A DNA stretch of 64,000 nt from Cellvibrio sp. PSBB006 (GTDB taxonomy: Bacteria; Pseudomonadota; Gammaproteobacteria; Pseudomonadales; Cellvibrionaceae), in NCBI RefSeq assembly GCF_002162135.1, contig NZ_CP021382.1:2050001-2114000 (forward strand), in the 5' to 3' direction. Below, one piece after another: positions 1 through 64,000 of the stretch (position 1 is its first letter; the number at the start of each line of letters is the position of its first letter). The notes under the pieces are model-generated. The model did no database searches and was not told the DNA's origin. It saw only the letters and a list, made by a program, of their open reading frames with translations. Position numbers and translations under genes: made by a program.

Positions 1-1277
1 CACCGAAATTCGTCCGTAATACTCCGTTGAATCAATCCCATTCCGGCTTCACATCCACACTGGGTGTATCCCTGAGACTAAGGGACCTGGTGAACTCAAC
101 ACTTAATCCAATACCCCTGGTGCTTGCTGCATCTGCTGCAGAAACATCAACGACTAAAGAAGAGCCTGATTGGCAAGAGTTTACTGTTAAGAGCGGCGAT
201 AGCCTGTCAATTATTTTCCAGCGTGCAGGGCTGAATGACCGCGATATCTATGAATTGTTTAACCAGAGTGCAGAAGCAAAAGAGCTGCGCCGTATTGTTC
301 CCGGACAAACCATTGCATTCCAATTAAACGACAGTGGGAAGCTGCAACAGCTGCAATACGTAAAAGATAGGCTTAACAGCCTTAACTTTACACGCAGCGA
401 TGACGGCTTTATTTCCAAAAAGATCGAAAGACAACCTGACATCCAGATTGCTTTTCGCCAAGCGACCATCAATAGCTCTTTATTTATGGCAGGCAAAGAC
501 GCTGGAATGGCCAGCAATTTAATCATGGAACTCGCCAATATCTTTGCCTGGGATATCGATTTTGCTCTGGATATTCATCGCGGCGATCAATTCCGAGTCA
601 TGTATGAAGAGCGATATCTCGACGGCAAAAAAATTGGCACCGGTGCAATTCTGGCTGCTGAGTTCACCAACCAGGGCAAAACATTTCAATCCGTTCGCTA
701 CACCAATGCAGAGGGTGCATCACACTATTACACTCCCAACGGAGAGAGCATGCGCAAAGAGTTTTTGCGCATGCCCGTCGATTTTGCTCGCATCAGTTCA
801 CACTTTAACCTGAATCGCAAACATCCTATCCTGCATACGATACGAGCCCACAAGGGTACAGATTATGCTGCGGCACGGGGCACTCCAATCAAGGCTTCCG
901 GTGATGGCAAGGTGATATTTGCCGGGCGCAAGGGCGGATACGGCAATACCGTCATTTTGCAGCATGGCCAGGCATATCAAACTCTTTATGCGCATATGCA
1001 CAATTTTGGCAAAGGCGTTAGGGTGGGCACACGGGTTCGCCAGGGGCAAATCATTGGTTATGTAGGCACCACCGGTTTATCTACTGGCCCTCACCTTCAT
1101 TATGAATTTTATGTAAATGGCGTGGTGCGTAATCCCATGACGGTAGAGCTACCCAAAGCACGCTCCATCGCCTCAGCGGAAAAGGCCAATTTTCTGGCTC
1201 AAACTCAGCCTGTGGTCGCCCAACTGGAAGCCTTCAAAGGCTCATCCCGCCTCGCCCTGGCGAGTGACGACGACTAA
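1..1277 (+). CDS. M23 family metallopeptidase with LysM/OapA-like domain (5' truncated)
   Basis: Predicted periplasmic zinc peptidase acting on peptidoglycan cross-links (MepM/OapA type). The reading frame is open to the left window edge (first full codon at base 3). The TTG at 27 is therefore probably internal, and the N-terminal membrane anchor lies outside the window. A LysM/OapA-like segment (VKSGDSLSIIFQRAGL) lies about 50 residues after base 27. The C-terminal M23 domain has the metal-binding signatures HKGTDYAAARGTPI and HLHYEF. AnmK follows after 6 bases, so both are likely co-transcribed and act in cell-wall turnover and recycling. The same gene order (peptidase, anmK, then convergent erpA, bactofilin, DUF6776, argC) occurs in Pseudomonas, where tyrS lies upstream. 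Family assignment is firm; the exact cleavage specificity is inferred. Confidence 0.9.
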   Translation, partial: PKFVRNTPLNQSHSGFTSTLGVSLRLRDLVNSTLNPIPLVLAASAAETSTTKEEPDWQEFTVKSGDSLSIIFQRAGLNDRDIYELFNQSAEAKELRRIVPGQTIAFQLNDSGKLQQLQYVKDRLNSLNFTRSDDGFISKKIERQPDIQIAFRQATINSSLFMAGKDAGMASNLIMELANIFAWDIDFALDIHRGDQFRVMYEERYLDGKKIGTGAILAAEFTNQGKTFQSVRYTNAEGASHYYTPNGESMRKEFLRMPVDFARISSHFNLNRKHPILHTIRAHKGTDYAAARGTPIKASGDGKVIFAGRKGGYGNTVILQHGQAYQTLYAHMHNFGKGVRVGTRVRQGQIIGYVGTTGLSTGPHLHYEFYVNGVVRNPMTVELPKARSIASAEKANFLAQTQPVVAQLEAFKGSSRLALASDDD

Positions 1278-1283
1278 CTCGCC

Positions 1284-2399
1284 ATGCCGGCCGATATTTA
1301 CCTCGGTTTGATGTCCGGCACCAGCGCGGATGGCATCGATGCAGTTGCCGTAGATTTTTCCAGCCCAAAACCCCGTGTGTTGGGCTCTCACAGCAGAACA
1401 CTTCCAGCCGAAATCAGAACAACGATACACAAGCTCGCCATGCCCAGTGACAATGAGATAGATCTCCTTGGTCAACTTGACGTGCAAATGGGGGAGCTTT
1501 TTGCCGCTACCATTATCGAACTCATCAGAAAAAATGGCTTAAGCATACAGACCATAGCCGCCATTGGTAGTCATGGCCAAACGTTGCGCCACCGCCCGCC
1601 AGGTTCGCTAACCCACCCTTTTACGCTACAAATTGGTGATCCCAATATTATTGCCGACCGAACTGGCATAACGACCGTGGCAGATTTCCGCCGGCGCGAC
1701 ATGGCCGCTGGAGGACAAGGTGCACCACTAGTCCCTGCATTTCACAAGGCAGCGTTTCAGTCGGCCGAGGCCAATCGTGTCGTCGTCAACATCGGGGGCA
1801 TCGCAAATATCACGTGGCTACCAATAGCCAATGAATCTTCGGGATTCGATACCGGCCCCGGAAATGTCCTAATGGACGCGTGGGTATCGCGTCACCTTGG
1901 TAAAACCTATGACGAGGCCGGTGTTTGGGCTGCTTCTGGCTCCGCGAACAAAGCGCTTCTGGAAGATCTTCTACAGCATCCCTTCCTCGCTCTACTTCCC
2001 CCCAAAAGTACCGGAAGGGAAGATTTCAACCCCACCTGGCTTGATATATGCCTGCAAAAATACAGGGATCTCGCCCCAGAAGATATCCAGGCCACACTGC
2101 TGGCTTTTACCGCAAAAACAATCACAGACCAGATTAAAAGGCTGTCCAAGGAAACCAACACAGAAGTGTACCTTTGTGGGGGCGGAGCCTATAACGACAC
2201 GTTGCGCCAGGCAATTCAAGCGTTGTTACCTGCCTGCCCGGTCACAACAACTGCACAATTGGGTATCGCACCCGAATGGATAGAGGCTACAGCATTTGCT
2301 TGGCTAGCCAAACAAACCCTGAATAGGCAGACCGGTAATTTATGTGCAGTCACCGGGGCCAACGCACCGGTGATTCTCGGGGGTGTTTACTACGCGTGA
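1284..2399 (+). CDS. anmK: Anhydro-N-acetylmuramic acid kinase
   Basis: Cytoplasmic kinase of the ASKHA fold that hydrolyses and phosphorylates 1,6-anhydro-MurNAc to MurNAc-6-phosphate during peptidoglycan recycling. The 371-residue length matches the family. The N-terminal nucleotide-binding motif GLMSGTSADGIDAV is clear, followed by GDPNIIADRTGITTVADFRRRD and the phosphate-binding FDTGPGNVLMDAW. A second glycine-rich ATP motif (YLCGGGAYND) lies near residue 295. It starts 6 bases after the M23 peptidase stop, so an operon for wall degradation followed by salvage is likely. It converges on erpA with only 5 bases between the stop codons, leaving no room for a separate terminator between the two genes. 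Confidence 0.96.
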   Translation: MPADIYLGLMSGTSADGIDAVAVDFSSPKPRVLGSHSRTLPAEIRTTIHKLAMPSDNEIDLLGQLDVQMGELFAATIIELIRKNGLSIQTIAAIGSHGQTLRHRPPGSLTHPFTLQIGDPNIIADRTGITTVADFRRRDMAAGGQGAPLVPAFHKAAFQSAEANRVVVNIGGIANITWLPIANESSGFDTGPGNVLMDAWVSRHLGKTYDEAGVWAASGSANKALLEDLLQHPFLALLPPKSTGREDFNPTWLDICLQKYRDLAPEDIQATLLAFTAKTITDQIKRLSKETNTEVYLCGGGAYNDTLRQAIQALLPACPVTTTAQLGIAPEWIEATAFAWLAKQTLNRQTGNLCAVTGANAPVILGGVYYA

Positions 2400-2404
2400 T
2401 GGCA

Positions 2405-2758
2405 TTAGATAGAAAAGGATGAACCACAACCACAGGTGCTGGATGCATTAGGGTTTTGAATGACGAACTTGGAGCCTTGCAGACCTTCTTCATAATCCAC
2501 TTTGGCACCGGCGAGATAAGGATAACTCAGCGCATCAACCAGAACTTGTATGCCGTCGTGCTCTACAACAGAGTCATCTTCAGCAACCAGTTCATCAAAG
2601 GTAAAACCATACTGAAAACCGGAGCAACCACCACCCGTTACGTAAACACGTAATTTAAGGTCATTGTTGCCCTCTTCCTCAATCAAGCTTTTGACTTTGG
2701 CTACCGCGCTATCACTAACCAACACGGCTTGAGGGGTAAAAATTTCAGCGCCAGACAT
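2405..2758 (-). CDS. erpA: Iron-sulfur cluster insertion protein ErpA
   Basis: A-type carrier that delivers Fe-S clusters to apoproteins such as those of isoprenoid synthesis and respiration. At 117 residues it has the family length. It carries the three conserved cysteines: one in [11 protein letters not shown] and two in the C-terminal [11 protein letters not shown]. The ATG start follows a CGGAG Shine-Dalgarno sequence 5 bases upstream. The gene is transcribed away from the bactofilin and DUF6776 genes on the same strand, with 87 bases or more between genes, so loose co-transcription is possible. Its position between anmK and bactofilin is the same as in Pseudomonas. Confidence 0.96.
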
Positions 2759-2845
2759 GATAACTCCGATGAACTATTCAGTACCTCCGGGCGGAGGGAA
2801 AAATATTATCCCTTTACCCAACTAAAACAGTCAACTATTTACACT

Positions 2846-3280
2846 TTATTGACCGGATGTCTTGAGAAAATTGGTGGGGGAGTCTGGTGTGGAACTGATG
2901 GCACCAGAGCTGGAGGGTTTTGTTGGCGCAGATGTCTCAGCGGTACCGTTAAAGATCAAATTACCGTTAACTTGCGATCCTTTGACCATCTCGATCAACT
3001 GATAATGAATTGAACCCTCGACAATTGCTTTAGCCGCCAGCTCAATATGCTTGGAAGAATGGATATCCCCTACAACCTTGCCGTTAATAACAGCGACCGG
3101 AGCGCGAATATCGCCTTCAACCAGACCTGATTCCGCAACCACCAGTTTGGCGTCTTTATCGCCTTCAGCGATCACGTTGCCGCAAATTTTGCCTTCAATC
3201 TGCAAATCACCGCTGAAATGTAAATCGCCAACGATCTTCGCAGCTCGCGAAATCAGGGTGTGATTATTAGAAAAAGCCAT
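2846..3280 (-). CDS. Bactofilin (polymer-forming cytoskeletal protein)
   Basis: Bactofilins form cytoplasmic filaments of a right-handed beta-helix and often scaffold cell-wall enzymes. The core (ISRAAKIVGDLHFSGDLQIE, then repeated short valine/glycine-rich strands through about residue 105) has the typical helical periodicity. The C-terminus is a Ser/Thr/Pro-rich disordered tail. The longest frame begins at 3301. The ATG at 3280 (MAFSNNHT) is preferred because GGAAAG lies just upstream of it and family members start this close to the bactofilin core. It lies next to peptidoglycan genes, which fits a wall-linked role. The specific cellular role is not shown by the sequence. Confidence 0.9.
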   Translation of the reverse strand: MAFSNNHTLISRAAKIVGDLHFSGDLQIEGKICGNVIAEGDKDAKLVVAESGLVEGDIRAPVAVINGKVVGDIHSSKHIELAAKAIVEGSIHYQLIEMVKGSQVNGNLIFNGTAETSAPTKPSSSGAISSTPDSPTNFLKTSGQ

Positions 3281-3395
3281 AGTCTTCTTTCCGCCCCACA
3301 TAACTTGTTTCTCAAGAATAATAAAAAGATTGAAGCGCGTAAGCGTAGCCCATTTGGGATAAAGAATCGCGGAACAGCCAGCAAATATTCGTATC

Positions 3396-4157
3396 TCAGA
3401 GCTCGGAAACCTGCCACTCCAGCTCGTTTTCGACGGTGGCCGGATGCTTTTTGTTCGTAGATTTCACCAAAAGCTGGATCTTTTCCGGCTTGAATCCACC
3501 CGGAAGCACCAGGTCACCTTCTATATTCTGGAAATATTTGAAACTGAGCGCAATTTGCTCCGCTGTAAACTGATCGGACAGCTCGTGTAGCGAGATACTA
3601 CGGGGCTTATCCTCACCCTCTAGCGTCTGCACACCTGACACCTTAATATTCAAATTCCCCTGAAAGGGATCATCCATCGCAGCCAACTTCTGGAGAACCA
3701 GTTTGTAGTGGTAAGCACCCGTCTGGTCGGCCTGGGTGACATGAAAGACACCAATACTGATACCTTGAGGGTTCGCGTTACGGCCTGAGGACATCATGCT
3801 ACGGTAAACCGTTATATCACGCTCTAACGCCGCAATCTGGACAGTTTGTTGCATCAATTGGCGATGAATATCTTTATTCGCTTGCTGGTCAATATCAGCA
3901 TTCAGCTTCAAGTTGGCAACCTGCTGGCGCAACTCTTCAGCTTCTTTGGTCAGGGTTTGAATCTTTTGCTGCTGTTGATCGCGTGCGCCACCCGGTAACG
4001 ATAATTGTTGTGCACCGTGATCATAGCCAATCAGGTAGCAGGAAACCGCCACACCCGCGAGAATGAAAAAACCAAGGACATAATTAAATATCAGGCGCAT
4101 GGGGCGATAGGGCATCACCCGCATGCGATATTGAGCACTACCTTTTACTACCGCCAT
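3396..4157 (-). CDS. DUF6776 family inner-membrane coiled-coil protein
   Basis: Function unknown. The 253-residue protein has a short basic N-terminus, one membrane segment at about residues 23-44 (FNYVLGFFILAGVAVSCYLI), and a Gln/Lys-rich coiled coil at about residues 55-120. A periplasmic domain of about 130 residues follows (from SIGVFHVTQADQTGAYHYKL onward). A homologue holds the same place, between argC and the bactofilin gene, in Pseudomonas; that conservation is the main support for a real gene with a shared role. A bactofilin partner or membrane anchor is a reasonable guess only. The stop lies about 115 bases before the bactofilin start. Confidence 0.8.
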   Translation of the reverse strand: MAVVKGSAQYRMRVMPYRPMRLIFNYVLGFFILAGVAVSCYLIGYDHGAQQLSLPGGARDQQQQKIQTLTKEAEELRQQVANLKLNADIDQQANKDIHRQLMQQTVQIAALERDITVYRSMMSSGRNANPQGISIGVFHVTQADQTGAYHYKLVLQKLAAMDDPFQGNLNIKVSGVQTLEGEDKPRSISLHELSDQFTAEQIALSFKYFQNIEGDLVLPGGFKPEKIQLLVKSTNKKHPATVENELEWQVSEL

Positions 4158-4237
4158 CGTCTGTTCAGCCTTTTATAGTGAATACGCGTATTAACATGGC
4201 TAGCGCACGCACTACCAAAAACGCACTGCGACTTTGA

Positions 4238-5284
4238 TTACGGCAGCAAAGCTACCACATCCAAACCTGCTCTTTCATCGAAGCCAAACATGATGTTCAT
4301 ATTTTGAACCGCTTGACCGGATGCGCCTTTCGTCAGGTTATCAATAACCGACAATACAACCACTGTATCGCGATCCTGTGGTCGGAAAACCGAAATGCGG
4401 CACAGATTTGAACCTTTTACCGTTCGGGTTTGCGGCATTTCACCCGCCGGCAAAACATCGACAAAAGGTTCGTTGGCGTAACGCTGCTCGTAGAGAGACT
4501 GCAAATCTGGCGTCTGGTTCCCCTTCAGCAGAGTGGCATACAGGGTTGCATGGATGCCACGAATGATGGGCAGCAGATGAGGGACAAACGTTAATTGCGC
4601 GGAGGCCACGCCGGCCGGTTGCACATCACGTAAACCTTGTTCAATTTCAGGTAAGTGACGATGCCCGGCCACACCGTAAGCCTTAAAGCTGTCAGTAATC
4701 TCCGTCAACAAATTATCGACTTTTGCCTGACGACCGGCACCACTGGCACCGCTCGCAGCGTTGGAAATCAATCTGGTCGGATCAACAAGGTTGTTCTCAA
4801 TCAGCGGCAAAAAACCCAATTGGGTTGCTGTCGGGTAACAACCGGGACAAGCGATCAGCTTGGCTGAGCGAATAGCCTCACGGTTGGTTTCTGGCAAACC
4901 ATAAACCGCGTGAGCAACCAGATCCGGACAGCCGTGTTTCTGGTTGTACCAACGCTCCCACAGCGCCGTGTCACGAATCCGAAAATCGGCAGAGAGGTCG
5001 ATGATACGGGCATTGGTCTTCATCAATGAAGGCATAAGGTTTTGCGCTACACCGTGGGGCGTAGCGAAAAAAACCACATCCAGTTCACCGAGAATATCCA
5101 CGTCAGGCTCGCTGAAAGCCAGGTCAGTATGACCGCGCAAGCTGGGGTACATATCCGCCACTTTAATGCCGGCTTCGGCGCGGGAGGTGATCACCGTAAC
5201 TTCTACCTGCGGATGCTTGACCAGCAAACGCAATAATTCAACACCGGTATACCCTGTGCCACCAACGATACCTGCTTTAATCAC
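4238..5284 (-). CDS. argC: N-acetyl-gamma-glutamyl-phosphate reductase
   Basis: NADPH-dependent reductase for the third step of arginine synthesis, converting N-acetylglutamyl-5-phosphate to the semialdehyde in the cytoplasm. The Rossmann motif [17 protein letters not shown] lies at the N-terminus and the catalytic cysteine sits in ACPGCYPT. The open frame extends to 5317. The GTG at 5284 is chosen because AAGGGG lies 6 bases upstream and the protein then begins M-I-K-A-G like homologues. This places the active cysteine at residue 149, the usual family number. Length is 348 residues. It is divergent from the ClC gene across about 160 bases. Confidence 0.95.
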
Positions 5285-5446
5285 ATGTAACCCCTTCATT
5301 TGCTTAACTCTTGTCATCTAGGCTATTGTGCCCGGCATTGATCGAGGGCCTATGATAAAAGCCTTGTCGATAAATCGAAAGTATTGAATGCAAGGGCTTA
5401 ACATACGCGCAAAACGCTGAACCCTCGCCCCCTGTCGGGAGTCCTC

Positions 5447-7264
5447 ATGGTCCTTTTCACGAAAGCCTCGCAGATCACCCACGCCCGACTCCAGGTGCTG
5501 CGTTCCCGCCTATCACTGAAAGCAGAAAACCTGCGTGATCAACTGGCTCATATCGATGCCCTGCCCCAGTTAACCTTGCTGGGCTTAATCACCGGTATCC
5601 TTGCGGGTCTGATTATTGTGTTGTTCCGTTGGGTCATCGACATCCCCCTGGGCCTTTCGCTCCCTGATCACGGAGAAAATTTTGAAGCGCTGTCCAGTAG
5701 CTCGCGCTTTCTGTTACCGGTGATTGGCGGACTATTGTTAGGCCTGATTCTGCAAAAGGTTAATAAGCTGTATCACCCGGCCGGGATTGGCCATGTGCTT
5801 GACCGGATTCAAAACCATCAAGGGCGCATGCCCCTGGGAAATTTCATTAATCAGTTTGGTGGCGGTGCCCTGTGTTTGCTGGCTGGGCAATCGGTCGGCC
5901 GTGAAGGCCCGGCAGTGCATCTCGGTGCTGGCTGCGGCAGTTTGTTGGGGCAGTGGCTGCGCTTACCGAACAACAGTCTGCGTCCCTTGGCCGGTTGCGG
6001 AGTAGCAGCAGCAATTGCTGCATCCTTTAATACTCCCATGGCCGGCGTGATCTTTGCCATGGAAGTGGTCATGATGGAATACAGCATCGCCGGGTTTATC
6101 CCAGTCATCCTGGCCGCAGTTGCCGGCACTACCATCACCCATCTGGTATTCGGGCCCGACATTACCTTTATTACACCGCAAACTGTGATGGGCAATATCT
6201 TTGAGTTGCCGTTTATGGCTTTTACTGGCTTGGTTGTCGCGGTATTTGCTGCCGCTTTTATCCGGCTTCAGGCACTGTGCTGCAAGCAATCATTGGAGCG
6301 CCCCATCTGGCTGCGTTTTCTATTTGCCGGTGTCATTACCGGTCTGCTGGCACTTTGGTTTCCCCAAATAATGGGGGTAGGTTATGACACTATCTCGGCG
6401 TCCATTGCCGGTGACTTGGGACTCGGTTTGTTGATCGCCATCGTCATCGCCAAATTGATTGCTACCGGCGTAAGTCTCGGCGTTGGTATGCCCGGCGGTG
6501 TGGTCGGCCCTTGTCTGGTGATGGGAGCCACACTGGGCGGCGCGGTGGGTGTTATCGCGCATATTCTGATGCCCGGCTCCGCCAGTGACGTCGGTTTCTA
6601 TGTCATCCTCGGCATGGGCGCGATGATGGGTGCGGTATTAAATGCGCCCCTGGCAGCCATGATGGCGATCATGGAGTTGACTTACAATCCACACATCATC
6701 TTCCCGAGTATGCTGGTGGTTGTGGCTGCATGCCTCACAACTCGCTGGGTATTTCGTTGCGATGGCTTATTCCAGACACTATTGCGCATTCAGGGTAAAT
6801 ATCGCGAGCCCCTCAACCCCGAATTCGGCATGATTCATCAGATGCTCAGCCGCTCCGGCGTACGCGGTATGATGGATCGGCATTTTGTGCGTTCAGCGCG
6901 ACAACTGGATCAGCGGCATGCCCAAACATTGCTGCAGCATCATCCGCACTGGATTCTGATAGAGGACGAAATCATACTGCTGCACCCGGCGGACCTGGTT
7001 CACTACCTGGAGCAACATCCTTTGGATGAGCATAGCGAAGAATCCAGCCTATTGGATCTACTGGAGCTGCCTGCACGCCGCTTGCAGTTAGCCGCTGTGA
7101 GTATCGAGGCCAACCTTTACGAAGCCTTGCAAACCATGAATGCGGCACAGGCGGATGCGATTTATATTACCTCCGCCGATATTCATAGTGACGAGGTTAA
7201 AAGAGTCGATAAGATCAAAGGTATCGTCACGCGGGACAAACTGGAAAATTATTATCGAATCTGA
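5447..7264 (+). CDS. ClC-family chloride channel/transporter with C-terminal CBS-like region
   Basis: Integral membrane ClC protein, 605 residues, with about the first 430 forming the multi-helix transport core and the last 150 a cytoplasmic region resembling a degenerate CBS pair. The gating-glutamate motif is intact (SVGREGPAVHLG). The usual GSGIP selectivity motif is instead AGIGHV, and the later GxFxP motif reads PGGVVGP. The substrate (Cl- or another anion) and the mechanism (channel or H+ exchanger) therefore cannot be settled by eye. The ATG follows a GGGAG ribosome site. It is followed after 16 bases by hemJ, so the two may be co-transcribed. Confidence 0.88.
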   Translation: MVLFTKASQITHARLQVLRSRLSLKAENLRDQLAHIDALPQLTLLGLITGILAGLIIVLFRWVIDIPLGLSLPDHGENFEALSSSSRFLLPVIGGLLLGLILQKVNKLYHPAGIGHVLDRIQNHQGRMPLGNFINQFGGGALCLLAGQSVGREGPAVHLGAGCGSLLGQWLRLPNNSLRPLAGCGVAAAIAASFNTPMAGVIFAMEVVMMEYSIAGFIPVILAAVAGTTITHLVFGPDITFITPQTVMGNIFELPFMAFTGLVVAVFAAAFIRLQALCCKQSLERPIWLRFLFAGVITGLLALWFPQIMGVGYDTISASIAGDLGLGLLIAIVIAKLIATGVSLGVGMPGGVVGPCLVMGATLGGAVGVIAHILMPGSASDVGFYVILGMGAMMGAVLNAPLAAMMAIMELTYNPHIIFPSMLVVVAACLTTRWVFRCDGLFQTLLRIQGKYREPLNPEFGMIHQMLSRSGVRGMMDRHFVRSARQLDQRHAQTLLQHHPHWILIEDEIILLHPADLVHYLEQHPLDEHSEESSLLDLLELPARRLQLAAVSIEANLYEALQTMNAAQADAIYITSADIHSDEVKRVDKIKGIVTRDKLENYYRI

Positions 7265-7280
7265 TGGTGAGATTGCTTTC

Positions 7281-7703
7281 ATGCTCTGGATCAAAGCCTT
7301 TCATATTATTTCTGTTATCACCTGGTTTGCGGCACTGTTTTATCTGCCCCGATTATTCGTCTATCACACGATGAGTGAGGACCATGTCAGCCGCGAACGC
7401 TTCAAAATAATGGAGCGCAAACTCTATCGTGGCATTGCAACGCCCTCGATGATAGCAACCATTATCTTCGGCGCCTGGTTAAGTCATTTGAACTGGGCTT
7501 ACTACTCACAGTCCATCTGGTACTGGAGCAAACTGGCGATGGTCATTGTACTCGTGGGTTATCACCATGCTTGCCTGATTTATCTTAAACAATTACGTGA
7601 CGACCGCTGCCAACGCAGCCATGTCTTTTTTCGTTGGTTTAATGAATTTCCCGTTTTACTGTTGCTTGGCATTGTGATCCTGGTCGTTGTTAAACCGTTT
7701 TAA
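7281..7703 (+). CDS. hemJ: Protoporphyrinogen IX oxidase, HemJ type
   Basis: Small four-helix membrane protein (140 residues) that oxidises protoporphyrinogen IX to protoporphyrin IX in the last part of heme synthesis. The N-terminus MLWIKAFHIISVITWFAALF and the segment YWSKLAMVIVLVGYHH are typical of the family. They contain the conserved His8 and Lys84. A longer frame begins at 7140 but overlaps the ClC gene; the ATG at 7281 with GGTGAG upstream gives the family length. The position just before thiE and hemL supports the heme assignment. Confidence is high for the family and good for the function. Confidence 0.9.
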   Translation: MLWIKAFHIISVITWFAALFYLPRLFVYHTMSEDHVSRERFKIMERKLYRGIATPSMIATIIFGAWLSHLNWAYYSQSIWYWSKLAMVIVLVGYHHACLIYLKQLRDDRCQRSHVFFRWFNEFPVLLLLGIVILVVVKPF

Positions 7704-7726
7704 ACTCACTGTGAACATCAATCCTT

Positions 7727-8371
7727 GTGAATCATTTAATAGCTACACCGCTGTATGCGATTACCGATAGCCTGCTGATACCCGGCGAAGCACTTTTTGC
7801 CGGGGTAACCGCTGCCCTGGAGGGCGGTTGCCGTTTGATTCAGTACCGCGACAAATCCGGCAATAACGCTCAACGACTCGCCGATGCCGAAAAATTGCTG
7901 AACATCTGCCAAGGGTACGATGCGCAGTTGATCATTAACGATGATATGCAATTAGCCAAAGCTGTCGGTGCCCATGGTGTGCATCTCGGACAGGATGACG
8001 GCAGCCCGACTACGGCACGCGACTATCTGGGTGCGAATGCCGTCATTGGTGTGACTTGCCACGCGTCACTGCCCCTTGCACAGCGTGCGATAAAACAAGG
8101 GGCGAGTTATGTGGCCTTCGGCCGTTTCTTTCCGTCCAATACCAAACCTGACGCACCGCCCGCGCCTCTGTCGCTACTGACAGAGGCTCGTGATCTATGT
8201 AAACCGACGCCCATCGTCGCCATCGGTGGAATTACTTTGGAGAATGGTGCGAAGGTATTGGCAGCGGGAGCAAATATTCTGGCGGTCAGCCACAGTTTAT
8301 TTGCTGCTGCGGATATTAAACGACAAGCACGGGCGTTTATTCAGCTACAGGAAAAAGTGAATCAGAGATGA
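7727..8371 (+). CDS. thiE: Thiamine-phosphate synthase
   Basis: TIM-barrel enzyme joining HMP-pyrophosphate and thiazole phosphate to make thiamine phosphate. Diagnostic motifs are present in order: QYRDK for the diphosphate end, LIINDD, GAHGVHLGQDD, GVTCH, YVAFGRFFPSNTKP and PIVAIGGI. The 214-residue length is normal. The predicted start is a GTG at 7727 giving MNHLIATPLYAITD; the ribosome site is weak. It lies 23 bases after hemJ and 74 before hemL. The thiE-hemL pairing is the same as in Pseudomonas. Confidence 0.95.
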   Translation: MNHLIATPLYAITDSLLIPGEALFAGVTAALEGGCRLIQYRDKSGNNAQRLADAEKLLNICQGYDAQLIINDDMQLAKAVGAHGVHLGQDDGSPTTARDYLGANAVIGVTCHASLPLAQRAIKQGASYVAFGRFFPSNTKPDAPPAPLSLLTEARDLCKPTPIVAIGGITLENGAKVLAAGANILAVSHSLFAAADIKRQARAFIQLQEKVNQR

Positions 8372-8445
8372 CACATCGGTTGAGATGCTTGCACAAGATA
8401 ACCGTCAACCTTTTCATAAAATTATTATTGATTTAAGGATTTTCT

Positions 8446-9729
8446 ATGAGCCGCTCAGAAAGTTTATTTTTACAGGCGCAACAACATATTCCCGGCGGCG
8501 TAAACTCACCGGTCAGGGCATTCAAAGCGGTGGGCGGGACGCCGATTTTTTTTGAAAAAGCCCTGGGGGCTTATGTCTGGGATGCCGACAACAAACGCTA
8601 TATTGATTACGTCCAGTCCTGGGGCCCCATGGTGCTTGGTCATGCGCACCCCGATGTCATTAATGCTGTTATTGAAACCGCAAAATTTGGCTTAAGTTTC
8701 GGCGCGCCGACAGAACGCGAAACCACGTTGGCCGAAAAATTGTGCCGACTAATGCCCGGCATGGACATGGTGCGTTTCGTCAGCTCCGGCACCGAAGCGA
8801 CCATGAGTGCCATTCGCCTGGCGCGCGCGTTTACCGAACGCGACAAGATCATTAAATTTGAAGGTTGTTATCACGGCCACTCCGACTCCCTGCTAATCAA
8901 AGCGGGCTCTGGTGCGTTGACACTGGGTGTACCCAGTTCACCTGGCGTACCAGCCGTGCTGGCTGATCATACCATCACCCTGGATTACAACGACGCCCAA
9001 CAAGTGCGCGAATGTTTTGCTTCGCTGGGTGACAAAATCGCTTGTATCATTGTCGAGCCGGTAGTTGGCAACATGAACTGTGTGCCGCCGGTTCCCGGTT
9101 TTCTGGAAACCTTGCGCGATGTCTGCGATCAATATGGCAGTCTGTTAATTCTTGATGAAGTGATGACCGGTTTTCGTGTGAGCCACACTGGCGCCCAAGG
9201 TCATTACCAGATCAAAGCGGATATCACGACTTTGGGTAAGGTAATCGGCGGCGGTATGCCGGTGGGCGCTTTCGGTGGCCGGCGCGATGTGATGCAGATG
9301 ATTGCGCCCTCTGGCCCGGTTTATCAGGCGGGCACGCTCTCAGGAAATCCGGTTGCTATGGCCGCCGGCCTGAAGACACTCGAACTCCTGGAGAATCCTG
9401 CGATCTATCCGCAACTCAATGCACGAACCGAACAATTGGTGACGGGTTTGCAGCGATTGGCCGATGAAGCGGGTATTCCTTTCACTACCAATCATGTCGG
9501 CAGCATGTTTGGTTTTTTCTTCACCGAAGAAAAAAAGGTAACCAATTTCAAGCAGGTTATGGCCTGTAATATCCCGCGCTTCAACCAATTTTTTCACGGC
9601 ATGTTGAAACGCGGCATTTACCTGGCGCCGGCATCTTACGAAGCCGGTTTTATGTCAGCAGCCCATACGGAAGACGATATTCACACCACCTTGCAAGCGG
9701 CTAAAGAAACCTTTGCTGAACTGGTTTAA
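8446..9729 (+). CDS. hemL: Glutamate-1-semialdehyde 2,1-aminomutase
   Basis: PLP-dependent class III aminotransferase-fold enzyme that converts glutamate-1-semialdehyde to 5-aminolevulinate, the first committed heme precursor in the C5 pathway. It has 427 residues. The PLP lysine is Lys265 in [18 protein letters not shown]. The N-terminal [18 protein letters not shown] and the [15 protein letters not shown] segment are typical. An AAGGA ribosome site precedes the ATG. A strong hairpin directly after the stop (9739-9775) marks the end of the hemJ-thiE-hemL group. Confidence 0.97.
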
Positions 9730-9738
9730 TTGACAAAT

Positions 9739-9775
9739 GCCCAGCCCGAGTTAAATAGAGATATTCGGGCTGGGC
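9739..9775 (+). terminator. Hairpin terminator after hemL
   Basis: Eleven-base perfect inverted repeat (GCCCAGCCCGA and its complement) with a 15-base A/T-rich loop, starting 9 bases after the hemL stop. There is no long T-run, so termination may need more than the stem. The placement fits the end of the hem/thi transcript. Confidence 0.7.
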
Positions 9776-9888
9776 AGTAAGGTTTATGTAGCGGGGGAAA
9801 ATCATACACAAGGAGCTTGGGTAACCTACACTACTGTTAATAACACGATAAAACTAAACGCGATTGCCATCGGCTGAGAATAATAATT

Positions 9889-11055
9889 ATGCAATCACCC
9901 AACCTGCTTAGAACAGTTATGCAGGATCACACCGGTCAATACTGGGTGGGTCAGTTTATCTTCTGGTTTGGTCTGTCCGTTGTTCCTTTTCTCGGTATTG
10001 TCTTCTGGTATAACACCACCAAACTGGTTTACGTTGAGCATATGTTTTTGCAGGCTGCGTTGGGCCTGTTGCTGTCCTTTCCCCTGGGATGGTTTTATTC
10101 CATCATCTGGAAGTTTGGTCCTATCCTGCGTATGTGTCTGGTGTTGTCCATGGCTGGCGCCGTGGCAGCGCTCTGGACGGCCTTGCGCGTGGTGACCTAC
10201 ATCTGGCTGACTGGTGAAGTAAATACCTGGAATGATTTTGGCGGTTGGTATTTCGGTGCGTTTTATATTTTCCTGTGTTGGTCGGCGTTATATCACGGCA
10301 TGATTTATTATCGTCTGCTGGAAATCGAACACACCGAACGTTTGAAAGAAGTAGCTCATACCAAAGAAGAACAGATCAAACGTTTAAAAGCGGAGTCTAT
10401 CGCGCGCGAAGCGCAATTAAAGATGTTGCGCTACCAGATCAATCCCCATTTTTTATTTAATACACTCCACGCTATTTATGCACTCATAAAACTGAACGAC
10501 GACAGCCGGGCTTTGGGAATGATTGCCAAGCTGGGAAAATTCCTACGTTATTCCCTGGAGTACGATCCGCAATTACAGGTCAATCTGGAAGATGAAATCA
10601 ATACCTTAACGCTCTATTTAAATATCGAGAGGGTTCGCTTTTCGGATCGTCTCAGCGTCGAATTTGATATCAGCGAGCCCGCTAAAACAGCAAAAATTCC
10701 CAGTCTTTTATTGCAGCCGCTGATTGAGAACTCAATCAAATATGCTGTCGCTACCAGTGAAGACGGCGGGCAGATTCAGATCAAGGCCGACGTTGAGCGC
10801 GACGAACTGCTGCTGGAAGTCATTGATAACGGCCCGGGCCTGGCAGGCGTCAAACCGACACCGGGCCAGACTACCGGCGTCGGTTTGCGCAACACGCGCG
10901 AGCGCTTGCAAACCCTGTATGGTGATCAGCATTTATTTCAGGTGGAGGAAGCAAAACCAAGCGGTGTTCATATCAGCATTCGCATTCCCTACGAGAGCGT
11001 GGTGTCTGATGTACCGGATAATACCAATAAAAAAACCTACAACTTTACTGGGTAA
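9889..11055 (+). CDS. LytS/AlgZ-type sensor histidine kinase
   Basis: Membrane sensor kinase of the LytS/YehU class, 388 residues. Several hydrophobic helices occupy about residues 20-145. A coiled stretch (EHTERLKEVAHTKEEQIKRL) leads into the His_kinase domain with phospho-acceptor motif YQINPHFLFNTLHAIYALI. The N-box (LLLQPLIENSIKYA) and G-box (DNGPGLAG, GVGLRNTRERL) are intact. The LytTR response regulator starts 8 bases downstream, so the two form a two-component system. The stimulus is unknown. The nearest downstream gene, a secreted beta-glucanase, is a possible target by location only. Confidence 0.92.
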   Translation: MQSPNLLRTVMQDHTGQYWVGQFIFWFGLSVVPFLGIVFWYNTTKLVYVEHMFLQAALGLLLSFPLGWFYSIIWKFGPILRMCLVLSMAGAVAALWTALRVVTYIWLTGEVNTWNDFGGWYFGAFYIFLCWSALYHGMIYYRLLEIEHTERLKEVAHTKEEQIKRLKAESIAREAQLKMLRYQINPHFLFNTLHAIYALIKLNDDSRALGMIAKLGKFLRYSLEYDPQLQVNLEDEINTLTLYLNIERVRFSDRLSVEFDISEPAKTAKIPSLLLQPLIENSIKYAVATSEDGGQIQIKADVERDELLLEVIDNGPGLAGVKPTPGQTTGVGLRNTRERLQTLYGDQHLFQVEEAKPSGVHISIRIPYESVVSDVPDNTNKKTYNFTG

Positions 11056-11063
11056 ATTAGGCC

Positions 11064-11879
11064 ATGATGAAACTCAGAACGATTATTGTGGACGATGAGC
11101 CACTGGCACTCAGCGTGCTAAAAACCTGCCTGGAAGATTTTCCGGAAATTGAGATCATTGCAGAGTGTCGCAACGGCCGGGAAGCCATCGACAAAACCCT
11201 GGAACTCTCCCCGGATTTAATGTTCCTCGATATTCAAATGCCCGGTAAAAACGGTTTTGAAGTAATCAAGGCATTGCAAAATGATGTGATGCCGATGATT
11301 GTGTTTATCACCACCTATCAACAATATGCGCTGGATGCATTCGACCTTCATGCGGTGGACTATATTCCCAAGCCGCTGGATGAAGAGCGTCTGGCGCGTG
11401 CCGTGCAACGCGCACTGGATCGTTATCAGGGCACCCAGGTCAGCGGACACAACAAACAACCGTTGATCGGTGCGATTGATGCAGTGGTAAAAAAATTATC
11501 CGGCGAGGCTGATGCGCATGCCGAATTAACACCACCCACGCTGGATGGTGTTGCACGAAAAATTATTGTGCGCGATGCCGGTTCTGCGGTGGTGATTCCT
11601 GAATCGGATATCGACTGGATTGATGCTGCTGGCGATTACATGTGCATTCACGCCAAGGACACGACGCACATCATGCGCAGCACGGTGAAAGAGTTGGTGA
11701 ATATGCTCGATGGCCAGGTGTTCAAGCGCATCCACCGCTCAACGATTGTGAACATTGATCGCATTCAAACGATTCAATCGCTCAGCAAAGGGGACTATGT
11801 GGTGTTATTGACCTGCGGCGAGCGGTTGAAGGTGAGTCGTAACTATAACGAGGCGGTTCGAGCGTTTTTACATAAATGA
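11064..11879 (+). CDS. LytTR-family response regulator
   Basis: DNA-binding response regulator of 271 residues, partner of the preceding kinase. The N-terminal receiver has the acidic pocket (IIVDDEPLAL), the phospho-acceptor aspartate in LMFLDIQMPGKNGFEV, and the conserved lysine in VDYIPKPLDEERLARAV. The C-terminal LytTR domain starts near residue 165 and contains IDWIDAAGDYMCIHAKD and FKRIHRSTIVNIDRI. Two ATG codons stand side by side at 11064; either is a plausible start. The protein is similar in layout to AlgR/YehT regulators. Targets are not visible. Confidence 0.93.
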   Translation: MMKLRTIIVDDEPLALSVLKTCLEDFPEIEIIAECRNGREAIDKTLELSPDLMFLDIQMPGKNGFEVIKALQNDVMPMIVFITTYQQYALDAFDLHAVDYIPKPLDEERLARAVQRALDRYQGTQVSGHNKQPLIGAIDAVVKKLSGEADAHAELTPPTLDGVARKIIVRDAGSAVVIPESDIDWIDAAGDYMCIHAKDTTHIMRSTVKELVNMLDGQVFKRIHRSTIVNIDRIQTIQSLSKGDYVVLLTCGERLKVSRNYNEAVRAFLHK

Positions 11880-12249
11880 CATCGAGTTAAAGAATTCCTT
11901 ATTCCTTTTGATACAGATCGCGTCGGATTACGCCTTTGGCTAATCCGACCTACTTCACAATTTCCTGCTTGTCCATCCGGCTTGTCGTGTGCTGAGACCG
12001 CCTTGTCTGATGCCGGTTGTCCTCGCTCACCGCGCTTGGGATGCTATAGGCTGCGGTAAACATTCCTTACCCGAGAACAACATAATAAACGGCTTTGCGG
12101 GCACGGTTACTCATACTCCGATTCCAACTGCGTCCACACCCCACGGAAGACGATTCCAATAACGATAATCAGAGAGCTGGCAGGTTCCAATTCTTATCCT
12201 GACGCTGTATTTCCTATAACGAAAAATTTACCCATGCAGGAAGAAAACC
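11880..12249. other. Intergenic region before the GH16-GH128 gene, with one REP hairpin
   Basis: About 370 bases without a credible gene. It holds one REP hairpin at 11922-11953. The rest should contain the promoter of the large glucanase gene, whose ATG follows a GGAAGAAAA ribosome site. No clear operator or sigma-70 promoter stood out by eye. Confidence 0.6.
11922..11953. repeat. REP hairpin (single copy)
   Basis: Palindrome with arms GTCGGATTA and TAATCCGAC around CGCC-TTT-GGC, followed by CTAC. It matches the hairpins of the two REPIN doublets at 16713-16800 and 41906-41980. The terminal GTAG tetranucleotide (read on the other strand) is characteristic of REP sequences mobilised by RAYT transposases. 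Confidence 0.85.
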
Positions 12250-15200
12250 ATGAAAATTCCTAATCGGCCTTTCTTACCGACGCTGCTGGCGGGCCTGTGC
12301 CTGAGCTGGTCAGCAACCTCCACGGCCCAATCCACCCTGATCTGGTCGGATGAATTCGACGGCGACCGCATCGACCGTTCCACCTGGACCTTCACTACCG
12401 GCGGTAGCGGTAACGGCAACGGCGAATTACAGTTTTATACCGCCGCCAGCGAAAACGCTTATCTCGACGATGGCAAGCTGGTAATCGAAGCACGCCGCGA
12501 AACGATGGAAGGTAAAGAATTTACCTCCGCCCGTTTGCACACCAATGGGCGTATGGCGTTTAAATACGGCACCATCGAAGCGCGCATTAAATTGCCGCGT
12601 CTGGACAACGGCCTGTGGCCAGCATTCTGGATGCTGGGCAACAACTTCGGGATCGATGGCTGGCCCAAGTCCGGGGAGTGGGACATTCTCGAAGCCGGCT
12701 ACAAATCCGCCATTGATGATGGCACTGTCAATAACGCTGTGTCCGGCGCTATGCACTGGTGGCATGAAACAGGTACCTGGAGCGATTGGTTGCAAGCCGA
12801 CGCGGCGGCAGATGTCGTATTGCCGTTTAATCTTTACGACGAGTACCACAACTATCGCCTGTCCTGGACGCCCACCGAAGTCACCATGTCGGTCGACGAC
12901 ACGACCTACTTCACCATGGATATTACCGACCCCAACATGTCGGAATTCCGCACTGACCCGGCCCATATTATTTTGAACCTCGCGGTCGGTGGATTTAACT
13001 TCGTCGAGATCACTGATCCCGCGCAAATCACCGCGCCCTTCCCCGCGAAGATGATGGTGGAATACGTTCGCCTGTACGAGAACGAATACACCGAGTTGCA
13101 TCTGGCGGAAGACAACTTGCCCAGCGGCAACTTTGGCGTTTCCACCGAAACCACACCGGTGTTGAGCGAACTTAACTGGGGCGACCGCACCAACCTGTAT
13201 ATCTGGAACAACATGACCACCGTGGCCACTACGCCATCGGAAGGCAGCTCAGCGTTGGCTTACCAGATCCAGCCGGGCGACTGGTGGGGCATGGGCCTGC
13301 TGCATCGGGATTACAACATGCGCAACTATGTGCATGGCTATTTGCATCTCGATATCAAAACCGCATCAACCAGCAACTTCAGCATCGGCATGGCCAGCAC
13401 CTCCGGTGGCGACGCCAGTATTGAATTCGCCGAAGGCGGTGAGCAATACGGTCTGGTACGCGATGGCGAATGGCATCACGTAGCGATTCCGTTGAGCAAA
13501 TTCGGCGGCGTGGATTTTGAAACGGTGAAAACCTTTTTCAGCATCTCCGGCCCTGCACCGAGTGCGGTGATGGAAATCGCCGTCGACAACATTTATTTGT
13601 CTGAAAGTATTGAGTTACCCGCACCGGAATTCGGCAACTTCGGTATCTACACCGAAAACCCGGCGCATCGTGACGCGGGCGATTTCGGTTTCGGCGTAAA
13701 CGGTGATTTGTTCCTGTGGGACGACACCCTCACGCTGGAACCCGGCAATGTATTGGAAGGCAACGCCTCGTTGAATTTGAAGTCCACCGGTAAGGGCTGG
13801 TACGGCATGGGCCTGACCGCGCGCGAAGGCTTTAACCTGACCGCCTTCGATAATCCCGACGGCAAATTGCATTTCTCTTTGAAAACCACTGACCAGGGCG
13901 ACTTCCAGATCGGAATCAAAAGCGGCAACGTGAATGTGATTGGCCAGAAGTGGATTTATTTTAAAGCCGGTAATGATCCCTACGGTTTTGCGCGCGACGG
14001 CCAGTGGCATGAGATTGTGATTCCGGTTACCGAGTTGGCCAAAGACCTTGACCTGTTCGATGTGCGTCAATTACTGCAAGTCCTGGGTACCGGCGAAATT
14101 ACCAGCATCGCTATCGATGATGTTTACCTCTCCGGCGGTCAGGCGGCCAAAGATCCCGGCCACAATGGCCCGGTGGTTAATCGCGCACCCACTGCAGCCG
14201 TAAAACCGTCCGTTATGGGTGGCCCTGCCGGACTCACCGTCGACTTTGATGGCAGTAAATCCAATGACGTGAATGGCGATACCCTGACCTACAGCTGGGA
14301 CTTTGGTGACGGCACCACCGGTAGCGGCGTCAATGCATCACACACCTATGCGGATGAAGGCACCTACACCGTGACACTGACCGTCAGTGACGGCGAGCTG
14401 AGTGCGAGCGCCAAAACATTCATCTTCGTGGATGCCGATTATGGTCAAACCAAAAGTGACAAACGCGGTTTAGGTTATGGTCACCATTCGGTCGAAGATT
14501 TTGAGGTGATCTCCAAAGGCATCAGTTGGTGGTACAACTGGAGCCATCGCCCGGATGTGATGATTGAAGATGTACTCGATAACTACGGCGTGGAGTTTGC
14601 GCCCATGGCGTGGAACGGTGCGTTCAATGATCAGGCCATGCGCGATTACATTGCCAGCAACCCGAACGTGAAATATATCCTCGCGTTCAACGAGCCAAAC
14701 TTTATCGATCAAGCCAATATGACGCCCTCGCAAGCCGCCGCTGAGTGGTATCGCCTGGAAGCCATTGCCGATGAATTTGATTTGAAGATTGTCAGCGTGG
14801 CGATGAATTTCTGCGGCAATTGCGTTACTGAAAACGGCACCACCTATTACGATCCGATTGATTACTTCGACGATTTCTTTGCGGTGTGTCCGGACTGCCG
14901 CGTGGATGCGATTTCGATTCACGCTTACATGGAAGATGTCGGCGGTGTGGAGTGGTACGTGAATTTGTTCAAGAAATACAACCGCCCCATCTGGATGACG
15001 GAATTCTCAGCTTGGAATGACACCACCACGCTGGAAGATCAAAAGCGCTTCCTGATTCAGACGGTGGATTACTTCGAAAACGATGACGACGTTGAGCGCT
15101 ACGCCTGGTTTACCGGTCGCCGTAACGGCCACCCTTACAACGGCTTGTTCGACTATCGCCAGTCCGGTGTTCTCAATGAGTTGGGTAGTATTTATGTGAA

Positions 15201-16554
15201 CATGCCGGTCCACGGTGACGAGAGTGTGCATAACTTGCCGTCCCGCGTTGAAGCAGAAAACTATGCAACCATGAGCGGTATTCGCCTGGAGCAAACCACC
15301 GATGCCAATGGTTTCCTGAGTGTCACCGAGGTCGAAGCGGGCGATTGGATTGAGTACAACATTGTCAGCAGCGCCAGCGCTTATGAAGTGGCCGCGCGCG
15401 TAACCAGTGACGTGGGCGGCACGATTGATGTGCTCGTCGATGGCCAGCAGGTTGCCACTATCGATGTGGCAGCTACCGCTGATCTGCAAACCTGGGAGAC
15501 CGTCAATGCAACGCTGAACCTAGCTGCCGGCTCACACAAACTGCGCCTGGTATTTAATAGCGCAATTCAGTTGAACTGGATGGATTTCGCCACCGGCAAC
15601 GATGACGACGATGATGAAGAGAGAACACCCACCGGTAACCTCGCCCTGGACCGTCCGGTGTTTACCTCATCCAGCGAAGACGGTGCCATGTCCGGTGCGC
15701 AAGCGGTGGATGGCAATACCAACACCCGTTGGGCAAGTGGCTGGAGTGACGCCGAGTGGGTCTATGTCGACCTGGGTGCGAGCTACAACCTGACGCGTGT
15801 GGTACTGAATTGGGAAGCGGCTTACGGTCGTGATTATCAATTGCAGGTGTCTGATGATGCGTCGCAGTGGACCACGGTGAAAACCGTCACCGGCGGCACC
15901 GGCGGTATGGATTCCCAGGATATTGCCGGCTCCGGTCGTTACCTGCGCATGCTCGGTAATGTGCGCGGCACGGGTTACGGGTATTCCTTGTGGGAGCTGG
16001 AGGTTTACGGCACGACCGGTACGAGCGGTTCAAGTTCTTCCGTCGCGTCGAGTGTAGCGAGCAGTTCTTCCAGCAGCTCCAGTGTGGTGAGTTCAGCCAG
16101 TTCCTCGGTAGCGTCAAGCATTTCGAGCAGTGTGGCCTCCAGCTCCAGCAGCCAGTCCAGCTCGGTAGTGAGCGGCGGCAATCTGGCGTTGAGCAAGCCG
16201 GTTGTGGCGTCTTCGACGGAGGGTGGCGTTTGGGCGGCGAGTTATGTTGTGGATGGCAACGCGGGTACGCGCTGGTCGAGTGAGTTTAGCGATAACCAGT
16301 GGATTTATGTGGACCTGGGTTCAAGCCGGTCGATCATGGGTGTTGTGCTGAATTGGGAAGGCGCGTTTGGTCGAGGTTATGAGATTCAGGTGTCTGATGA
16401 TGCAAGTCAGTGGACGACGGTGCATACCGAAGTAAATGGCGATGGCGGGATTGATGATATTCCGGTGTCGGCGAGTGGTCGGTATGTGCGGATGCTGGGG
16501 ACACAACGGGGGACCGGTTATGGTTATTCGTTGTGGGAGTTTGAGGTCTATTAA
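12250..16554 (+). CDS. Secreted bimodular beta-1,3-glucanase: GH16, PKD, GH128, CBM6 and two discoidin domains
   Basis: 1434-residue secreted enzyme with a signal peptide ending near LSWSATSTAQ. The GH16 catalytic domain spans about 27-285, with the EWDILE signature giving Glu143, Asp145 and Glu148. Two related beta-sandwich modules follow (about 293-456 and 461-633), then a PKD domain (about 644-730, TYSWDFGDGTT). A GH128-type catalytic domain runs from about 736 to 980; candidate acid/base Glu815 is in AFNEPN and candidate nucleophile Glu918 in WMTEFSAW. A CBM6-like module (about 998-1117) and two F5/8C (discoidin) domains (about 1129-1257 and 1310-1434) complete it. The two discoidin domains are separated by a poly-serine linker of about 50 residues. 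GH16 and GH128 both include beta-1,3-glucanases, so laminarin or another beta-1,3-glucan is the likely substrate. Substrate and the borders of the middle modules are inferred. Confidence 0.92.
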   Translation: MKIPNRPFLPTLLAGLCLSWSATSTAQSTLIWSDEFDGDRIDRSTWTFTTGGSGNGNGELQFYTAASENAYLDDGKLVIEARRETMEGKEFTSARLHTNGRMAFKYGTIEARIKLPRLDNGLWPAFWMLGNNFGIDGWPKSGEWDILEAGYKSAIDDGTVNNAVSGAMHWWHETGTWSDWLQADAAADVVLPFNLYDEYHNYRLSWTPTEVTMSVDDTTYFTMDITDPNMSEFRTDPAHIILNLAVGGFNFVEITDPAQITAPFPAKMMVEYVRLYENEYTELHLAEDNLPSGNFGVSTETTPVLSELNWGDRTNLYIWNNMTTVATTPSEGSSALAYQIQPGDWWGMGLLHRDYNMRNYVHGYLHLDIKTASTSNFSIGMASTSGGDASIEFAEGGEQYGLVRDGEWHHVAIPLSKFGGVDFETVKTFFSISGPAPSAVMEIAVDNIYLSESIELPAPEFGNFGIYTENPAHRDAGDFGFGVNGDLFLWDDTLTLEPGNVLEGNASLNLKSTGKGWYGMGLTAREGFNLTAFDNPDGKLHFSLKTTDQGDFQIGIKSGNVNVIGQKWIYFKAGNDPYGFARDGQWHEIVIPVTELAKDLDLFDVRQLLQVLGTGEITSIAIDDVYLSGGQAAKDPGHNGPVVNRAPTAAVKPSVMGGPAGLTVDFDGSKSNDVNGDTLTYSWDFGDGTTGSGVNASHTYADEGTYTVTLTVSDGELSASAKTFIFVDADYGQTKSDKRGLGYGHHSVEDFEVISKGISWWYNWSHRPDVMIEDVLDNYGVEFAPMAWNGAFNDQAMRDYIASNPNVKYILAFNEPNFIDQANMTPSQAAAEWYRLEAIADEFDLKIVSVAMNFCGNCVTENGTTYYDPIDYFDDFFAVCPDCRVDAISIHAYMEDVGGVEWYVNLFKKYNRPIWMTEFSAWNDTTTLEDQKRFLIQTVDYFENDDDVERYAWFTGRRNGHPYNGLFDYRQSGVLNELGSIYVNMPVHGDESVHNLPSRVEAENYATMSGIRLEQTTDANGFLSVTEVEAGDWIEYNIVSSASAYEVAARVTSDVGGTIDVLVDGQQVATIDVAATADLQTWETVNATLNLAAGSHKLRLVFNSAIQLNWMDFATGNDDDDDEERTPTGNLALDRPVFTSSSEDGAMSGAQAVDGNTNTRWASGWSDAEWVYVDLGASYNLTRVVLNWEAAYGRDYQLQVSDDASQWTTVKTVTGGTGGMDSQDIAGSGRYLRMLGNVRGTGYGYSLWELEVYGTTGTSGSSSSVASSVASSSSSSSSVVSSASSSVASSISSSVASSSSSQSSSVVSGGNLALSKPVVASSTEGGVWAASYVVDGNAGTRWSSEFSDNQWIYVDLGSSRSIMGVVLNWEGAFGRGYEIQVSDDASQWTTVHTEVNGDGGIDDIPVSASGRYVRMLGTQRGTGYGYSLWEFEVY

Positions 16555-17037
16555 TTCATGGCTTGGCCTCGTCGATGGTTCGGTTAGCTTTGTGTGATCC
16601 GGCCCGACGATTTTTTCTTCGACAGAGCTTTTTCGACAGGCTCGGTGATGTTTACGGAGTTTGTCGAGGAAGACTGTCGGAGATTTTTTTCAGTGTGTCA
16701 CCTTAAAACCCCGTAGGTCGGATTGGGCGCGTACGCGCCGTAATCCGACAGCGATGTCCGGAGAATACGTCGGATTACGCCGTTGGCTAATCCGACCTAC
16801 TGTTTCCTCCAGGTTATGTGGCCAAGCGTACATAGCCAACGAAAAGCGTCTGCTAAAATTTTCCCGCTTAATTCTCCCCTCCAAGCGCTGCTCAAAAACC
16901 AGCCTGTTCATTATTATTTTCCCATCTGATTTAGCCCATTTTTTTGGGAACCAAGTGGATTCTCATGCTACTATCGCGCGACTTACGTCACTCGAATACT
17001 CTATCTATCGTTAAAACTGAATGCCTACATTATTCTT
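16555..17037. other. Intergenic region with REPIN, between glucanase and sensory cluster
   Basis: About 480 bases. The first 120 contain imperfect inverted segments around CGACAG/CTGTCG that may terminate the glucanase transcript. A REPIN doublet follows at 16713-16800. The last 200 bases, A/T-rich, should hold the promoter of the REC-PAS-kinase gene. A 117-codon frame across the REPIN is not credible. Confidence 0.6.
16713..16800. repeat. REPIN (inverted pair of REP hairpins)
   Basis: Two hairpins in opposite orientation separated by about 19 bases. The first begins GTAGGTCGGATT and closes TAATCCGAC; the second begins GTCGGATTACG and ends AATCCGACCTAC. The outer ends are therefore GTAG and CTAC, the REPIN arrangement. 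The copy at 41906-41980 has the same structure. Confidence 0.9.
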
Positions 17038-18630
17038 ATGATTCTGATTGTAGATGATAACCAGGAAAACGTTTTTTCCTTACAGGCACTGCTTGAGTTA
17101 AATAACTTTCGCGTGCACTCGGCCTCGTCCGGCGAAGAGGCGCTGAAACTCATACTTAAAAATAACACCAGTTACGCACTGATTATTCTCGACGTGCAAA
17201 TGCCCGAGATGGATGGGTTTGAAGTCGCTGAAACCATATTGAGCTACAGCAAGACCAAAGATATTCCCATCATCTTTCTGTCGGCCGTGAATACCCATAA
17301 AAAATATATTGCGAAAGGCTACGCATCCGGCGGAGTGGATTACATCACCAAACCGGTTGATGCGGATATCCTGCTATTAAAGATCAAAACCTTTTACAAG
17401 TTATCGGAGCAGAAACGGCAGCTGATCGAAAAGGATAATTTCTTACGCGAAGAGATTGAGTTTCGTCGTCAGGCAGAAAATGCGCTTGAACAGAAAGTGG
17501 AAGAGCTCAAGTCCACGCTGGAGTCGCTGCCACATATGGCATTTACCACCTGCCAGGACGGCAGGATTGAATTCGTCAACCACCTTTGGTTTAACTACAG
17601 CCAGCAGGCCGACCAGTTTCCCGAGGCAGATAACTTTGCCATTGCAGCTCACATCAAAACCACGATTGCCTCAGGCAAACAAAGCGTGCAGGAAATTCGC
17701 CTGAAGATACCTGTGGATATGGATTACCGGTTTCACGTTCTGTACTTCACGCCCGTAATCAAAGACGAAAAGATCGTGCGTTGGGTCGGTATCTTCACCG
17801 ACATTCATGAACAGAAGCTCATGTCACAGACACTTGAGAAAAAAGTCGATGAGCGTACCCACGAGCTAATTGAAATCAATAAAAAACTCGAAGCCAGCAA
17901 TACCGAACTGCAAAAATTTGCCTTCATCGCTTCTCACGATTTGCAGGAGCCGTTGCGCAAGATCCAGATCTTCAGCGATATGATTGTCAAGCGTTACATA
18001 AACGACTCCTTCAACAGCACCAAACTCTTGCAGAAGATTACCGAATCCGCCGCCAAGATGAGCACCCTGATCAGAAATGTTCTGGAATACTCTCGCCTGC
18101 CCGATAAGAATTTTTATGAAACCGTTGACCTTAACCTGGTGGTTAATGAGTTGTTGCAGGATTTTGAGTGGGAGATTAAGTCGCGTAATGCCAGGATTCA
18201 CATAGACCGATTTCCGGAGATGGAAGCCATTCCCGGCCAGATACGCCAAGTCTTCCAGAACCTGCTCACCAACTCCCTGAAATTCTCCCAGGACACACAG
18301 CACCCGGAAATTTCCATCAAGGTGGAAACAGTGGAAGCAAAGTCCTTTACCGCTTCACAGAGTGACAGCGGGCAATTCTGCCGCATCTGTTTCCAGGATA
18401 ACGGTATCGGTTTTGACCAGAAATTTTCCGATAAGATATTTGAAATATTTCAGCGCCTGAACCAGCGTGAGGGCACCCAGGGCACCGGTATCGGCTTAGC
18501 CATTGTCAAAAAAGTCATCGATACCCATAACGGTATCATTACCGTAGAAAGTAACGAAAACCAGGGCGCCAGATTTATTATGGTCATCCCCGTCAAACAA
18601 TCCGCCACGCGTGCCGAAGAAAAACTATGA
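17038..18630 (+). CDS. Response regulator-PAS-histidine kinase fusion
   Basis: Cytoplasmic signalling protein of 530 residues with no membrane segment. An N-terminal receiver (about 1-120) has Asp52 in LIILDVQMPEMDGFEV and the lysine in VDYITKPVDAD. A helical linker and a PAS domain (about 155-270) follow. The HisKA domain has His300 in IASHDLQEPLRK, and the HATPase domain has NSLKFS and GTGIGLAIVKK. The HDLQEPLRK variant is typical of phytochrome-like and cyanobacterial-type kinases. A receiver in front of the kinase suggests it takes input from another kinase, possibly the hybrid kinase that follows. The stop overlaps the next ATG by 4 bases (ATGA), indicating translational coupling. Confidence 0.92.
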   Translation: MILIVDDNQENVFSLQALLELNNFRVHSASSGEEALKLILKNNTSYALIILDVQMPEMDGFEVAETILSYSKTKDIPIIFLSAVNTHKKYIAKGYASGGVDYITKPVDADILLLKIKTFYKLSEQKRQLIEKDNFLREEIEFRRQAENALEQKVEELKSTLESLPHMAFTTCQDGRIEFVNHLWFNYSQQADQFPEADNFAIAAHIKTTIASGKQSVQEIRLKIPVDMDYRFHVLYFTPVIKDEKIVRWVGIFTDIHEQKLMSQTLEKKVDERTHELIEINKKLEASNTELQKFAFIASHDLQEPLRKIQIFSDMIVKRYINDSFNSTKLLQKITESAAKMSTLIRNVLEYSRLPDKNFYETVDLNLVVNELLQDFEWEIKSRNARIHIDRFPEMEAIPGQIRQVFQNLLTNSLKFSQDTQHPEISIKVETVEAKSFTASQSDSGQFCRICFQDNGIGFDQKFSDKIFEIFQRLNQREGTQGTGIGLAIVKKVIDTHNGIITVESNENQGARFIMVIPVKQSATRAEEKL

Positions 18631-21600
18631 AAAAATACACCAGCAATCTGCTTATTGGTTTTGGCATATCACTGTTAGTGTTGTTTATCAGCTCTACCGC
18701 ATCATTTATCAGCATCAACAACCTGCTGACCAGTGTGCATTGGGTTAATCATTCCAATGAAATCATCATCGACGCAGAAGAAATACTGGCAGCCTTGCGC
18801 GAGGCTGAAGCGGGGCAACGAGGCTACCTGATGACGGGTGACCCGGAGTATCTCGAATTTTTTAATTATTCCCAAAGCAGCGCGCGCGAAGCACTGGACC
18901 TAATTGATGCCTTGACGATTGATAACCCGGTACAACAGGAATCTGCCCAGGAGTTACGGGCACATATAGAAAACCGCCTGGTATTGCTTAATCAATTGAT
19001 TACCCACAAAGACACCACCGGCATTATCGATACCGAGGGGCTAAACAAAGGTAAAGAGTTGATGGACAAGGTTGAACAAACCCTGTCTGTTATTAAGCAG
19101 CGCGAGACAGAGCTATTGGCCAACCGCGTTACCACCATGAATAACTCAGCCCGCTATACCACAGCGTTGATTGTCATTGCCGCATTGATTGCTTTGCTTA
19201 TCACTACGTTATTTTATGTTCGCATCAAGAATGATTTTGCCCAGCGCGCGTTGCTGCAAAAGGAACTGGAGCGAAAAGACCGGGATATCAGCGAGCGCAT
19301 TGACATCATCAAAAGTGTTGCTGATCGTATTGCCTTGGGCAACTACACCATTCGTATCGATCATCAACAGTCCGATTCACTTGGCAATGTCGCCGTTTCG
19401 CTGAACAAAATGGCTGCCTCACTGGAGCAATCATTTCAGATACTATCCGACAAGGAATGGGCACAAAGCGGTATGGCTTCATTAAACGATGTGATGATCG
19501 GCGAACATAACGTGGAAAAGCTCTGCGACGGTATTATTGAGTTTATTGCCAGCTTTATCGGTGCGCACGCCGGTGCGGTTTATATTCTCGATCATGAGGA
19601 GCTGCGTTTCTTTGCCGGTTTTGCATACGCGGCAGATCCGGCCAGAGCCAGTTTTAAACTGGGCGAAGGTGTTATCGGCCAGGCTGTAGCGACCAATCGC
19701 CTGATGGAATTGAAGGATATCCCGCCGGAAAGTATCTATATCAAGTTTACCCTGGGTGAGGCCACACCCAACCATCTCCTTGCTATACCCATTATGGATG
19801 GTCACACCATCAAAGGCGCGATTGAATTGGCCTCGCTGGGCAACTTTAGTGAACGCGAGATAGATTTTCTGAAAAATGCTGTCCATAACATCGGCATCGC
19901 CATCTCCGCCGCACAAAATCGCCGCCGCTTGCAAGAATTGCTGGACGAAACCCAATCGCAAGCTGAAGAGCTTCAGGCACAACATACCGAACTGGAAAAC
20001 ATCAACAGCGAACTAGAGGTTCAGGCGGAAAAACTGCAAGCCTCAGAAGAAGAGTTGCGCGCACAGCAGGACGAACTCCATTTCGCCAATCAGGCACTTG
20101 AGGAACGCAGCCTGTTACTCGAAGAAAGAAATCAGGTTATCTCCGCCAGAAATATTGAGATTCAGGAAAAAGCTGATGCGCTGGCGCAAAGCATGCGTTA
20201 CAAATCTGAATTCCTGGCCAATATGTCCCACGAGCTGCGCACACCGCTGAACTCAATTCTGCTGCTGTCGCGCTTGATGTCGGAAAATAACAATCACAAC
20301 CTCACCAACGACCAGATTGAATACGCCCGCGTTATTGAAACCTCCGGGCAGGGTTTGCTGACGCTGATTGATGAAATCCTCGACCTGTCGAAGATTGAAT
20401 CGGGCAAGATGGAGCTGGAATATCAATTAGTACCCATCGCTGAAATTGCCGATGATATTAAATCCCTGTTCAAGCCGGTGGCGCTCGCTAAAAACCTGGA
20501 ATTCAAGGTACAGATATCACCGGACCTGCCGGAATCTATCGAAACGGACAAGCTGCGGCTGGAACAAATTCTTCGCAATCTGGTGTCCAATGCACTCAAA
20601 TTTACCGCCAAGGGTTATGTCAGCCTGACAGCGGTGCCCGTGGCTCAGGATAACCGACTGATAGACATCGTCGTAAAAGATACCGGCATCGGTATTCCCA
20701 CGGACAAACAGGAATTGGTATTTGAAGCCTTTCAGCAAGCCGATGGTTCGACCCAACGTAAATATGGCGGAACCGGTTTGGGGCTCTCCATCAGCCGGGA
20801 GTTGGTCAAGTTATTAGGTGGTGAAATTCGCCTGACCAGTGAGGTCAATGCGGGCAGCGAATTTACCGTGCGTGTACCGCTGCGTAAACATAATATTCCG
20901 GCCCCCCAACCAGCACCGGTTGCAACACCCGAGATCAACCCCATCGAAGAATCCCGCAAGAAATTTATCAGTACCGATGTGCCTCGCAGCATTCCGGATG
21001 ATCGGGAACATGTCGGTCGCACTGATAAAGTCATCCTGATTGTTGAGGACGACGTTAACTTCGCCAAAGCGCTGTTGGAATATACGCGCGAAAAAGGCTA
21101 CAAAGGAATCGTTGCCGTGCGCGGCGACGAAGGCCTGGAACTCGCCAAAGAGTTCCTGCCCCTGGGTATCCTGTTGGATATTCAGTTACCAGTGAAGGAT
21201 GGCTGGGAAGTGATGGAAGAACTCAAGGCGAACCCCAGCACTCGCCATATTCCCGTGCATATTATGTCGGTACACCAATTTAAAAATGAGAGCCTGTTAA
21301 AAGGTGCCGTCGACTTCATTGATAAACCGATTGCCTTTGAAAAAATGCACAGCGTCTTTCAAAAGATTGAATATGTCCTGACGCATCACCCGAAAAAAGT
21401 CCTGATTGTTGAAGAGAATACCAAGCACGCCAATGCCCTCGCCTACTTCTTGCAGAAATTTGACGTGCGCCTTGAAGTCAAAAGTGGTGTTGATGATGCC
21501 GTCACGTCACTCAGGCAGCAGGATGTAGATTGCGTCGTGCTAGACATGTGTGTTCCCCATGAACGCTCCTATGAAACACTGGAGGAAGTAAAAAGGACGC

Positions 21601-22205
21601 CGGGCCTGGAAAATTTACCGATCATTGTCTTTACCGGCAAAAGCCTGTCTTCAACTGAAGAGGTCAAGCTCAAACGTTACGCTGATTCTATTGTGGTCAA
21701 AACCGCGCATTCGTTTCGACGTATCCTCGATGAAGTATCACTCTTCCTGCACCTCATGGAGAAGAAGGAATCCGACAACAGCCCCCGGAAATCCAAACAA
21801 CACACTCTGACATTGGATGACATTCTGGAAAATAAAACCGTACTCCTGGTTGACGACGATGTACGCAATATTTTCTCACTGACCAAAGTGATGGAAAGCA
21901 TCAAGATGAATGTGGTCACCGCCATTGATGGCAAGGATGCATTAAAGCAGCTGACAGAAAATCCGCAGGTGGATATTGTCTTGATGGATATGATGATGCC
22001 GGAAATGGATGGCTATGAGACCACCAAAGCCATTCGCACAAATCCCGCGTACAGTGAATTGCCGATTATCGCTGTAACAGCCAAGGCAATGGTTGGTGAT
22101 CGGGATAAATGTATCCAGGCCGGGGCATCGGACTACATCACCAAGCCCGTCGATATTGACCAATTGTTGTCATTGCTGCGCGTTTGGCTTTATGAAAAAA
22201 ATTGA
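18627..22205 (+). CDS. CHASE3-HAMP-GAF hybrid histidine kinase with three receiver domains
   Basis: Large membrane hybrid kinase of 1192 residues. Order: TM1 (about 7-30), a periplasmic CHASE3 domain (about 35-170, with EAEAGQRGYLMTGDPEYL), TM2 (about 175-195), HAMP, and GAF (about 285-425). A long Gln/Glu-rich coiled coil (about 430-520) leads to HisKA with His535 in NMSHELRTPLNS, and to HATPase (GGTGLGLSISREL). Three C-terminal receivers each keep their aspartate: LLDIQLPVKDGW, VVLDMCVPHERS and VLMDMMMPEMDG. The layout resembles large sensor kinases that control biofilm or motility behaviour in related bacteria, but the signal is unknown. The downstream CheR gene overlaps its end by 14 bases. 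Confidence 0.93.
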   Translation: MKKYTSNLLIGFGISLLVLFISSTASFISINNLLTSVHWVNHSNEIIIDAEEILAALREAEAGQRGYLMTGDPEYLEFFNYSQSSAREALDLIDALTIDNPVQQESAQELRAHIENRLVLLNQLITHKDTTGIIDTEGLNKGKELMDKVEQTLSVIKQRETELLANRVTTMNNSARYTTALIVIAALIALLITTLFYVRIKNDFAQRALLQKELERKDRDISERIDIIKSVADRIALGNYTIRIDHQQSDSLGNVAVSLNKMAASLEQSFQILSDKEWAQSGMASLNDVMIGEHNVEKLCDGIIEFIASFIGAHAGAVYILDHEELRFFAGFAYAADPARASFKLGEGVIGQAVATNRLMELKDIPPESIYIKFTLGEATPNHLLAIPIMDGHTIKGAIELASLGNFSEREIDFLKNAVHNIGIAISAAQNRRRLQELLDETQSQAEELQAQHTELENINSELEVQAEKLQASEEELRAQQDELHFANQALEERSLLLEERNQVISARNIEIQEKADALAQSMRYKSEFLANMSHELRTPLNSILLLSRLMSENNNHNLTNDQIEYARVIETSGQGLLTLIDEILDLSKIESGKMELEYQLVPIAEIADDIKSLFKPVALAKNLEFKVQISPDLPESIETDKLRLEQILRNLVSNALKFTAKGYVSLTAVPVAQDNRLIDIVVKDTGIGIPTDKQELVFEAFQQADGSTQRKYGGTGLGLSISRELVKLLGGEIRLTSEVNAGSEFTVRVPLRKHNIPAPQPAPVATPEINPIEESRKKFISTDVPRSIPDDREHVGRTDKVILIVEDDVNFAKALLEYTREKGYKGIVAVRGDEGLELAKEFLPLGILLDIQLPVKDGWEVMEELKANPSTRHIPVHIMSVHQFKNESLLKGAVDFIDKPIAFEKMHSVFQKIEYVLTHHPKKVLIVEENTKHANALAYFLQKFDVRLEVKSGVDDAVTSLRQQDVDCVVLDMCVPHERSYETLEEVKRTPGLENLPIIVFTGKSLSSTEEVKLKRYADSIVVKTAHSFRRILDEVSLFLHLMEKKESDNSPRKSKQHTLTLDDILENKTVLLVDDDVRNIFSLTKVMESIKMNVVTAIDGKDALKQLTENPQVDIVLMDMMMPEMDGYETTKAIRTNPAYSELPIIAVTAKAMVGDRDKCIQAGASDYITKPVDIDQLLSLLRVWLYEKN

Positions 22206-23040
22206 AGGCTTTGATAATCCCCCGGTCGTTCTGGATGATGAGCATATCACTATCATCCTCAACGACCTCATTGAACATCACGGCTACGATTTCAGGGGCT
22301 ACTCCCGTTCATCACTCACCCGCCGGATCTACCGGCTGATGTCGCTGGACAAGTACGCCAGCTTTTCCGAGTTTCGGTTTCGCTTGAAATATGACGCCGG
22401 CTTTCTGAATCGCTTTGTGGAAGAAATCACCGTAAACGTCACCGAGATGTTTCGTGACCCGACGTTTTACCAAACACTGCGCCGGGATATTTTACCTTTG
22501 CTTGCAACCAAGCCACTCATCCGAATATGGCACGCAGGCTGCTCAACCGGCGAAGAAGTTTATTCCATGGCGATCCTGTTGCAGGAAGCAAATCTTTTAC
22601 ATAAATCATTGCTTTATGCCACCGATCTCAATCCCGCTGTGCTCAACACCACCCGCGAAGGTATTTACCCCTTGACGCAGATGAAAGGCTGGTCAGAAAA
22701 CTATATTCTCGCGGGGGGTGTGCGGGATTTTTCCAGTTATTACACGGCAAATTATGACCGAGCCAAACTTGACAGTGCGCTGGCGGAACGCTTTGTACTG
22801 TCCACCCACAATCTGGTATCGGATCGTTCCTTTAACGAATTCCAGTTGATTCTGTGTCGGAATGTGCTGATTTATTTTGACAAGCCGTTGCAGGAAAAGG
22901 TATTGCAGTTGTTTGATGACAGCCTGGAAAGCCTTGGCTTTTTGGCTCTGGGTACCAAGGAGACGTTAAAATTTTCCGCTGTGGCCCATAAATTCCAACA
23001 GGTGGAACGCGACCAGAAAATCTGGCGAAAAGTTGCTTAA
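22192..23040 (+). CDS. CheR-type protein-glutamate methyltransferase
   Basis: SAM-dependent methyltransferase of the CheR family, 282 residues. The N-terminal helical domain (about 15-75) precedes the SAM-binding motif IWHAGCSTGEEVYSMAILL and later NEFQLILCRNVLIYFD, both typical. The frame is open further upstream to 22093. The ATG at 22192 (MKKIEGFDN) gives a normal CheR length and overlaps the hybrid kinase stop by 14 bases, so translation is probably coupled. No chemoreceptor or CheB methylesterase gene lies nearby. The substrate may therefore not be a classical chemoreceptor. The gene converges on the next one with a 4-base gap. Confidence 0.93.
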   Translation: MKKIEGFDNPPVVLDDEHITIILNDLIEHHGYDFRGYSRSSLTRRIYRLMSLDKYASFSEFRFRLKYDAGFLNRFVEEITVNVTEMFRDPTFYQTLRRDILPLLATKPLIRIWHAGCSTGEEVYSMAILLQEANLLHKSLLYATDLNPAVLNTTREGIYPLTQMKGWSENYILAGGVRDFSSYYTANYDRAKLDSALAERFVLSTHNLVSDRSFNEFQLILCRNVLIYFDKPLQEKVLQLFDDSLESLGFLALGTKETLKFSAVAHKFQQVERDQKIWRKVA

Positions 23041-23044
23041 GCCG

Positions 23045-25468
23045 TTATAGAGTGGTTTCACCGAATACCTGAATTTTCTCTTCACGCAGTTTCAAATCGC
23101 ACAGCAAGTCTTCAATATCTTTCAGGTTCACCGGTTTTACCAAATGGCCATCACATCCCGCCGCCCGCGATTGGGTGCGATCCCCCTCCTGCCCCCAACC
23201 GGTTACTGCCACAATAGTAATCGCTTTGCCATTAGCCTGTTCACGAATCAGTCGTGTTGCATCGTAACCATTCAGGTTAGGCATACCCACATCCATCAAC
23301 ACAATATGCGGTGCAAAGGCTTCCACGCTGGCAAGCGCTTCGAAGCCATCGTGGGCAATGCGTACATCGTGGCCCAATAAATTTAACAGCATCGCCATGG
23401 AATCACAGGCGTCGCGGTTGTCGTCCACAATCAGAATGCGCCGCTTGGGCTGATCAGATGCGTGTATATCCTTTACTCGGGGCTCTGGTTGCAGATCCGC
23501 AACGGTATTTAATATCGGCAAGGTTACACAAAACGTGCTGCCTTTATCGGGCCCATCGCTGCTTGCACTGACACTGCCTTGATGCATGTCGACCAACACT
23601 TTAACCAGTGCTAATCCAATACCCAACCCATCCATACAATGTTCGCTGTCACTTGGTACTTGCGAAAACATATCAAAAATATTCGGCAGTGACGCAGCGG
23701 GAATACCGATACCATTATCGCGGACTTCAACCGTCAATTGATTTTCATGGCGTTCGGCGATCAACCAGATTTTCCCACCCGGCTTGGTATATTTTGCGCT
23801 GTTCGAGAGCAGGTTGCTAAAGACCTGAGCCAGACGGGTAAGATCTGCATCAAGAAAGATTGGCTTTTCCGGCAATGACAAAGTCAGCGAATGCCCCGCT
23901 GCCTCAATAGCCGGGCGAGTTGCCTCAACGGCATTGTTGATCACTTCTTCCAGCGACACGCGACCTTTTTGCAGATGCAATTTATTGCGGTTCATCCGCG
24001 ACACGTCCAGCAGGTCATCAATCAAGCGCACCATATGCGTCAATTGTCGCTCCATCATCGAGCGAACCTGGGCCATGGTTTGTGGGTCGTTTTCCGCCAG
24101 TTCGAGAATACGCAAGCCATTGCGTACCGGTGCGAGAGGGTTGCGCAATTCGTGAGCGAGCAACGCAATAAATTCATCTTTCTTGCGATCCGCTTCGGCA
24201 AGTTCTTCCGCACGACGCTGTAATTCCTGTTCCATTTGTTTGCGCTCTGTCACGTCGCGCGTCGTACCGGCAATTGCTTCAATTTCGCCATTAGCCCCAA
24301 AGACCGGCACAAAAATATAATCGTAAATGCGCAAACCGTGCGTGCCGATAAAGGGGACTTCATCCTGCACCGGACGCCCAGTGGTCAGTACTTCTGTTAA
24401 TTCACGATCATGTTTGGCGGCATGCCATGCGGGATACCCCAATTCCAGGCAGTTTTTACCGGCAGACTCCGCCCAGGTCTTGCCCCACATTTTTAACAAG
24501 GCATCGTTGGCATAGGTAAAGCGAAAATCAAGATCGAAGACATAAACAAAATCAGGAATGGTGGCGAGGACTGTTTCGTAGAGGCGACGTTGGCGCTCAG
24601 ATTCCTGGCGGATATGCGCCAGTTGGGTTTGTGCTTTTTTACGCTCGCTGAGATCAACGCCGTGAACAAGAATACCGGTAACCTTCCCTGAGGGAGACCG
24701 CAAGGGTTCGTAAATCAACTCAATATATCTTTCTTCCAGTTCTTGCTGCGGCGCTTTTCGTAACATAACCCGCATGTCAGAACCCACGAAGGGTTCCCCG
24801 GTCTGGAAGACATGATCAAGTATATTCAGGTAGCCTTGATCTTCTATTTCGGGCACCGCTTCGCGCACGGTTTTACCGACAAATGCACGGTCCCCCAAGA
24901 GTTCACAATAGCGTTGATTCACACTTTCAAAAACATGATCAGGCCCTCGCAGTACCGCCATAAATGCCGGTGACCGTTCAAAGGCTTCCCGGAGGCGCTC
25001 CCGCTCCTGTCGCAGTTTATCGATCAGGCGCCGGGATTCTTCCTCCATCCTTTTTCGTTCGGTAATATCTTTTAATACATTCACTGCACCAATAATATTG
25101 TGGTGCTCATCGCGAATCACATCAATGTTGACCAAGGCCACAATACGACTGCCGTCGGGCCGCTCGACTATAACTTCCTGATCGCATACCGGTTCGCCGC
25201 TAGCTAACACTTGCGCCATCGGCGCATCGGAGCGAGGCAACGGCGTTCCGTCCATCCAGAACAAACGATGGGCGCCACAAAATCGTTCACCCGTTTCTCC
25301 CGTTTGCGGCGCCCGTCCCCAGAGTTCAACGGCACGCTGGTTGTAACGCACAATCAAACCGGAGGGAGCCGCACAGACATACACCGCCGCGGGCATCAGA
25401 TCGATCAATTTTGTATCAAGCCAACCCATAGCAGAAGACGAAACTGCACTTGACACGGCATTAGTCAT
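23045..25468 (-). CDS. PAS-domain hybrid histidine kinase with C-terminal receiver
   Basis: Predicted soluble hybrid kinase of 807 residues, no signal peptide or membrane segment seen. Three PAS domains lie at about 15-135, 155-280 and 290-420, each closing with a PAC-like tail such as AVNVLKDITERKRMEEE. HisKA has His439 in LLAHELRNPLAPVRNGL, and the HATPase domain carries DNGIGIPAASLPNIFDMF and GLGIGLALVKVLVDMH. The C-terminal receiver has its aspartate in IVLMDVGMPNLNGYDATR. The stop is 4 bases from the cheR stop on the opposite strand. It may belong functionally to the same sensory cluster; that is inference from location. Confidence 0.93.
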   Translation of the reverse strand: MTNAVSSAVSSSAMGWLDTKLIDLMPAAVYVCAAPSGLIVRYNQRAVELWGRAPQTGETGERFCGAHRLFWMDGTPLPRSDAPMAQVLASGEPVCDQEVIVERPDGSRIVALVNIDVIRDEHHNIIGAVNVLKDITERKRMEEESRRLIDKLRQERERLREAFERSPAFMAVLRGPDHVFESVNQRYCELLGDRAFVGKTVREAVPEIEDQGYLNILDHVFQTGEPFVGSDMRVMLRKAPQQELEERYIELIYEPLRSPSGKVTGILVHGVDLSERKKAQTQLAHIRQESERQRRLYETVLATIPDFVYVFDLDFRFTYANDALLKMWGKTWAESAGKNCLELGYPAWHAAKHDRELTEVLTTGRPVQDEVPFIGTHGLRIYDYIFVPVFGANGEIEAIAGTTRDVTERKQMEQELQRRAEELAEADRKKDEFIALLAHELRNPLAPVRNGLRILELAENDPQTMAQVRSMMERQLTHMVRLIDDLLDVSRMNRNKLHLQKGRVSLEEVINNAVEATRPAIEAAGHSLTLSLPEKPIFLDADLTRLAQVFSNLLSNSAKYTKPGGKIWLIAERHENQLTVEVRDNGIGIPAASLPNIFDMFSQVPSDSEHCMDGLGIGLALVKVLVDMHQGSVSASSDGPDKGSTFCVTLPILNTVADLQPEPRVKDIHASDQPKRRILIVDDNRDACDSMAMLLNLLGHDVRIAHDGFEALASVEAFAPHIVLMDVGMPNLNGYDATRLIREQANGKAITIVAVTGWGQEGDRTQSRAAGCDGHLVKPVNLKDIEDLLCDLKLREEKIQVFGETTL

Positions 25469-26152
25469 TACCTTGGTGCTCCGTATACGTCATGAGTATT
25501 CTCAGTTGCACATTCGCGGACTCGCACTGCTTAACTTTTCGTCAGTACATTGAATTTAATTGATGCCAGATTAAATGCAGCGCGTATTTTTCATAATTGG
25601 CATGAGCAACTGAATTCAGCGATACAAATCCCTATCGTGTTTTTTGATGTTTTTTTCAAAAGTGGATCTGCAAAACCTCGGCATTCTTGTTGAAGGCTGA
25701 AATTGCCAGGTTTTGAAGGGTCCATATGAGGTTTCAGGAAAATTGTAGACGCCCGGAAACAAAGAATAAGTATATTAATAGATGTTAACAACAAACGGCG
25801 TGAATTACATAGGCCTGTGGCACTGAAAAATACTAATGGCGCAAATATATTCTGGAAATCCGGGAGCACTTTTACATGAGTCGCACCGGGTTTCACCTGA
25901 ATACGGCTTCGCTTGTTGTGCCAATAGAAGTTATTGCTGCATAAATAGCGCAAAAATCGGGCAGCAACAAAATTAATGCACCAGAATATTTCAGCGTGCA
26001 TGGCATGTATTATGACAAAGAATATTCCGTTACTGGCGTTGTGCTTCGTTATGCACCGCACATAGGAAGGTGGCAGGAAGAATTATATGAGAGAGCTGAC
26101 GTAAAAAATATGTCGGACCGTTCAGCCCGACATAGGCGGTATTGTATTGATG
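25469..26152. other. A/T-rich gap with no recognisable gene
   Basis: About 680 bases. The first 100 should contain the promoter of the PAS hybrid kinase. A 156-codon frame on the minus strand (25591-26061) has no recognisable domain, a Cys/His/Phe-rich composition and no clear ribosome site. I see no RNA gene or clean repeat here. Confidence 0.55.
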
Positions 26153-26704
26153 TTATTGACCACTCACGGGTTTGATATTGCCGCAATCGGTGGATAGCCA
26201 CTTACCACTTTGGGTCATAGCCATTTGCTCAGTTTTGCCATTGACCTCTGTAACAAAGGTCGATTTTCCGGTGTAGGCTTTTGGCGAACTAAACGTAATT
26301 TCTCCCGTACCGCTTGAGGGCGGATTACCGGCACAACTGAATTTGATCTTGAATGTATGTTTGGTTTGTTCAAGGATCTCTTGCTGGCAATCTTCATCCT
26401 GTTGGGGGAGATCGCCGCGATCAATATCTGCCTGTGTAACACACATCTTGACGGAGGTGCCGTCTTCTCCGATGCCAATGCCGTAGGAGGACATCATGCT
26501 TTCCATCATCTTGCGTTCTTCGGGTGACATATTGGCCAGTTGTTCTTGCATTTTTTTCATGGCTGCTTCCATTTCACCGCTGGGGTTGGTCATGGTGAAT
26601 TTGTGTTCCCATAAGCCGGGTGTCATGTCGATTTTTACAGCGAGCGCTGGTGTGCTTATTGCACAACCAAGTAATAATGCGATGCAGGTTTTATATGTTT
26701 TCAT
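26153..26704 (-). CDS. DUF3617 family secreted protein
   Basis: 183-residue protein with a signal peptide (ALLLGCAISTPALA). The mature part starts VKIDMTPGLWEHKFTM, typical of DUF3617. It has a Met/Glu-rich helix (about 45-70) and four cysteines in the second half (MCVTQ, EDCQQE, FSCAGN, TDCGN) that could form two disulfides in the periplasm. Function unknown. It is separated from the GH3 gene by more than 270 bases and a palindromic element, so there is no evidence of an operon. Confidence 0.85.
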   Translation of the reverse strand: MKTYKTCIALLLGCAISTPALAVKIDMTPGLWEHKFTMTNPSGEMEAAMKKMQEQLANMSPEERKMMESMMSSYGIGIGEDGTSVKMCVTQADIDRGDLPQQDEDCQQEILEQTKHTFKIKFSCAGNPPSSGTGEITFSSPKAYTGKSTFVTEVNGKTEQMAMTQSGKWLSTDCGNIKPVSGQ

Positions 26705-26818
26705 GGTGTCGTCCGTGTGGGTTGTTGGGGAGATAACGCAGGGTTTAAAGCGGCTTTGATGCTAGTACAGTTTTTTGGTGGGGTAAAGTGGGGATGAAAA
26801 AGGGGAGCTCTAGAATCC

Positions 26819-26924
26819 GTTTGTCATTAGGCCTGTTATTTCGAAAACGCATACATACATCCCTGTAGCTCCTTCAAGTCGTCCCTGACTTGAAGGTTTC
26901 GAAATAACAGGCCTAACGCCAAAC
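26819..26924. repeat. Palindromic element, copy 1 (conserved core, private arms)
   Basis: Outer arms of 28 bases at 26819-26846 and 26897-26924 pair with two mismatches (shared part AGGCCTGTTATTTCGAAA). Read on the minus strand, the interior has a 10-bp hairpin (CCTTCAAGTC, loop AGGGAC) followed by AGCTACAGGGATGTATGTATG. That core is shared with the elements at 30215-30315 and 30500-30654, whereas the arms are not. It lies 55 bases downstream of the GH3 stop and could also end that transcript. Confidence 0.85.
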
Positions 26925-26978
26925 TCGCATTGCGGTAACAGCACGCTTGTTACTATCTATCCTGTATTTGTAGCATCT

Positions 26979-29900
26979 TTATTCCTGCAAGAGTTTCAGC
27001 AGTGTTGGTTCCATGGCTTTGGCCCAGGTGGCGTAGCTGCTTTCATTCAGGTGTAACAAATCTGGCATGACTGAGCGTGATAGGGTGCCGTCGTCGGTCA
27101 GGAAATGGTCGTTGATGTTCAGGTAAAAGATGTGTTGATTGTCGGCATAGGTTTTGATGATGTCGTTGATGCGGTTGTTGATCTGGCGCATTTCGGCATC
27201 GGGTTTTTCTTCGCGCGGGAATATGCCTAGCAGCAAAATCCTGGTTTCGGGCAAACGCGTGCGCAGTTCTTGCAAAACGGTTTTGATACCGGTGGCCGTG
27301 TATTGTGGTTGCGCTAAACGATGGCCGGTGTTGTTGGTGCCGATCATCAGCACCGCCACCTTGGGATTAATACCGTCTACTTCGCCGTGTTGTAAACGCC
27401 ATAAGACATTTTCAGTGCGGTCACCGCCGTAGCCGAGGTTCACGGCGTTGCGGTCGGCGTAATATTCCTGCCAAACGGTGTTGCCTTCGTTTTCCCAACC
27501 TTGGGTGATGGAGTCGCCAATCATCAGCAAATCTACATTGCCCTGCTGGATACGTTGCAATTTTTCTTTATGGCGTGGCTCCCACCAGTCGCGCGCCCAG
27601 AATTCGTTGAGCATGGACGGCGTTACCGCAACGGTTTTGTAATCCGGGCAGGTGGCATTGGGCGTGCCGTTTTTCAGGAATTGGACGTTGGCGATGGCCA
27701 GTTCGCCGGCGCCGCCGGTTTCCAGTGCGAAGGGTAAAGTCACCGCGCTGAAGTCGTCACCCTCCTGCGCAAAACAGGACAAAGGCAGACGGATGTTTTG
27801 CCAGCCTTTTCCAGCCATGGCAAATGCCTGCTCGGTGAACGGCACTTTGCGTTTGCATTGCTCGCCGCATTGCAAACGGAAATTCACACCACCCTTGGCC
27901 AGCTCAATCACATTCATATCCAGTGATAAAACGCCGTTTTTCAGATGCTCGCGCAAGTCCAGCGGTTTGCCGCCTTCGAGGGTGAGGCCCGCGCTCCAGG
28001 TGTTTTTCCAGGTTAAGGTCAGCGCGTCTTCCTGCACATCTTTATCGCTGGTTCTGATCACCACACTGCCATCAGGCAAGGCTGCGTATGCACCGCTGAG
28101 GATTTGATTACGTTCATGGTTGTTGAAGAAAACATTCCAGGGCTGCAGCGGACGGCCTACATAAAATTTAATATCACCGGCTTTACCGGTTGCCACATCC
28201 GCCACTTTTTCCGGCAGGGTTTTCGGCCCGGTTTTTCCGGAGGCATAGGTCAAACCATAACCGTAGGCGAACAGCGGATCATAATCCGGATGATGCGAAT
28301 TCAATTGCGCCTGCAGCGGTAATTTCGGCCAGGAAAATGTCAGCGTACCTTTGAAGTCGTGGTTGGCCGAACCGTCTGCCTTGGCGATCAACACATCAGC
28401 CACACCCGCGCCCTCGGTGCCCGGCAACCAGGCCGCTACAAACGCGTCGGATGCATTCAATTCAGGATTCACCCACAGGGGGCGGCCGGAGATAAATACC
28501 GAGACCACGGGAACATTTTTAGCTTTTAATGATTTCAGCAAAGCGAGATTGGTTTTGGTCACCGGTTCAAATTCCAGCGTTCCCAGATCACCCTGTCCTT
28601 CTGCATATGGATCTTCACCGAACACAACAATGGCTACATCCGGCTTGGTGGTGTAACTGCCATCAGCTGATAACACCGCGTTGCCGCCTGCATTTTCAAC
28701 TGCCGTTTTGATTCCGGCATAAATGGAGGTCGCACCCGGAAAACTGGCGTTGGTATTACCGGTTCCTTGCCAGCTCACACTCCAACCGCCGGATTGTTTA
28801 CCGATGTTGTCGGCACCATCACCGGCGACCAGTACTGTTTGCTGCGGCTTGATCGGCAACACGCGATTGTGGTTTTTTAACAGCACCAGACTTTCGCGCA
28901 CCGCCTGCCGGGCGATAGCCCGATGTTCCGGATGGCCGATAATATTTTCGCTGCCGGCCAGTTCGCGCTCGGAAGGTTTTTTATCAAACAAACCCGCGCG
29001 CACTTTAACGCGCAAGATACGACGCACGGCATCGTCCAGGCGCGCCGCGCTGATTTCACCGGATTTCACTTGCGCCAATGTATTTTCATACATCGGTTTC
29101 CAATCGTAAGGCACCATTACCAGATCAACGCCGGCGTTAATCGCTTGTGCGCAGGAATCATTCGTACAACCCGGTACCTGGCCGTGACCATTCCAATCAC
29201 CTACAACAAAGCCATCAAAACCCATGCGATTTTTCAGTACATCGGTCAGCAGATATTGATTGCCGTGCATCTTCTCGCCATTCCAGGCAGAGAAACTTGC
29301 CATCACACTTTGCACGCCCGCAGAAAGCGCGGCGGGATAACCGGGGTTATGGATGTCAATTAACTCCTGTTCACTGATTCGCGCATCACCCTGGTCGTCT
29401 CCACCAACGGTGCCGCCATCGGCAAGGAAATGTTTTGCGGTGGCAACGACATGTTGCTCTTGCAGAAATGCCGGGGAATTTACTTGCCCCTGCAAACCTT
29501 CCACCATTGCGCGCGCATACTCCTGCACCAGCTTTGGATCTTCCGCATAACTCTCGTAGGTGCGCCCCCAGAAATCGTTTTGTGCCACAGCAATTGTCGG
29601 CGCGAAAACCCATTCAATACCAGTCGCACGAACTTCCCGCGCAGTCACTGCGCCAATCTGGCGAATCAGGTCTGGATTGTTGGTGGCACCGAGGCCAATG
29701 TTGTGCGGGAAAATCGTCGCGCCGGTGACGTTGTTGTGGCCGTGTACGGCGTCGGTGCCCCAGATAACCGGAATGGCGACTTTGCCATCGCTGGTGTCCA
29801 TGGAGGCGTTGTAGAGGGTGTCGGCAAGTGCGAGCCAGTCTTTCGGTTTTGCATTGGCAATACGGTTGGGCATGGAGCCGCCGCCGTTGAGTACTGAGCC

Positions 29901-30167
29901 CAGATGATATTTTTTGATGTCGTCGGGCGTAACGGCCTGGATTTCGCCTTGCATGATCTGGCCGACTTTTTCTTCGAGGGTCATGCGGGAGAGGAGTTGC
30001 TCGACGTGTTGTTCGGTGGTGACATCACTGACGGGGCTTTCGAGTTTTGGCCAGCCTTCGATGCCGACTTTTTGCGTTACGGGTGGGGTAACGTCCTGGT
30101 TGGAGCAGCTTGTCAGGGTGATTAACAAGGCGCTAAACAACGTTAGTTTTAGTGAGGGTTTTTTCAT
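26979..30167 (-). CDS. GH3 beta-glucosidase/glucan exohydrolase lipoprotein with ExoP domain, fused to an SGNH esterase
   Basis: 1062-residue predicted lipoprotein (lipobox LTSC near residue 21). The GH3 catalytic region covers about 50-620, with candidate nucleophile Asp324 in GFDGFVVGDWNG. The sequence resembles marine ExoP-type beta-glucan exohydrolases. An ExoP galactose-binding-like domain lies at about 660-830. A C-terminal SGNH/GDSL hydrolase domain (about 845-1060) carries GDSITQGW with Ser886, GYGGDRTEN, MIGTNNTG and DLLHLNE, so all four catalytic blocks are present. The likely roles are removal of terminal glucose from beta-glucan or xyloglucan oligosaccharides, and ester removal (perhaps acetyl) from the same substrates. 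The start is supported by AGAAGG about 10 bases upstream. Palindromic elements lie on both sides of the gene. The esterase substrate is inferred. Confidence 0.92.
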   Translation of the reverse strand: MKKPSLKLTLFSALLITLTSCSNQDVTPPVTQKVGIEGWPKLESPVSDVTTEQHVEQLLSRMTLEEKVGQIMQGEIQAVTPDDIKKYHLGSVLNGGGSMPNRIANAKPKDWLALADTLYNASMDTSDGKVAIPVIWGTDAVHGHNNVTGATIFPHNIGLGATNNPDLIRQIGAVTAREVRATGIEWVFAPTIAVAQNDFWGRTYESYAEDPKLVQEYARAMVEGLQGQVNSPAFLQEQHVVATAKHFLADGGTVGGDDQGDARISEQELIDIHNPGYPAALSAGVQSVMASFSAWNGEKMHGNQYLLTDVLKNRMGFDGFVVGDWNGHGQVPGCTNDSCAQAINAGVDLVMVPYDWKPMYENTLAQVKSGEISAARLDDAVRRILRVKVRAGLFDKKPSERELAGSENIIGHPEHRAIARQAVRESLVLLKNHNRVLPIKPQQTVLVAGDGADNIGKQSGGWSVSWQGTGNTNASFPGATSIYAGIKTAVENAGGNAVLSADGSYTTKPDVAIVVFGEDPYAEGQGDLGTLEFEPVTKTNLALLKSLKAKNVPVVSVFISGRPLWVNPELNASDAFVAAWLPGTEGAGVADVLIAKADGSANHDFKGTLTFSWPKLPLQAQLNSHHPDYDPLFAYGYGLTYASGKTGPKTLPEKVADVATGKAGDIKFYVGRPLQPWNVFFNNHERNQILSGAYAALPDGSVVIRTSDKDVQEDALTLTWKNTWSAGLTLEGGKPLDLREHLKNGVLSLDMNVIELAKGGVNFRLQCGEQCKRKVPFTEQAFAMAGKGWQNIRLPLSCFAQEGDDFSAVTLPFALETGGAGELAIANVQFLKNGTPNATCPDYKTVAVTPSMLNEFWARDWWEPRHKEKLQRIQQGNVDLLMIGDSITQGWENEGNTVWQEYYADRNAVNLGYGGDRTENVLWRLQHGEVDGINPKVAVLMIGTNNTGHRLAQPQYTATGIKTVLQELRTRLPETRILLLGIFPREEKPDAEMRQINNRINDIIKTYADNQHIFYLNINDHFLTDDGTLSRSVMPDLLHLNESSYATWAKAMEPTLLKLLQE

Positions 30168-30214
30168 GTTTTTTTACCTTCTTTTTTAGATTTTTTACTA
30201 GTGCGAGTGGGTGG

Positions 30215-30315
30215 GGAGTTGGGTAGAGGGGGGCGAGACGCGCCGTAAATACTTCCTTGTAGGCTCAGCAGCGGCGTCCTGCCGCTGATGGTCTCGCCCC
30301 CCTCTACCCAACTCC
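30215..30315. repeat. Palindromic element, copy 2, in the 5' leader of the GH3 gene
   Basis: Perfect 25-base outer arms at 30215-30239 and 30291-30315 (GGAGTTGGGTAGAGG... ending GAGAC). On the minus strand the interior reads CATCA, a 7-bp hairpin (CAGCGGC, loop AGGAC), then GCCTACAAGGAAGTATTTAC and GGCGC. This interior matches the other two elements while the arms do not. It begins 48 bases upstream of the GH3 start codon, so it may be transcribed in the GH3 leader. Confidence 0.88.
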
Positions 30316-30499
30316 TGCATCACGACTGAGGATTCTTTCGGAAGGTGGTTTTCTATTTACTCACCGGGAATGAAAAATCGTCGCGGAATTAAATTTAAGA
30401 ATCTGCTTACTAAAAAGTATCGTTTGTACCAGACAAAACTAAAAGCTCAATTAAAAAAACTAAACACTTTTGTCTCATTTAGGACCAAGGCGGTGGGGA

Positions 30500-30654
30500 G
30501 AGTGATCGGTTGTTGCTTGTGAGACCATCACCCGCATGGACGACCCACATGGATGTGGGAAGTTTCCCGAAGCGCCGGGAGCGCGTAGGGATGCGGGTGT
30601 TGTGCCTACAGGGATGTATTCACGGCGTGTCTCACAAGCAACAACCGATCACTC
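30500..30654. repeat. Palindromic element, copy 3, directly after the fumarylacetoacetase-family gene
   Basis: Perfect 26-base outer arms at 30500-30525 and 30629-30654 (GAGTGATCGGTTGTTGC... ending GAGAC). On the plus strand the interior begins CATCACCCGCATGGACG and has nested hairpins (CCCACATGGATGTGGG; ACCCGCAT pairing ATGCGGGT). It ends GCCTACAGGGATGTATTCAC and GGCGT. The core is shared with copies 1 and 2. The right arm ends 1 base before the stop codon (30656-30658) of the fumarylacetoacetase-family gene on the minus strand. Confidence 0.88.
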
Positions 30655-30655
30655 A

Positions 30656-31504
30656 CTACAATCCAAAATCAACAACCACCTGTTTTTGAACCCCCATCCC
30701 CTCAATCCCCAATTCCATCACATCACCAACATTCAAATAAACCGGCGGCTTTTGCCCCAGTCCTACGCCCGGCGGTGTACCGGTGGAGATGACATCGCCC
30801 GGTTGCAAACTCATAAACTGACTCAGGTAGTGAACCAAAAATGCCGGGCCGAAGACCATTTGGTTGGTTGAGCCGTTTTGAAAGGTTTTGCCGTTCACCT
30901 TTAACCACAAGTTCAAATTTAACGGATCAGGCACTTCATCTTTTGTCACCAGGTAAGGGCCAAGCGGGCCAAAGCTATCACAACCTTTCCCCTTATCCCA
31001 CTGCCCACCACGTTCCAGTTGAAACTCGCGCTCGGACACATCGTTAATCACGCAATAACCGGCGATGTAATCCATCGCGTCACTTTCTTCAACATAGCTG
31101 GTGTGTTTGCCGATCACGATGCCCAGTTCGACCTCCCAATCCAGTTTAGTCGAATTGCGCGGTTTAATAACAGGATCGTTGGGTCCGGTGATGGCGCTGG
31201 TGGCCTTCATGAAGACGACGGGCTCCGCCGGAACGGCAAGGCCGGATTCGGCGGCGTGGTCAGCGTAATTTAAACCTATGCAGATAAATTTACCGACCTG
31301 GTTTACGCAGGGGCCGAGGCGCAGGTTTTTATCAACAAGTGGCAAACTTTCAATATCAAGCGCCGCCAGCTGCGCCAAAATCTCGGCAGAGATTGTTTTG
31401 CCATTCACATCGTCGATGATTCCGGAAAGGTCACGCACTTGACCTTGTGCATCCAGAAGTCCCGGACGCTCCTGCCCCGGTGTACCGTAGCGCAATAATT
31501 TCAT
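30656..31504 (-). CDS. 2,4-diketo-3-deoxy-L-fuconate hydrolase (fumarylacetoacetate hydrolase family)
   Basis: Predicted last step of the fucose pathway: hydrolysis of 2,4-diketo-3-deoxy-L-fuconate to pyruvate and L-lactate. Family motifs are clear: FICIGLNYADHAAES, PVVFMKATSAITGPND, the metal-binding DWEVELGIVIGKH, YCVINDVSERE and ISTGTPPGVGLG. The open frame starts at 31516. The ATG at 31504 (MKLLRYG) is preferred because the protein then begins like family members, giving 282 residues. It is the last gene of a five-gene operon. A mobile-looking repeat lies between it and the SDR gene, and a palindromic element follows its stop. The specific substrate is assigned from the neighbouring genes. 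Confidence 0.88.
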   Translation of the reverse strand: MKLLRYGTPGQERPGLLDAQGQVRDLSGIIDDVNGKTISAEILAQLAALDIESLPLVDKNLRLGPCVNQVGKFICIGLNYADHAAESGLAVPAEPVVFMKATSAITGPNDPVIKPRNSTKLDWEVELGIVIGKHTSYVEESDAMDYIAGYCVINDVSEREFQLERGGQWDKGKGCDSFGPLGPYLVTKDEVPDPLNLNLWLKVNGKTFQNGSTNQMVFGPAFLVHYLSQFMSLQPGDVISTGTPPGVGLGQKPPVYLNVGDVMELGIEGMGVQKQVVVDFGL

Positions 31505-31556
31505 AACGTGTCTCACTGTCTAAAAAAGCGGATTCACTCAAAATCCCACAAAAAAT

Positions 31557-31697
31557 TAGAAGCCGTCTCAAAAATCAATTGGCGAGACTCAGGCAAAGCG
31601 AAAGGCTGATGAGGAGCGGAGTTTACTTAAGTAAATGAGCACCGGAATCAGTTTTTCAACGCAGTATCAGGCCGCCAATTGATTTTTGAGATGGCTT

Positions 31698-31700
<3 letters not shown>
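31557..31700. mobile_element. MITE-like element with 28-base terminal inverted repeats
   Basis: Terminal repeats TAGAAGCC(G/A)TCTCAAAAAT... at 31557-31584 and 31673-31700 differ at one base. The 88-base interior has GATGAGGAGCGGAGTTTACT, a short palindrome GTTTACTTAAGTAAAT, and TTTTTCAACGCAGTATCAGG. There is no coding capacity. The right end contains the TAG stop codon of the SDR gene. I judge it a non-autonomous repeat; no parent transposase is in the window. Confidence 0.75.
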
Positions 31701-32441
<741 letters not shown>

Positions 32442-32454
32442 TTATGAATACTGG

Positions 32455-33675
32455 TTACGCGATTTGACGAACCGGCAAACATGCCGGGCCAATCGGTTCA
32501 AAGGCTTTATAGGTCAGGATAAATTCCTGATGGCCCAAGTCTTCTGACACACTGCGCGCGCCGGAAGCGACGGCGATAACCTTGCCAAGAATTTCTTCAC
32601 CCACGTCATCGAGACTCGCTTCGCCTTCGAGGATGCGCCCTGCGTTCACATCCATATCGCCCGCCATGCGGCGAAAGGTTTCCGGATTGGCGCAGACTTT
32701 AATCACCGGTGAAATAGCCGAGCCCACCACCGAGCCGCGCCCGGTGGTAAATAAAATCACGTGGGAGCCGCAGGCAATCAGTTCAACAATTTCGGCGTTA
32801 TCAGAAATATTGGGAAAGCCAAAACGCGGTTCGCCATCCGGCACCACGTCGAGTAAATATAAACCGCCGGCGGGCGGAACATCGCCCGGTTTAATTAATC
32901 CGCTGATCGGTGAGGAGCCGGATTTTGAATAGGCGCCCATGGATTTTTCTTCGAGGGTTGTCAGCCCACCATCGGCATTGCCCGGTGCAAAACTGCCGAA
33001 GCCCATCACGCGATAATAATGCTCAGCTTTTTCCACACAGGCTTCGATAGCCGCACCCAATTCCGGTGTAGTAGCACGATCCGACATCACCGTTTCACAA
33101 CCAATCAGCTCACCGGTTTCTTCAAAGATGCAGGTTGCATCCGCCGCGACTAATGCATCAAAACAACGGCCCACCGCCGGGTTGGCAGTAATACCGCTGG
33201 TACCGTCAGAACCGCCACAAATCGTACCGACAATTAATTCGTTCAGCGCCATGGGCACACGTTTTACCTGCGCGATCTGCTCACGCAATTGCGTCACGGC
33301 AGCAACACCGGCATCGATGGTGGCGCGTGTGCCGCCCGCTTCCTGAATCACCAGCAATTCAGCCGGACGTCCGCTGGCACGAATCAGCGTTAATAATTTT
33401 TCGCGATTCATACTTTCACAGCCAAGTGATACCAACAGCGCACCACCAACATTCGGGTGCGTGCACACCGCATTCATCATGCGAAACGCATATTCGTTGG
33501 GAAAACAACCGGGGAAGCCGATCAAGTGAACATCCATATCATTGGCAAGCGTAACAATGCGGCGACTGACGTGATGCGCACACTCAACCAGGTAAGCCAC
33601 CACAATGACATTGCGAATTCCTTTGCGGCCGTCCTGCCGCAAATAACCTTGAAACGATACGGCGGTGCTCATCAA
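32455..33675 (-). CDS. UxaA-family dehydratase large subunit (predicted L-fuconate dehydratase)
   Basis: Corresponds to the C-terminal domain of altronate/galactarate dehydratases (UxaA/GarD), 406 residues. Motifs include GYLRQDGRKGIRNVI, SLGCESMN, IVGTICGGSDGTSGITANPA, LTTLEEKSMGAYSKSG and VILFTTGRGSVVGSAISPVI. Conserved cysteines suggest metal or Fe-S binding, as in UxaA. The partner N-terminal SAF domain is a separate gene overlapping by 4 bases. In this cluster the expected reaction is dehydration of L-fuconate to 2-keto-3-deoxy-L-fuconate. Campylobacter jejuni uses a UxaA-type pair in its fucose locus, so there is precedent. Altronate as substrate is less likely, because no hexuronate genes lie nearby. 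Confidence 0.88.
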   Translation of the reverse strand: MMSTAVSFQGYLRQDGRKGIRNVIVVAYLVECAHHVSRRIVTLANDMDVHLIGFPGCFPNEYAFRMMNAVCTHPNVGGALLVSLGCESMNREKLLTLIRASGRPAELLVIQEAGGTRATIDAGVAAVTQLREQIAQVKRVPMALNELIVGTICGGSDGTSGITANPAVGRCFDALVAADATCIFEETGELIGCETVMSDRATTPELGAAIEACVEKAEHYYRVMGFGSFAPGNADGGLTTLEEKSMGAYSKSGSSPISGLIKPGDVPPAGGLYLLDVVPDGEPRFGFPNISDNAEIVELIACGSHVILFTTGRGSVVGSAISPVIKVCANPETFRRMAGDMDVNAGRILEGEASLDDVGEEILGKVIAVASGARSVSEDLGHQEFILTYKAFEPIGPACLPVRQIA

Positions 33676-34010
33676 CTTTCACTCCGATCTTTATTTTGGC
33701 GCGTGCGTGTATGACTGGGAATGTAATCACTTTGCATGTTGTGCATGTGGACGTGACCACCGGGTGCGGCAGCTGCCGTCATTGAGCCAACCGGCGCGCC
33801 GTATTTGAAAATTTTGTCGCCAGTGTTCAGTGTGAAGCGCGCCAGCTTGTGACCAACGCCGATATCCTCGGCAGCAATAACTGGTTTGCCATCAATCATC
33901 AAGTGATCGCCGGGCCGGATATGTGCAACGCAAACCAGCACATTGTCGTCCGGGTGCAACAGGATCGCTTGCGCGAACGTGGCAGCAGCAGGGGTATTCA
34001 GGTTACTCAT
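33672..34010 (-). CDS. UxaA-family dehydratase small subunit (SAF domain)
   Basis: Small SAF-domain protein, 112 residues, matching the N-terminal part of UxaA-type dehydratases. Recognisable segments are AILLHPDDNVLVCVAHI, HKLARFTLNTGDKIFKYG, and the metal-ligand-like PGGHVHMHNMQS near the C-terminus. The frame can start at a TTG (34022); the ATG at 34010 is preferred and overlaps the aldo/keto reductase stop by 8 bases. The gene overlaps the large-subunit gene by 4 bases, so the two subunits are translationally coupled and should form one enzyme. Confidence 0.88.
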   Translation of the reverse strand: MSNLNTPAAATFAQAILLHPDDNVLVCVAHIRPGDHLMIDGKPVIAAEDIGVGHKLARFTLNTGDKIFKYGAPVGSMTAAAAPGGHVHMHNMQSDYIPSHTRTRQNKDRSES

Positions 34011-35064
34011 ACAGATGCTCAACCTTGGCTGATGAAAAAAGGGCCGACGGTACCGGCGCTTGATGATGGAGCAAGCCCAACTCGCGCAGTGCCGGCCAGA
34101 AGTCGTCGGGAATGGTTTGATTCATCCAGGTGACCGCCTGCCTGACTTGTTGTGGACTGGCCAGGCCGGCGATCACCGAACAGATCTGCGGATGGGCCGC
34201 CGGAAACTGCAAGGCGGCGGCGGCCAGGGGAACATCAAATTCCTGACAGACCAGCTCCAGTTCACTCACGCGCTTGACGATGGCCGCGGGAGCCAGTTCA
34301 TAGTTGTAATAAAGAGGGGCGTCGCTCCGGGTGCCGGAGGCCAAAATACCGGAGTTAAAGGGTCCGCCGAGAATCACCGACACACCGCGTCGTGCGCACA
34401 GTGGCAGGAAAGTTTCGCAAGCGCCTTGTTCCAGCAGCGTATAACGTCCAGCCAATAAGAAACCATCAAAGTCAGCGTGCCCCATCGCCTGCTCACACAC
34501 CTGCCATTCATTGGCACCCAAGCCAATAGCGCCGACCACACCACTCTCGCGCAACTCGCGCATGGCCCGATAGCCGCCATCCATAAACTCGCGAAACCGC
34601 GCGGGATGCCCGGCGCCGTGGGTGACTTCACCCAGGTCGTGGGCCAGTAGGAGATCAATCCGCTCCACATTCAGGCGCTTAAGGCTCGCCTCAAAGGAAC
34701 CCATGATGCCGTCATAGCTGTAGTCAAAGACCGGCTCCAGGGCGGGCGTGTGGGCAAAGCCGTGGCGCAGGTCTGCGGTGGAATCCGTGGGCACCAGCAA
34801 ACGGCCAACCTTGGTGGAGAGAAAGACTTTTTCAGCATTGTGCTTACGCAAGGCGGCGCCCAAGCGGGATTCGCTCAAACCAAAACCGTAGTGAGGTGCT
34901 GTATCGATATAACGGATACCCAGCGCCAAAGCCTCATCTACCGTTGCCACGGCCTGCTCGTCCGCAACAGCTTGATACAGGTTACCGATAGGTGCAGCCC
35001 CAAATCCAAGGACGGACAGGTTCACGGCAGACTGCCCCAATGGGCGCATGTGGGTGGAAAGCAT
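34003..35064 (-). CDS. Aldo/keto reductase, predicted L-fucose dehydrogenase
   Basis: NAD(P)-dependent aldo/keto reductase of the D-threo-aldose 1-dehydrogenase/L-fucose dehydrogenase type, 353 residues. It should oxidise L-fucose to L-fucono-lactone in the cytoplasm. Features: LSVLGFGAAPIGNLY at the N-terminus, the catalytic Asp/Tyr in RYIDTAPHYGFGLSESRLG, the catalytic Lys in VFLSTKVGRLL, and LLLAHDLGEV. It is the first gene of the catabolic operon; AGGAAG lies 6-7 bases before the ATG at 35064. The order of reactions matches the order of needs, with later enzymes downstream on the same transcript. Confidence 0.88.
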   Translation of the reverse strand: MLSTHMRPLGQSAVNLSVLGFGAAPIGNLYQAVADEQAVATVDEALALGIRYIDTAPHYGFGLSESRLGAALRKHNAEKVFLSTKVGRLLVPTDSTADLRHGFAHTPALEPVFDYSYDGIMGSFEASLKRLNVERIDLLLAHDLGEVTHGAGHPARFREFMDGGYRAMRELRESGVVGAIGLGANEWQVCEQAMGHADFDGFLLAGRYTLLEQGACETFLPLCARRGVSVILGGPFNSGILASGTRSDAPLYYNYELAPAAIVKRVSELELVCQEFDVPLAAAALQFPAAHPQICSVIAGLASPQQVRQAVTWMNQTIPDDFWPALRELGLLHHQAPVPSALFSSAKVEHLYE

Positions 35065-35236
35065 GGGCAGCTTCCTTTTTTATAATTAAAAATCAAATTG
35101 CTAATAAAAAGCATTTTACCCAAGACAACGAAAAAAAGACATATAGTTACTTAGACTTTTTGGGTAGAGATTGGGCAATATTGGCAACGAAAGCAAGCGG
35201 AAAATAGGAAAGAAAGAGCGCGGCGACAGAGGGAAC

Positions 35237-35268
35237 GGCTGACAATCGTATTGGTGCGATTGTCAGCC
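35237..35268 (-). terminator. Terminator hairpin after the IclR gene
   Basis: Perfect 12-bp stem (GGCTGACAATCG and complement) with an 8-base loop, located 9 bases past the IclR stop at 35277. There is no strong T-run on the minus strand. It separates the regulator from the promoter of the aldo/keto reductase operon. Confidence 0.7.
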
Positions 35269-35276
35269 GGGTTAGT

Positions 35277-36083
35277 TTAACGACCGTCGTCGTTGAGGGC
35301 TTCGGCGATCTTGGTCACCGCGATTCGCAAGGCATCCAATACCTGCTCGGCGGTCACTTTCTGCTGCTTGATCGCAATAAACGGCACGATCAAACTGGCA
35401 ACCGCACCTTGCATACCCATGATCGGCATACAGGTATCGGTCACCCCGGCCACGAACTCACTGGGAGACTGGATATAACCGCGCTCCGCCGCCGCCGCCG
35501 ACTTGGTCAGAAAAGCGTCAATACGCTCTGGATCATCCCGGGCAGAGTCTTTCAGCTGCGGCAACCAGTTGGCTTGCACTTCCGGCGTCGCCAGACCATA
35601 TAGCAACAAACCCGAGTTGGTATCGATAAGCCGACGGCGATAGCCGACGCGCACTGAAAAGCCCAGATCTGTAGCACTCTCGATCCGCGCCACCACCACA
35701 ATCTGGTCGCCGGATGCCACCACCAGGTGACAGGATTGCCCAACCTCACGCGACAGCTCTTTCATCGCTGGCAATGCCGCCTCCAGCAGCGAGCGGGCCG
35801 AGCCCTGCGCGATACCCAGAGTGAACAACTTGTTGGTCAGCATGTAGCCTTCGCGCCCTTCCGGTGAAGCGACAATGTAGCCGCGATACTCCAGTGCCAA
35901 CACCATGCGGAATAACTCACTGACGGAGCGACCCAGCGTGGCCGCCATCTGCGAGGTCGTCATCGGTGAGCCATTGCGGGCGAGCAACTCCAGAATATCA
36001 AGTCCTTTTTCCAAAGCGGGTGCCCGGTATTTACGTTCATCTTCCATGGCCGATTCGGCCAATTGTTTTTTATGATTTTTCAT
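35277..36083 (-). CDS. IclR-family transcriptional regulator
   Basis: Predicted regulator of the fucose genes. An N-terminal winged helix-turn-helix (ALEKGLDILELLARNG, MTTSQMAATLGRSVSELFRM) is followed by an IclR effector domain with SCHLVVASGDQIVVVARIES and GLLLYG. The longest frame starts at 36155; the ATG at 36083 gives 268 residues, a normal length. An internal ATG at MEDERKY is also possible. It lies between the catabolic operon and the lactonase-fucP pair, all on the minus strand. The ligand is probably a pathway sugar or acid, inferred from context. Confidence 0.9.
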   Translation of the reverse strand: MKNHKKQLAESAMEDERKYRAPALEKGLDILELLARNGSPMTTSQMAATLGRSVSELFRMVLALEYRGYIVASPEGREGYMLTNKLFTLGIAQGSARSLLEAALPAMKELSREVGQSCHLVVASGDQIVVVARIESATDLGFSVRVGYRRRLIDTNSGLLLYGLATPEVQANWLPQLKDSARDDPERIDAFLTKSAAAAERGYIQSPSEFVAGVTDTCMPIMGMQGAVASLIVPFIAIKQQKVTAEQVLDALRIAVTKIAEALNDDGR

Positions 36084-36215
36084 AGTTTGCGCTTTCAAGT
36101 TGGTGAATTGATTTATTTTTTTATAATGCCTAACCCAAATAGTGTGCGTGACCAAAAGCTAACAGAAGCCTCTGCCAGCAACAAGGTTTGTTGCATACCT
36201 ACCCCGAAAATTCTT

Positions 36216-37061
36216 TTAAAGACGATAAAACGCACGCGCGCTTTCACTGAAAACCTGCCGGATGACCGACGCGTTATGATCAGGAATCAACGCTTGTGCC
36301 ACATCAAACCAGGCCCGGTAATCCGCATAAGCCTGGTTGGGCGATGCGCAAACCACCGGCCAATCGCTGCCCCACATCACGCGCTGTGCACCAAAAGAGT
36401 GAAATATATGTTCGACGTAGGGCCGCAATGCATCCGTACCCTGTAAGGCGCCGGCTTCGGTAAGCAGTCCGGATAACTTGCAATATACCCAGGGCAACTC
36501 CGCGATGCGGGCAATACCATCACACCAGATCGCGAAAGAATTTTTATCATCCTGCGCTATCGGCGGTTTGGCGGCGTGATCAATCACCAGCGGCAAGTCA
36601 GGCCAAGCTTGTGCAAATTGATAAATGTGCGGCAAATGACGCGGGAATATCAGCGCATCAAAACACAGCCCCTGTTCCTGCATAGTTCGTAATGCCGGTG
36701 CCAAATGCGGTTGCAAAATCCAGCGATCATCAGCCAATCCCTGCAACATCGGACGCAGGCCGCGCAATTTTTTATGTTGTGCCAATTGCGTAATACGCTG
36801 CATTACATTGGCGGCAGCGAGGTCAGCCCACCCGACCACCGCGAGTACAAAATCGTTTTGCTGCGCGAGCGTTAACAAATAATCCGTATCGCGGTCACTG
36901 GGTTGCGATTGCACTAACACCGACCCTTGCACACCGCATGTCGTTGCCAGGGGCAGCACATCATCCAGGGTGAAATCGCGGTACAGCGGTTTATCGTCCG
37001 GCGTGGGCCAAGTGCAATCGTGTTGGCCGATTTGCCAGATATGCTGATGAGCATCGATCAT
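36216..37061 (-). CDS. Amidohydrolase-family L-fuconolactonase
   Basis: Predicted hydrolase opening L-fucono-lactone to L-fuconate. It belongs to the COG3618 lactonase group of the amidohydrolase superfamily, a TIM barrel. The N-terminus MIDAHQHIWQIGQHDCTWP carries the HxH-type motif. Later it has LVIDHAAKPPI and the C-terminal VMWGSDWPVVCA with the conserved Asp. The frame is open to 37121 but overlaps fucP; the ATG at 37061 lies 10 bases after the fucP stop and gives 281 residues, the family length. It is co-transcribed with fucP. Confidence 0.9.
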   Translation of the reverse strand: MIDAHQHIWQIGQHDCTWPTPDDKPLYRDFTLDDVLPLATTCGVQGSVLVQSQPSDRDTDYLLTLAQQNDFVLAVVGWADLAAANVMQRITQLAQHKKLRGLRPMLQGLADDRWILQPHLAPALRTMQEQGLCFDALIFPRHLPHIYQFAQAWPDLPLVIDHAAKPPIAQDDKNSFAIWCDGIARIAELPWVYCKLSGLLTEAGALQGTDALRPYVEHIFHSFGAQRVMWGSDWPVVCASPNQAYADYRAWFDVAQALIPDHNASVIRQVFSESARAFYRL

Positions 37062-37071
37062 GCCGCGCACC

Positions 37072-38340
37072 TTATATCGTCGCCGTGTCGCGCCGATAGC
37101 ACGCACGCGCAAAGGCCGCAATTACAACGAAACACACCATGGGTACTACCACCGCGACATGAATCTCGCTCAAATCAGAAATAACACCCATTAATGCAGT
37201 GAGTACCGCACCGCCGATAATCGCCATGATTAACAAGGACGAGCCCGGTTTGGTTAAGGCACCCAGCCCTTTGATGCTCAGGGCAAATATGGTTGGGAAC
37301 ATCAGCGACATAAAAAACGTTGTTCCGGCAAACGCAAACATGCCCACTACATTGGGCAAGATAATCGCAACCAGGCACAGAGCCACATTGATCAGTGCGA
37401 AGCCGGCCATCAAACGCGATGCCTTGATCTTGCCCATCAACGCCGTAGCAATAAACCGGCCCGCCATAAAGGCAATAAGCGAGAGAAAGACGTAAGTTGC
37501 CAGCGTTTTTTCGCCGGTGCCCGGCAAGGCTTCCTTACCGTAACGAATCATAAAACTGAAGATACACACCTGTGCGCCCACATAAAAAAACTGCGCAACC
37601 ACACCGAACACAAACAACTTGTGTTGCATTAACTGCTTGAAGTCCCGCCAGCTCCCCGCGCCCTCTTCCACGGCAGGTTGCTCGGCAGCCGCAGGAAACC
37701 GCGTGATAAAAACCAATAACGCCCAACACACTACAAAGAAACCTACAGCGATATACGGCCCCTGCACCGCCTGTATTTCCATCTCATACAATTGCGTCAA
37801 TTCAGTGGGCGCTAACGCGGCCAGTTCTTCCGGTGTGTGTTCAATACCGGACAGGATAAATTCGCGTCCGATCAGGATGCCGGTCAAGGCACCGAGCGGA
37901 TTAAAGGATTGGGCAAAGTTAAGCCGGCGCTCTGCCGTCTCCGGATCGCCCATGGCAACAATCAACGGATTGGCGGAAGTTTCCAGAAACGCCAGGCCAC
38001 TGGCAATGACAAACAAGGCGAGTAAAAAAACCTGGTACTCATGCAGTTGTGCGGCGGGGTAAAACAAAAAAGCACCGGCACCATAAAGCAACAAACCCAG
38101 GATAACCCCGGATTTATAACCGTAATGTTTCATGAATAATGCAGCGGGAATAGCGAAGACAAAATAGCCGAAATAAAACGCCATCTGCACAAAGCTGGAG
38201 GCAAAATCCGACAGCGTAAATGCTTTTTTAAATTGCGTAATTAAAATATCGTTCAGGTGATTTGCCATGCCCCATAAAAAAAACAGGCTGATGATCAACA
38301 GCAGGGGCAGAACAAGCGGCAGCTTTTCTTTATTATCCAT
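37072..38340 (-). CDS. fucP: L-fucose:H+ symporter FucP
   Basis: Major-facilitator permease of 422 residues with about 12 membrane segments, importing L-fucose across the inner membrane with protons. The FucP signatures are present: FFLWGMANHLNDILITQFKK, with the proton-coupling Asp31 in LND, and FLETSANPLIVAMG with the second conserved acidic residue. The gene leads a two-gene unit with the lactonase. It is transcribed divergently from the lldD-like gene across a 189-base control region. This assignment anchors the sugar identity of the whole cluster. Confidence 0.93.
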   Translation of the reverse strand: MDNKEKLPLVLPLLLIISLFFLWGMANHLNDILITQFKKAFTLSDFASSFVQMAFYFGYFVFAIPAALFMKHYGYKSGVILGLLLYGAGAFLFYPAAQLHEYQVFLLALFVIASGLAFLETSANPLIVAMGDPETAERRLNFAQSFNPLGALTGILIGREFILSGIEHTPEELAALAPTELTQLYEMEIQAVQGPYIAVGFFVVCWALLVFITRFPAAAEQPAVEEGAGSWRDFKQLMQHKLFVFGVVAQFFYVGAQVCIFSFMIRYGKEALPGTGEKTLATYVFLSLIAFMAGRFIATALMGKIKASRLMAGFALINVALCLVAIILPNVVGMFAFAGTTFFMSLMFPTIFALSIKGLGALTKPGSSLLIMAIIGGAVLTALMGVISDLSEIHVAVVVPMVCFVVIAAFARACYRRDTATI

Positions 38341-38529
38341 TGGTCCTCCAACCGCACTTTTATATTTATTGTTACGGTGCCTGTTTGTCCGAACCGCTCA
38401 TCAACAGGCTCTCTCACGTATAAAACCATATAACACAAGCACAATTCATAAGTGAAATATTGTTTATACGTGAAAGATGATAACATAAAGTCTATAAAAC
38501 CATAACACCGTGTATGCACTGAGGCTAGT
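38341..38529. promoter_or_regulatory. Divergent control region between fucP and the lactate dehydrogenase gene
   Basis: 189 A/T-rich bases. A perfect 12-base direct repeat TATAAAACCATA lies at 38419-38430 and 38493-38504. A perfect 11-base inverted repeat, TCACGTATAAA at 38414-38424 and TTTATACGTGA at 38463-38473, spans 60 bases. Either could bind the IclR regulator and control both directions. This is inference from repeat symmetry; no promoter elements were mapped. Confidence 0.6.
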
Positions 38530-39678
38530 ATGATTCTCGCCAACACCGAAGATTTCCGCCGCCTGGCACGTAAACGCCTGCCCCACTTTCTGTTTGAATA
38601 CATCGACGGCGGCGCCTTCAGCGAAACGACCCTGCGTAACAACCAGCACGATCTGCAACAGTTTTCATTGCGTCAGCGCGTATTGCGTGATGTGTCCGAT
38701 GTGTCTACACAAACCACATTATTCAGCCAGCCCCTGGCTATGCCACTGGTTTTGGCACCGGTCGGTATTGCTGGCCTGAATGCGCGACGCGGCGAAGTGC
38801 AGGCAGCGCGGGCAGCAGAAGCGGCTGGTGTACCTTTTTGTTTATCCACGGTATCCGCCTGTTCGCTGGATGAGGTGTGCAAGTCAGTTAACAGCCCCAT
38901 CTGGTTTCAGCTTTATATGATCCGCGACCGGGGCTTTTTGCGCGAGATGCTCGCCCGCGCTCATGCGGCAGGCACACAAACGTTATTGTTCACCGTCGAT
39001 ATGCCAGTACCTGCCACGCGCTATCGCGACATTCGTTCGGGGCTTTCGGGCGGCAGTCTGTTGCGGCGCAAGTTAACGCGCATGACCCAGGTTATCGCCA
39101 GACCGCGCTGGGCCTGGGACGTAGGTTTATGGGGACGGCCGCACAATCTTGGCAATATCGTTCCTGTGCTGGGTGAGCGCGCCGGTATTGATGATTTCTG
39201 GGCGTGGCTGGGCAAGAATTTTGATCCAAGCGTTCGCTGGGAAGATATTGATCGTATCCGCGCCGAGTGGCCCGGCAACTTTGTTATCAAGGGTATTCTT
39301 GATCCGGAGGATGCGCGCACCGCAGCCTCCATCGGCGCCGATGGCATCGTGGTATCCAACCACGGCGGGCGCCAGTTGGACGGCGCCATTTCTGCTATTC
39401 GCGCATTACCGCGTATCGCCGATGTGGTTGGTGATGATCTTCCCTTGTTGATGGACAGTGGTATCCGCAGCGGCCTGGATATGGTGCGCGCCCTTGCGCT
39501 TGGCGCGCGTGCGGTGATGATCGGCCGCCCCTGGGTCTATGCACTTGCGGCGCGGCAACAAGCGGGCGTCAGCGAATTATTGGCTATGTTCGCTCACGAA
39601 ATGCGTGTCGCTATGGCGCTGTCGGGCTGCACTCAGGTTGCAGATATTTCCCGTGATATGGTTGAAGTAAATCTTTAG
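38530..39678 (+). CDS. lldD: FMN-dependent L-lactate dehydrogenase (LldD-type alpha-hydroxy-acid oxidase family)
   Basis: FMN flavoprotein of 382 residues that oxidises L-lactate to pyruvate and passes electrons to the respiratory chain or oxygen. Family motifs: FEYIDGGAFSETTLRNN, PLVLAPVGIAGLNARRGE, FTVDMPVPATRYRDIRSG, and the active-site SNHGGRQLDGA with His278 as catalytic base. The phosphate-binding part is MIGRPWVYALAA. It stands divergent from fucP. L-lactate is a product of the hydrolase route in this cluster, so the gene completes conversion of L-fucose to two pyruvates. Another 2-hydroxy acid as substrate remains possible. Confidence 0.9.
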   Translation: MILANTEDFRRLARKRLPHFLFEYIDGGAFSETTLRNNQHDLQQFSLRQRVLRDVSDVSTQTTLFSQPLAMPLVLAPVGIAGLNARRGEVQAARAAEAAGVPFCLSTVSACSLDEVCKSVNSPIWFQLYMIRDRGFLREMLARAHAAGTQTLLFTVDMPVPATRYRDIRSGLSGGSLLRRKLTRMTQVIARPRWAWDVGLWGRPHNLGNIVPVLGERAGIDDFWAWLGKNFDPSVRWEDIDRIRAEWPGNFVIKGILDPEDARTAASIGADGIVVSNHGGRQLDGAISAIRALPRIADVVGDDLPLLMDSGIRSGLDMVRALALGARAVMIGRPWVYALAARQQAGVSELLAMFAHEMRVAMALSGCTQVADISRDMVEVNL

Positions 39679-40156
39679 TCGTGTGAAAAACTGCCTGAAG
39701 TCCTGGTGCAACACCAGACCGCGAAAGTTTACTTACAAAATTAATTTTACAAATAAATCCCTTCGCTTTTTCGGATTGGCAACCTGTCACGTTTAGTAAC
39801 TCTTCTGTAACTCGCGCTACCCTAAATGTAGATCTTTTTCGTCACTGGACGAAAATGCGTTTTCGTTTGTCGCATTAATAAACACTAGTACACAAGCGCA
39901 ATGATAACGCAGTCACCCAAAGCCTTATTGCAGGCTGATCGACTTCACTAGGACAAGCCATTCCCCCCACCGAACCAAACCCGCGTTGACGATCAATGCC
40001 TCCTACGCTAGCTTGTAGTCACAAAGACAATAAATTTACAGCACCAGCCTCACCGCTGACATACAAGCATGGCAAAGCAGACTTTTACCTGATATTCGCA
40101 ACACACCTCCAACAGCGCCAAGACCAGTTTTTACATAACAATAAACGGAGTCATAG
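39679..40156. other. Intergenic region before the GH10 gene
   Basis: About 480 bases without a gene. A short hairpin CTGGTG-CAA-CACCAG (39703-39717) follows the lldD stop and may aid termination. A palindrome CGAAAATGCGTTTTCG lies at 39850-39865 in an A/T-rich stretch and could be an operator for the GH10 gene. That gene has an ACGGAG ribosome site. The long leader of about 250 bases shows no riboswitch I recognise. Confidence 0.55.
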
Positions 40157-41944
40157 ATGAAAACCTTGAATAAATTACTCGTAGGCATCGGCCTTTGTAC
40201 CTGCCTGCCTTACCTCGCCACGGCGGATATACTGATTGTTGAAGCAGAGAATGGAGACCTGGGTTCCTCATTCGATAGCGCAACAGACACCACCGCTGAA
40301 CCGGTCACCGATTACATTGCCATCAACTCCACCTTAGCCGGCCAGGCTCCTACGTCGGTGGATCGCGTTACCACCTATGAATTGGAGTTTCCCGCTGCTG
40401 GCGAGTACAACCTGTACGTGCGTTTGCGCAATGGGCCTGAAGTTGGCGCTTTTGAAGACGACAGCTTTTATTACGGCAACGGTTTTGGTGCAAAAGATGT
40501 GAGCGATGAAACCGCCTGGGTTACCGCTAATGGCATAGCCGCAGCCGGTTACTTTTTACCGGAAGAAATTGTCGGCGCTACGGGTTCGGAAGATCCGGGC
40601 AGTAAACATGAACGCTGGAAGTGGTTGAATTTATCCGCCTTTGACGGCGGAGACACAGCAACTACCTTCACCGTCACCGCTGATGCACTGATCCAAACGT
40701 TCCAGATCGCGGGACGCGAAGACGGCTTGTGGATCGATAAATTTGTCTTCGCCAGTGTGGGCACAGATTACACCGTACAAAATCTGGATGATGGCATTGC
40801 GCCGGAAACACCGGCGGAAGAAACGCCCATCGCCGAGGGTCAGGAAAAATATCTGGGCAATATTTACAGTGCATCGCAAGTGCAGAATTTTACCGCCTAC
40901 TGGAACCAGGTCGCGCCGGAAAATGCCGGCAAGTGGGGCAGCGTTGAAGCCACGCGCGATGTGATGAACTGGACCCAACTGGATGCGGCCTATGCGTTGG
41001 CACAAGAGAATAATCTGCCCTTCCGCATGCACGTCATGATCTGGGGCAACCAACAACCGGAATGGATTAAAACCCTGCCTGCTGAAGAACAGCTGGAAGA
41101 AATTGAAGAATGGTTTACCGAAGTCGCCGCCCGTTACAACGATATTGACATCATCGAAATCGTGAATGAACCGGTCAACGATGCACCGGACACCGATGAC
41201 ACCGGCGGGGGTAATTATATCGAGGCGCTCGGCGGTACCGGTGACACCGGATGGGATTGGATCATCACTGCGTTTGAATTGGGCCGTACACATTTCCCCG
41301 ATACCAAATTGATGATCAACGAATACAGCGTCACCAATGGCAGCAACATTAATCCCTATCTGGAGGTCATCGAGTTACTGCAAGACCGCGATTTGATTGA
41401 TGTGATCGGCGTGCAAGCGCACGCGTTTTCCACCACCGTTAGTGCCGCGACGACTATCAGCAACCTCGACCGACTGGCCGCGACCGGCCTGCCGATTTAT
41501 GTTACCGAGATGGATATCGATGCCTGCGAAAACAATCCGGATAATGACGCGGTACAGCTGGCTAATTATCAACGCATCTTCCCGGCGTTTTGGGAACATC
41601 CTGGCGTAGCAGGTGTGACTTTATGGGGTTGGCGCCCCGGCTTGTGGCGCAATGATCAGGGCGCTTATCTGGTACGCAGTAACGGTGAAGAACGTCCGGC
41701 GTTAACCTGGCTGAGAGAGTATGTGCAAACCGGTGAAGTCGGCACTATTACGCCGGCCAGTTGTAATGCCGCCAGCTCATCGTCAAGCAGTCAATCATCA
41801 TCAAGTTCCTCCAGCGCCGCAGCATCCTCTGCACCGGCAAGTTCTGGCGGAGGTGGTGGTGGCGCAAGCAATCCCCTGCTGTTGTTATTGATTTTATTTG
41901 CTGGTGTAGGTCGGATTAGCGCCGGCGTAATCCGACAAAAATAA
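40157..41944 (+). CDS. GH10 xylanase with N-terminal binding module, Ser/Gly linker and GlyGly-CTERM-like tail
   Basis: 595-residue secreted enzyme with a signal peptide (ending CTCLPYLATA). Residues about 24-200 form a CBM6/35- or malectin-like beta-sandwich (ILIVEAENG, GLWIDKFVF). The GH10 barrel spans about 215-540, with acid/base Glu338 in IVNEPVND and nucleophile Glu451 in YVTEMDID. A poly-Ser stretch and GGGGGGASNP follow. Next come a hydrophobic helix (LLLLLILFAGVG) and a basic end (GRISAGVIRQK), resembling a GlyGly-CTERM surface-sorting signal handled by rhombosortase. The last 13 codons from GVG onward are read from a REPIN hairpin. Likely substrate is xylan or another beta-1,4-glycan. 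A terminator follows at 41991. Confidence 0.9.
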   Translation: MKTLNKLLVGIGLCTCLPYLATADILIVEAENGDLGSSFDSATDTTAEPVTDYIAINSTLAGQAPTSVDRVTTYELEFPAAGEYNLYVRLRNGPEVGAFEDDSFYYGNGFGAKDVSDETAWVTANGIAAAGYFLPEEIVGATGSEDPGSKHERWKWLNLSAFDGGDTATTFTVTADALIQTFQIAGREDGLWIDKFVFASVGTDYTVQNLDDGIAPETPAEETPIAEGQEKYLGNIYSASQVQNFTAYWNQVAPENAGKWGSVEATRDVMNWTQLDAAYALAQENNLPFRMHVMIWGNQQPEWIKTLPAEEQLEEIEEWFTEVAARYNDIDIIEIVNEPVNDAPDTDDTGGGNYIEALGGTGDTGWDWIITAFELGRTHFPDTKLMINEYSVTNGSNINPYLEVIELLQDRDLIDVIGVQAHAFSTTVSAATTISNLDRLAATGLPIYVTEMDIDACENNPDNDAVQLANYQRIFPAFWEHPGVAGVTLWGWRPGLWRNDQGAYLVRSNGEERPALTWLREYVQTGEVGTITPASCNAASSSSSSQSSSSSSSAAASSAPASSGGGGGGASNPLLLLLILFAGVGRISAGVIRQK

Positions 41945-41980
41945 CCAAGTGTCGGATTACGCTTTGCTAATCCGACCTAC
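41906..41980. repeat. REPIN overlapping the 3' end of the GH10 gene
   Basis: Two REP hairpins in inverted orientation: 41906-41936 (starting GTAGGTCGGATTAGCG) and 41951-41980 (ending AATCCGACCTAC), with 14 bases between. The GH10 stop codon TAA at 41942-41944 lies in the spacer. The first hairpin is read in frame as part of the protein. The structure is the same as the REPIN at 16713-16800. Confidence 0.92.
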
Positions 41981-41990
41981 ATTTAAAAGA

Positions 41991-42029
41991 AAAAAACCGC
42001 CGTGTCGGCAACAACACGGCGGTTTTTTT
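41991..42029. terminator. Bidirectional intrinsic terminator between GH10 and GH31 genes
   Basis: GC-rich stem (ACCGCCGTGT pairing ACACGGCGGT) with an 8-base loop, flanked by an A-run on the left and a T-run of seven on the right. It can therefore end transcripts from both converging genes. This is the clearest intrinsic terminator in the window. Confidence 0.92.
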
Positions 42030-42045
42030 ATTGCGCATAAATAAT

Positions 42046-45009
42046 TTACGGCGCGCGTTTTACAGTGATAGCTTTACCGCTGTACTCCAAAGTCTCCGCC
42101 GGTTTAGCATCAAAGTTGGCGGCATCTTTGTTAGGGCCGGAAATCCAGCGCACGCTGATGCTGCGTTTCTCAGCCATCTCTTCAAAGCCGCCGATACGAT
42201 CACCGATGGTTAGCTCACCCTTGGCTTCATCGTAACTGACCGGGATGCGCGACCATTGGCCTTTCTCGTAATCGTATGAACGACCATCGTCTTCATAAAT
42301 TTCAAACGTGCCATCCGCACCGGTGTATACGTTCAACGTCAGCGGAGCATTCAAGCCTTCATCCGTGTATTGAATAGCCGGGCCGGTTGGCACAATGGAA
42401 CCCGCTTTGACGAATAACGGTATACGTGAATAAGGCGCCGCCGCATCAATGGTCTGACCGCCTTCGTGTTTCTCGCCGGTATAGAAATCGTACCAGCTGG
42501 TGCCAGTCGGCAGATACACTTCGCGGCTGCGCGCTTTGAATTCCACCACCGGATTCACTAAAAACGCCGGACCAAACATGTACTGCGTATTGATATCCCA
42601 GGCTTTTTTATCATCAGGGAAATCCATCACCAAACCACGCATAATGGTGCCATCTTTGTGGAAGGTATCGCCCGCGAGGGTGTAGATGTAAGGCATCAAA
42701 CGGTAGCGCAGTTTGGTGTACCACACCATGCTGTCGTAAGTCTCAGAGCCTTGATCCGCAATGTTAAAAATTTCGCGGTAAGGATTTTGGCCGTGGGAGC
42801 GATACAACGGAACGAAAGCACCGAATTGATACCAACGTGCATTCAATTCCTGCCATTCTTCTACCTGCTCTTTATCCAGATCTTTCCATGAGCCTACAAA
42901 ACCTTTCTTCGAACCACGGAAACGGTTTTCTGGCGTAAAGCCGCCGATATCAAAGGTCCAGTTGGTTACACCGGCCAGGTTCACACCGATACCCGCCGCA
43001 ATTTGATCTTTCATATCACTCCAGCGCGATACGATGTCACCGCTCCAGATGGCAGCGCCGGTACGTTGGATACCACCGAAGCCGGAACGCGTCAGGATAA
43101 AAGAGCGCTTATCGCCATCGGTATTTCGTTCACCGTGATAAACACCTTCGGCGTGGGGAACCGCGTAAGCGTTAAACACTTCCGCTCCGTTGCCCAATGC
43201 GTTGGGGGTCATCAATTCCTTGCGTTTTGTGAAGCTGAGATTGGAATGGATGTCTGGCTCAACCGCATCGAGCCACCAGGCGTCAAAACCGTGAACATTA
43301 ATCTTGTCTTTAATTTGCCGCCAGAAAATGGCCGTGGCTTCCGGCGTAAAAGGATCGTAAAACGCATTCAGGTAACCCTTGCCGATCCAATCCAGATTTT
43401 CTTCTTCGATGTTGCGGTTAAACATAAAACCTTTTGCGTTTAACTCTTTGTAGTTTTCCGTGGTGGGATAAAACTTGGGCCATACCGAGATCATGATCTG
43501 GGCATTCATATCGTGCACTTGATCCACGAGTTTTTTCGGGTCGGGGAAGAATTGCTTATCAAAGTCGTGACTACCCCAGGCGTCTTCCGGCCAGTAGGAC
43601 CAATCCAGCACGATATTGTCGATAGGGATTTTGCGATCGCGATATTCTTTCAGGTTGGTGATGATTTCATCTGAGGATTTGTAACGCTCACGACTCTGCC
43701 AGAATCCGTAAGCCCATTTCGGCAGCATGACCGATTTACCGGTCAGGTGACGATAACCCGCGATAACCTCATCTTTGTTGCCACCGACTACAACATAGTA
43801 ATCAATGGTCTTGCCCGTCTCCGAAGCCAGCGACAATTGATTTTGTTGCTCGTCCGATTGCGCATCCAGATGACGCAAATGGAAGTAACCGCCGTCGGGC
43901 TTCCAATCAACGCGAATGGATTTTTTCTCGCCGGCATTCATCTCCATGTAATGGTCGTGATACCAGGGGTTCCAGTTCATGCGCCAGCGCTCAAGAACCG
44001 TTTCGCCATCGAAAGCGAGGGTGGCATAGCCGGAGGAATACATCTTGAATTGGTGTTTGCCGGAGGTCGCGGCTTCTATGCTGCCTTCAAGTTCAACACG
44101 CAGCGTATTGTTTTTGTAAGCATCGGCCACTTCAGCCGGGAAGGGATTTTCCAGGTTAGAACCCTGACGCAGGAATTGATGGTCAAAATCTGCCTCAACG
44201 CGCGTCAGTTTTAATTCATCACCGACAAAGTAACGCACCGTCAGACCGCCTTCCTTACCGTCGGCATCGTACAATGTCAACGAGGCATTTAATGGCTGGG
44301 CTTCTTGCGGATTGCCAAAACGGGTAATGGAATTATTGTCCCACAGCACGCCGTAGTTGCGCGAAGAAACCACATAGGGAATGGAGATAACCAGGTTGTA
44401 AGTGGTCAGCTCAACATTCTCGCCCGCGTAATTTACCTGGCCGTTCTGGTGTTGGCCCAAACCAAAAAAACCTTCATCGGTGTTGCGGTTAAATTCCTGG
44501 CGAATCGCAAAGGAATCCGCATCCACGTCATCCGGATCGCCAATTACCGGTGAAAAGGTGCCGCGATTTTCTTCCTGTAGCAACAGATTACCCGCTGCAT
44601 CACGGAAGGTAATTACGCCATTGCTCAGCGACACTTCCGCTGTCATTGCATCGGTTTTCAGGATCAGGTTATTGCCCTGTTGATCCGTGGTAAATGGCAG
44701 GTTGGTGGTAGGCTGCGCGACGACCTGGATACTGGGCGGGACCACAGCAAAGCTTTCGCCAGGCACTGCAGTGACACGAATAATATTATCGGCCATCACC
44801 TGCAAACGCACTTTTTTAGCGGGCCCATCGGCCAATGTCAGGATGACACCATCCGCCACGCGCTCCACCTGTGCCAATGACTGCACCTGTTCGGTCTCGG
44901 CCGATGTTGTCGGGTTTGTTTCATTGCCATTCTTTGAGCACGCTTGCAGTAAGGCTAGAGACGCCAGCCCTATGACGCAGCTCTTGATAAAATGCCTGGT
45001 CGTTAGCAT
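42046..45009 (-). CDS. xyl31A: GH31 alpha-xylosidase lipoprotein with PA14 insert (Xyl31A-like)
   Basis: 987-residue predicted lipoprotein (LASLALLQAC lipobox), so probably membrane-anchored in the periplasm. The GH31 catalytic domain carries WWLDAVEPDIH with nucleophile Asp581 and AIWSGDIVSRW with acid/base Asp658. A PA14-type insertion lies at about 240-390 (GKHQFKMYSSGYATLAFDGE). Length and domain order match Cellvibrio japonicus Xyl31A, which removes alpha-1,6-xylose from the non-reducing end of xyloglucan oligosaccharides. It follows the GH35 gene by 31 bases on the same strand, so the two are likely one transcript. Confidence 0.92.
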   Translation of the reverse strand: MLTTRHFIKSCVIGLASLALLQACSKNGNETNPTTSAETEQVQSLAQVERVADGVILTLADGPAKKVRLQVMADNIIRVTAVPGESFAVVPPSIQVVAQPTTNLPFTTDQQGNNLILKTDAMTAEVSLSNGVITFRDAAGNLLLQEENRGTFSPVIGDPDDVDADSFAIRQEFNRNTDEGFFGLGQHQNGQVNYAGENVELTTYNLVISIPYVVSSRNYGVLWDNNSITRFGNPQEAQPLNASLTLYDADGKEGGLTVRYFVGDELKLTRVEADFDHQFLRQGSNLENPFPAEVADAYKNNTLRVELEGSIEAATSGKHQFKMYSSGYATLAFDGETVLERWRMNWNPWYHDHYMEMNAGEKKSIRVDWKPDGGYFHLRHLDAQSDEQQNQLSLASETGKTIDYYVVVGGNKDEVIAGYRHLTGKSVMLPKWAYGFWQSRERYKSSDEIITNLKEYRDRKIPIDNIVLDWSYWPEDAWGSHDFDKQFFPDPKKLVDQVHDMNAQIMISVWPKFYPTTENYKELNAKGFMFNRNIEEENLDWIGKGYLNAFYDPFTPEATAIFWRQIKDKINVHGFDAWWLDAVEPDIHSNLSFTKRKELMTPNALGNGAEVFNAYAVPHAEGVYHGERNTDGDKRSFILTRSGFGGIQRTGAAIWSGDIVSRWSDMKDQIAAGIGVNLAGVTNWTFDIGGFTPENRFRGSKKGFVGSWKDLDKEQVEEWQELNARWYQFGAFVPLYRSHGQNPYREIFNIADQGSETYDSMVWYTKLRYRLMPYIYTLAGDTFHKDGTIMRGLVMDFPDDKKAWDINTQYMFGPAFLVNPVVEFKARSREVYLPTGTSWYDFYTGEKHEGGQTIDAAAPYSRIPLFVKAGSIVPTGPAIQYTDEGLNAPLTLNVYTGADGTFEIYEDDGRSYDYEKGQWSRIPVSYDEAKGELTIGDRIGGFEEMAEKRSISVRWISGPNKDAANFDAKPAETLEYSGKAITVKRAP

Positions 45010-45040
45010 CGTTTTCTCCTCGATTTTTAGTTATTAATGA

Positions 45041-46762
45041 TTACTGCGTTTCATATGTTGCCATACGCACTTTTAATATGTGCATACGCGAGGTGAAATT
45101 CAGCCCCCAATCAGTCTGATCACCATTCCACACTCGCTCGAACACCCATTGTCCATCTTTATAGTGACCTTCTTCTACGCGGTCGATCATATATTTTTTA
45201 CCCTGCAACTCGGCTGAACCCTTGAAGGTGGCACGGGCCCGATAGCCGGTGACAAGATATTCATTGTCACTGAGCTGTGCAATCAGTACACCGCCGGAAG
45301 AAGGATTGTTGCCAACTGGTGGATCAATCCAAAACATATGGCGGCCATAGGTTACCTCGGCATCCCACAAGCCCAGGTCCAGCAATTGCGTGTAATTCGC
45401 TGCATTTTTTACCGCTTCAGCTTTTTGTTCTTCCGGTGTGGCTTCGGCATTCCAGATTTTTTCATTAGTGGCATTAGTGTCGACCGGTTCTGCCACACCC
45501 CACACCTTGCCGTCAAAACTCATTTTTGCCCATTCCCGCGCCATAGGCGCCAGCAGGCGATAGTTCTGAGCGAAATACTCGATGGCTTCATCATTCATCG
45601 TTTTAGTACCCAGGGGATAATTCACGTAATCCGTGTCATCCATACCGAAGGGTGCAAAGCCGATTCCCCGGTAACCCAAGGTAGAAAAGAAATAACGGGC
45701 GAAGGGTTGATCATTGCCGATCTCGGCAACAAACAGCGCATTGTCGGGCCGCGAATACAGTTCCAACACTTTATCCACCGCTTTGTAATCGCGAAAATAA
45801 ATATCCGGAGAGAGCATATCAATATGCGGAGCCGCCGCTTTCCAGATATCAATGACGTTATCCGTAGGACCACCGCTGGAATATTGGCCGGGCAAGCCGG
45901 GATTAAAAGGATTGCGCAAGGCCACATTTACATTCATTGGCAAGGGCTTCACTGCCTTACCTGCCGCTGCTATCTCATCCACATAAATGGCAATGTGGTA
46001 GGCATGGAAAAATTCGTCGGCATCTTTGCCAAAGACTTCCGGCCAGGTGCCGGATTTCACGCCGAGTTTTTTCACCAGCACATCGGGCACGGGTGAATTG
46101 AAAATTTTCTGCGCCGTCGGTGAGAAATCCCTGACAGAACCGTAGGTGCCTACTTCATTTTCTACTTGCACCAAAATGACGGTGTGTTTCTTATCGATTT
46201 TTTTCAAGTGCGTCATCAACGCCACAAAGGCTTTCTTGTCGGCGTCCAGGGTGCTCCTGAAATGCGGCGACAGGGAATTCAAGGTATCACCGTCCTGTTT
46301 AACCACCCGAGGAAAACGCTTATTGTCCAGCTTCACCCATGCTGGCGCGTAGTGTGGTGCATTGTTTTTCCAAGTCGCAAACCACAATAAATTTAACCGC
46401 AGCCCGCGCTTACGGGATTCTTCAACCAGATAATCTACAAAAGAAAAATCAAATTTTCCTTCTTCGGGCTCAATCTGTTCCCACGCCACGGGAATGCTTA
46501 ATGTATTGGCATGCATCTTTTCCAAGGTCGGCCAGACATCTTTTAATGCCGCTGGATAATTGGCTGAATTATTGGTTTGCGCACCGAGAATCAAATAAGG
46601 CTCACCATCTACCATCAATGCATGGCGACCATTCTGGGTAACTAACGAGGGAATTTCTGCTGCCTGTACCGGCGAAAAACTTAGCGCAGCAAGCAATACG
46701 CAGGAAAGAAAATAACGCAACAACAGACCACAGCCTGCATCAGCCATACGGCGGGTGAACAT
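45041..46762 (-). CDS. bgl35A: GH35 beta-galactosidase (Bgl35A-like)
   Basis: Secreted or periplasmic GH35 enzyme, 573 residues. A signal peptide ends around ALSFSPVQA. The acid/base Glu is in VQVENEVGTYG and the nucleophile Glu in ALFVAEIGND; SIPVAWEQIEPEEGKFDF is typical of the family. The frame opens at 46786. The ATG at 46762 is chosen because GGAG lies 6 bases upstream and the signal peptide is then compact. In C. japonicus the homologous enzyme removes beta-1,2-galactose from xyloglucan side chains once fucose is gone. It is in an operon with the GH31 gene downstream. Confidence 0.92.
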   Translation of the reverse strand: MFTRRMADAGCGLLLRYFLSCVLLAALSFSPVQAAEIPSLVTQNGRHALMVDGEPYLILGAQTNNSANYPAALKDVWPTLEKMHANTLSIPVAWEQIEPEEGKFDFSFVDYLVEESRKRGLRLNLLWFATWKNNAPHYAPAWVKLDNKRFPRVVKQDGDTLNSLSPHFRSTLDADKKAFVALMTHLKKIDKKHTVILVQVENEVGTYGSVRDFSPTAQKIFNSPVPDVLVKKLGVKSGTWPEVFGKDADEFFHAYHIAIYVDEIAAAGKAVKPLPMNVNVALRNPFNPGLPGQYSSGGPTDNVIDIWKAAAPHIDMLSPDIYFRDYKAVDKVLELYSRPDNALFVAEIGNDQPFARYFFSTLGYRGIGFAPFGMDDTDYVNYPLGTKTMNDEAIEYFAQNYRLLAPMAREWAKMSFDGKVWGVAEPVDTNATNEKIWNAEATPEEQKAEAVKNAANYTQLLDLGLWDAEVTYGRHMFWIDPPVGNNPSSGGVLIAQLSDNEYLVTGYRARATFKGSAELQGKKYMIDRVEEGHYKDGQWVFERVWNGDQTDWGLNFTSRMHILKVRMATYETQ

Positions 46763-46884
46763 AGTATTCTCCGACTCAATAACCATTATCGCTCAATAAA
46801 AATGCGCCCACACACTTCGCAAAAAGTCTGTGGACGCGCAAGAGCTCCAACTCGGCATAGTTTAGCGGTACAACGTAACCTCAT

Positions 46885-46920
46885 AGGTTCTGATTAATCA
46901 AAACGCATTAATCAGAACCT
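46885..46920 (-). terminator. Hairpin downstream of the TonB receptor gene (distal)
   Basis: Perfect 14-bp stem AGGTTCTGATTAAT with an 8-base loop, in the 240-base gap between the TonB receptor and GH35 genes. With the hairpin at 46962-46988 it probably separates the receptor transcript from the GH35-GH31 unit. Confidence 0.65.
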
Positions 46921-46961
46921 GGCTGAGCATTCAGATACTCTGATACAACGCTCAACGAGGC

Positions 46962-46988
46962 CCTTGCACCGCCGCCGTCGGTGCAAGG
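46962..46988 (-). terminator. Hairpin downstream of the TonB receptor gene (proximal)
   Basis: Perfect 9-bp GC-rich stem (CCTTGCACC and complement) with a 9-base loop, 17 bases past the receptor stop. It is not followed by a T-run on the minus strand, so partial read-through into GH35 is possible. Confidence 0.65.
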
Positions 46989-47005
46989 TAACTGAAACAC
47001 ACTAA

Positions 47006-49972
47006 TTAAAAATTAGCGCGCAGTGTCAGTGCGTAACGGGTGTCGTTGACGAAATAAGAAGCGTAATGATCGCCAGCACCGTCAGGGTTTTGTTTCATGA
47101 TGGTACGAGTTTCTTCATTGGTCAGGTTATTCATCTCCAGGCCGATCTGCAGGTTGTCATTGAGCTTGTAGAAAATCGAACCATCGAGTTGACCGCTGTC
47201 ATCGCTGTATACTGGCAGCTTCCAGTTAACGCTTTGATTGCTGCCAACCCCGCCATCAGAACCGTTAAATCCATTCGGTCCAATAGACATTAAATACTCA
47301 TCACGCCAGCTCCAGGCAAGTCGAATAGACAAAGGCCCCTTTTCGTACATACCGACAATGTTGTAGGCATTTTCAGAAAGACCTTCATATGGCAAATCAC
47401 CCTGATAGTCTCTGCCATCTGTATCGCGTGGTGCGATAAATTGACCAGGGTTATCAGGATCTTCCGACACAGGAATGTCTGTGGAGCTGTCAATGTAGGT
47501 GTAGTTAAGCTGCATACCCAAACCATCGAATGGTTCCGGGAGTTGATCAAAGAACTGGCTGTATCCGATTTCGAAACCGGAGATATCCGCTGAACCGGCG
47601 TTTACCGGCTGAGTAACCAGATAAGGATATAAGTTGCCATCTAAACCTGGATACTCTTCAACCACAGATTGATTACGGATAATTCCATCGATCTCTTTGT
47701 AAAAGAAATTTATATGCGCCATACCACCGGCATCATTGAAATACCACTCAAATGACAAGTCAGCCTGGTCCGCTTCCAAAGGACGCAGATTTGGATTACT
47801 CCAGGAGCTGGCAGATAAATTCCAAGTATTTGTCGTTGCATCCTGATCCGCGCTTAACACGCGATAAGCTTGCATCTGGCTGAAATCAGGCCGGGCAATA
47901 GCTTGTGACAGCGCCAGACGTGCAATTAACGCATCAGTAATTTTTAACCGCAGATTAAGACTCGGCAGCACATCAGTATATTTATTGCCAACCTGCATGG
48001 TTTCCGATTGACCGTTTCCAAAAGGGGCCTGTGGCACGGTATTGGGATACACAAGATTACCTTCTGAAACAGCATCCGTTTGAACGACACGCAATCCCAA
48101 ATTACCATCCAGCGGAAGCGACCAGTCATCGAAACCAAAACGCAATAACGCATAAGCTGCGTAGGTTTTTTCTTCCTGAATATTCAGCCATTCGGGATCA
48201 TTTTTATCACGCAATGTGTACGGGTAAAACTCAGAAAACGGCGTGCCATCTGTTGTAGCGTGACCTAAAGAATCCGCATAAGCACCGGCATCCGCATAGA
48301 GCTGTACGAAACTTTCTGGATAACCTTTGGCAATTTCCAAACTGGGCGCCCAGACAACACCTTGTAGATCCGCATCGCCGCGGAAGAAGTTCGAGAAGGT
48401 GTTAAAACGCATCTGGGAGCCGTCTTGCATGTACGGCATACCTAATTCATCTACATTGAGGGCACCACCCCAGGCTGTGGTCATCCAGGTTTGATAAATA
48501 CCCTGCCAGTGATAGCTGGTGTTGATATTCTCAGCCTTACGATCAGTGACCCTTACACCAAATTTTACGGATTTAACCACCGAACTTTCGAAGTTATATT
48601 GCGCATCTGCTCGCCACGCGAATTGATCTGCATTGCTGTCTTCGATATGAGGCATTGCAAAGCCCCAGTAATAATTGGTTGGATCTGCCAGGTATTCAGC
48701 GTCAGTACTGATGGAAGGCAAACCGCCGGACAGATCAACATCAATGTAATTCAAGTTGATGCCGGTAGCGACGGTGCTATCAAGCGATTCCGTAGAGGAA
48801 TCGGTATATTGGAAGTCGGTACCGAATTCCCAACTATCACTGGGAAGCCATTTAATTCCTGTGGAATAATCGGTGGTGATTGATGTCCTGGTTGATACGC
48901 GAATGTCGGCACCGAACGGAATGCCGGGAACCTGCGGTGCCCAATCTGGTGGAGCTGCATTGGTGAAGCGACCACTAACAAAAACACCATTTTCATCATA
49001 GACAGAATCGTCAGAGAAGTTGGTCGCCCAGGGATCATTCTGAACAAAGATGGCATCTTCATCCCAGTTCATATCGTATTCACTGCGGAATACCGTAAAG
49101 TAGACTTCCGTTTCTTCATTGGGTCGCCATTGCAAGGCGCCATAAGTCCCCAGGCGTTCACGTTCGAAATTCATCGTCCGCCAGTCAGCGCCCTTGGGAA
49201 CCCATGTTGTCTCGCCCTCGACTATGTCTGTGCGAGCAAAAAATGGACGCACGAAAATACCGTCTGTGCGAGTAGCAATTTCTGAAGAAGCTACATCCAA
49301 AAGTAAACCAAACTCACCGGCGTTCGTATCCCAGCGATTGCTGTATAACGCGGAAAAGGAAGGTCTGGTTTCTTCCGCAAAATCCCCGTAGTTAGCACTG
49401 GCTGATACGGCGATATGCTGACCATCACTATCAAATGGCATTTTGGTGCGCAGGTTGACCGTACCACCCAAGCCACCTTCGATCATATCGGCTGAGGGGT
49501 TTTTATAAACATCCACACCCGCCATCAATTCTGCGGGAACATCTTCGAATGACAAACTGCGCCCGCCGCTTGCGGAGAAGCTATCTCTACCATTCAATTC
49601 ACTGCGGACATGCTTCATACCACGAATAGCAACACCACTTCCCTCTGCAGAAAAGTGCTCCGGATCGCCGATAGAAATAAAACGTTCAATGGTTACACCA
49701 GGAATACGTTGAATAGCTTCGGTAATACTGCGATCCGGCAATTTACCAATGTCGTCGGACACGATTGAATCAACGATTTGTTCAGAGTTCTGCTTAATCA
49801 GTTGTGCAGACTGGACACTCCCGCGCTGCCCCGACACAACAATTTCTTCAATATCCTGAGCCATTGATGGCGCGGCCACCCCCATTGCGCCCAGCAGCGA
49901 TAGGCCGGATGCGAGCTTGATATGCAATGGTAACTTTTTCTTTAAAAATTGATCTTTATTTTTAATTATCAT
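47006..49972 (-). CDS. TonB-dependent receptor, predicted xyloglucan-oligosaccharide transporter
   Basis: 988-residue outer-membrane receptor. A signal peptide ends AAPSMAQ and a TonB-box-like EEIVVSG follows. The plug domain has KLPDRSITEAIQRIPGVTIER and SFEDVPAELMAGVDVYKNPS with GGLGGTVNLRT. The C-terminal beta barrel ends in RYALTLRANF, the usual aromatic-terminated last strand. It sits between the GH35 and GH95 genes exactly as the receptor does in the C. japonicus xyloglucan locus. It should therefore import xyloglucan oligosaccharides to the periplasm, where the GH31, GH35 and GH95 enzymes act. The substrate is inferred from synteny. Confidence 0.9.
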   Translation of the reverse strand: MIIKNKDQFLKKKLPLHIKLASGLSLLGAMGVAAPSMAQDIEEIVVSGQRGSVQSAQLIKQNSEQIVDSIVSDDIGKLPDRSITEAIQRIPGVTIERFISIGDPEHFSAEGSGVAIRGMKHVRSELNGRDSFSASGGRSLSFEDVPAELMAGVDVYKNPSADMIEGGLGGTVNLRTKMPFDSDGQHIAVSASANYGDFAEETRPSFSALYSNRWDTNAGEFGLLLDVASSEIATRTDGIFVRPFFARTDIVEGETTWVPKGADWRTMNFERERLGTYGALQWRPNEETEVYFTVFRSEYDMNWDEDAIFVQNDPWATNFSDDSVYDENGVFVSGRFTNAAPPDWAPQVPGIPFGADIRVSTRTSITTDYSTGIKWLPSDSWEFGTDFQYTDSSTESLDSTVATGINLNYIDVDLSGGLPSISTDAEYLADPTNYYWGFAMPHIEDSNADQFAWRADAQYNFESSVVKSVKFGVRVTDRKAENINTSYHWQGIYQTWMTTAWGGALNVDELGMPYMQDGSQMRFNTFSNFFRGDADLQGVVWAPSLEIAKGYPESFVQLYADAGAYADSLGHATTDGTPFSEFYPYTLRDKNDPEWLNIQEEKTYAAYALLRFGFDDWSLPLDGNLGLRVVQTDAVSEGNLVYPNTVPQAPFGNGQSETMQVGNKYTDVLPSLNLRLKITDALIARLALSQAIARPDFSQMQAYRVLSADQDATTNTWNLSASSWSNPNLRPLEADQADLSFEWYFNDAGGMAHINFFYKEIDGIIRNQSVVEEYPGLDGNLYPYLVTQPVNAGSADISGFEIGYSQFFDQLPEPFDGLGMQLNYTYIDSSTDIPVSEDPDNPGQFIAPRDTDGRDYQGDLPYEGLSENAYNIVGMYEKGPLSIRLAWSWRDEYLMSIGPNGFNGSDGGVGSNQSVNWKLPVYSDDSGQLDGSIFYKLNDNLQIGLEMNNLTNEETRTIMKQNPDGAGDHYASYFVNDTRYALTLRANF

Positions 49973-50162
49973 GAATTTTCTCCAAATGAAGGTTAAACCA
50001 CCCCGAACATCTATTATTGTTTTGCCATGGTTATGGCTATCTCTTTACTGCACCGAGAAACAGTGTGTTCGATACAATGTTTTCTATCGTTATTAGTATT
50101 TTCCAAAAACTCTTGCCGTTTTTTGAATTACTTTGTTATGGAACAGCCCGGTTGTTATTGTT

Positions 50163-52589
50163 TTAGTCCGCTAATACTGCAGCCAAGCGATAGGTCTCTC
50201 CCGCCTGTGCAATAAAGTGCCTTACGTCATCATCGCCTTGTGTAGCGATGACAGCTCCATCCGGGAGTTTGATTAACTGGAATTTTTTGTTGAACAGGGA
50301 CGAGCGCAGATAAGTCGTTCCGGCTTTTCCGGTTTTTATGATTACATCCGTTAATTCGTTGTCAGACCAGTTCATGTCAAGGGTGATATCACCTCGCGCA
50401 CGCAAACCCGTCACAGCACCATTAGCCCAGGCTTTTGGCAAGGCGGGTAACAAATGGATTTCGCGATTTTGGCTTTGCAATAACATCTCGGCCATGCCGG
50501 CGGTTGCACCAAAGTTGCCGTCAATCTGGAACGGCGGATGGTTGTCCCACAAATTAGGTAAAGTGCTTGCCGTCAGTTGGTCACCCAGTAATTTGTGCGC
50601 GCGATCACCATCAAGCAAACGCGCCCACAAATTGACTTTCCATGCTTGCGCCCAACCGGTTCCACCATCGCCACGCGCATTTAATGAAGTACGTGCTGCT
50701 GCCAAAAATTTTTGATCGCTGTTGTTAATTTGATGACCGGGATGCAACGCAAACAAATGGGAAACATGGCGATGATCGTTTTCGGGATCATCAAGATCTG
50801 ACTTCCATTCCTGCAATTGGCCCCATGAGCCGATGCGAATACCCTTGTCCAGTTGCATCAATGTTTTGCCGACTTGCTGTTGAAATTGACTATCGCCGAG
50901 TTGCTCTGCGGCGGCGTAAACATTGGTTAGTAGATCAAACACAATTTGTTGGGACATAGCTGCCGCCACGGTGAAATCACCGTGCTCAGGAGAATAGCTG
51001 GGGGAGACAACCCATAAACCATCGCGAGGGTCTTTTACCAACGCATCCAGCCAGAATTGCGCGGCACCTTTCATCACCGGGTAAGCGCGATCACGCAGGA
51101 ATTTTTCATCGCCGGTAAAGCGGTAATGCTCGTAATAATGTTGCGCCAGCCAAGCGCCCGCCTCCGGCTGCCAGAACGCCGTTGGCCATTCAATAACGCC
51201 GGTAAAACCCCAGATGTTGGTGTTGAGAAATAACGTCCAACCGTCTGCACCTAACAGTTTTTTGGCGGAGACGCGACCAGGCTCGACCAGCGCATCAACA
51301 AAATCAAATAATGGCCCGGAGGTTTCGCTGAGGTTGGTCACCTCTGCCGGCCAGTAATTCATCTGCAGGTTAATATTTACGTGGTAGTCCGCATTCCATG
51401 GCGGTGTGATGGAGTGATTCCATACACCCTGCAAATTTGCGGGCAAAGACCCAGCGCGGGATGATGCAATTAATAAATATCGACCGTATTGAAAGTACAA
51501 AGCTTCTAACGCGCGATCACCAGCGTGATCGCCTTTGCGATAATTCGATAACAACTGGGGCGTCGGTTTATCAGGATTGGTTTGACCAATATCCAAAGAG
51601 ACGCGATCAAACAACGCGCGGTAATCCGCTTGGTGATCACTCAGTAATTTTTCATAAGGTTTTTTACTGGCTTGCGTCACGCGCTTGGTGACACGCGCAT
51701 GAGGGTCGTCAGTACGGTAGTGCGGATACGACAAGGCGTAATTAGTACCGGCGTAAAGCACCAGGGTAGCGGCATCAGCGTTGGTCACCGTTACCACACC
51801 ATCTTTTGCGTTGGATAACCGACCGCCCTCGTGAACAACTTGCACCTGCGCATCAAAGGCCAGACGATTGTCTTTGAGATGCCCCGTCAGCGTTATACGT
51901 CCGTTGCGTGCTGTGGATTTTTGCTCCCGGTTGTCCGGCGTATTAAAGCGCGCACTGAAATTAATCTTGCCCGGCTGATCCGCCGTCACGCGCACCACAA
52001 TTACACCGTCCGGGTAACTGGCAAAATATTCGCGCGAATATGTCACGCCGTCGTGGGAAAAGCTCACGCGGGCCAGAGCACCGTGCAAATCCAGTTCGCG
52101 TCGATAATGGCTTACTTCACCAAGCGAAGGAAATTCCAGCAACAGATCGCCAAAGGTTTGATAGTCGCCGTAACCGGTGATTTTGTTACCCAATTGCTGC
52201 GCGACGGCTTCAGGAGCCATAGCGCCTTGCGCTGCCAGGGTTTTACGCACCTTGGCCAAGGCCTCCAGCCGCGGCTCCTTGGGCCAGCCAAAATCATAGC
52301 CTTGCACAGAACCGGGGCCGCCGGTCCAGAGGGTTTTTTCATTGAATTGAATAATGTCTGTCGCAATACCGCCCAGAATAACCGCACCCATAGCGCCGTT
52401 ACCGATAGGCAGACCTTCGCGTTCCCAATCACTGGCTGGTTGATCAAACCAAATACGCAAGCCTTGATCTGCTGTGGCCGCATTGGCGGAAATCGCCCCT
52501 GCGAATACCCAGATTATCAAGAAGGAGATACGCAGCCAGCAACTGCGGAATTTAGCCGGTGTGGCCAGGGTCAGGAACCTGCTCCACAT
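50163..52589 (-). CDS. afc95A: GH95 alpha-L-fucosidase (Afc95A-like)
   Basis: Secreted or periplasmic inverting alpha-1,2-L-fucosidase, 808 residues. A signal peptide ends near FAGAISANA. The N-terminal beta-sandwich begins LRIWFDQPASDWEREGLPIG and GAMGAVILGG. The alpha/alpha-barrel carries YHVNINLQMNYWPAEVTNLS; its Asn pair corresponds to the catalytic asparagines of the family. Further on come YSPEHGDF and GDGGTGWAQAWKVNLWARLL. The gene ends about 190 bases before the TonB receptor on the same strand. It should release L-fucose from the Fuc-Gal-Xyl side chains of xyloglucan, feeding the fucose pathway encoded 12 kb away. Confidence 0.93.
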   Translation of the reverse strand: MWSRFLTLATPAKFRSCWLRISFLIIWVFAGAISANAATADQGLRIWFDQPASDWEREGLPIGNGAMGAVILGGIATDIIQFNEKTLWTGGPGSVQGYDFGWPKEPRLEALAKVRKTLAAQGAMAPEAVAQQLGNKITGYGDYQTFGDLLLEFPSLGEVSHYRRELDLHGALARVSFSHDGVTYSREYFASYPDGVIVVRVTADQPGKINFSARFNTPDNREQKSTARNGRITLTGHLKDNRLAFDAQVQVVHEGGRLSNAKDGVVTVTNADAATLVLYAGTNYALSYPHYRTDDPHARVTKRVTQASKKPYEKLLSDHQADYRALFDRVSLDIGQTNPDKPTPQLLSNYRKGDHAGDRALEALYFQYGRYLLIASSRAGSLPANLQGVWNHSITPPWNADYHVNINLQMNYWPAEVTNLSETSGPLFDFVDALVEPGRVSAKKLLGADGWTLFLNTNIWGFTGVIEWPTAFWQPEAGAWLAQHYYEHYRFTGDEKFLRDRAYPVMKGAAQFWLDALVKDPRDGLWVVSPSYSPEHGDFTVAAAMSQQIVFDLLTNVYAAAEQLGDSQFQQQVGKTLMQLDKGIRIGSWGQLQEWKSDLDDPENDHRHVSHLFALHPGHQINNSDQKFLAAARTSLNARGDGGTGWAQAWKVNLWARLLDGDRAHKLLGDQLTASTLPNLWDNHPPFQIDGNFGATAGMAEMLLQSQNREIHLLPALPKAWANGAVTGLRARGDITLDMNWSDNELTDVIIKTGKAGTTYLRSSLFNKKFQLIKLPDGAVIATQGDDDVRHFIAQAGETYRLAAVLAD

Positions 52590-52904
52590 AACATGACCTC
52601 TTTTTATATATTTTTATGGCATAGCTAAAATTCAGAATATACGCATTATTATGGTATATATGACTATTTGAGCAATCATATGCGAAATTTTTCACCTGTG
52701 CAATATTTATTACCTATGGATTGCGCGCCATTGATGAATACTGATAGGGAAAGGGAAAATTTATTAAAAGGGCTAAATTAATAGCTGAGAAAAGTTGGCA
52801 GAGAGAGGCGAGTAATTGCGTTTCTGCGCAGGCTTTACCTGCGCAGCTTTAGAATTAGACAGACTGCACCGCAAGATCTGCGATGACAGAATTTGCGGCG
52901 ATAC
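52590..52904. other. Intergenic region: GH95 promoter and GH10 terminator
   Basis: About 315 A/T-rich bases. The half near GH95 contains TATGGTATATATG at about 52654, weakly like the reverse complement of the TATAAAACCATA repeats before fucP. That could be a shared operator, but the match is poor. A terminator hairpin lies at 52824-52846. No gene is seen. Confidence 0.5.
52824..52846 (-). terminator. Hairpin after the Tat-exported GH10 gene
   Basis: Perfect 9-bp stem CTGCGCAGG with a 5-base loop, about 60 bases beyond the GH10 stop at 52905. It probably ends or weakens the GH10 transcript before GH95. Confidence 0.7.
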
Positions 52905-54041
52905 TTACCCCTTGAGATCCATCAACCGGAAATAGGCTGCTTTGGGTTCCAACTTGCGATCAAATAACAGTGGATAGTTAGTCCGCCCCGGTACCGGAAA
53001 GTCATTGAGCCAACTGAGGTTATCGCTCACACCCCAAAAAGTTACGCGGTCGATTTTGTCGCGATGCTTGAGGAAGATTTTAAAAAGCGCGACATAACGT
53101 TCACTCAGCGCCTCTTCCGCTTCAGCAGTCAAACCATCAATGTAAGGATCAATCTCCGGACGATATTGGAAACGGGTGGCAACGTCAGCACCGGTAATCC
53201 CCCACACGCTCGGCAGCACATCAACATCCAGCTCGGTAATATGCACTCGCACGCCCTGCTCGGCGTAGGCCACGATGCTTGCTTCCAGCTCCGCCAGCTC
53301 GGGATGCCCCATACCCACATGGCCTTGCAATCCCACACCGTGAATAGGCACGCCTTTTTTCTTGAAGTCTTTCAACATGGCAACAACACCATCGCGCTTG
53401 CCAGGCATGGCCATGTTGTAATCGTTGTACATCAGGTGCGCTTTGGGATCGATGTCGTGAGCAAGATGAAAGGCGCGAGCAATATAGTCGGTACCCGTCG
53501 CTTTATACCAGGGGCTCTGGCGCCACTGGCCATCGTCCTCGATTGCTTCGTTAACCACATCCCAGGCGGGAATTCGACCTTTGTAACGTTCCATCAAGGT
53601 AGTCACGTGTTCTTCCATCACCTTGAGCAGCGCTTGTTTGTTTAGGGGCTTGCCTTTTTCATCGAGAAATACAGCGTCCGGCACCTGGCTGTGCCATACC
53701 AGCGTGTGTCCGACGATATGCATCTTGTTGCGCGTACCGAAGTCAACAAACTTGTCGGCCAGATCCCATTGCCAGTTATCCAGCGTGGGGCGAATCGGGC
53801 CCCATTTCATGGCGTTTTCAGCAGTGATGGAATTAAACTCGCGCGCGATTAAACCAAGCATCTTGCTGTCGTTATCGGCTAAAGAAGCAGAGCTGACTGC
53901 CGTGCCGATCAGAAAGTCATTACGGTATTGATCTTTCAATCCGGTATCCGCAAGGGCTTTGGCAAATGCCGTGTGTTTCAGTTGTGCGAAGGTGCCCAGC
54001 AGAGCGGTAGATGCCAGCAGCTTACGACGGGAAATATTCAT
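52905..54041 (-). CDS. GH10 endo-xylanase with Tat-like signal
   Basis: Compact single-domain GH10 enzyme, 378 residues, no binding module or linker. The N-terminus MNISRRKLLASTALLGTFAQ fits a twin-arginine signal, with cleavage probably after KHTAFA. The GH10 motifs are complete: SITAENAMKWG, GHTLVWHSQVP, acid/base Glu165 in DVVNEAIED, HGVGLQGHVG, nucleophile Glu270 in HITELDVD, and TFWGVSDNLSWL. Small GH10 enzymes of this type often act on oligosaccharides in the periplasm. Its position next to the fucosidase suggests it works with the xyloglucan/xylan set. Whether it cleaves xylo-oligosaccharides or a xyloglucan backbone cannot be read from sequence. Confidence 0.93.
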   Translation of the reverse strand: MNISRRKLLASTALLGTFAQLKHTAFAKALADTGLKDQYRNDFLIGTAVSSASLADNDSKMLGLIAREFNSITAENAMKWGPIRPTLDNWQWDLADKFVDFGTRNKMHIVGHTLVWHSQVPDAVFLDEKGKPLNKQALLKVMEEHVTTLMERYKGRIPAWDVVNEAIEDDGQWRQSPWYKATGTDYIARAFHLAHDIDPKAHLMYNDYNMAMPGKRDGVVAMLKDFKKKGVPIHGVGLQGHVGMGHPELAELEASIVAYAEQGVRVHITELDVDVLPSVWGITGADVATRFQYRPEIDPYIDGLTAEAEEALSERYVALFKIFLKHRDKIDRVTFWGVSDNLSWLNDFPVPGRTNYPLLFDRKLEPKAAYFRLMDLKG

Positions 54042-54168
54042 AGATGGAGTCCTCGTTATTGTTTTTGAACTCTAGTATACAAGCTATAAATTTTACAGCT
54101 AACTAACATTATTTAACGCTGTAAAAGCACATAGAGTTTCGACGAGGAAATGATGCGGGAGAGCGGGC

Positions 54169-54195
54169 GGATGTCCGCAAAGCAAGCGGACATCC
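54169..54195 (-). terminator. Hairpin after the flavin reductase gene
   Basis: Perfect 10-bp stem GGATGTCCGC with a 7-base loop, 7 bases beyond the reductase stop (54203) on the minus strand. It lacks a long T-run. Confidence 0.65.
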
Positions 54196-54202
54196 TGAGG
54201 AC

Positions 54203-54751
54203 TTATTTAAAGCGAGCCTCCACCCAGGCGATATATTCATTCACGAACCGGTGCAGTCGGGTTTTCACATTGTCATCGGTCAACACGCCATCCTCAGTGA
54301 AGACTTGTTGTGCCTGGGGCACAATAAATTCCGGCGCCGGGTAGGCCTCCGCCAGCACAGCAGCCAGTACCAACTTCAATTGGCCCTGGGCGCGGGCACC
54401 ACCGGTTGGCCCCTTGGATGCGCTCATGATCGCCGCCGGCTTGTGGGCCAATACCGATTTAAACGCCGGGCGGGATAACCAATCCAGGGCATTCTTCAAG
54501 CCGCCGGGCAGCGCGTAATTGTATTCCGGGGTTGCAATCAACAAACCGTCTGCACTAGCAACGGCTTCTTTTAACCGGACTACCGCGTCGGGCTTGTCTT
54601 CGCCATCGATATCTTCGTTATAAACCGGTATATCGGCAAATGACTCCAGACTAACCGATACACCTTCGGGCAGCTCTTGGATGGCGGCTTGTAGTAAAGC
54701 AGTGTTGAGGGAACCTTTGCGCAAGCTTCCGCTGATGGCTATCAATTTCAT
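54203..54751 (-). CDS. NADPH-dependent FMN reductase (chromate/quinone reductase-like)
   Basis: Flavodoxin-fold reductase of about 182 residues. The FMN phosphate-binding loop is AISGSLRKGSLNTALLQA and the second flavin motif is LIATPEYNYALPGGLKNALDWLSR, both typical of the NADPH-dependent FMN reductase family (ChrR/YieF-like). The likely role is two-electron reduction of quinones or similar acceptors in the cytoplasm. The frame opens at 54784; the ATG at 54751 (MKLIAISGS) matches family N-termini. It is divergent from the NIT-like gene. There is no functional link to the xyloglucan genes. Confidence 0.92.
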   Translation of the reverse strand: MKLIAISGSLRKGSLNTALLQAAIQELPEGVSVSLESFADIPVYNEDIDGEDKPDAVVRLKEAVASADGLLIATPEYNYALPGGLKNALDWLSRPAFKSVLAHKPAAIMSASKGPTGGARAQGQLKLVLAAVLAEAYPAPEFIVPQAQQVFTEDGVLTDDNVKTRLHRFVNEYIAWVEARFK

Positions 54752-54988
54752 AACAGGATTTCCTTCGTTAGATAAAAATGTCACAAGCCGGTCGCTTGTC
54801 AGTAAATAGACGGCATCGATAACAGCAACGGGACATGGTTATAATTCCGGCAAGAATGCGTGCGAATACAAGGCGAAATTTGATCAGCTGGCATAGCTGT
54901 TGCTCACATTTTCGCTAATGCACCACCGCTGAGCCCTCGCTCGGCCCGTTTGTTCACTCACCATCGGCACAAGTGAATCAAGAGCACC

Positions 54989-55942
54989 ATGATCGCACAT
55001 AAGGGTTTGTTTTCTGCACCATCTGCTAGCACGGACACTGAGATGTTCGCGCAGTTCTGTGAGTTGTACCGCCAACGTCAGGATGCACTCAACCTCATCA
55101 AACAACTTATACAAATGATCAAGGCGGTTCAACGCCATCGCGGTATGAGTATGGCCTTATTGGGCGGTAACACACTTTTCCGCGAGGAGTTTGACCGTTT
55201 GCAGCTGCAATTGGAGCGCCGGCTGATGTCGCTGCAAACCTTTGCCGCTCACACCAACCAGCTCTTGTCGGAGCGGGACCAGGAAAATTTGCACAGTGCC
55301 TGGGTGACGATCAGCCGCGACTGGCAACAGGACTCGGTCATCGACAATTACGAGTTACATTGTCATTTAATTGAACAATTACTGGGGATGCTGGCCACGC
55401 TGGCCAAACAACTGGAGCAACCGGTATCCACGCTGGTGAACAGCCATCCGGATGTCGCGGTGGTGAACGTTGACGGCACCAGTTACCCAAACCGCTTTCG
55501 ACATCTGGAAGTGTTGCACTTTTCCACGCGCTTGATGCCCTCGGTCGTTGAGCAGATAGGTCGCATTCGCGCCCTGTCTACCTATGCCGCCGCTATCGGC
55601 CATTGTGACAGTCACCACGACGGAAAGCTGCGCTACGTCATCCAGTGCACGCGGGTTAACAATGAAAAATTGCGGCACCAGGCCAAACGCCTTGAAGGCA
55701 TCCTGGAGGACGACATCGGTTTGCTCGGGCAATTGAAAAGCTACGAAATTAAATTGATGTTCCTGCTCAATATGGTAGAGAGCGACGTGCTGCACGGCGG
55801 AAAGATTACCACCGACAGCAATCGCTTATTCAGCGTTGCCACCGACATCATTGATGTCTATCTACATGTTATTGAAGAGGGTATTCAGTTGATTACGCGC
55901 TGGCACGAGGAAGATATTGAAAACTGGTTACAGTCCAGTTAA
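54989..55942 (+). CDS. Uncharacterised helical protein with NIT-like (nitrate/nitrite sensing) features
   Basis: 317-residue soluble, almost all-helical protein with no signal peptide or membrane segment. Two segments recall the NIT sensor domain: MIKAVQRHRGMSMALLGGN at about residue 45 and IGRIRALSTYAAAIG at about residue 190. No kinase, GGDEF, HTH or receptor output domain is attached. It may be a stand-alone sensor or partner of a signalling protein encoded elsewhere. The family resemblance is by eye and uncertain; treat it as hypothetical with a possible sensory role. Confidence 0.75.
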   Translation: MIAHKGLFSAPSASTDTEMFAQFCELYRQRQDALNLIKQLIQMIKAVQRHRGMSMALLGGNTLFREEFDRLQLQLERRLMSLQTFAAHTNQLLSERDQENLHSAWVTISRDWQQDSVIDNYELHCHLIEQLLGMLATLAKQLEQPVSTLVNSHPDVAVVNVDGTSYPNRFRHLEVLHFSTRLMPSVVEQIGRIRALSTYAAAIGHCDSHHDGKLRYVIQCTRVNNEKLRHQAKRLEGILEDDIGLLGQLKSYEIKLMFLLNMVESDVLHGGKITTDSNRLFSVATDIIDVYLHVIEEGIQLITRWHEEDIENWLQSS

Positions 55943-56109
55943 TTCATCAATCACCATTCAGCCAAACACAGCTTTACCCTTCACCTGACAGCAGCTAAAA
56001 AACGCAAACCTACCGTTGATCCCGACCCCATCGGGCAAAATGAATGCTTGCCTTAACAGGCACAATACCTACAATAGCCCGCAAACTCTTCAATCTTCAG
56101 GTGGTATTC

Positions 56110-57189
56110 ATGGCAAACCGGTTGTTGTTGGCGAGCGGACTCTTGATGTCTGCCGTATGTGCCCAAGCCCAAACATCTGCATCAGACATTACCATCCCGA
56201 CCTCGGACCTCAATGCATGCTTGCGCTCCAGCGTGACCGGCGCGGCGGACGATATGTCGGTAGAAGAACTTAAAGCCGGATGCCGACTTTTGCTGGAAAA
56301 AAAAGTACTGTCACAATCCGACGAACTGGAAACCGAGACAGTTTCAGCAAAACCCAAAAATGAACGGCGAGCGTTGAATGAGCGCATGACCATTGAAGCC
56401 CTGAACCGGGCCAACCGATTCACGCTTACCCCCCATCGCCGCAACTACATCATGCTGGCGAGCTACAAAGACAACCCCAATACCGAACCCTACATTGCTG
56501 TCGATAGCCAGCTACAGGATCTGCGGCATACGGAAGCTGAATTCCAGCTAAGCATCAAGATTCTGTTACGCGAAGGAATTTTTGATGACAACGGGCATTT
56601 ATTCCTCGGTTATACCAGCCAGGCTTTCTGGCAAGTGTACAACCGCGATATTTCCGCTCCCTTTCGCGACACCAATCACCAACCGGAGTTGATCCTGAGC
56701 TTTACCAACGACTGGGAAATTTTCGGTTTTCGCAACGTATTGAACGAAGGCATTATCAATCATCAATCCAACGGTCAGAGTGGCGAATTGTCGCGCAGCT
56801 GGAACCGCTTGATGTTCAATACCGTCTTTGAAAAAGATAATTTTGTCTTCGCCTTTACCCCCTGGTATCGCTTGCCCGAAGATGAAGAAGATTATCCCGG
56901 CGACCCACGCGGCGACGACAACCCGGATATTGAAAAATTTATGGGTAACTTTGAACTAAACGGGGCCTATAAACGTAAACAGAATATCTTTAATGTCATG
57001 CTGCGCAACAACCTGCGTAGTGAGAATAAAGGTGCCGTGGAATTAGGCTGGAGCTTTCCTGTATCACAACGCTCCCAAACTATCCGCGGTTACGTTAAAT
57101 ACTTTAACGGTTACGGCCAATCATTGATTGATTACGACGACCATGCACAAGTCGTCGCCCTGGGATTTATTTTTACTGATCTGTTCTAG
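56110..57189 (+). CDS. pldA: Outer-membrane phospholipase A
   Basis: Outer-membrane phospholipase A1 (OMPLA), a beta-barrel enzyme that hydrolyses phospholipids misplaced in the outer leaflet. It has 359 residues from the ATG at 56110; a signal peptide ends VCAQA. The catalytic segment NHQSNGQSGELSRSWNR contains His218, Ser220 and Asn232, with the same spacing as His142, Ser144 and Asn156 of Escherichia coli PldA. The barrel begins around MLASYKDNPNTEPY and ends VVALGFIFTDLF. The frame opens at 56044, but the later start sits just before the signal peptide and has a CAGGTGG ribosome-site candidate. A DUF3833 lipoprotein gene follows after 45 bases. Confidence 0.94.
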   Translation: MANRLLLASGLLMSAVCAQAQTSASDITIPTSDLNACLRSSVTGAADDMSVEELKAGCRLLLEKKVLSQSDELETETVSAKPKNERRALNERMTIEALNRANRFTLTPHRRNYIMLASYKDNPNTEPYIAVDSQLQDLRHTEAEFQLSIKILLREGIFDDNGHLFLGYTSQAFWQVYNRDISAPFRDTNHQPELILSFTNDWEIFGFRNVLNEGIINHQSNGQSGELSRSWNRLMFNTVFEKDNFVFAFTPWYRLPEDEEDYPGDPRGDDNPDIEKFMGNFELNGAYKRKQNIFNVMLRNNLRSENKGAVELGWSFPVSQRSQTIRGYVKYFNGYGQSLIDYDDHAQVVALGFIFTDLF

Positions 57190-57234
57190 GGAAACAGCCG
57201 TTACCGTCATATTCATCTATGAGGTAACGCACGC

Positions 57235-57783
57235 ATGATCAGCCTGGCTCCGTTTAAACACTGGCAAAAAATTCTCATTTTATATATCGCTACCACCCTC
57301 GGCGCATGTTCTGCAACAGACGTGCGCCAGTACGCAAATAACTCGCCCGCTTTTGCTCCACAAGAATTTTTCAATGGTCAATTAACCGCGCACGGCGTCG
57401 TGAAGAATCGACGCGGCGAAGTCACCCGTTATTTCACCGCAACTATCGACGCCTCCTGGGACAACAACGTTGGTACGCTCGCCGAACGTTTTGTTTTTGA
57501 TGATGGTGAAGTACAACTCCGAACCTGGACGCTCTCCCCTGCCGGCCCGAATCACTACCAGGCCACCGCTGGCGATGTTATCGGTATTGGCAAAGCGCAG
57601 ATCAGCGGAAACGCCATGCATGTTGACTATGTGCTGGAAGTTGATTACCGCAACAAAAAGATTAATCTCAATGTGGAAGACTGGATGTGGCGGGTTGATA
57701 AAAATACCGTTATCAATCATTCAATCCTGCGTAAATGGGGTTTCCGCGTAGGCAGTATCCAGATCGCCATCATCAAACATTGA
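57235..57783 (+). CDS. DUF3833 family lipoprotein
   Basis: 182-residue predicted lipoprotein (ATTLGAC lipobox near residue 24). The mature part has the DUF3833 pattern: FAPQEFFNGQLTAHGVV, RGEVTRYFTATIDASW, LAERFVFDDGEVQLRTW and NVEDWMWRVDKNTVINHS. Its function is unknown. It follows pldA by 45 bases on the same strand and ends with a terminator hairpin, so the two probably form one transcript. A role in envelope maintenance is a guess from this pairing. Confidence 0.88.
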   Translation: MISLAPFKHWQKILILYIATTLGACSATDVRQYANNSPAFAPQEFFNGQLTAHGVVKNRRGEVTRYFTATIDASWDNNVGTLAERFVFDDGEVQLRTWTLSPAGPNHYQATAGDVIGIGKAQISGNAMHVDYVLEVDYRNKKINLNVEDWMWRVDKNTVINHSILRKWGFRVGSIQIAIIKH

Positions 57784-57790
57784 CAAACGC

Positions 57791-57846
57791 TGCGAACGAT
57801 TACATGCAAACAAGCTTTTTCAATGAAAGCTGTTTCATCGTTCGCA
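57791..57846 (+). terminator. Nested hairpin terminator after the DUF3833 gene
   Basis: Outer stem TGCGAACGAT/ATCGTTCGCA encloses an inner stem AGCTTT/AAAGCT and is followed by CTTTTCCTT. It starts 8 bases after the stop codon. It probably ends the pldA-DUF3833 transcript. Confidence 0.75.
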
Positions 57847-58071
57847 CTTTTCCTTACAAAATTTAACGCGGTGCATGCACCGCGCTTAAAGTTGTTTGGC
57901 GCGACGTTTGTAGCCTTTGCCTGTTAACGCCAAAGCAGAAAAATCGTTCGCGTTTGCCTCCCCGCTTGCAAGAAATACTGGCGTTGCCATACGTCTCGCG
58001 GTATAACTGTCGGGCTTTTGTTGACTGGGTGTAGCATTTGTTATCCACTCACAACCCTAACAGGACGCGAA

Positions 58072-58182
58072 ATGTCACTCCTGCAGATTATCTTTACGAT
58101 GCGTGCGCGCTGTTTCCGAGCGAAGCGCCGTCCCTTCTTCACTGACCCGCCTCTGGTTGGCACCCCTGCCATATTGCAATAA
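58072..58182 (+). CDS. Possible small leader ORF upstream of the Mrp operon
   Basis: 36-codon frame starting at an ATG with AACAGGA about 8 bases upstream. The peptide begins [20 protein letters not shown] and ends PAILQ, with a strongly basic middle. It is 56 bases before mrpA. It could be a regulatory leader or a chance frame; there is no homology evidence either way. Confidence 0.25.
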
Positions 58183-58238
58183 TTATTGTCAGCGCTCACG
58201 CTGACTGGCTGTGTCTTGTTACCAGGAGTGTTGTCTCC

Positions 58239-61061
58239 ATGACATTACTGCTCGTTATTTTTTTACCGTTATTGGGCGCGTGCTTGCCCTTGTGGTGTGA
58301 ACGCTATGGGCGCACGGTGTGCGCTTTTTCAGCAGCCGTTGCGCCACTCATTTCCATTGGTTTATTGATCTATCACCTGCCGGTTATCTTTGCTGGCGAT
58401 GTCCTGTTTTTTCATCAGGAATGGTTGCCGCTGCTGGGCATGAACCTCAGCCTGCGGCTTGATGGCTTGAGCATGATGTTCGGGCTGTTAATTACCGGCA
58501 TCGGCTTGCTGGTTATTCTTTATGCACGTTATTACCTCGCCGAAAAAGACTCCCTCGGCAAACTCTACGGACTTTTGCAGATCTTCATGATGGCGATGCT
58601 CGGCATCGTGATGTCCGACAACATCCTGCTGATGATCGTGTTCTGGGAGTTAACCAGCCTCAGCTCTTTCCTGTTGATCAGCTACTGGTCCATCAAATCC
58701 GAAGCGCGCAAGGGTGCGCGCATGGCGTTGATGATTACCGGCGCCGGTGGCCTGGCATTACTGGCCGGCGCCTTGTTGTTGGGCGATATCGTGGGCAGCT
58801 TCAGCTTGAGCGTGATCCTGGCCTCCGGAGACGAGATCCGCGCGCACAGTTTGTATCCGGTGGTATTGATCCTGGTGTTACTGGGCGCTTTTACCAAGTC
58901 GGCCCAGTTTCCGTTCCACTTCTGGCTGCCTCACGCCATGTCGGCCCCGACGCCCGTCTCTGCCTACCTGCATTCGGCCACCATGGTGAAAGCCGGGGTG
59001 TTTTTGCTGGCGCGGATGTATCCGGCTCTGGCGGGTACCGATTTATGGTTTTACATCGTCACCGCTACCGGCCTGACCACGCTGGTGTTTGCCGCCTACA
59101 CCGCGCTGTTCAAGCACGACCTGAAAGGGTTATTGGCATTTTCAACGATCAGCCATCTGGGACTGATCACCATGTTGTTCGGGTTAAACAGCCAACTGGG
59201 TGCGATTGCCGCGATCTTCCACATTATCAACCACGCCACCTTTAAAGCCTCGCTTTTCATGGCGGCGGGCATCATCGACCACGAAACCGGCACGCGGGAT
59301 ATGCGGCGCATCAACGGGATGTGGCGCTATATGCCGGTAACGGCTACGGTCGCCATGGTGGCCGCCTCGGCCATGGCAGGCGTGCCTTTATTGAATGGAT
59401 TTTTAAGCAAGGAGATGTTCTTTGCCGAAACCCTGCACCTGGAGGCACTGGGACACTACGCCTGGCTGGTGCCGCTGCTGGCGACCCTCGCCGGTATTTT
59501 TGCGGTGGCCTATTCCTACCGGTTTATCCACGATGTGTTCTTCAATGGCGAACCCATTGATCTGCCCAAGTATCCGCCGCATGAGGCACCGCCCTACATG
59601 ATCGTGCCCATGGCGATTCTGATGATCTTGTGCGTGCTTGTCGGCACCCTACCCAACTTCACGGTTGCCCCCTTCCTTGATGCCGCCAGTCTGGCGGTGA
59701 TCGGTACGGAGATGCCCAGCTACCAGATCGCTATCTGGCATGGCTTTAATCTGCCGCTGATGATGAGCTTCATCGCCCTTGCGGGCGGGCTGCTCCTGTA
59801 TCACCAACGCAAGGGATTCTTCGCTTTTTACGAGCGGCAATACCGGCGCGATGAAAAAATTGTCTTTGAAGCTCGGGTTCAACGTAGCGTGCGCCTGGCG
59901 CAGTCCATCACCAAACGTTTGGAGAATGGCTCCTTGCAACGCTATCTGGTGTTGTTTGTGGGCATGGCGGTATTGGCGGCCGGCATTGAGTTATGGCCCC
60001 TGAACAGTTTCAGCGGCACCCTGGCGATGACGCCTCTGGATGGTGTAAGTGTGCTGGCAACCCTGGTGCTTATCGTGGGTGCATTGGGTACCGTCATCGT
60101 CCACCACAATCGCTTTGCCGCCCTGCTGCTGTTGAGCGTGGTGGGCTTGATCGTGGCGCTGATCTTTGTCCGTTTCTCTGCGCCGGACCTGGCACTTACG
60201 CAGTTGTCGGTGGAAGTTGTAACCATCGTCCTGATGATGTTGGCCCTCTACTTTCTGCCGCAGGTCAGCCCCAGTGAATCGAGCCGGTGGCGTATCAGCC
60301 GCGATATTCTGCTCGCCGGTGCGGCGGGGATCGGTATGGGGCTGTTGACCTGGGCGGTGCTTACGCGTCCCTATGAAACCATCGCCGATTATTACCTGGC
60401 GAACAGCGTCAGCGGCGGGGGCGGCACCAACGTGGTAAATGTGATTCTCGTGGACTTCCGCGGCTTTGATACCCTGGGGGAAATTACCGTGTTGGCCATC
60501 GCGGCGGTGGGCATCTTCGCCATGCTGCGCAGACTGCGTCTGCCGGTGCCCAATGCCGATGGTACCGGTCGGGTCTGGTCCAAAGATCCTTATCCGCCCA
60601 TCCTGATGGTGCTGGCGCGCATCTTATTGCCCCTGGCGTTGATGGTGTCTTTCTATATCTTCCTGCGCGGTCATAACCTGCCGGGTGGCGGATTTATCGC
60701 CGGATTAATCACCAGTGTGGCGCTGATCCTGCAATATGTCGCCAGCGGTACCGACTGGGTGCAGCAGCGACTCAACTGGTCCTACCGCAGCGTCGCCGCC
60801 AGCGGTGTCTTACTGGCGACCGCGACCGGCCTGGCGAGCTGGCTCTTCGGTTATCCCTTCCTCACCTCCACCTTTACCCATGTTCACTGGCCCATTGTGG
60901 GTGAGTTCGAATTGGCATCGGCGATGGTGTTTGACACCGGTGTGTACATTACCGTCGTCGGCGCGACCCTGGTGATCCTGTCCAACCTGGGCAAGCTGGC
61001 CCAGACCAGCTACGACACGCCCACCGAAACCACACAGGAGGAATCCCCATGGAAGCCCTGA
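58239..61061 (+). CDS. mrpA: Mrp Na+/H+ antiporter subunit A (fused A/B type)
   Basis: Largest subunit of the multi-gene Mrp (Mnh/Pha) cation/proton antiporter, 940 residues, inner membrane. The N-terminal part is NuoL-like, with [20 protein letters not shown] and [19 protein letters not shown]. The C-terminal about 300 residues include an MnhB-like module ([19 protein letters not shown]), so subunit B is fused here and no separate mrpB gene is present. This is the arrangement found in pseudomonads. Subunit C overlaps its end by 13 bases. The complex exports Na+ (or K+) in exchange for H+ and supports growth at high salt or pH. Confidence 0.95.
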
Positions 61062-61390
61062 TTGCGATCATTATTGCGGTGCTGACCGGTTGCGGTGTTT
61101 ACCTGATGCTGCGCGGCCGCACCTTCCCGGTCATCATCGGGCTGACGCTGCTGTCCTACGCCGTCAACCTGTTTATCTTCGTGATGGGACGCCTGCACAG
61201 CGGCGCGCCTGCGGTGATCGGTTCCGGTGATCGCTACACCGACCCGCTACCCCAGGCTTTGGTGCTCACCGCGATTGTCATCAGTTTTGCCATGACGGCA
61301 TTTTTGCTGGTACTGGCCCTGCGCGCCCGCGCCGAGCTGGGCAATGATCATGTCGACGGCCGCCCGGCGGCGGAGGATGAGGCGCAATGA
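61049..61390 (+). CDS. mrpC: Mrp antiporter subunit C
   Basis: NuoK-like small membrane subunit, 113 residues with three membrane segments. Typical stretches are [31 protein letters not shown], and [20 protein letters not shown]. It overlaps subunit A by 13 bases and subunit D by 4 bases, so translation is coupled along the operon. The C-terminus is a short acidic tail. Confidence 0.95.
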
Positions 61391-62901
61391 GTCACCTGAT
61401 TATCCTGCCCATCCTGTTGCCGTTATTGACGGGATTGCTGCTCTTGCTGGTCCCGGAAAGTCGCCGGATGCTCGGCCATGTGCTGAGTCTGATCAGCACC
61501 GGCCTGCTGACGCTGGTCACCCTGCAACTACTGTTTACCGCCAACACCGGCGAATTGGTGGTTTATGCCTTGGGCAACTGGGCACCGCCGTTCGGTATCG
61601 TGTTAGTGCTGGATCGCCTGAGTGCGATCCTTTTAGTGCTCACCAGCACCCTGGCATTCTTCAGCCTGCTCTACACCACCGCTGAGGAAGCACCCCAGGG
61701 CGGACAGTCGTTCCATAGCCTGGCGCATTTTCTGTTACTGGGAGTCAATGGTGCCTTCCTCACCGGCGATATCTTTAACCTGTTCGTGTTCTTTGAAGTC
61801 CTATTGCTGGCTTCCTATGCCCTGCTCTTGCAGGACAACGGCGCGGCGCGAGCGAAGGCGGGGCTGCATTATGTCGTGCTTAACCTGGCGGGTTCGGCGC
61901 TGTTCCTGATTGCTGTTGCAGTCCTCTACGGCTTGACCGGCACGCTCAACATGGCCGATATGGCGCAACGGGTGGCGCAGGTGAATCCGGCGGATGCGCC
62001 GCTGGTGGCCGCCGCCGCTATCTTGCTATTGCTGGTGTTTGGGCTTAAAGCCGCGATGGTGCCGCTGTATTTCTGGCTGCCGCGCGCCTATGCCTCCGCC
62101 AGCGCGCCCATCGCCGCGTTATTTGCCATCATGACCAAGGTGGGTGTTTACACCATCATCCGGGTTTACACGCTTATCTTCGGCGACGAAGCTGGCCTGC
62201 TGGCCAACCTCGCCCTGCCCTGGCTATGGCCCCTGGCACTGACCACCTTGGTGCTCGGTTTTATTGGCGCCCTGGCCGCCCAGGAACTGCGGATGCAGGT
62301 GGCTTATCTGGTCATTATTTCCGTTGGCACCCTGCTCGCCGGGGTGGCGATCAACAGTGAGGTAGCGCTGGGGGCAACCCTCTTTTACCTGCTGCACTCC
62401 ACCTGGATCTCCGGTGCATTATTCCTGCTGGCGGATTTGATTGTGCGGCAACGCGGCGTCACAGCGGATCAGATCATCGCCGGTCCCAGGCTGCGCCAGC
62501 CTATCCTGCTGGGCAGCCTGTTCTTTGCCTGCGCCATCAGCGTGATCGGTATGCCGCCGCTCAGCGGCTTTATCGGCAAGGCTTTAATCCTGCAAGCCGC
62601 GAGCGGTACTCAGGCCGTCTGGCTCTGGGCCACGGTACTAACCGCCAGTCTCGCGGTATTAACGGCCCTCAGCCGCAGCGGCAGCACCATCTTCTGGCGC
62701 ACAGAAAACCGGGTGGAAGAGGCGCCCAAGGCGGATATCTGGTCGCTGCTCGCCATCTTCGGTTTGATGGGGTTCAGCTTTGCTTTGATGATCTGGGGCA
62801 ATTACGCCATTGAGTACACCCGTGGCATTGCCGAGCAGGTGATGAATCCCGGTCATTATATTGATGCGGTGCTCAACCACCGTCCGCAGCAAGGAGATTG
62901 A
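61387..62901 (+). CDS. mrpD: Mrp antiporter subunit D
   Basis: NuoM/NuoN-like proton-translocating subunit, 504 residues and about 14 membrane segments. The ion-path motifs are visible: NLFVFFEVLLLASYALLL, AAMVPLYFWLPRAYASASAP with FAIMTKVGVYTIIRVY, and LLHSTWISGALFLLADL. It overlaps subunit C by 4 bases, and its stop lies 2 bases before the preferred subunit E start. It works with subunit A as the core of the antiporter. Confidence 0.95.
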   Translation: MSHLIILPILLPLLTGLLLLLVPESRRMLGHVLSLISTGLLTLVTLQLLFTANTGELVVYALGNWAPPFGIVLVLDRLSAILLVLTSTLAFFSLLYTTAEEAPQGGQSFHSLAHFLLLGVNGAFLTGDIFNLFVFFEVLLLASYALLLQDNGAARAKAGLHYVVLNLAGSALFLIAVAVLYGLTGTLNMADMAQRVAQVNPADAPLVAAAAILLLLVFGLKAAMVPLYFWLPRAYASASAPIAALFAIMTKVGVYTIIRVYTLIFGDEAGLLANLALPWLWPLALTTLVLGFIGALAAQELRMQVAYLVIISVGTLLAGVAINSEVALGATLFYLLHSTWISGALFLLADLIVRQRGVTADQIIAGPRLRQPILLGSLFFACAISVIGMPPLSGFIGKALILQAASGTQAVWLWATVLTASLAVLTALSRSGSTIFWRTENRVEEAPKADIWSLLAIFGLMGFSFALMIWGNYAIEYTRGIAEQVMNPGHYIDAVLNHRPQQGD

Positions 62902-62903
62902 CC

Positions 62904-63446
62904 ATGAGCCAATCCACCGACAAGCATTTACCCGCTGATAACGCTACGAATCAGCACCGCCGCTGGTTGCCGCACCCGGCTCTGAGCCTGTTTATGTGGG
63001 TGCTCTGGCTGTTGATGGTGAATGAGTTCAGCGCGGGCCACATCGTGCTGGGCGCGATACTCGCCTGGCTGATTCCGTTTTTGACGCATGCCTTTTGGCC
63101 GGAAGCGACCAGGCTTCATAAGCCGCTGCTTGCCACACGCTTCGTGCTGATGGTGCTGTGGGACATCGTCATCGCCAACGGCGTGTTGGCAGTGCGCATC
63201 CTCGGCCCGAGTAAAAAATTACAACCCGCTTTCATGACCCTGCCGCTGGACATCAAGGAAGATTTCACCATCACCGTTTTGGCCAGCACGATATCGCTTA
63301 CGCCGGGAACCGTTTCGGCGGACTTAAGTGTCGACCGCAGTGCCTTGCTGATTCACGTTCTGCATGTCGACGACATTGATGCGTCCATCGCAGAATTAAA
63401 ACAGCGTTATGAAAAACCGCTGAAGGAGATCTTCGAATGCTCATGA
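62904..63446 (+). CDS. mrpE: Mrp antiporter subunit E
   Basis: 180-residue subunit E with two or three membrane segments in the first half (LFMWVLWLLMVNEFSAGHIV, FVLMVLWDIVIANGVLAVRI) and a cytoplasmic C-terminal half containing LASTISLTPGTVSADLSVD, the family signature. A TTG at 62898 is also in frame. The ATG at 62904 is preferred, with AAGGAG 7 bases upstream. It overlaps subunit F by 10 bases. Confidence 0.94.
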   Translation: MSQSTDKHLPADNATNQHRRWLPHPALSLFMWVLWLLMVNEFSAGHIVLGAILAWLIPFLTHAFWPEATRLHKPLLATRFVLMVLWDIVIANGVLAVRILGPSKKLQPAFMTLPLDIKEDFTITVLASTISLTPGTVSADLSVDRSALLIHVLHVDDIDASIAELKQRYEKPLKEIFECS

Positions 63447-63706
63447 TCGTCATTCCTGTTGCCATGCTGATGATCAGCATGGCTATAGCACTTAACCTGT
63501 GGCGTTTGGCTATAGGTCCGTCACTACCGGATCGCATACTCGCGCTGGATACGATGTACGTAAACGCCATTGCGTTGCTGATCCTGTTCGGCATTTATCA
63601 ACAATCAGCACTCTATTTTGAAGCGGCATTATTGATTGCGGTGATGGGTTTTGTCGGCACCGTAGCCTTATCAAAATATTTATTGCGCGGCGACATCATC
63701 GAGTAA
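63437..63706 (+). CDS. mrpF: Mrp antiporter subunit F
   Basis: Small three-helix membrane subunit of 89 residues. The conserved segment NLWRLAIGPSLPDRILALDTM is characteristic. AAGGAG sits about 8 bases before the ATG at 63437; a second ATG at 63443 is less well placed. It overlaps subunit E and is followed after 14 bases by subunit G. Confidence 0.94.
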   Translation: MLMIVIPVAMLMISMAIALNLWRLAIGPSLPDRILALDTMYVNAIALLILFGIYQQSALYFEAALLIAVMGFVGTVALSKYLLRGDIIE

Positions 63707-63720
63707 CGGAGGTAAAGCAA

Positions 63721-64000
63721 TGGAAAGTTTTTCGTGGATTGAAGTGCTTATTTCGCTCTTTCTATTGATCGGTGCCAGCTTTGCCTTGATCGGTTCTATT
63801 GGCTTGATTCGGTTGCCGGATTTTTATATGCGTCTGCACGGACCTGCTAAAGCAACCACCCTTGGGGTCGGTGGTGTACTGATCGGTTCCATGGTGTTTT
63901 TCAGTACACGCGGCGACGGCATCAGCTTGCATGAACTATTGGTGACATTATTTCTATTTATTACCGCACCGGTGAGCGCACACATCGTCGCCAAAGCAGC
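63721..64000 (+). CDS. mrpG: Mrp antiporter subunit G (3' truncated by window end)
   Basis: The frame starts with ATG at 63721, with GGAGG about 9 bases upstream, and runs open to the window end for 93 codons. It reads MESFSWIEVLISLFLLIGAS, then LIGSIGLIRLPDFYMRLHGP and ATTLGVGGVLIG, the MnhG/PhaG signature. Family proteins are usually 110-130 residues, so only the C-terminal end is missing. It is normally the last gene of the Mrp operon. Confidence 0.93.

Follow-up and report, generated by a model that had tools for sequence, protein, structure and literature searches.

The closest described relatives of the palindromes analysed here are the Yersinia palindromic repeat YPAL (RU-2, about 168 bp), the RNA motif TwoAYGGAY (RF01731) and the Yersinia sRNA family Ysr224 (RF02770). 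In the portions of its published description drawn on here, YPAL figures as a small mobile repeat, some of whose sites are filled and others empty, with targets near dyad symmetry; it is reportedly expressed together with upstream genes, perhaps affecting transcript stability, and these portions concern its mobility and the stability of mRNA without mention of CsrA. In TwoAYGGAY, an external stem encloses a pair of hairpins whose loops read A-Y-GGA-Y; the motif study proposed this RNA as a CsrA binder and described the outer stem as poorly conserved. Several GGA hairpin loops per RNA are likewise present in the sponge RNAs CsrB/CsrC and RsmX/Y/Z, whose action resembles that proposed below, although these are few defined sRNA genes and not a dispersed repeat. 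The SELEX consensus of CsrA is RUACARGGAUGU, presented in hexaloops with few pairs; the selected hairpins mostly have at most four contiguous pairs, and a very stable structure might be disfavoured. ANGGAN is the RNA motif for RsmE and likewise for RsmN. A literature search at the level of listings yielded no paper joining YPAL with CsrA, TwoAYGGAY or Ysr224; among the papers listed, PMC7657543 contains both TwoAYGGAY and CsrA.

The three inverted-repeat palindromes of the window (the whole analysed stretch of 64,000 nucleotides from Cellvibrio sp. PSBB006) are members of a large dispersed RNA hairpin family. New are the unification of the named families, the scale, the cause of the arm divergence and the bias towards divergent pairs.

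Three copies in the window

The first-pass annotation had described palindromes with arms of 25-28 bases, two perfect and one with two mismatches, and this was confirmed (complementary arms of 28, 25 and 26 nt in copies 1, 2 and 3, respectively); the arm sequences are, as it had stated, unlike one another across the copies. The sense strand is the minus strand for copies 1 and 2 and the plus strand for copy 3:

26819..26924, minus strand: full extent of copy 1 (subfamily GAAACC...GCGTTTTC), flanked by the GH3 stop codon and the start of a DUF3617 gene
26819-26846, minus strand: copy 1, 3' arm (sense strand), 28 nt, 93% complementary, two mismatches
26897-26924, minus strand: copy 1, 5' arm (sense strand), partner of 26819-26846
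26871..26896, minus strand: copy 1, hairpin 1, sense loop AGGGAC at 26881-26886
26856..26867, minus strand: copy 1, hairpin 2, sense UAC-AGGGAU-GUA, loop 26859-26864
30215..30315, minus strand: copy 2, whole element, in its own sense orientation, upstream of the GH3 gene start (30167)
30215-30239, minus strand: copy 2, private 3' arm (sense strand), 25 nt, perfect complement
30291-30315, minus strand: copy 2, private 5' arm (sense strand), partner of 30215-30239
30270..30286, minus strand: copy 2, hairpin 1, loop AGGAC at 30276-30280
30250..30261, minus strand: copy 2, hairpin 2, sense UAC-AAGGAA-GUA
30500..30654, plus strand: copy 3, whole element with nested insert, forming a divergent (-,+) pair with copy 2
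30500-30525, plus strand: copy 3, private 5' arm, 26 nt, perfect complement
30629-30654, plus strand: copy 3, private 3' arm, partner of 30500-30525
30526..30602, plus strand: copy 3, hairpin 1 with nested insert, which holds the two extra GGA hairpins that follow
30544-30559, plus strand: extra GGA hairpin in the copy 3 insert, CCCAC-ATGGAT-GTGGG, by sequence
30572-30584, plus strand: extra GGA hairpin in the copy 3 insert, GCGC-CGGGA-GCGC, by sequence
30607..30618, plus strand: copy 3, hairpin 2, UAC-AGGGAU-GUA, loop 30610-30615

The common core of the first reading is borne out by the word CTACAGGGATGTATTCACG, which occurs three times in the window at up to three mismatches (strands -, -, +; expected 0.00); copy 1, however, belongs to another subfamily (GAAACC...GCGTTTTC) than copies 2 and 3. 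Similarly, the arms held to be private are so in copies 2 and 3, whereas the arm sequence of copy 1 is common to eight other places in the genome, where near-copies match it by 90-96% over 112-131 bases and the few arm changes are mostly paired. Folds of the GGA strand were more stable than those of shuffled sequences for copies 1 and 2 (z of -11.3 and -10.4, respectively), and copy 3, cut at 30640, reached z -3.8. Hairpin 1 of copy 3 contains a 51-nt insert bearing a hairpin; such nested inserts are present in other copies too and supply additional GGA hairpins in the Cellvibrio genome and in Stenotrophomonas.

Family size and relation to named families

The covariance-model scan proposed by the first-pass annotation yielded 113 matches in the Cellvibrio genome instead of only the three copies, and a sample of 369 genomes from the class Gammaproteobacteria contained 75 with the family; a single copy (L155) was found in viral contigs. 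The element measures about 105 bp without insert: a long outer stem, mostly of 24-29 bp, closes over two small hairpins with mostly ANGGAN loops and a GGA-to-GGA spacing of 23 nt in standard copies.

At gathering score, Rfam models matched nothing in the window; 13 other loci yielded a TPP riboswitch as the sole match. Nevertheless, the element for which no name had been recognised has named relatives. YPAL/RU-2 possesses the same core: the printed RU-2 letters hold CGAGCCTACATGGATGTATTTACGGCGTC and the GCGCCAAGGATGGCGC hairpin, and L155, which is near-identical to RU-2 over the RU-2 length, scored 61 bits (E 1e-13) against a model built from the Cellvibrio genome only. In contrast to YPAL, which in the portions of its description drawn on is longer, conserved in sequence and reported with target duplications, the present family is marked by mostly private arms, its shorter length and the absence of direct repeats; its arms are unlike those of YPAL, and sharing was confined to the copy-1 subfamily among the Cellvibrio copies read.

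TwoAYGGAY was the nearest bacterial Rfam match on the GGA strand: all four of its matches in the Cellvibrio genome at E <=0.001 coincided with family copies, scoring 36.3-37.8 bits, i.e. below the gathering score of 43 that was reached in relatives (G009; L350 with 43.9). The region 26700-30800 gave no TwoAYGGAY match at E up to 10, the motif being seen only with other copies, and G009 had 29 TwoAYGGAY matches and zero matches to the family model. The family differs from this motif in that the N positions of its loops vary more widely than Y, and copy 2 carries a loop of 5 nt instead of 6 in its hairpin 1. The Ysr224 model aligns with the core in antisense, at 35.8 bits (E 1.2e-5) in L002 and at 133.9 bits for the YPAL copy of L155; the sRNA is, however, annotated on the strand without GGA loops, and the scanned Cellvibrio copies stayed below its gathering score of 70. 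MicroRNA family matches, some of which outscored TwoAYGGAY, were taken as chance fits to long stems. REP, REPIN and TIRYT elements likewise are short repeated palindromes between genes, frequently arranged as inverted pairs; the present family differs by its two hairpins and long outer stem and was not located beside any of the detected Y1 transposase genes. The repeat next to the Y1 gene of S. maltophilia in L307 and L308 (GGGGTCAG...) differs in sequence from the family.

Hairpin loops and CsrA

The family displays the arrangement of CsrA/Rsm-type RNAs, i.e. at least two hairpins with ANGGAN/GGA loops, and hairpin 2, UACANGGANGUA, is nearly identical to the CsrA SELEX consensus. Among 119 matches that were collected by hairpin 2 alone, hairpin 1 with an ANGGAN hexaloop and a 4-bp stem was present in 81 (0-2 in 200 shuffles) and deviated from this strict form in 38. 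The hairpin-2 stems were TAC/GTA (197), CCC/GGG (76) and TCC/GGA (12), besides four that occurred once each and of which two were unpaired; the N positions of the loop were free, the GGA itself being required by the search expression.

The Cellvibrio genome contains two CsrA genes. Among good genomes, 62 of the 280 with a CsrA gene contained elements versus 1 of the 34 without (Fisher p 0.0056), and a CsrA gene was detected in 70 of the 75 element-bearing genomes, the exceptions being G116, G177, G208, G451 (incomplete) and G304 (98% complete). The sponge RNA RsmZ (RF00166) had no match in 10 genomes.

Arm pairing and evolution

Set A1 comprises standard-length copies of a single subfamily, 17 of the first 30 Cellvibrio loci fetched; standard pairs occupied 95.8% of its pair cells versus 69.3% after shuffling, and two-sided change was seen at 24 of the 28 outer-arm pairs. 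The corresponding values for other genomes were 94.8% versus 58.9% and 41 of 43 pairs (102 matches from 79 loci; alignment fitted to the structure). Among the imperfect arm pairs on the GGA strand (8119 arm pairs from 289 distinct elements), G·U combinations outnumbered A·C by 329 to 51; by group, the G·U:A·C ratios for the inner 26 pairs were 19:0 in the Cellvibrio genome, 47:1 in the genus, 146:20 in the genome_contigs set, 42:7 in Stenotrophomonas and 45:0 in others, and 12 further Cellvibrio copies gave 7:1. In orthologous arms of Stenotrophomonas (ten element pairs), 47 pairs were changed on both sides and 6 on one. This strand-specific excess and the two-sided orthologous changes therefore argue for selection of arm pairing on the GGA-bearing RNA strand; together with the covariation they support well the earlier suggestion that the arms coevolve under strong pairing selection. 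Part of the G·U excess could result from transcription-linked C-to-T change on the sense strand.

Orthologous copies alter both arms in place, and some arm swaps are wholesale. The many copies accord with the first-pass expectation of a widespread element, whereas arms conserved together with the core, which it associated with a normal inverted-repeat element, were found in two groups, the copy-1 subfamily with its nine members and, out of 81 copies in Luteimonas, the 20 with the highest scores. In the latter 20 (28-bp stem, unpaired end position left out), six one-sided changes, all of them G·U, and two two-sided changes were counted; in the copy-1 subfamily, each of the three variable arm positions was changed on both sides, the sole one-sided event being a base lost in L366. 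A weak positional consensus is also discernible in the arms, e.g. G at -17 in 84% of 31 Cellvibrio copies.

Placement, mobility and alternative explanations

The family is probably a dispersed RNA element, formerly or currently mobile, with predicted dual CsrA/RsmA sites and arms selected to pair. A miniature mobile element acting at the DNA level, whose hairpins would be read by a transposase as single-stranded DNA and whose CsrA-like loops would be incidental or part of the recognition, is an unlikely alternative. It is consistent with the partial YPAL description of a mobile repeat sharing the core, with the shared-arm subfamilies, with the L155 copy, where a small palindrome is duplicated on both flanks (16-base flank), and with the pairing of close copies: copies within 700 bp formed (-,+) pairs in 27 of 31 cases at genome_contigs loci (138-566 bp apart) and in 26 of 26 at Stenotrophomonas loci. 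However, selection on DNA hairpins would not be expected to favour G·U over A·C in a strand-specific manner, and flanking direct repeats were not in excess, as judged from shared flanking words in 31 Cellvibrio copies and other groups. Moreover, mobilisation by Y1 (RAYT/TIRYT) transposases, the only type searched, was not supported: none of 23 Y1 loci in 7 of 10 genomes lay near a strong copy (best nearby element match 23.9 bits, next 17), and G015, G043 and G045 had no Y1 match despite 76, 66 and 81 element matches.

A stabiliser of mRNA ends or an RNase III processing stem, with loops serving another protein or none, is less probable still. The reported co-expression of YPAL with upstream genes and the length of the RNA-selected stem fit this explanation, but it would leave the ANGGAN-type loop, kept in two hairpins while stems and N positions vary, unexplained. 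Copy orientation showed no clear preference relative to neighbouring genes and no 3'-UTR bias, which is odd for a purely cis-acting mRNA site; likewise, no preference for a fixed placement at gene ends was seen (ORF calls are crude in high-GC genomes). As to transcription signals, sigma-70-type promoter-like sites numbered 0 in 26700-30800 (2.9 expected), and the word GGCAC, which precedes some Cellvibrio copies, occurred at no consistent position elsewhere; a conserved upstream promoter was not found. Nor did the copies resemble an intrinsic terminator: none of the 8 terminator-like sites in 26700-30800 lay on a copy, and a T run after the 3' arm was absent among informative positions.

It is very improbable that template switching in quasi-palindromes copied mutations between arms whose pairing is not selected: the predominance of two-sided orthologous changes and the wholesale arm swaps would agree with such a process, which should, however, give no preference for G·U. 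The least probable origin, namely insertion with inverted duplication of the flank or into a hairpin already present, might explain many copies with private arms and recalls the YPAL targets reported near dyad symmetry in the portions drawn on, but both first-pass options are disfavoured because the arms are nearly fixed in length with a weak consensus, shared by subfamilies and changed in place in orthologues, and neither pre-existing hairpins at copies 1-3 nor, among the few sites compared, empty sites holding one or both arms were found.

Proposed function

According to the preferred reading as an RNA element with CsrA sites, the transcribed element would fold such that the outer stem closes a junction of two small hairpins with ANGGAN-type loops; with the two GGAs 23 nt apart in standard copies, this is what would be expected of a dual site for CsrA/RsmA. 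Selection would act on the outer stem mainly for pairing on the GGA strand, so that its sequence may drift via G·U intermediates, double changes and transfer of the inner arm together with the core from copy to copy; old copies would end with private arms and young subfamilies would keep shared ones. Copies binding CsrA/Rsm dimers would serve either as numerous small sinks for CsrA or as local sites for it within the transcript that contains them. Several observations weigh against this reading: the lack of sigma-70-type promoter-like sites in 26700-30800, the absence of a clear orientation preference, the five element-bearing genomes in which no CsrA gene was detected, the 38 matches with a deviating hairpin 1, the 5-nt loop of copy 2, the annotated strand of Ysr224 and the few contiguous pairs of the hairpins selected by CsrA. 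A further possibility, regarded as rather doubtful, is that a mobile element spread through Gammaproteobacteria carries a high-affinity CsrA/RsmA-binding RNA as cargo and forms a distributed sink that shifts or buffers the regulator, replacing or adding to CsrB/RsmZ-type RNAs. Some genomes contain more than 100 copies, and inserts bring further GGA hairpins.

Three things that carry separate names, namely a mobile repeat of Yersinia, an RNA motif predicted to bind CsrA and a family of Yersinia sRNAs, are tied together by this family, which also offers a testable role for hundreds of unexplained palindromes. Its arms are a clean example from nature of how long RNA stems evolve via G·U intermediates and through exchange among copies. 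Should the copies bind CsrA, the free level of a global regulator would be set by a repeat, whether selfish or domesticated.

Copies in the window and their spread

The first-pass annotation had described three palindromes in the window; their coordinates were borne out, and chance was excluded by the core-word count and by folding against shuffled sequences. The elements and the reading frame between the first two are:

26819-26924, minus strand, copy 1
26979-30167, minus strand, one ORF combining the N and C domains of a GH3 glycosidase with a galactose-binding Exop_C domain and a C-terminal GDSL lipase/esterase domain
30215-30315, minus strand, copy 2
30500-30654, plus strand, copy 3

Each element consists of an outer stem (the paired arms) closing two hairpins with GGA loops. 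In the 5.26-Mb single-contig genome, which includes the window (bases 2050001-2114000), the core pattern was found at 38 places with up to three mismatches (reversed control: 0), copy 1 lying outside this count as its core is too diverged for the pattern. Arms of the first 30 copies read were 24-29 bp long (21 bp in L020) with 0-2 mismatches, and their cores measured 51-52 nt, or 92-103 nt with a hairpin-bearing insert in hairpin 1. A 51-nt insert of this kind is present at window positions 30536-30591 and in four further loci (L006, L007, L010 and, with about 40 nt, L017); the insert at the same place in Stenotrophomonas is different and longer. Two subfamilies, GAGACC...GGCGTGTCTC and GAAACCC...CGCGTTTTC, were distinguished. 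Nine copies, pairs among them, lie within one 37-kb stretch (G000:C1:317694-354955).

With 150 of 1768 candidates scored, the covariance model R1, built on 17 copies of this genome, gave at least 113 matches there (E up to 0.001); within the genus, 20 of 21 genomes had matches. Under stricter filters and with at most ten candidates scored per genome, 75 of 369 genomes of the class contained matches, the own genome counted. A longer DNA pattern detected at least 120 stretches in named genomes; the 80 titled stretches listed include Cellvibrio, Microbulbifer, Marinobacter, Stenotrophomonas, Luteimonas, Thermomonas, Halopseudomonas, Rheinheimera, Ectothiorhodospiraceae and others, their titles being gammaproteobacterial nearly throughout (L078: Rhodobacteraceae; a few merely Proteobacteria/Pseudomonadota). 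Fourteen named genomes picked from the pattern-matched ones had 14-122 R1 matches apiece, and one viral contig matched the pattern exactly.

Relationship to named families

Rfam scans of the window revealed no family worth noting. Other copies matched TwoAYGGAY (RF01731) below its cut-off and Ysr224 (RF02770) on the opposite strand; their microRNA-family matches were discounted. In a genome search with RF01731, all four own-genome matches fell on copies of the family, and four of ten genomes had no match. The sole genus member without an R1 match (G009) contained 29 TwoAYGGAY matches, and another branch of the family thus seems to be present there. According to PMC4333381, TwoAYGGAY was proposed earlier as a CsrA-binding RNA with a poorly conserved external stem.

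The core of YPAL/RU-2 of Yersinia, whose sequence is reproduced in PMC2759123, is the same as that of the present family. A near-identical copy of YPAL/RU-2 in the viral-contig locus L155 scored 61 bits with R1 and 133.9 bits with Ysr224 on the antisense strand. Ysr224 is temperature-responsive according to PMC9029176 and ranks there in the top 20 of annotated sRNAs by prevalence, a prevalence that may arise because it is a dispersed repeat; RF02770 seemingly models the antisense of a widespread repeat, and its many sRNA annotations may therefore be repeat copies. The family is a diverged YPAL/TwoAYGGAY-type branch rather than wholly new.

Probable pairing selection on the GGA strand

Covariation supports the outer stem, hairpin 1 and hairpin 2, as judged from the alignment of the 17 own copies and from 102 matches elsewhere; the 102 matches were aligned by fitting them to the structure, and slid versions of that alignment drop to 35-44% paired. 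The six pairs of hairpin 2 are invariant, and hence uninformative, in the own copies; four of the six vary among the 102 matches.

Selection acting on DNA pairing, or no selection for pairing at all, would be expected to leave G·U and A·C about equally frequent among imperfect arm pairs. With a scoring that treats both equally, 329 G·U versus 51 A·C were counted in 289 distinct elements (many related to one another, so that a p value cannot be taken at face value), 19 versus 0 in 31 own copies and 7 versus 1 in 12 further own copies; mismatches in the 289 elements were more often purine-purine (161) than pyrimidine-pyrimidine (25). The GGA-loop strand therefore appears to be under RNA-level pairing selection, unless the G·U excess is the product of a strong mutation bias linked to transcription, in which case this strand would still have to be transcribed.

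Private and shared arms

Compared by eye, the first 30 own copies read and 12 further ones each have arms of their own, with related-looking arms in some pairs (L006/L010 and L005/L373). Copy 1 departs from this, its arms being common to eight other places of the genome (90-96% identity over 112-131 bases). Among these nine copies three arm positions vary, with both sides changed at each; L366 lacks one base on one arm side. One G·U and one mismatch are fixed at the same two stem places in all nine (copy 1 and L359-L366), as if inherited from a founder. So old-looking copies with private arms and a young common-arm subfamily coexist in one genome.

In Luteimonas (G045), one arm sequence is common to the 20 best-scoring of 81 matches, with six one-sided (all G·U) and two two-sided in-stem deviations: this group is a young family in mid-divergence. 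At one Stenotrophomonas site (30 loci read, 29 placed; element 1 delimited in 14, element 2 in 18), variants comprised paired changes, deletions, hybrids, and hairpins inserted into the loop of hairpin 1, and inner arm and core were swapped whole with the outer arms constant. Between two S. maltophilia genomes, seven orthologous loci yielded ten comparable element pairs, whose arms differed by 47 two-sided versus 6 one-sided changes (28 versus 6 without one wholesale replacement that accounts for 19). The arms of one element in L277/L301 are 67% identical versus 93% in the 4-kb surroundings, which indicates exchange between copies on top of point change. The odd arms are explained by pairing selection together with inter-copy exchange.

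Orientation and mobility

Orientation relative to adjoining genes was mixed. Copies less than 700 bp apart were predominantly divergent (-,+): 27 of 31 pairs in the genome_contigs group of loci (four tandem), 26 of 26 in Stenotrophomonas loci and 9 of 12 among the 59 own copies listed (three convergent). A promoter shared at the centre, or a compound mobile unit, could account for this bias; around divergent pairs of S. maltophilia, about 500-570 bp of sequence recurs with 70-84% identity. No mobilising enzyme was found in a Y1-family search, and no direct repeats flank the copies. For YPAL, PMC2229807 reports target duplications of 3-26 bp, targets close to dyad symmetry, and empty and filled sites. 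The YPAL copy of L155 (6178-6309) has the palindrome GGCCACCTGTGTGGCC on either side, as if a small hairpin were the duplicated target. In S. maltophilia L307, a Y1 transposase gene lies between 41-nt self-complementary repeats (GGGGTCAGATCCC..., at 1295-1335 and 2073-2113) resembling published TIRYT repeats.

GGA loops and CsrA

Hairpin 2 reads UAC-ANGGAN-GUA, its stem being swapped for CCC/GGG or TCC/GGA in many copies. Of 119 hits from a pattern search that made no use of hairpin 1, 81 have in it an ANGGAN hexaloop closed by a 4-bp stem; about 30 of the remaining 38 have, by eye, GGA in hairpin 1 with fewer stem pairs or a loop of different length. GGA in hairpin 1 is also present in 99-100 of the 102 aligned matches, R1 itself modelling this loop. 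The two GGA motifs are spaced by 23 nt in the own-copy alignment. PMC7652899 and PMC3791407 give ANGGAN hexaloops as targets of RsmE and RsmN, and RUACARGGAUGU, mainly in hexaloops on few pairs, as the CsrA SELEX consensus; CsrA is homodimeric and its binding motifs generally occur in pairs (PMC4333381). Among the papers searched, none linked YPAL with CsrA.

CsrA was matched twice in the own genome and at least once in 313 of the 369 class genomes. Elements occurred in 70 of 313 genomes with CsrA versus 5 of 56 without (Fisher p 0.019), and in good assemblies in 62 of 280 versus 1 of 34 (p 0.0056), an association that is weak evidence because genome size and lineage are uncontrolled. Read as a CsrA/Rsm element, the family would be predicted to share arms when young and to have private ones when old, and the shared arms of copy 1 leave the likelihood of this reading as it was. 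From its sequences, the family is real and large, an RNA-level repeat built like a CsrA/Rsm binding site, for which binding and an effect on CsrA are predicted.
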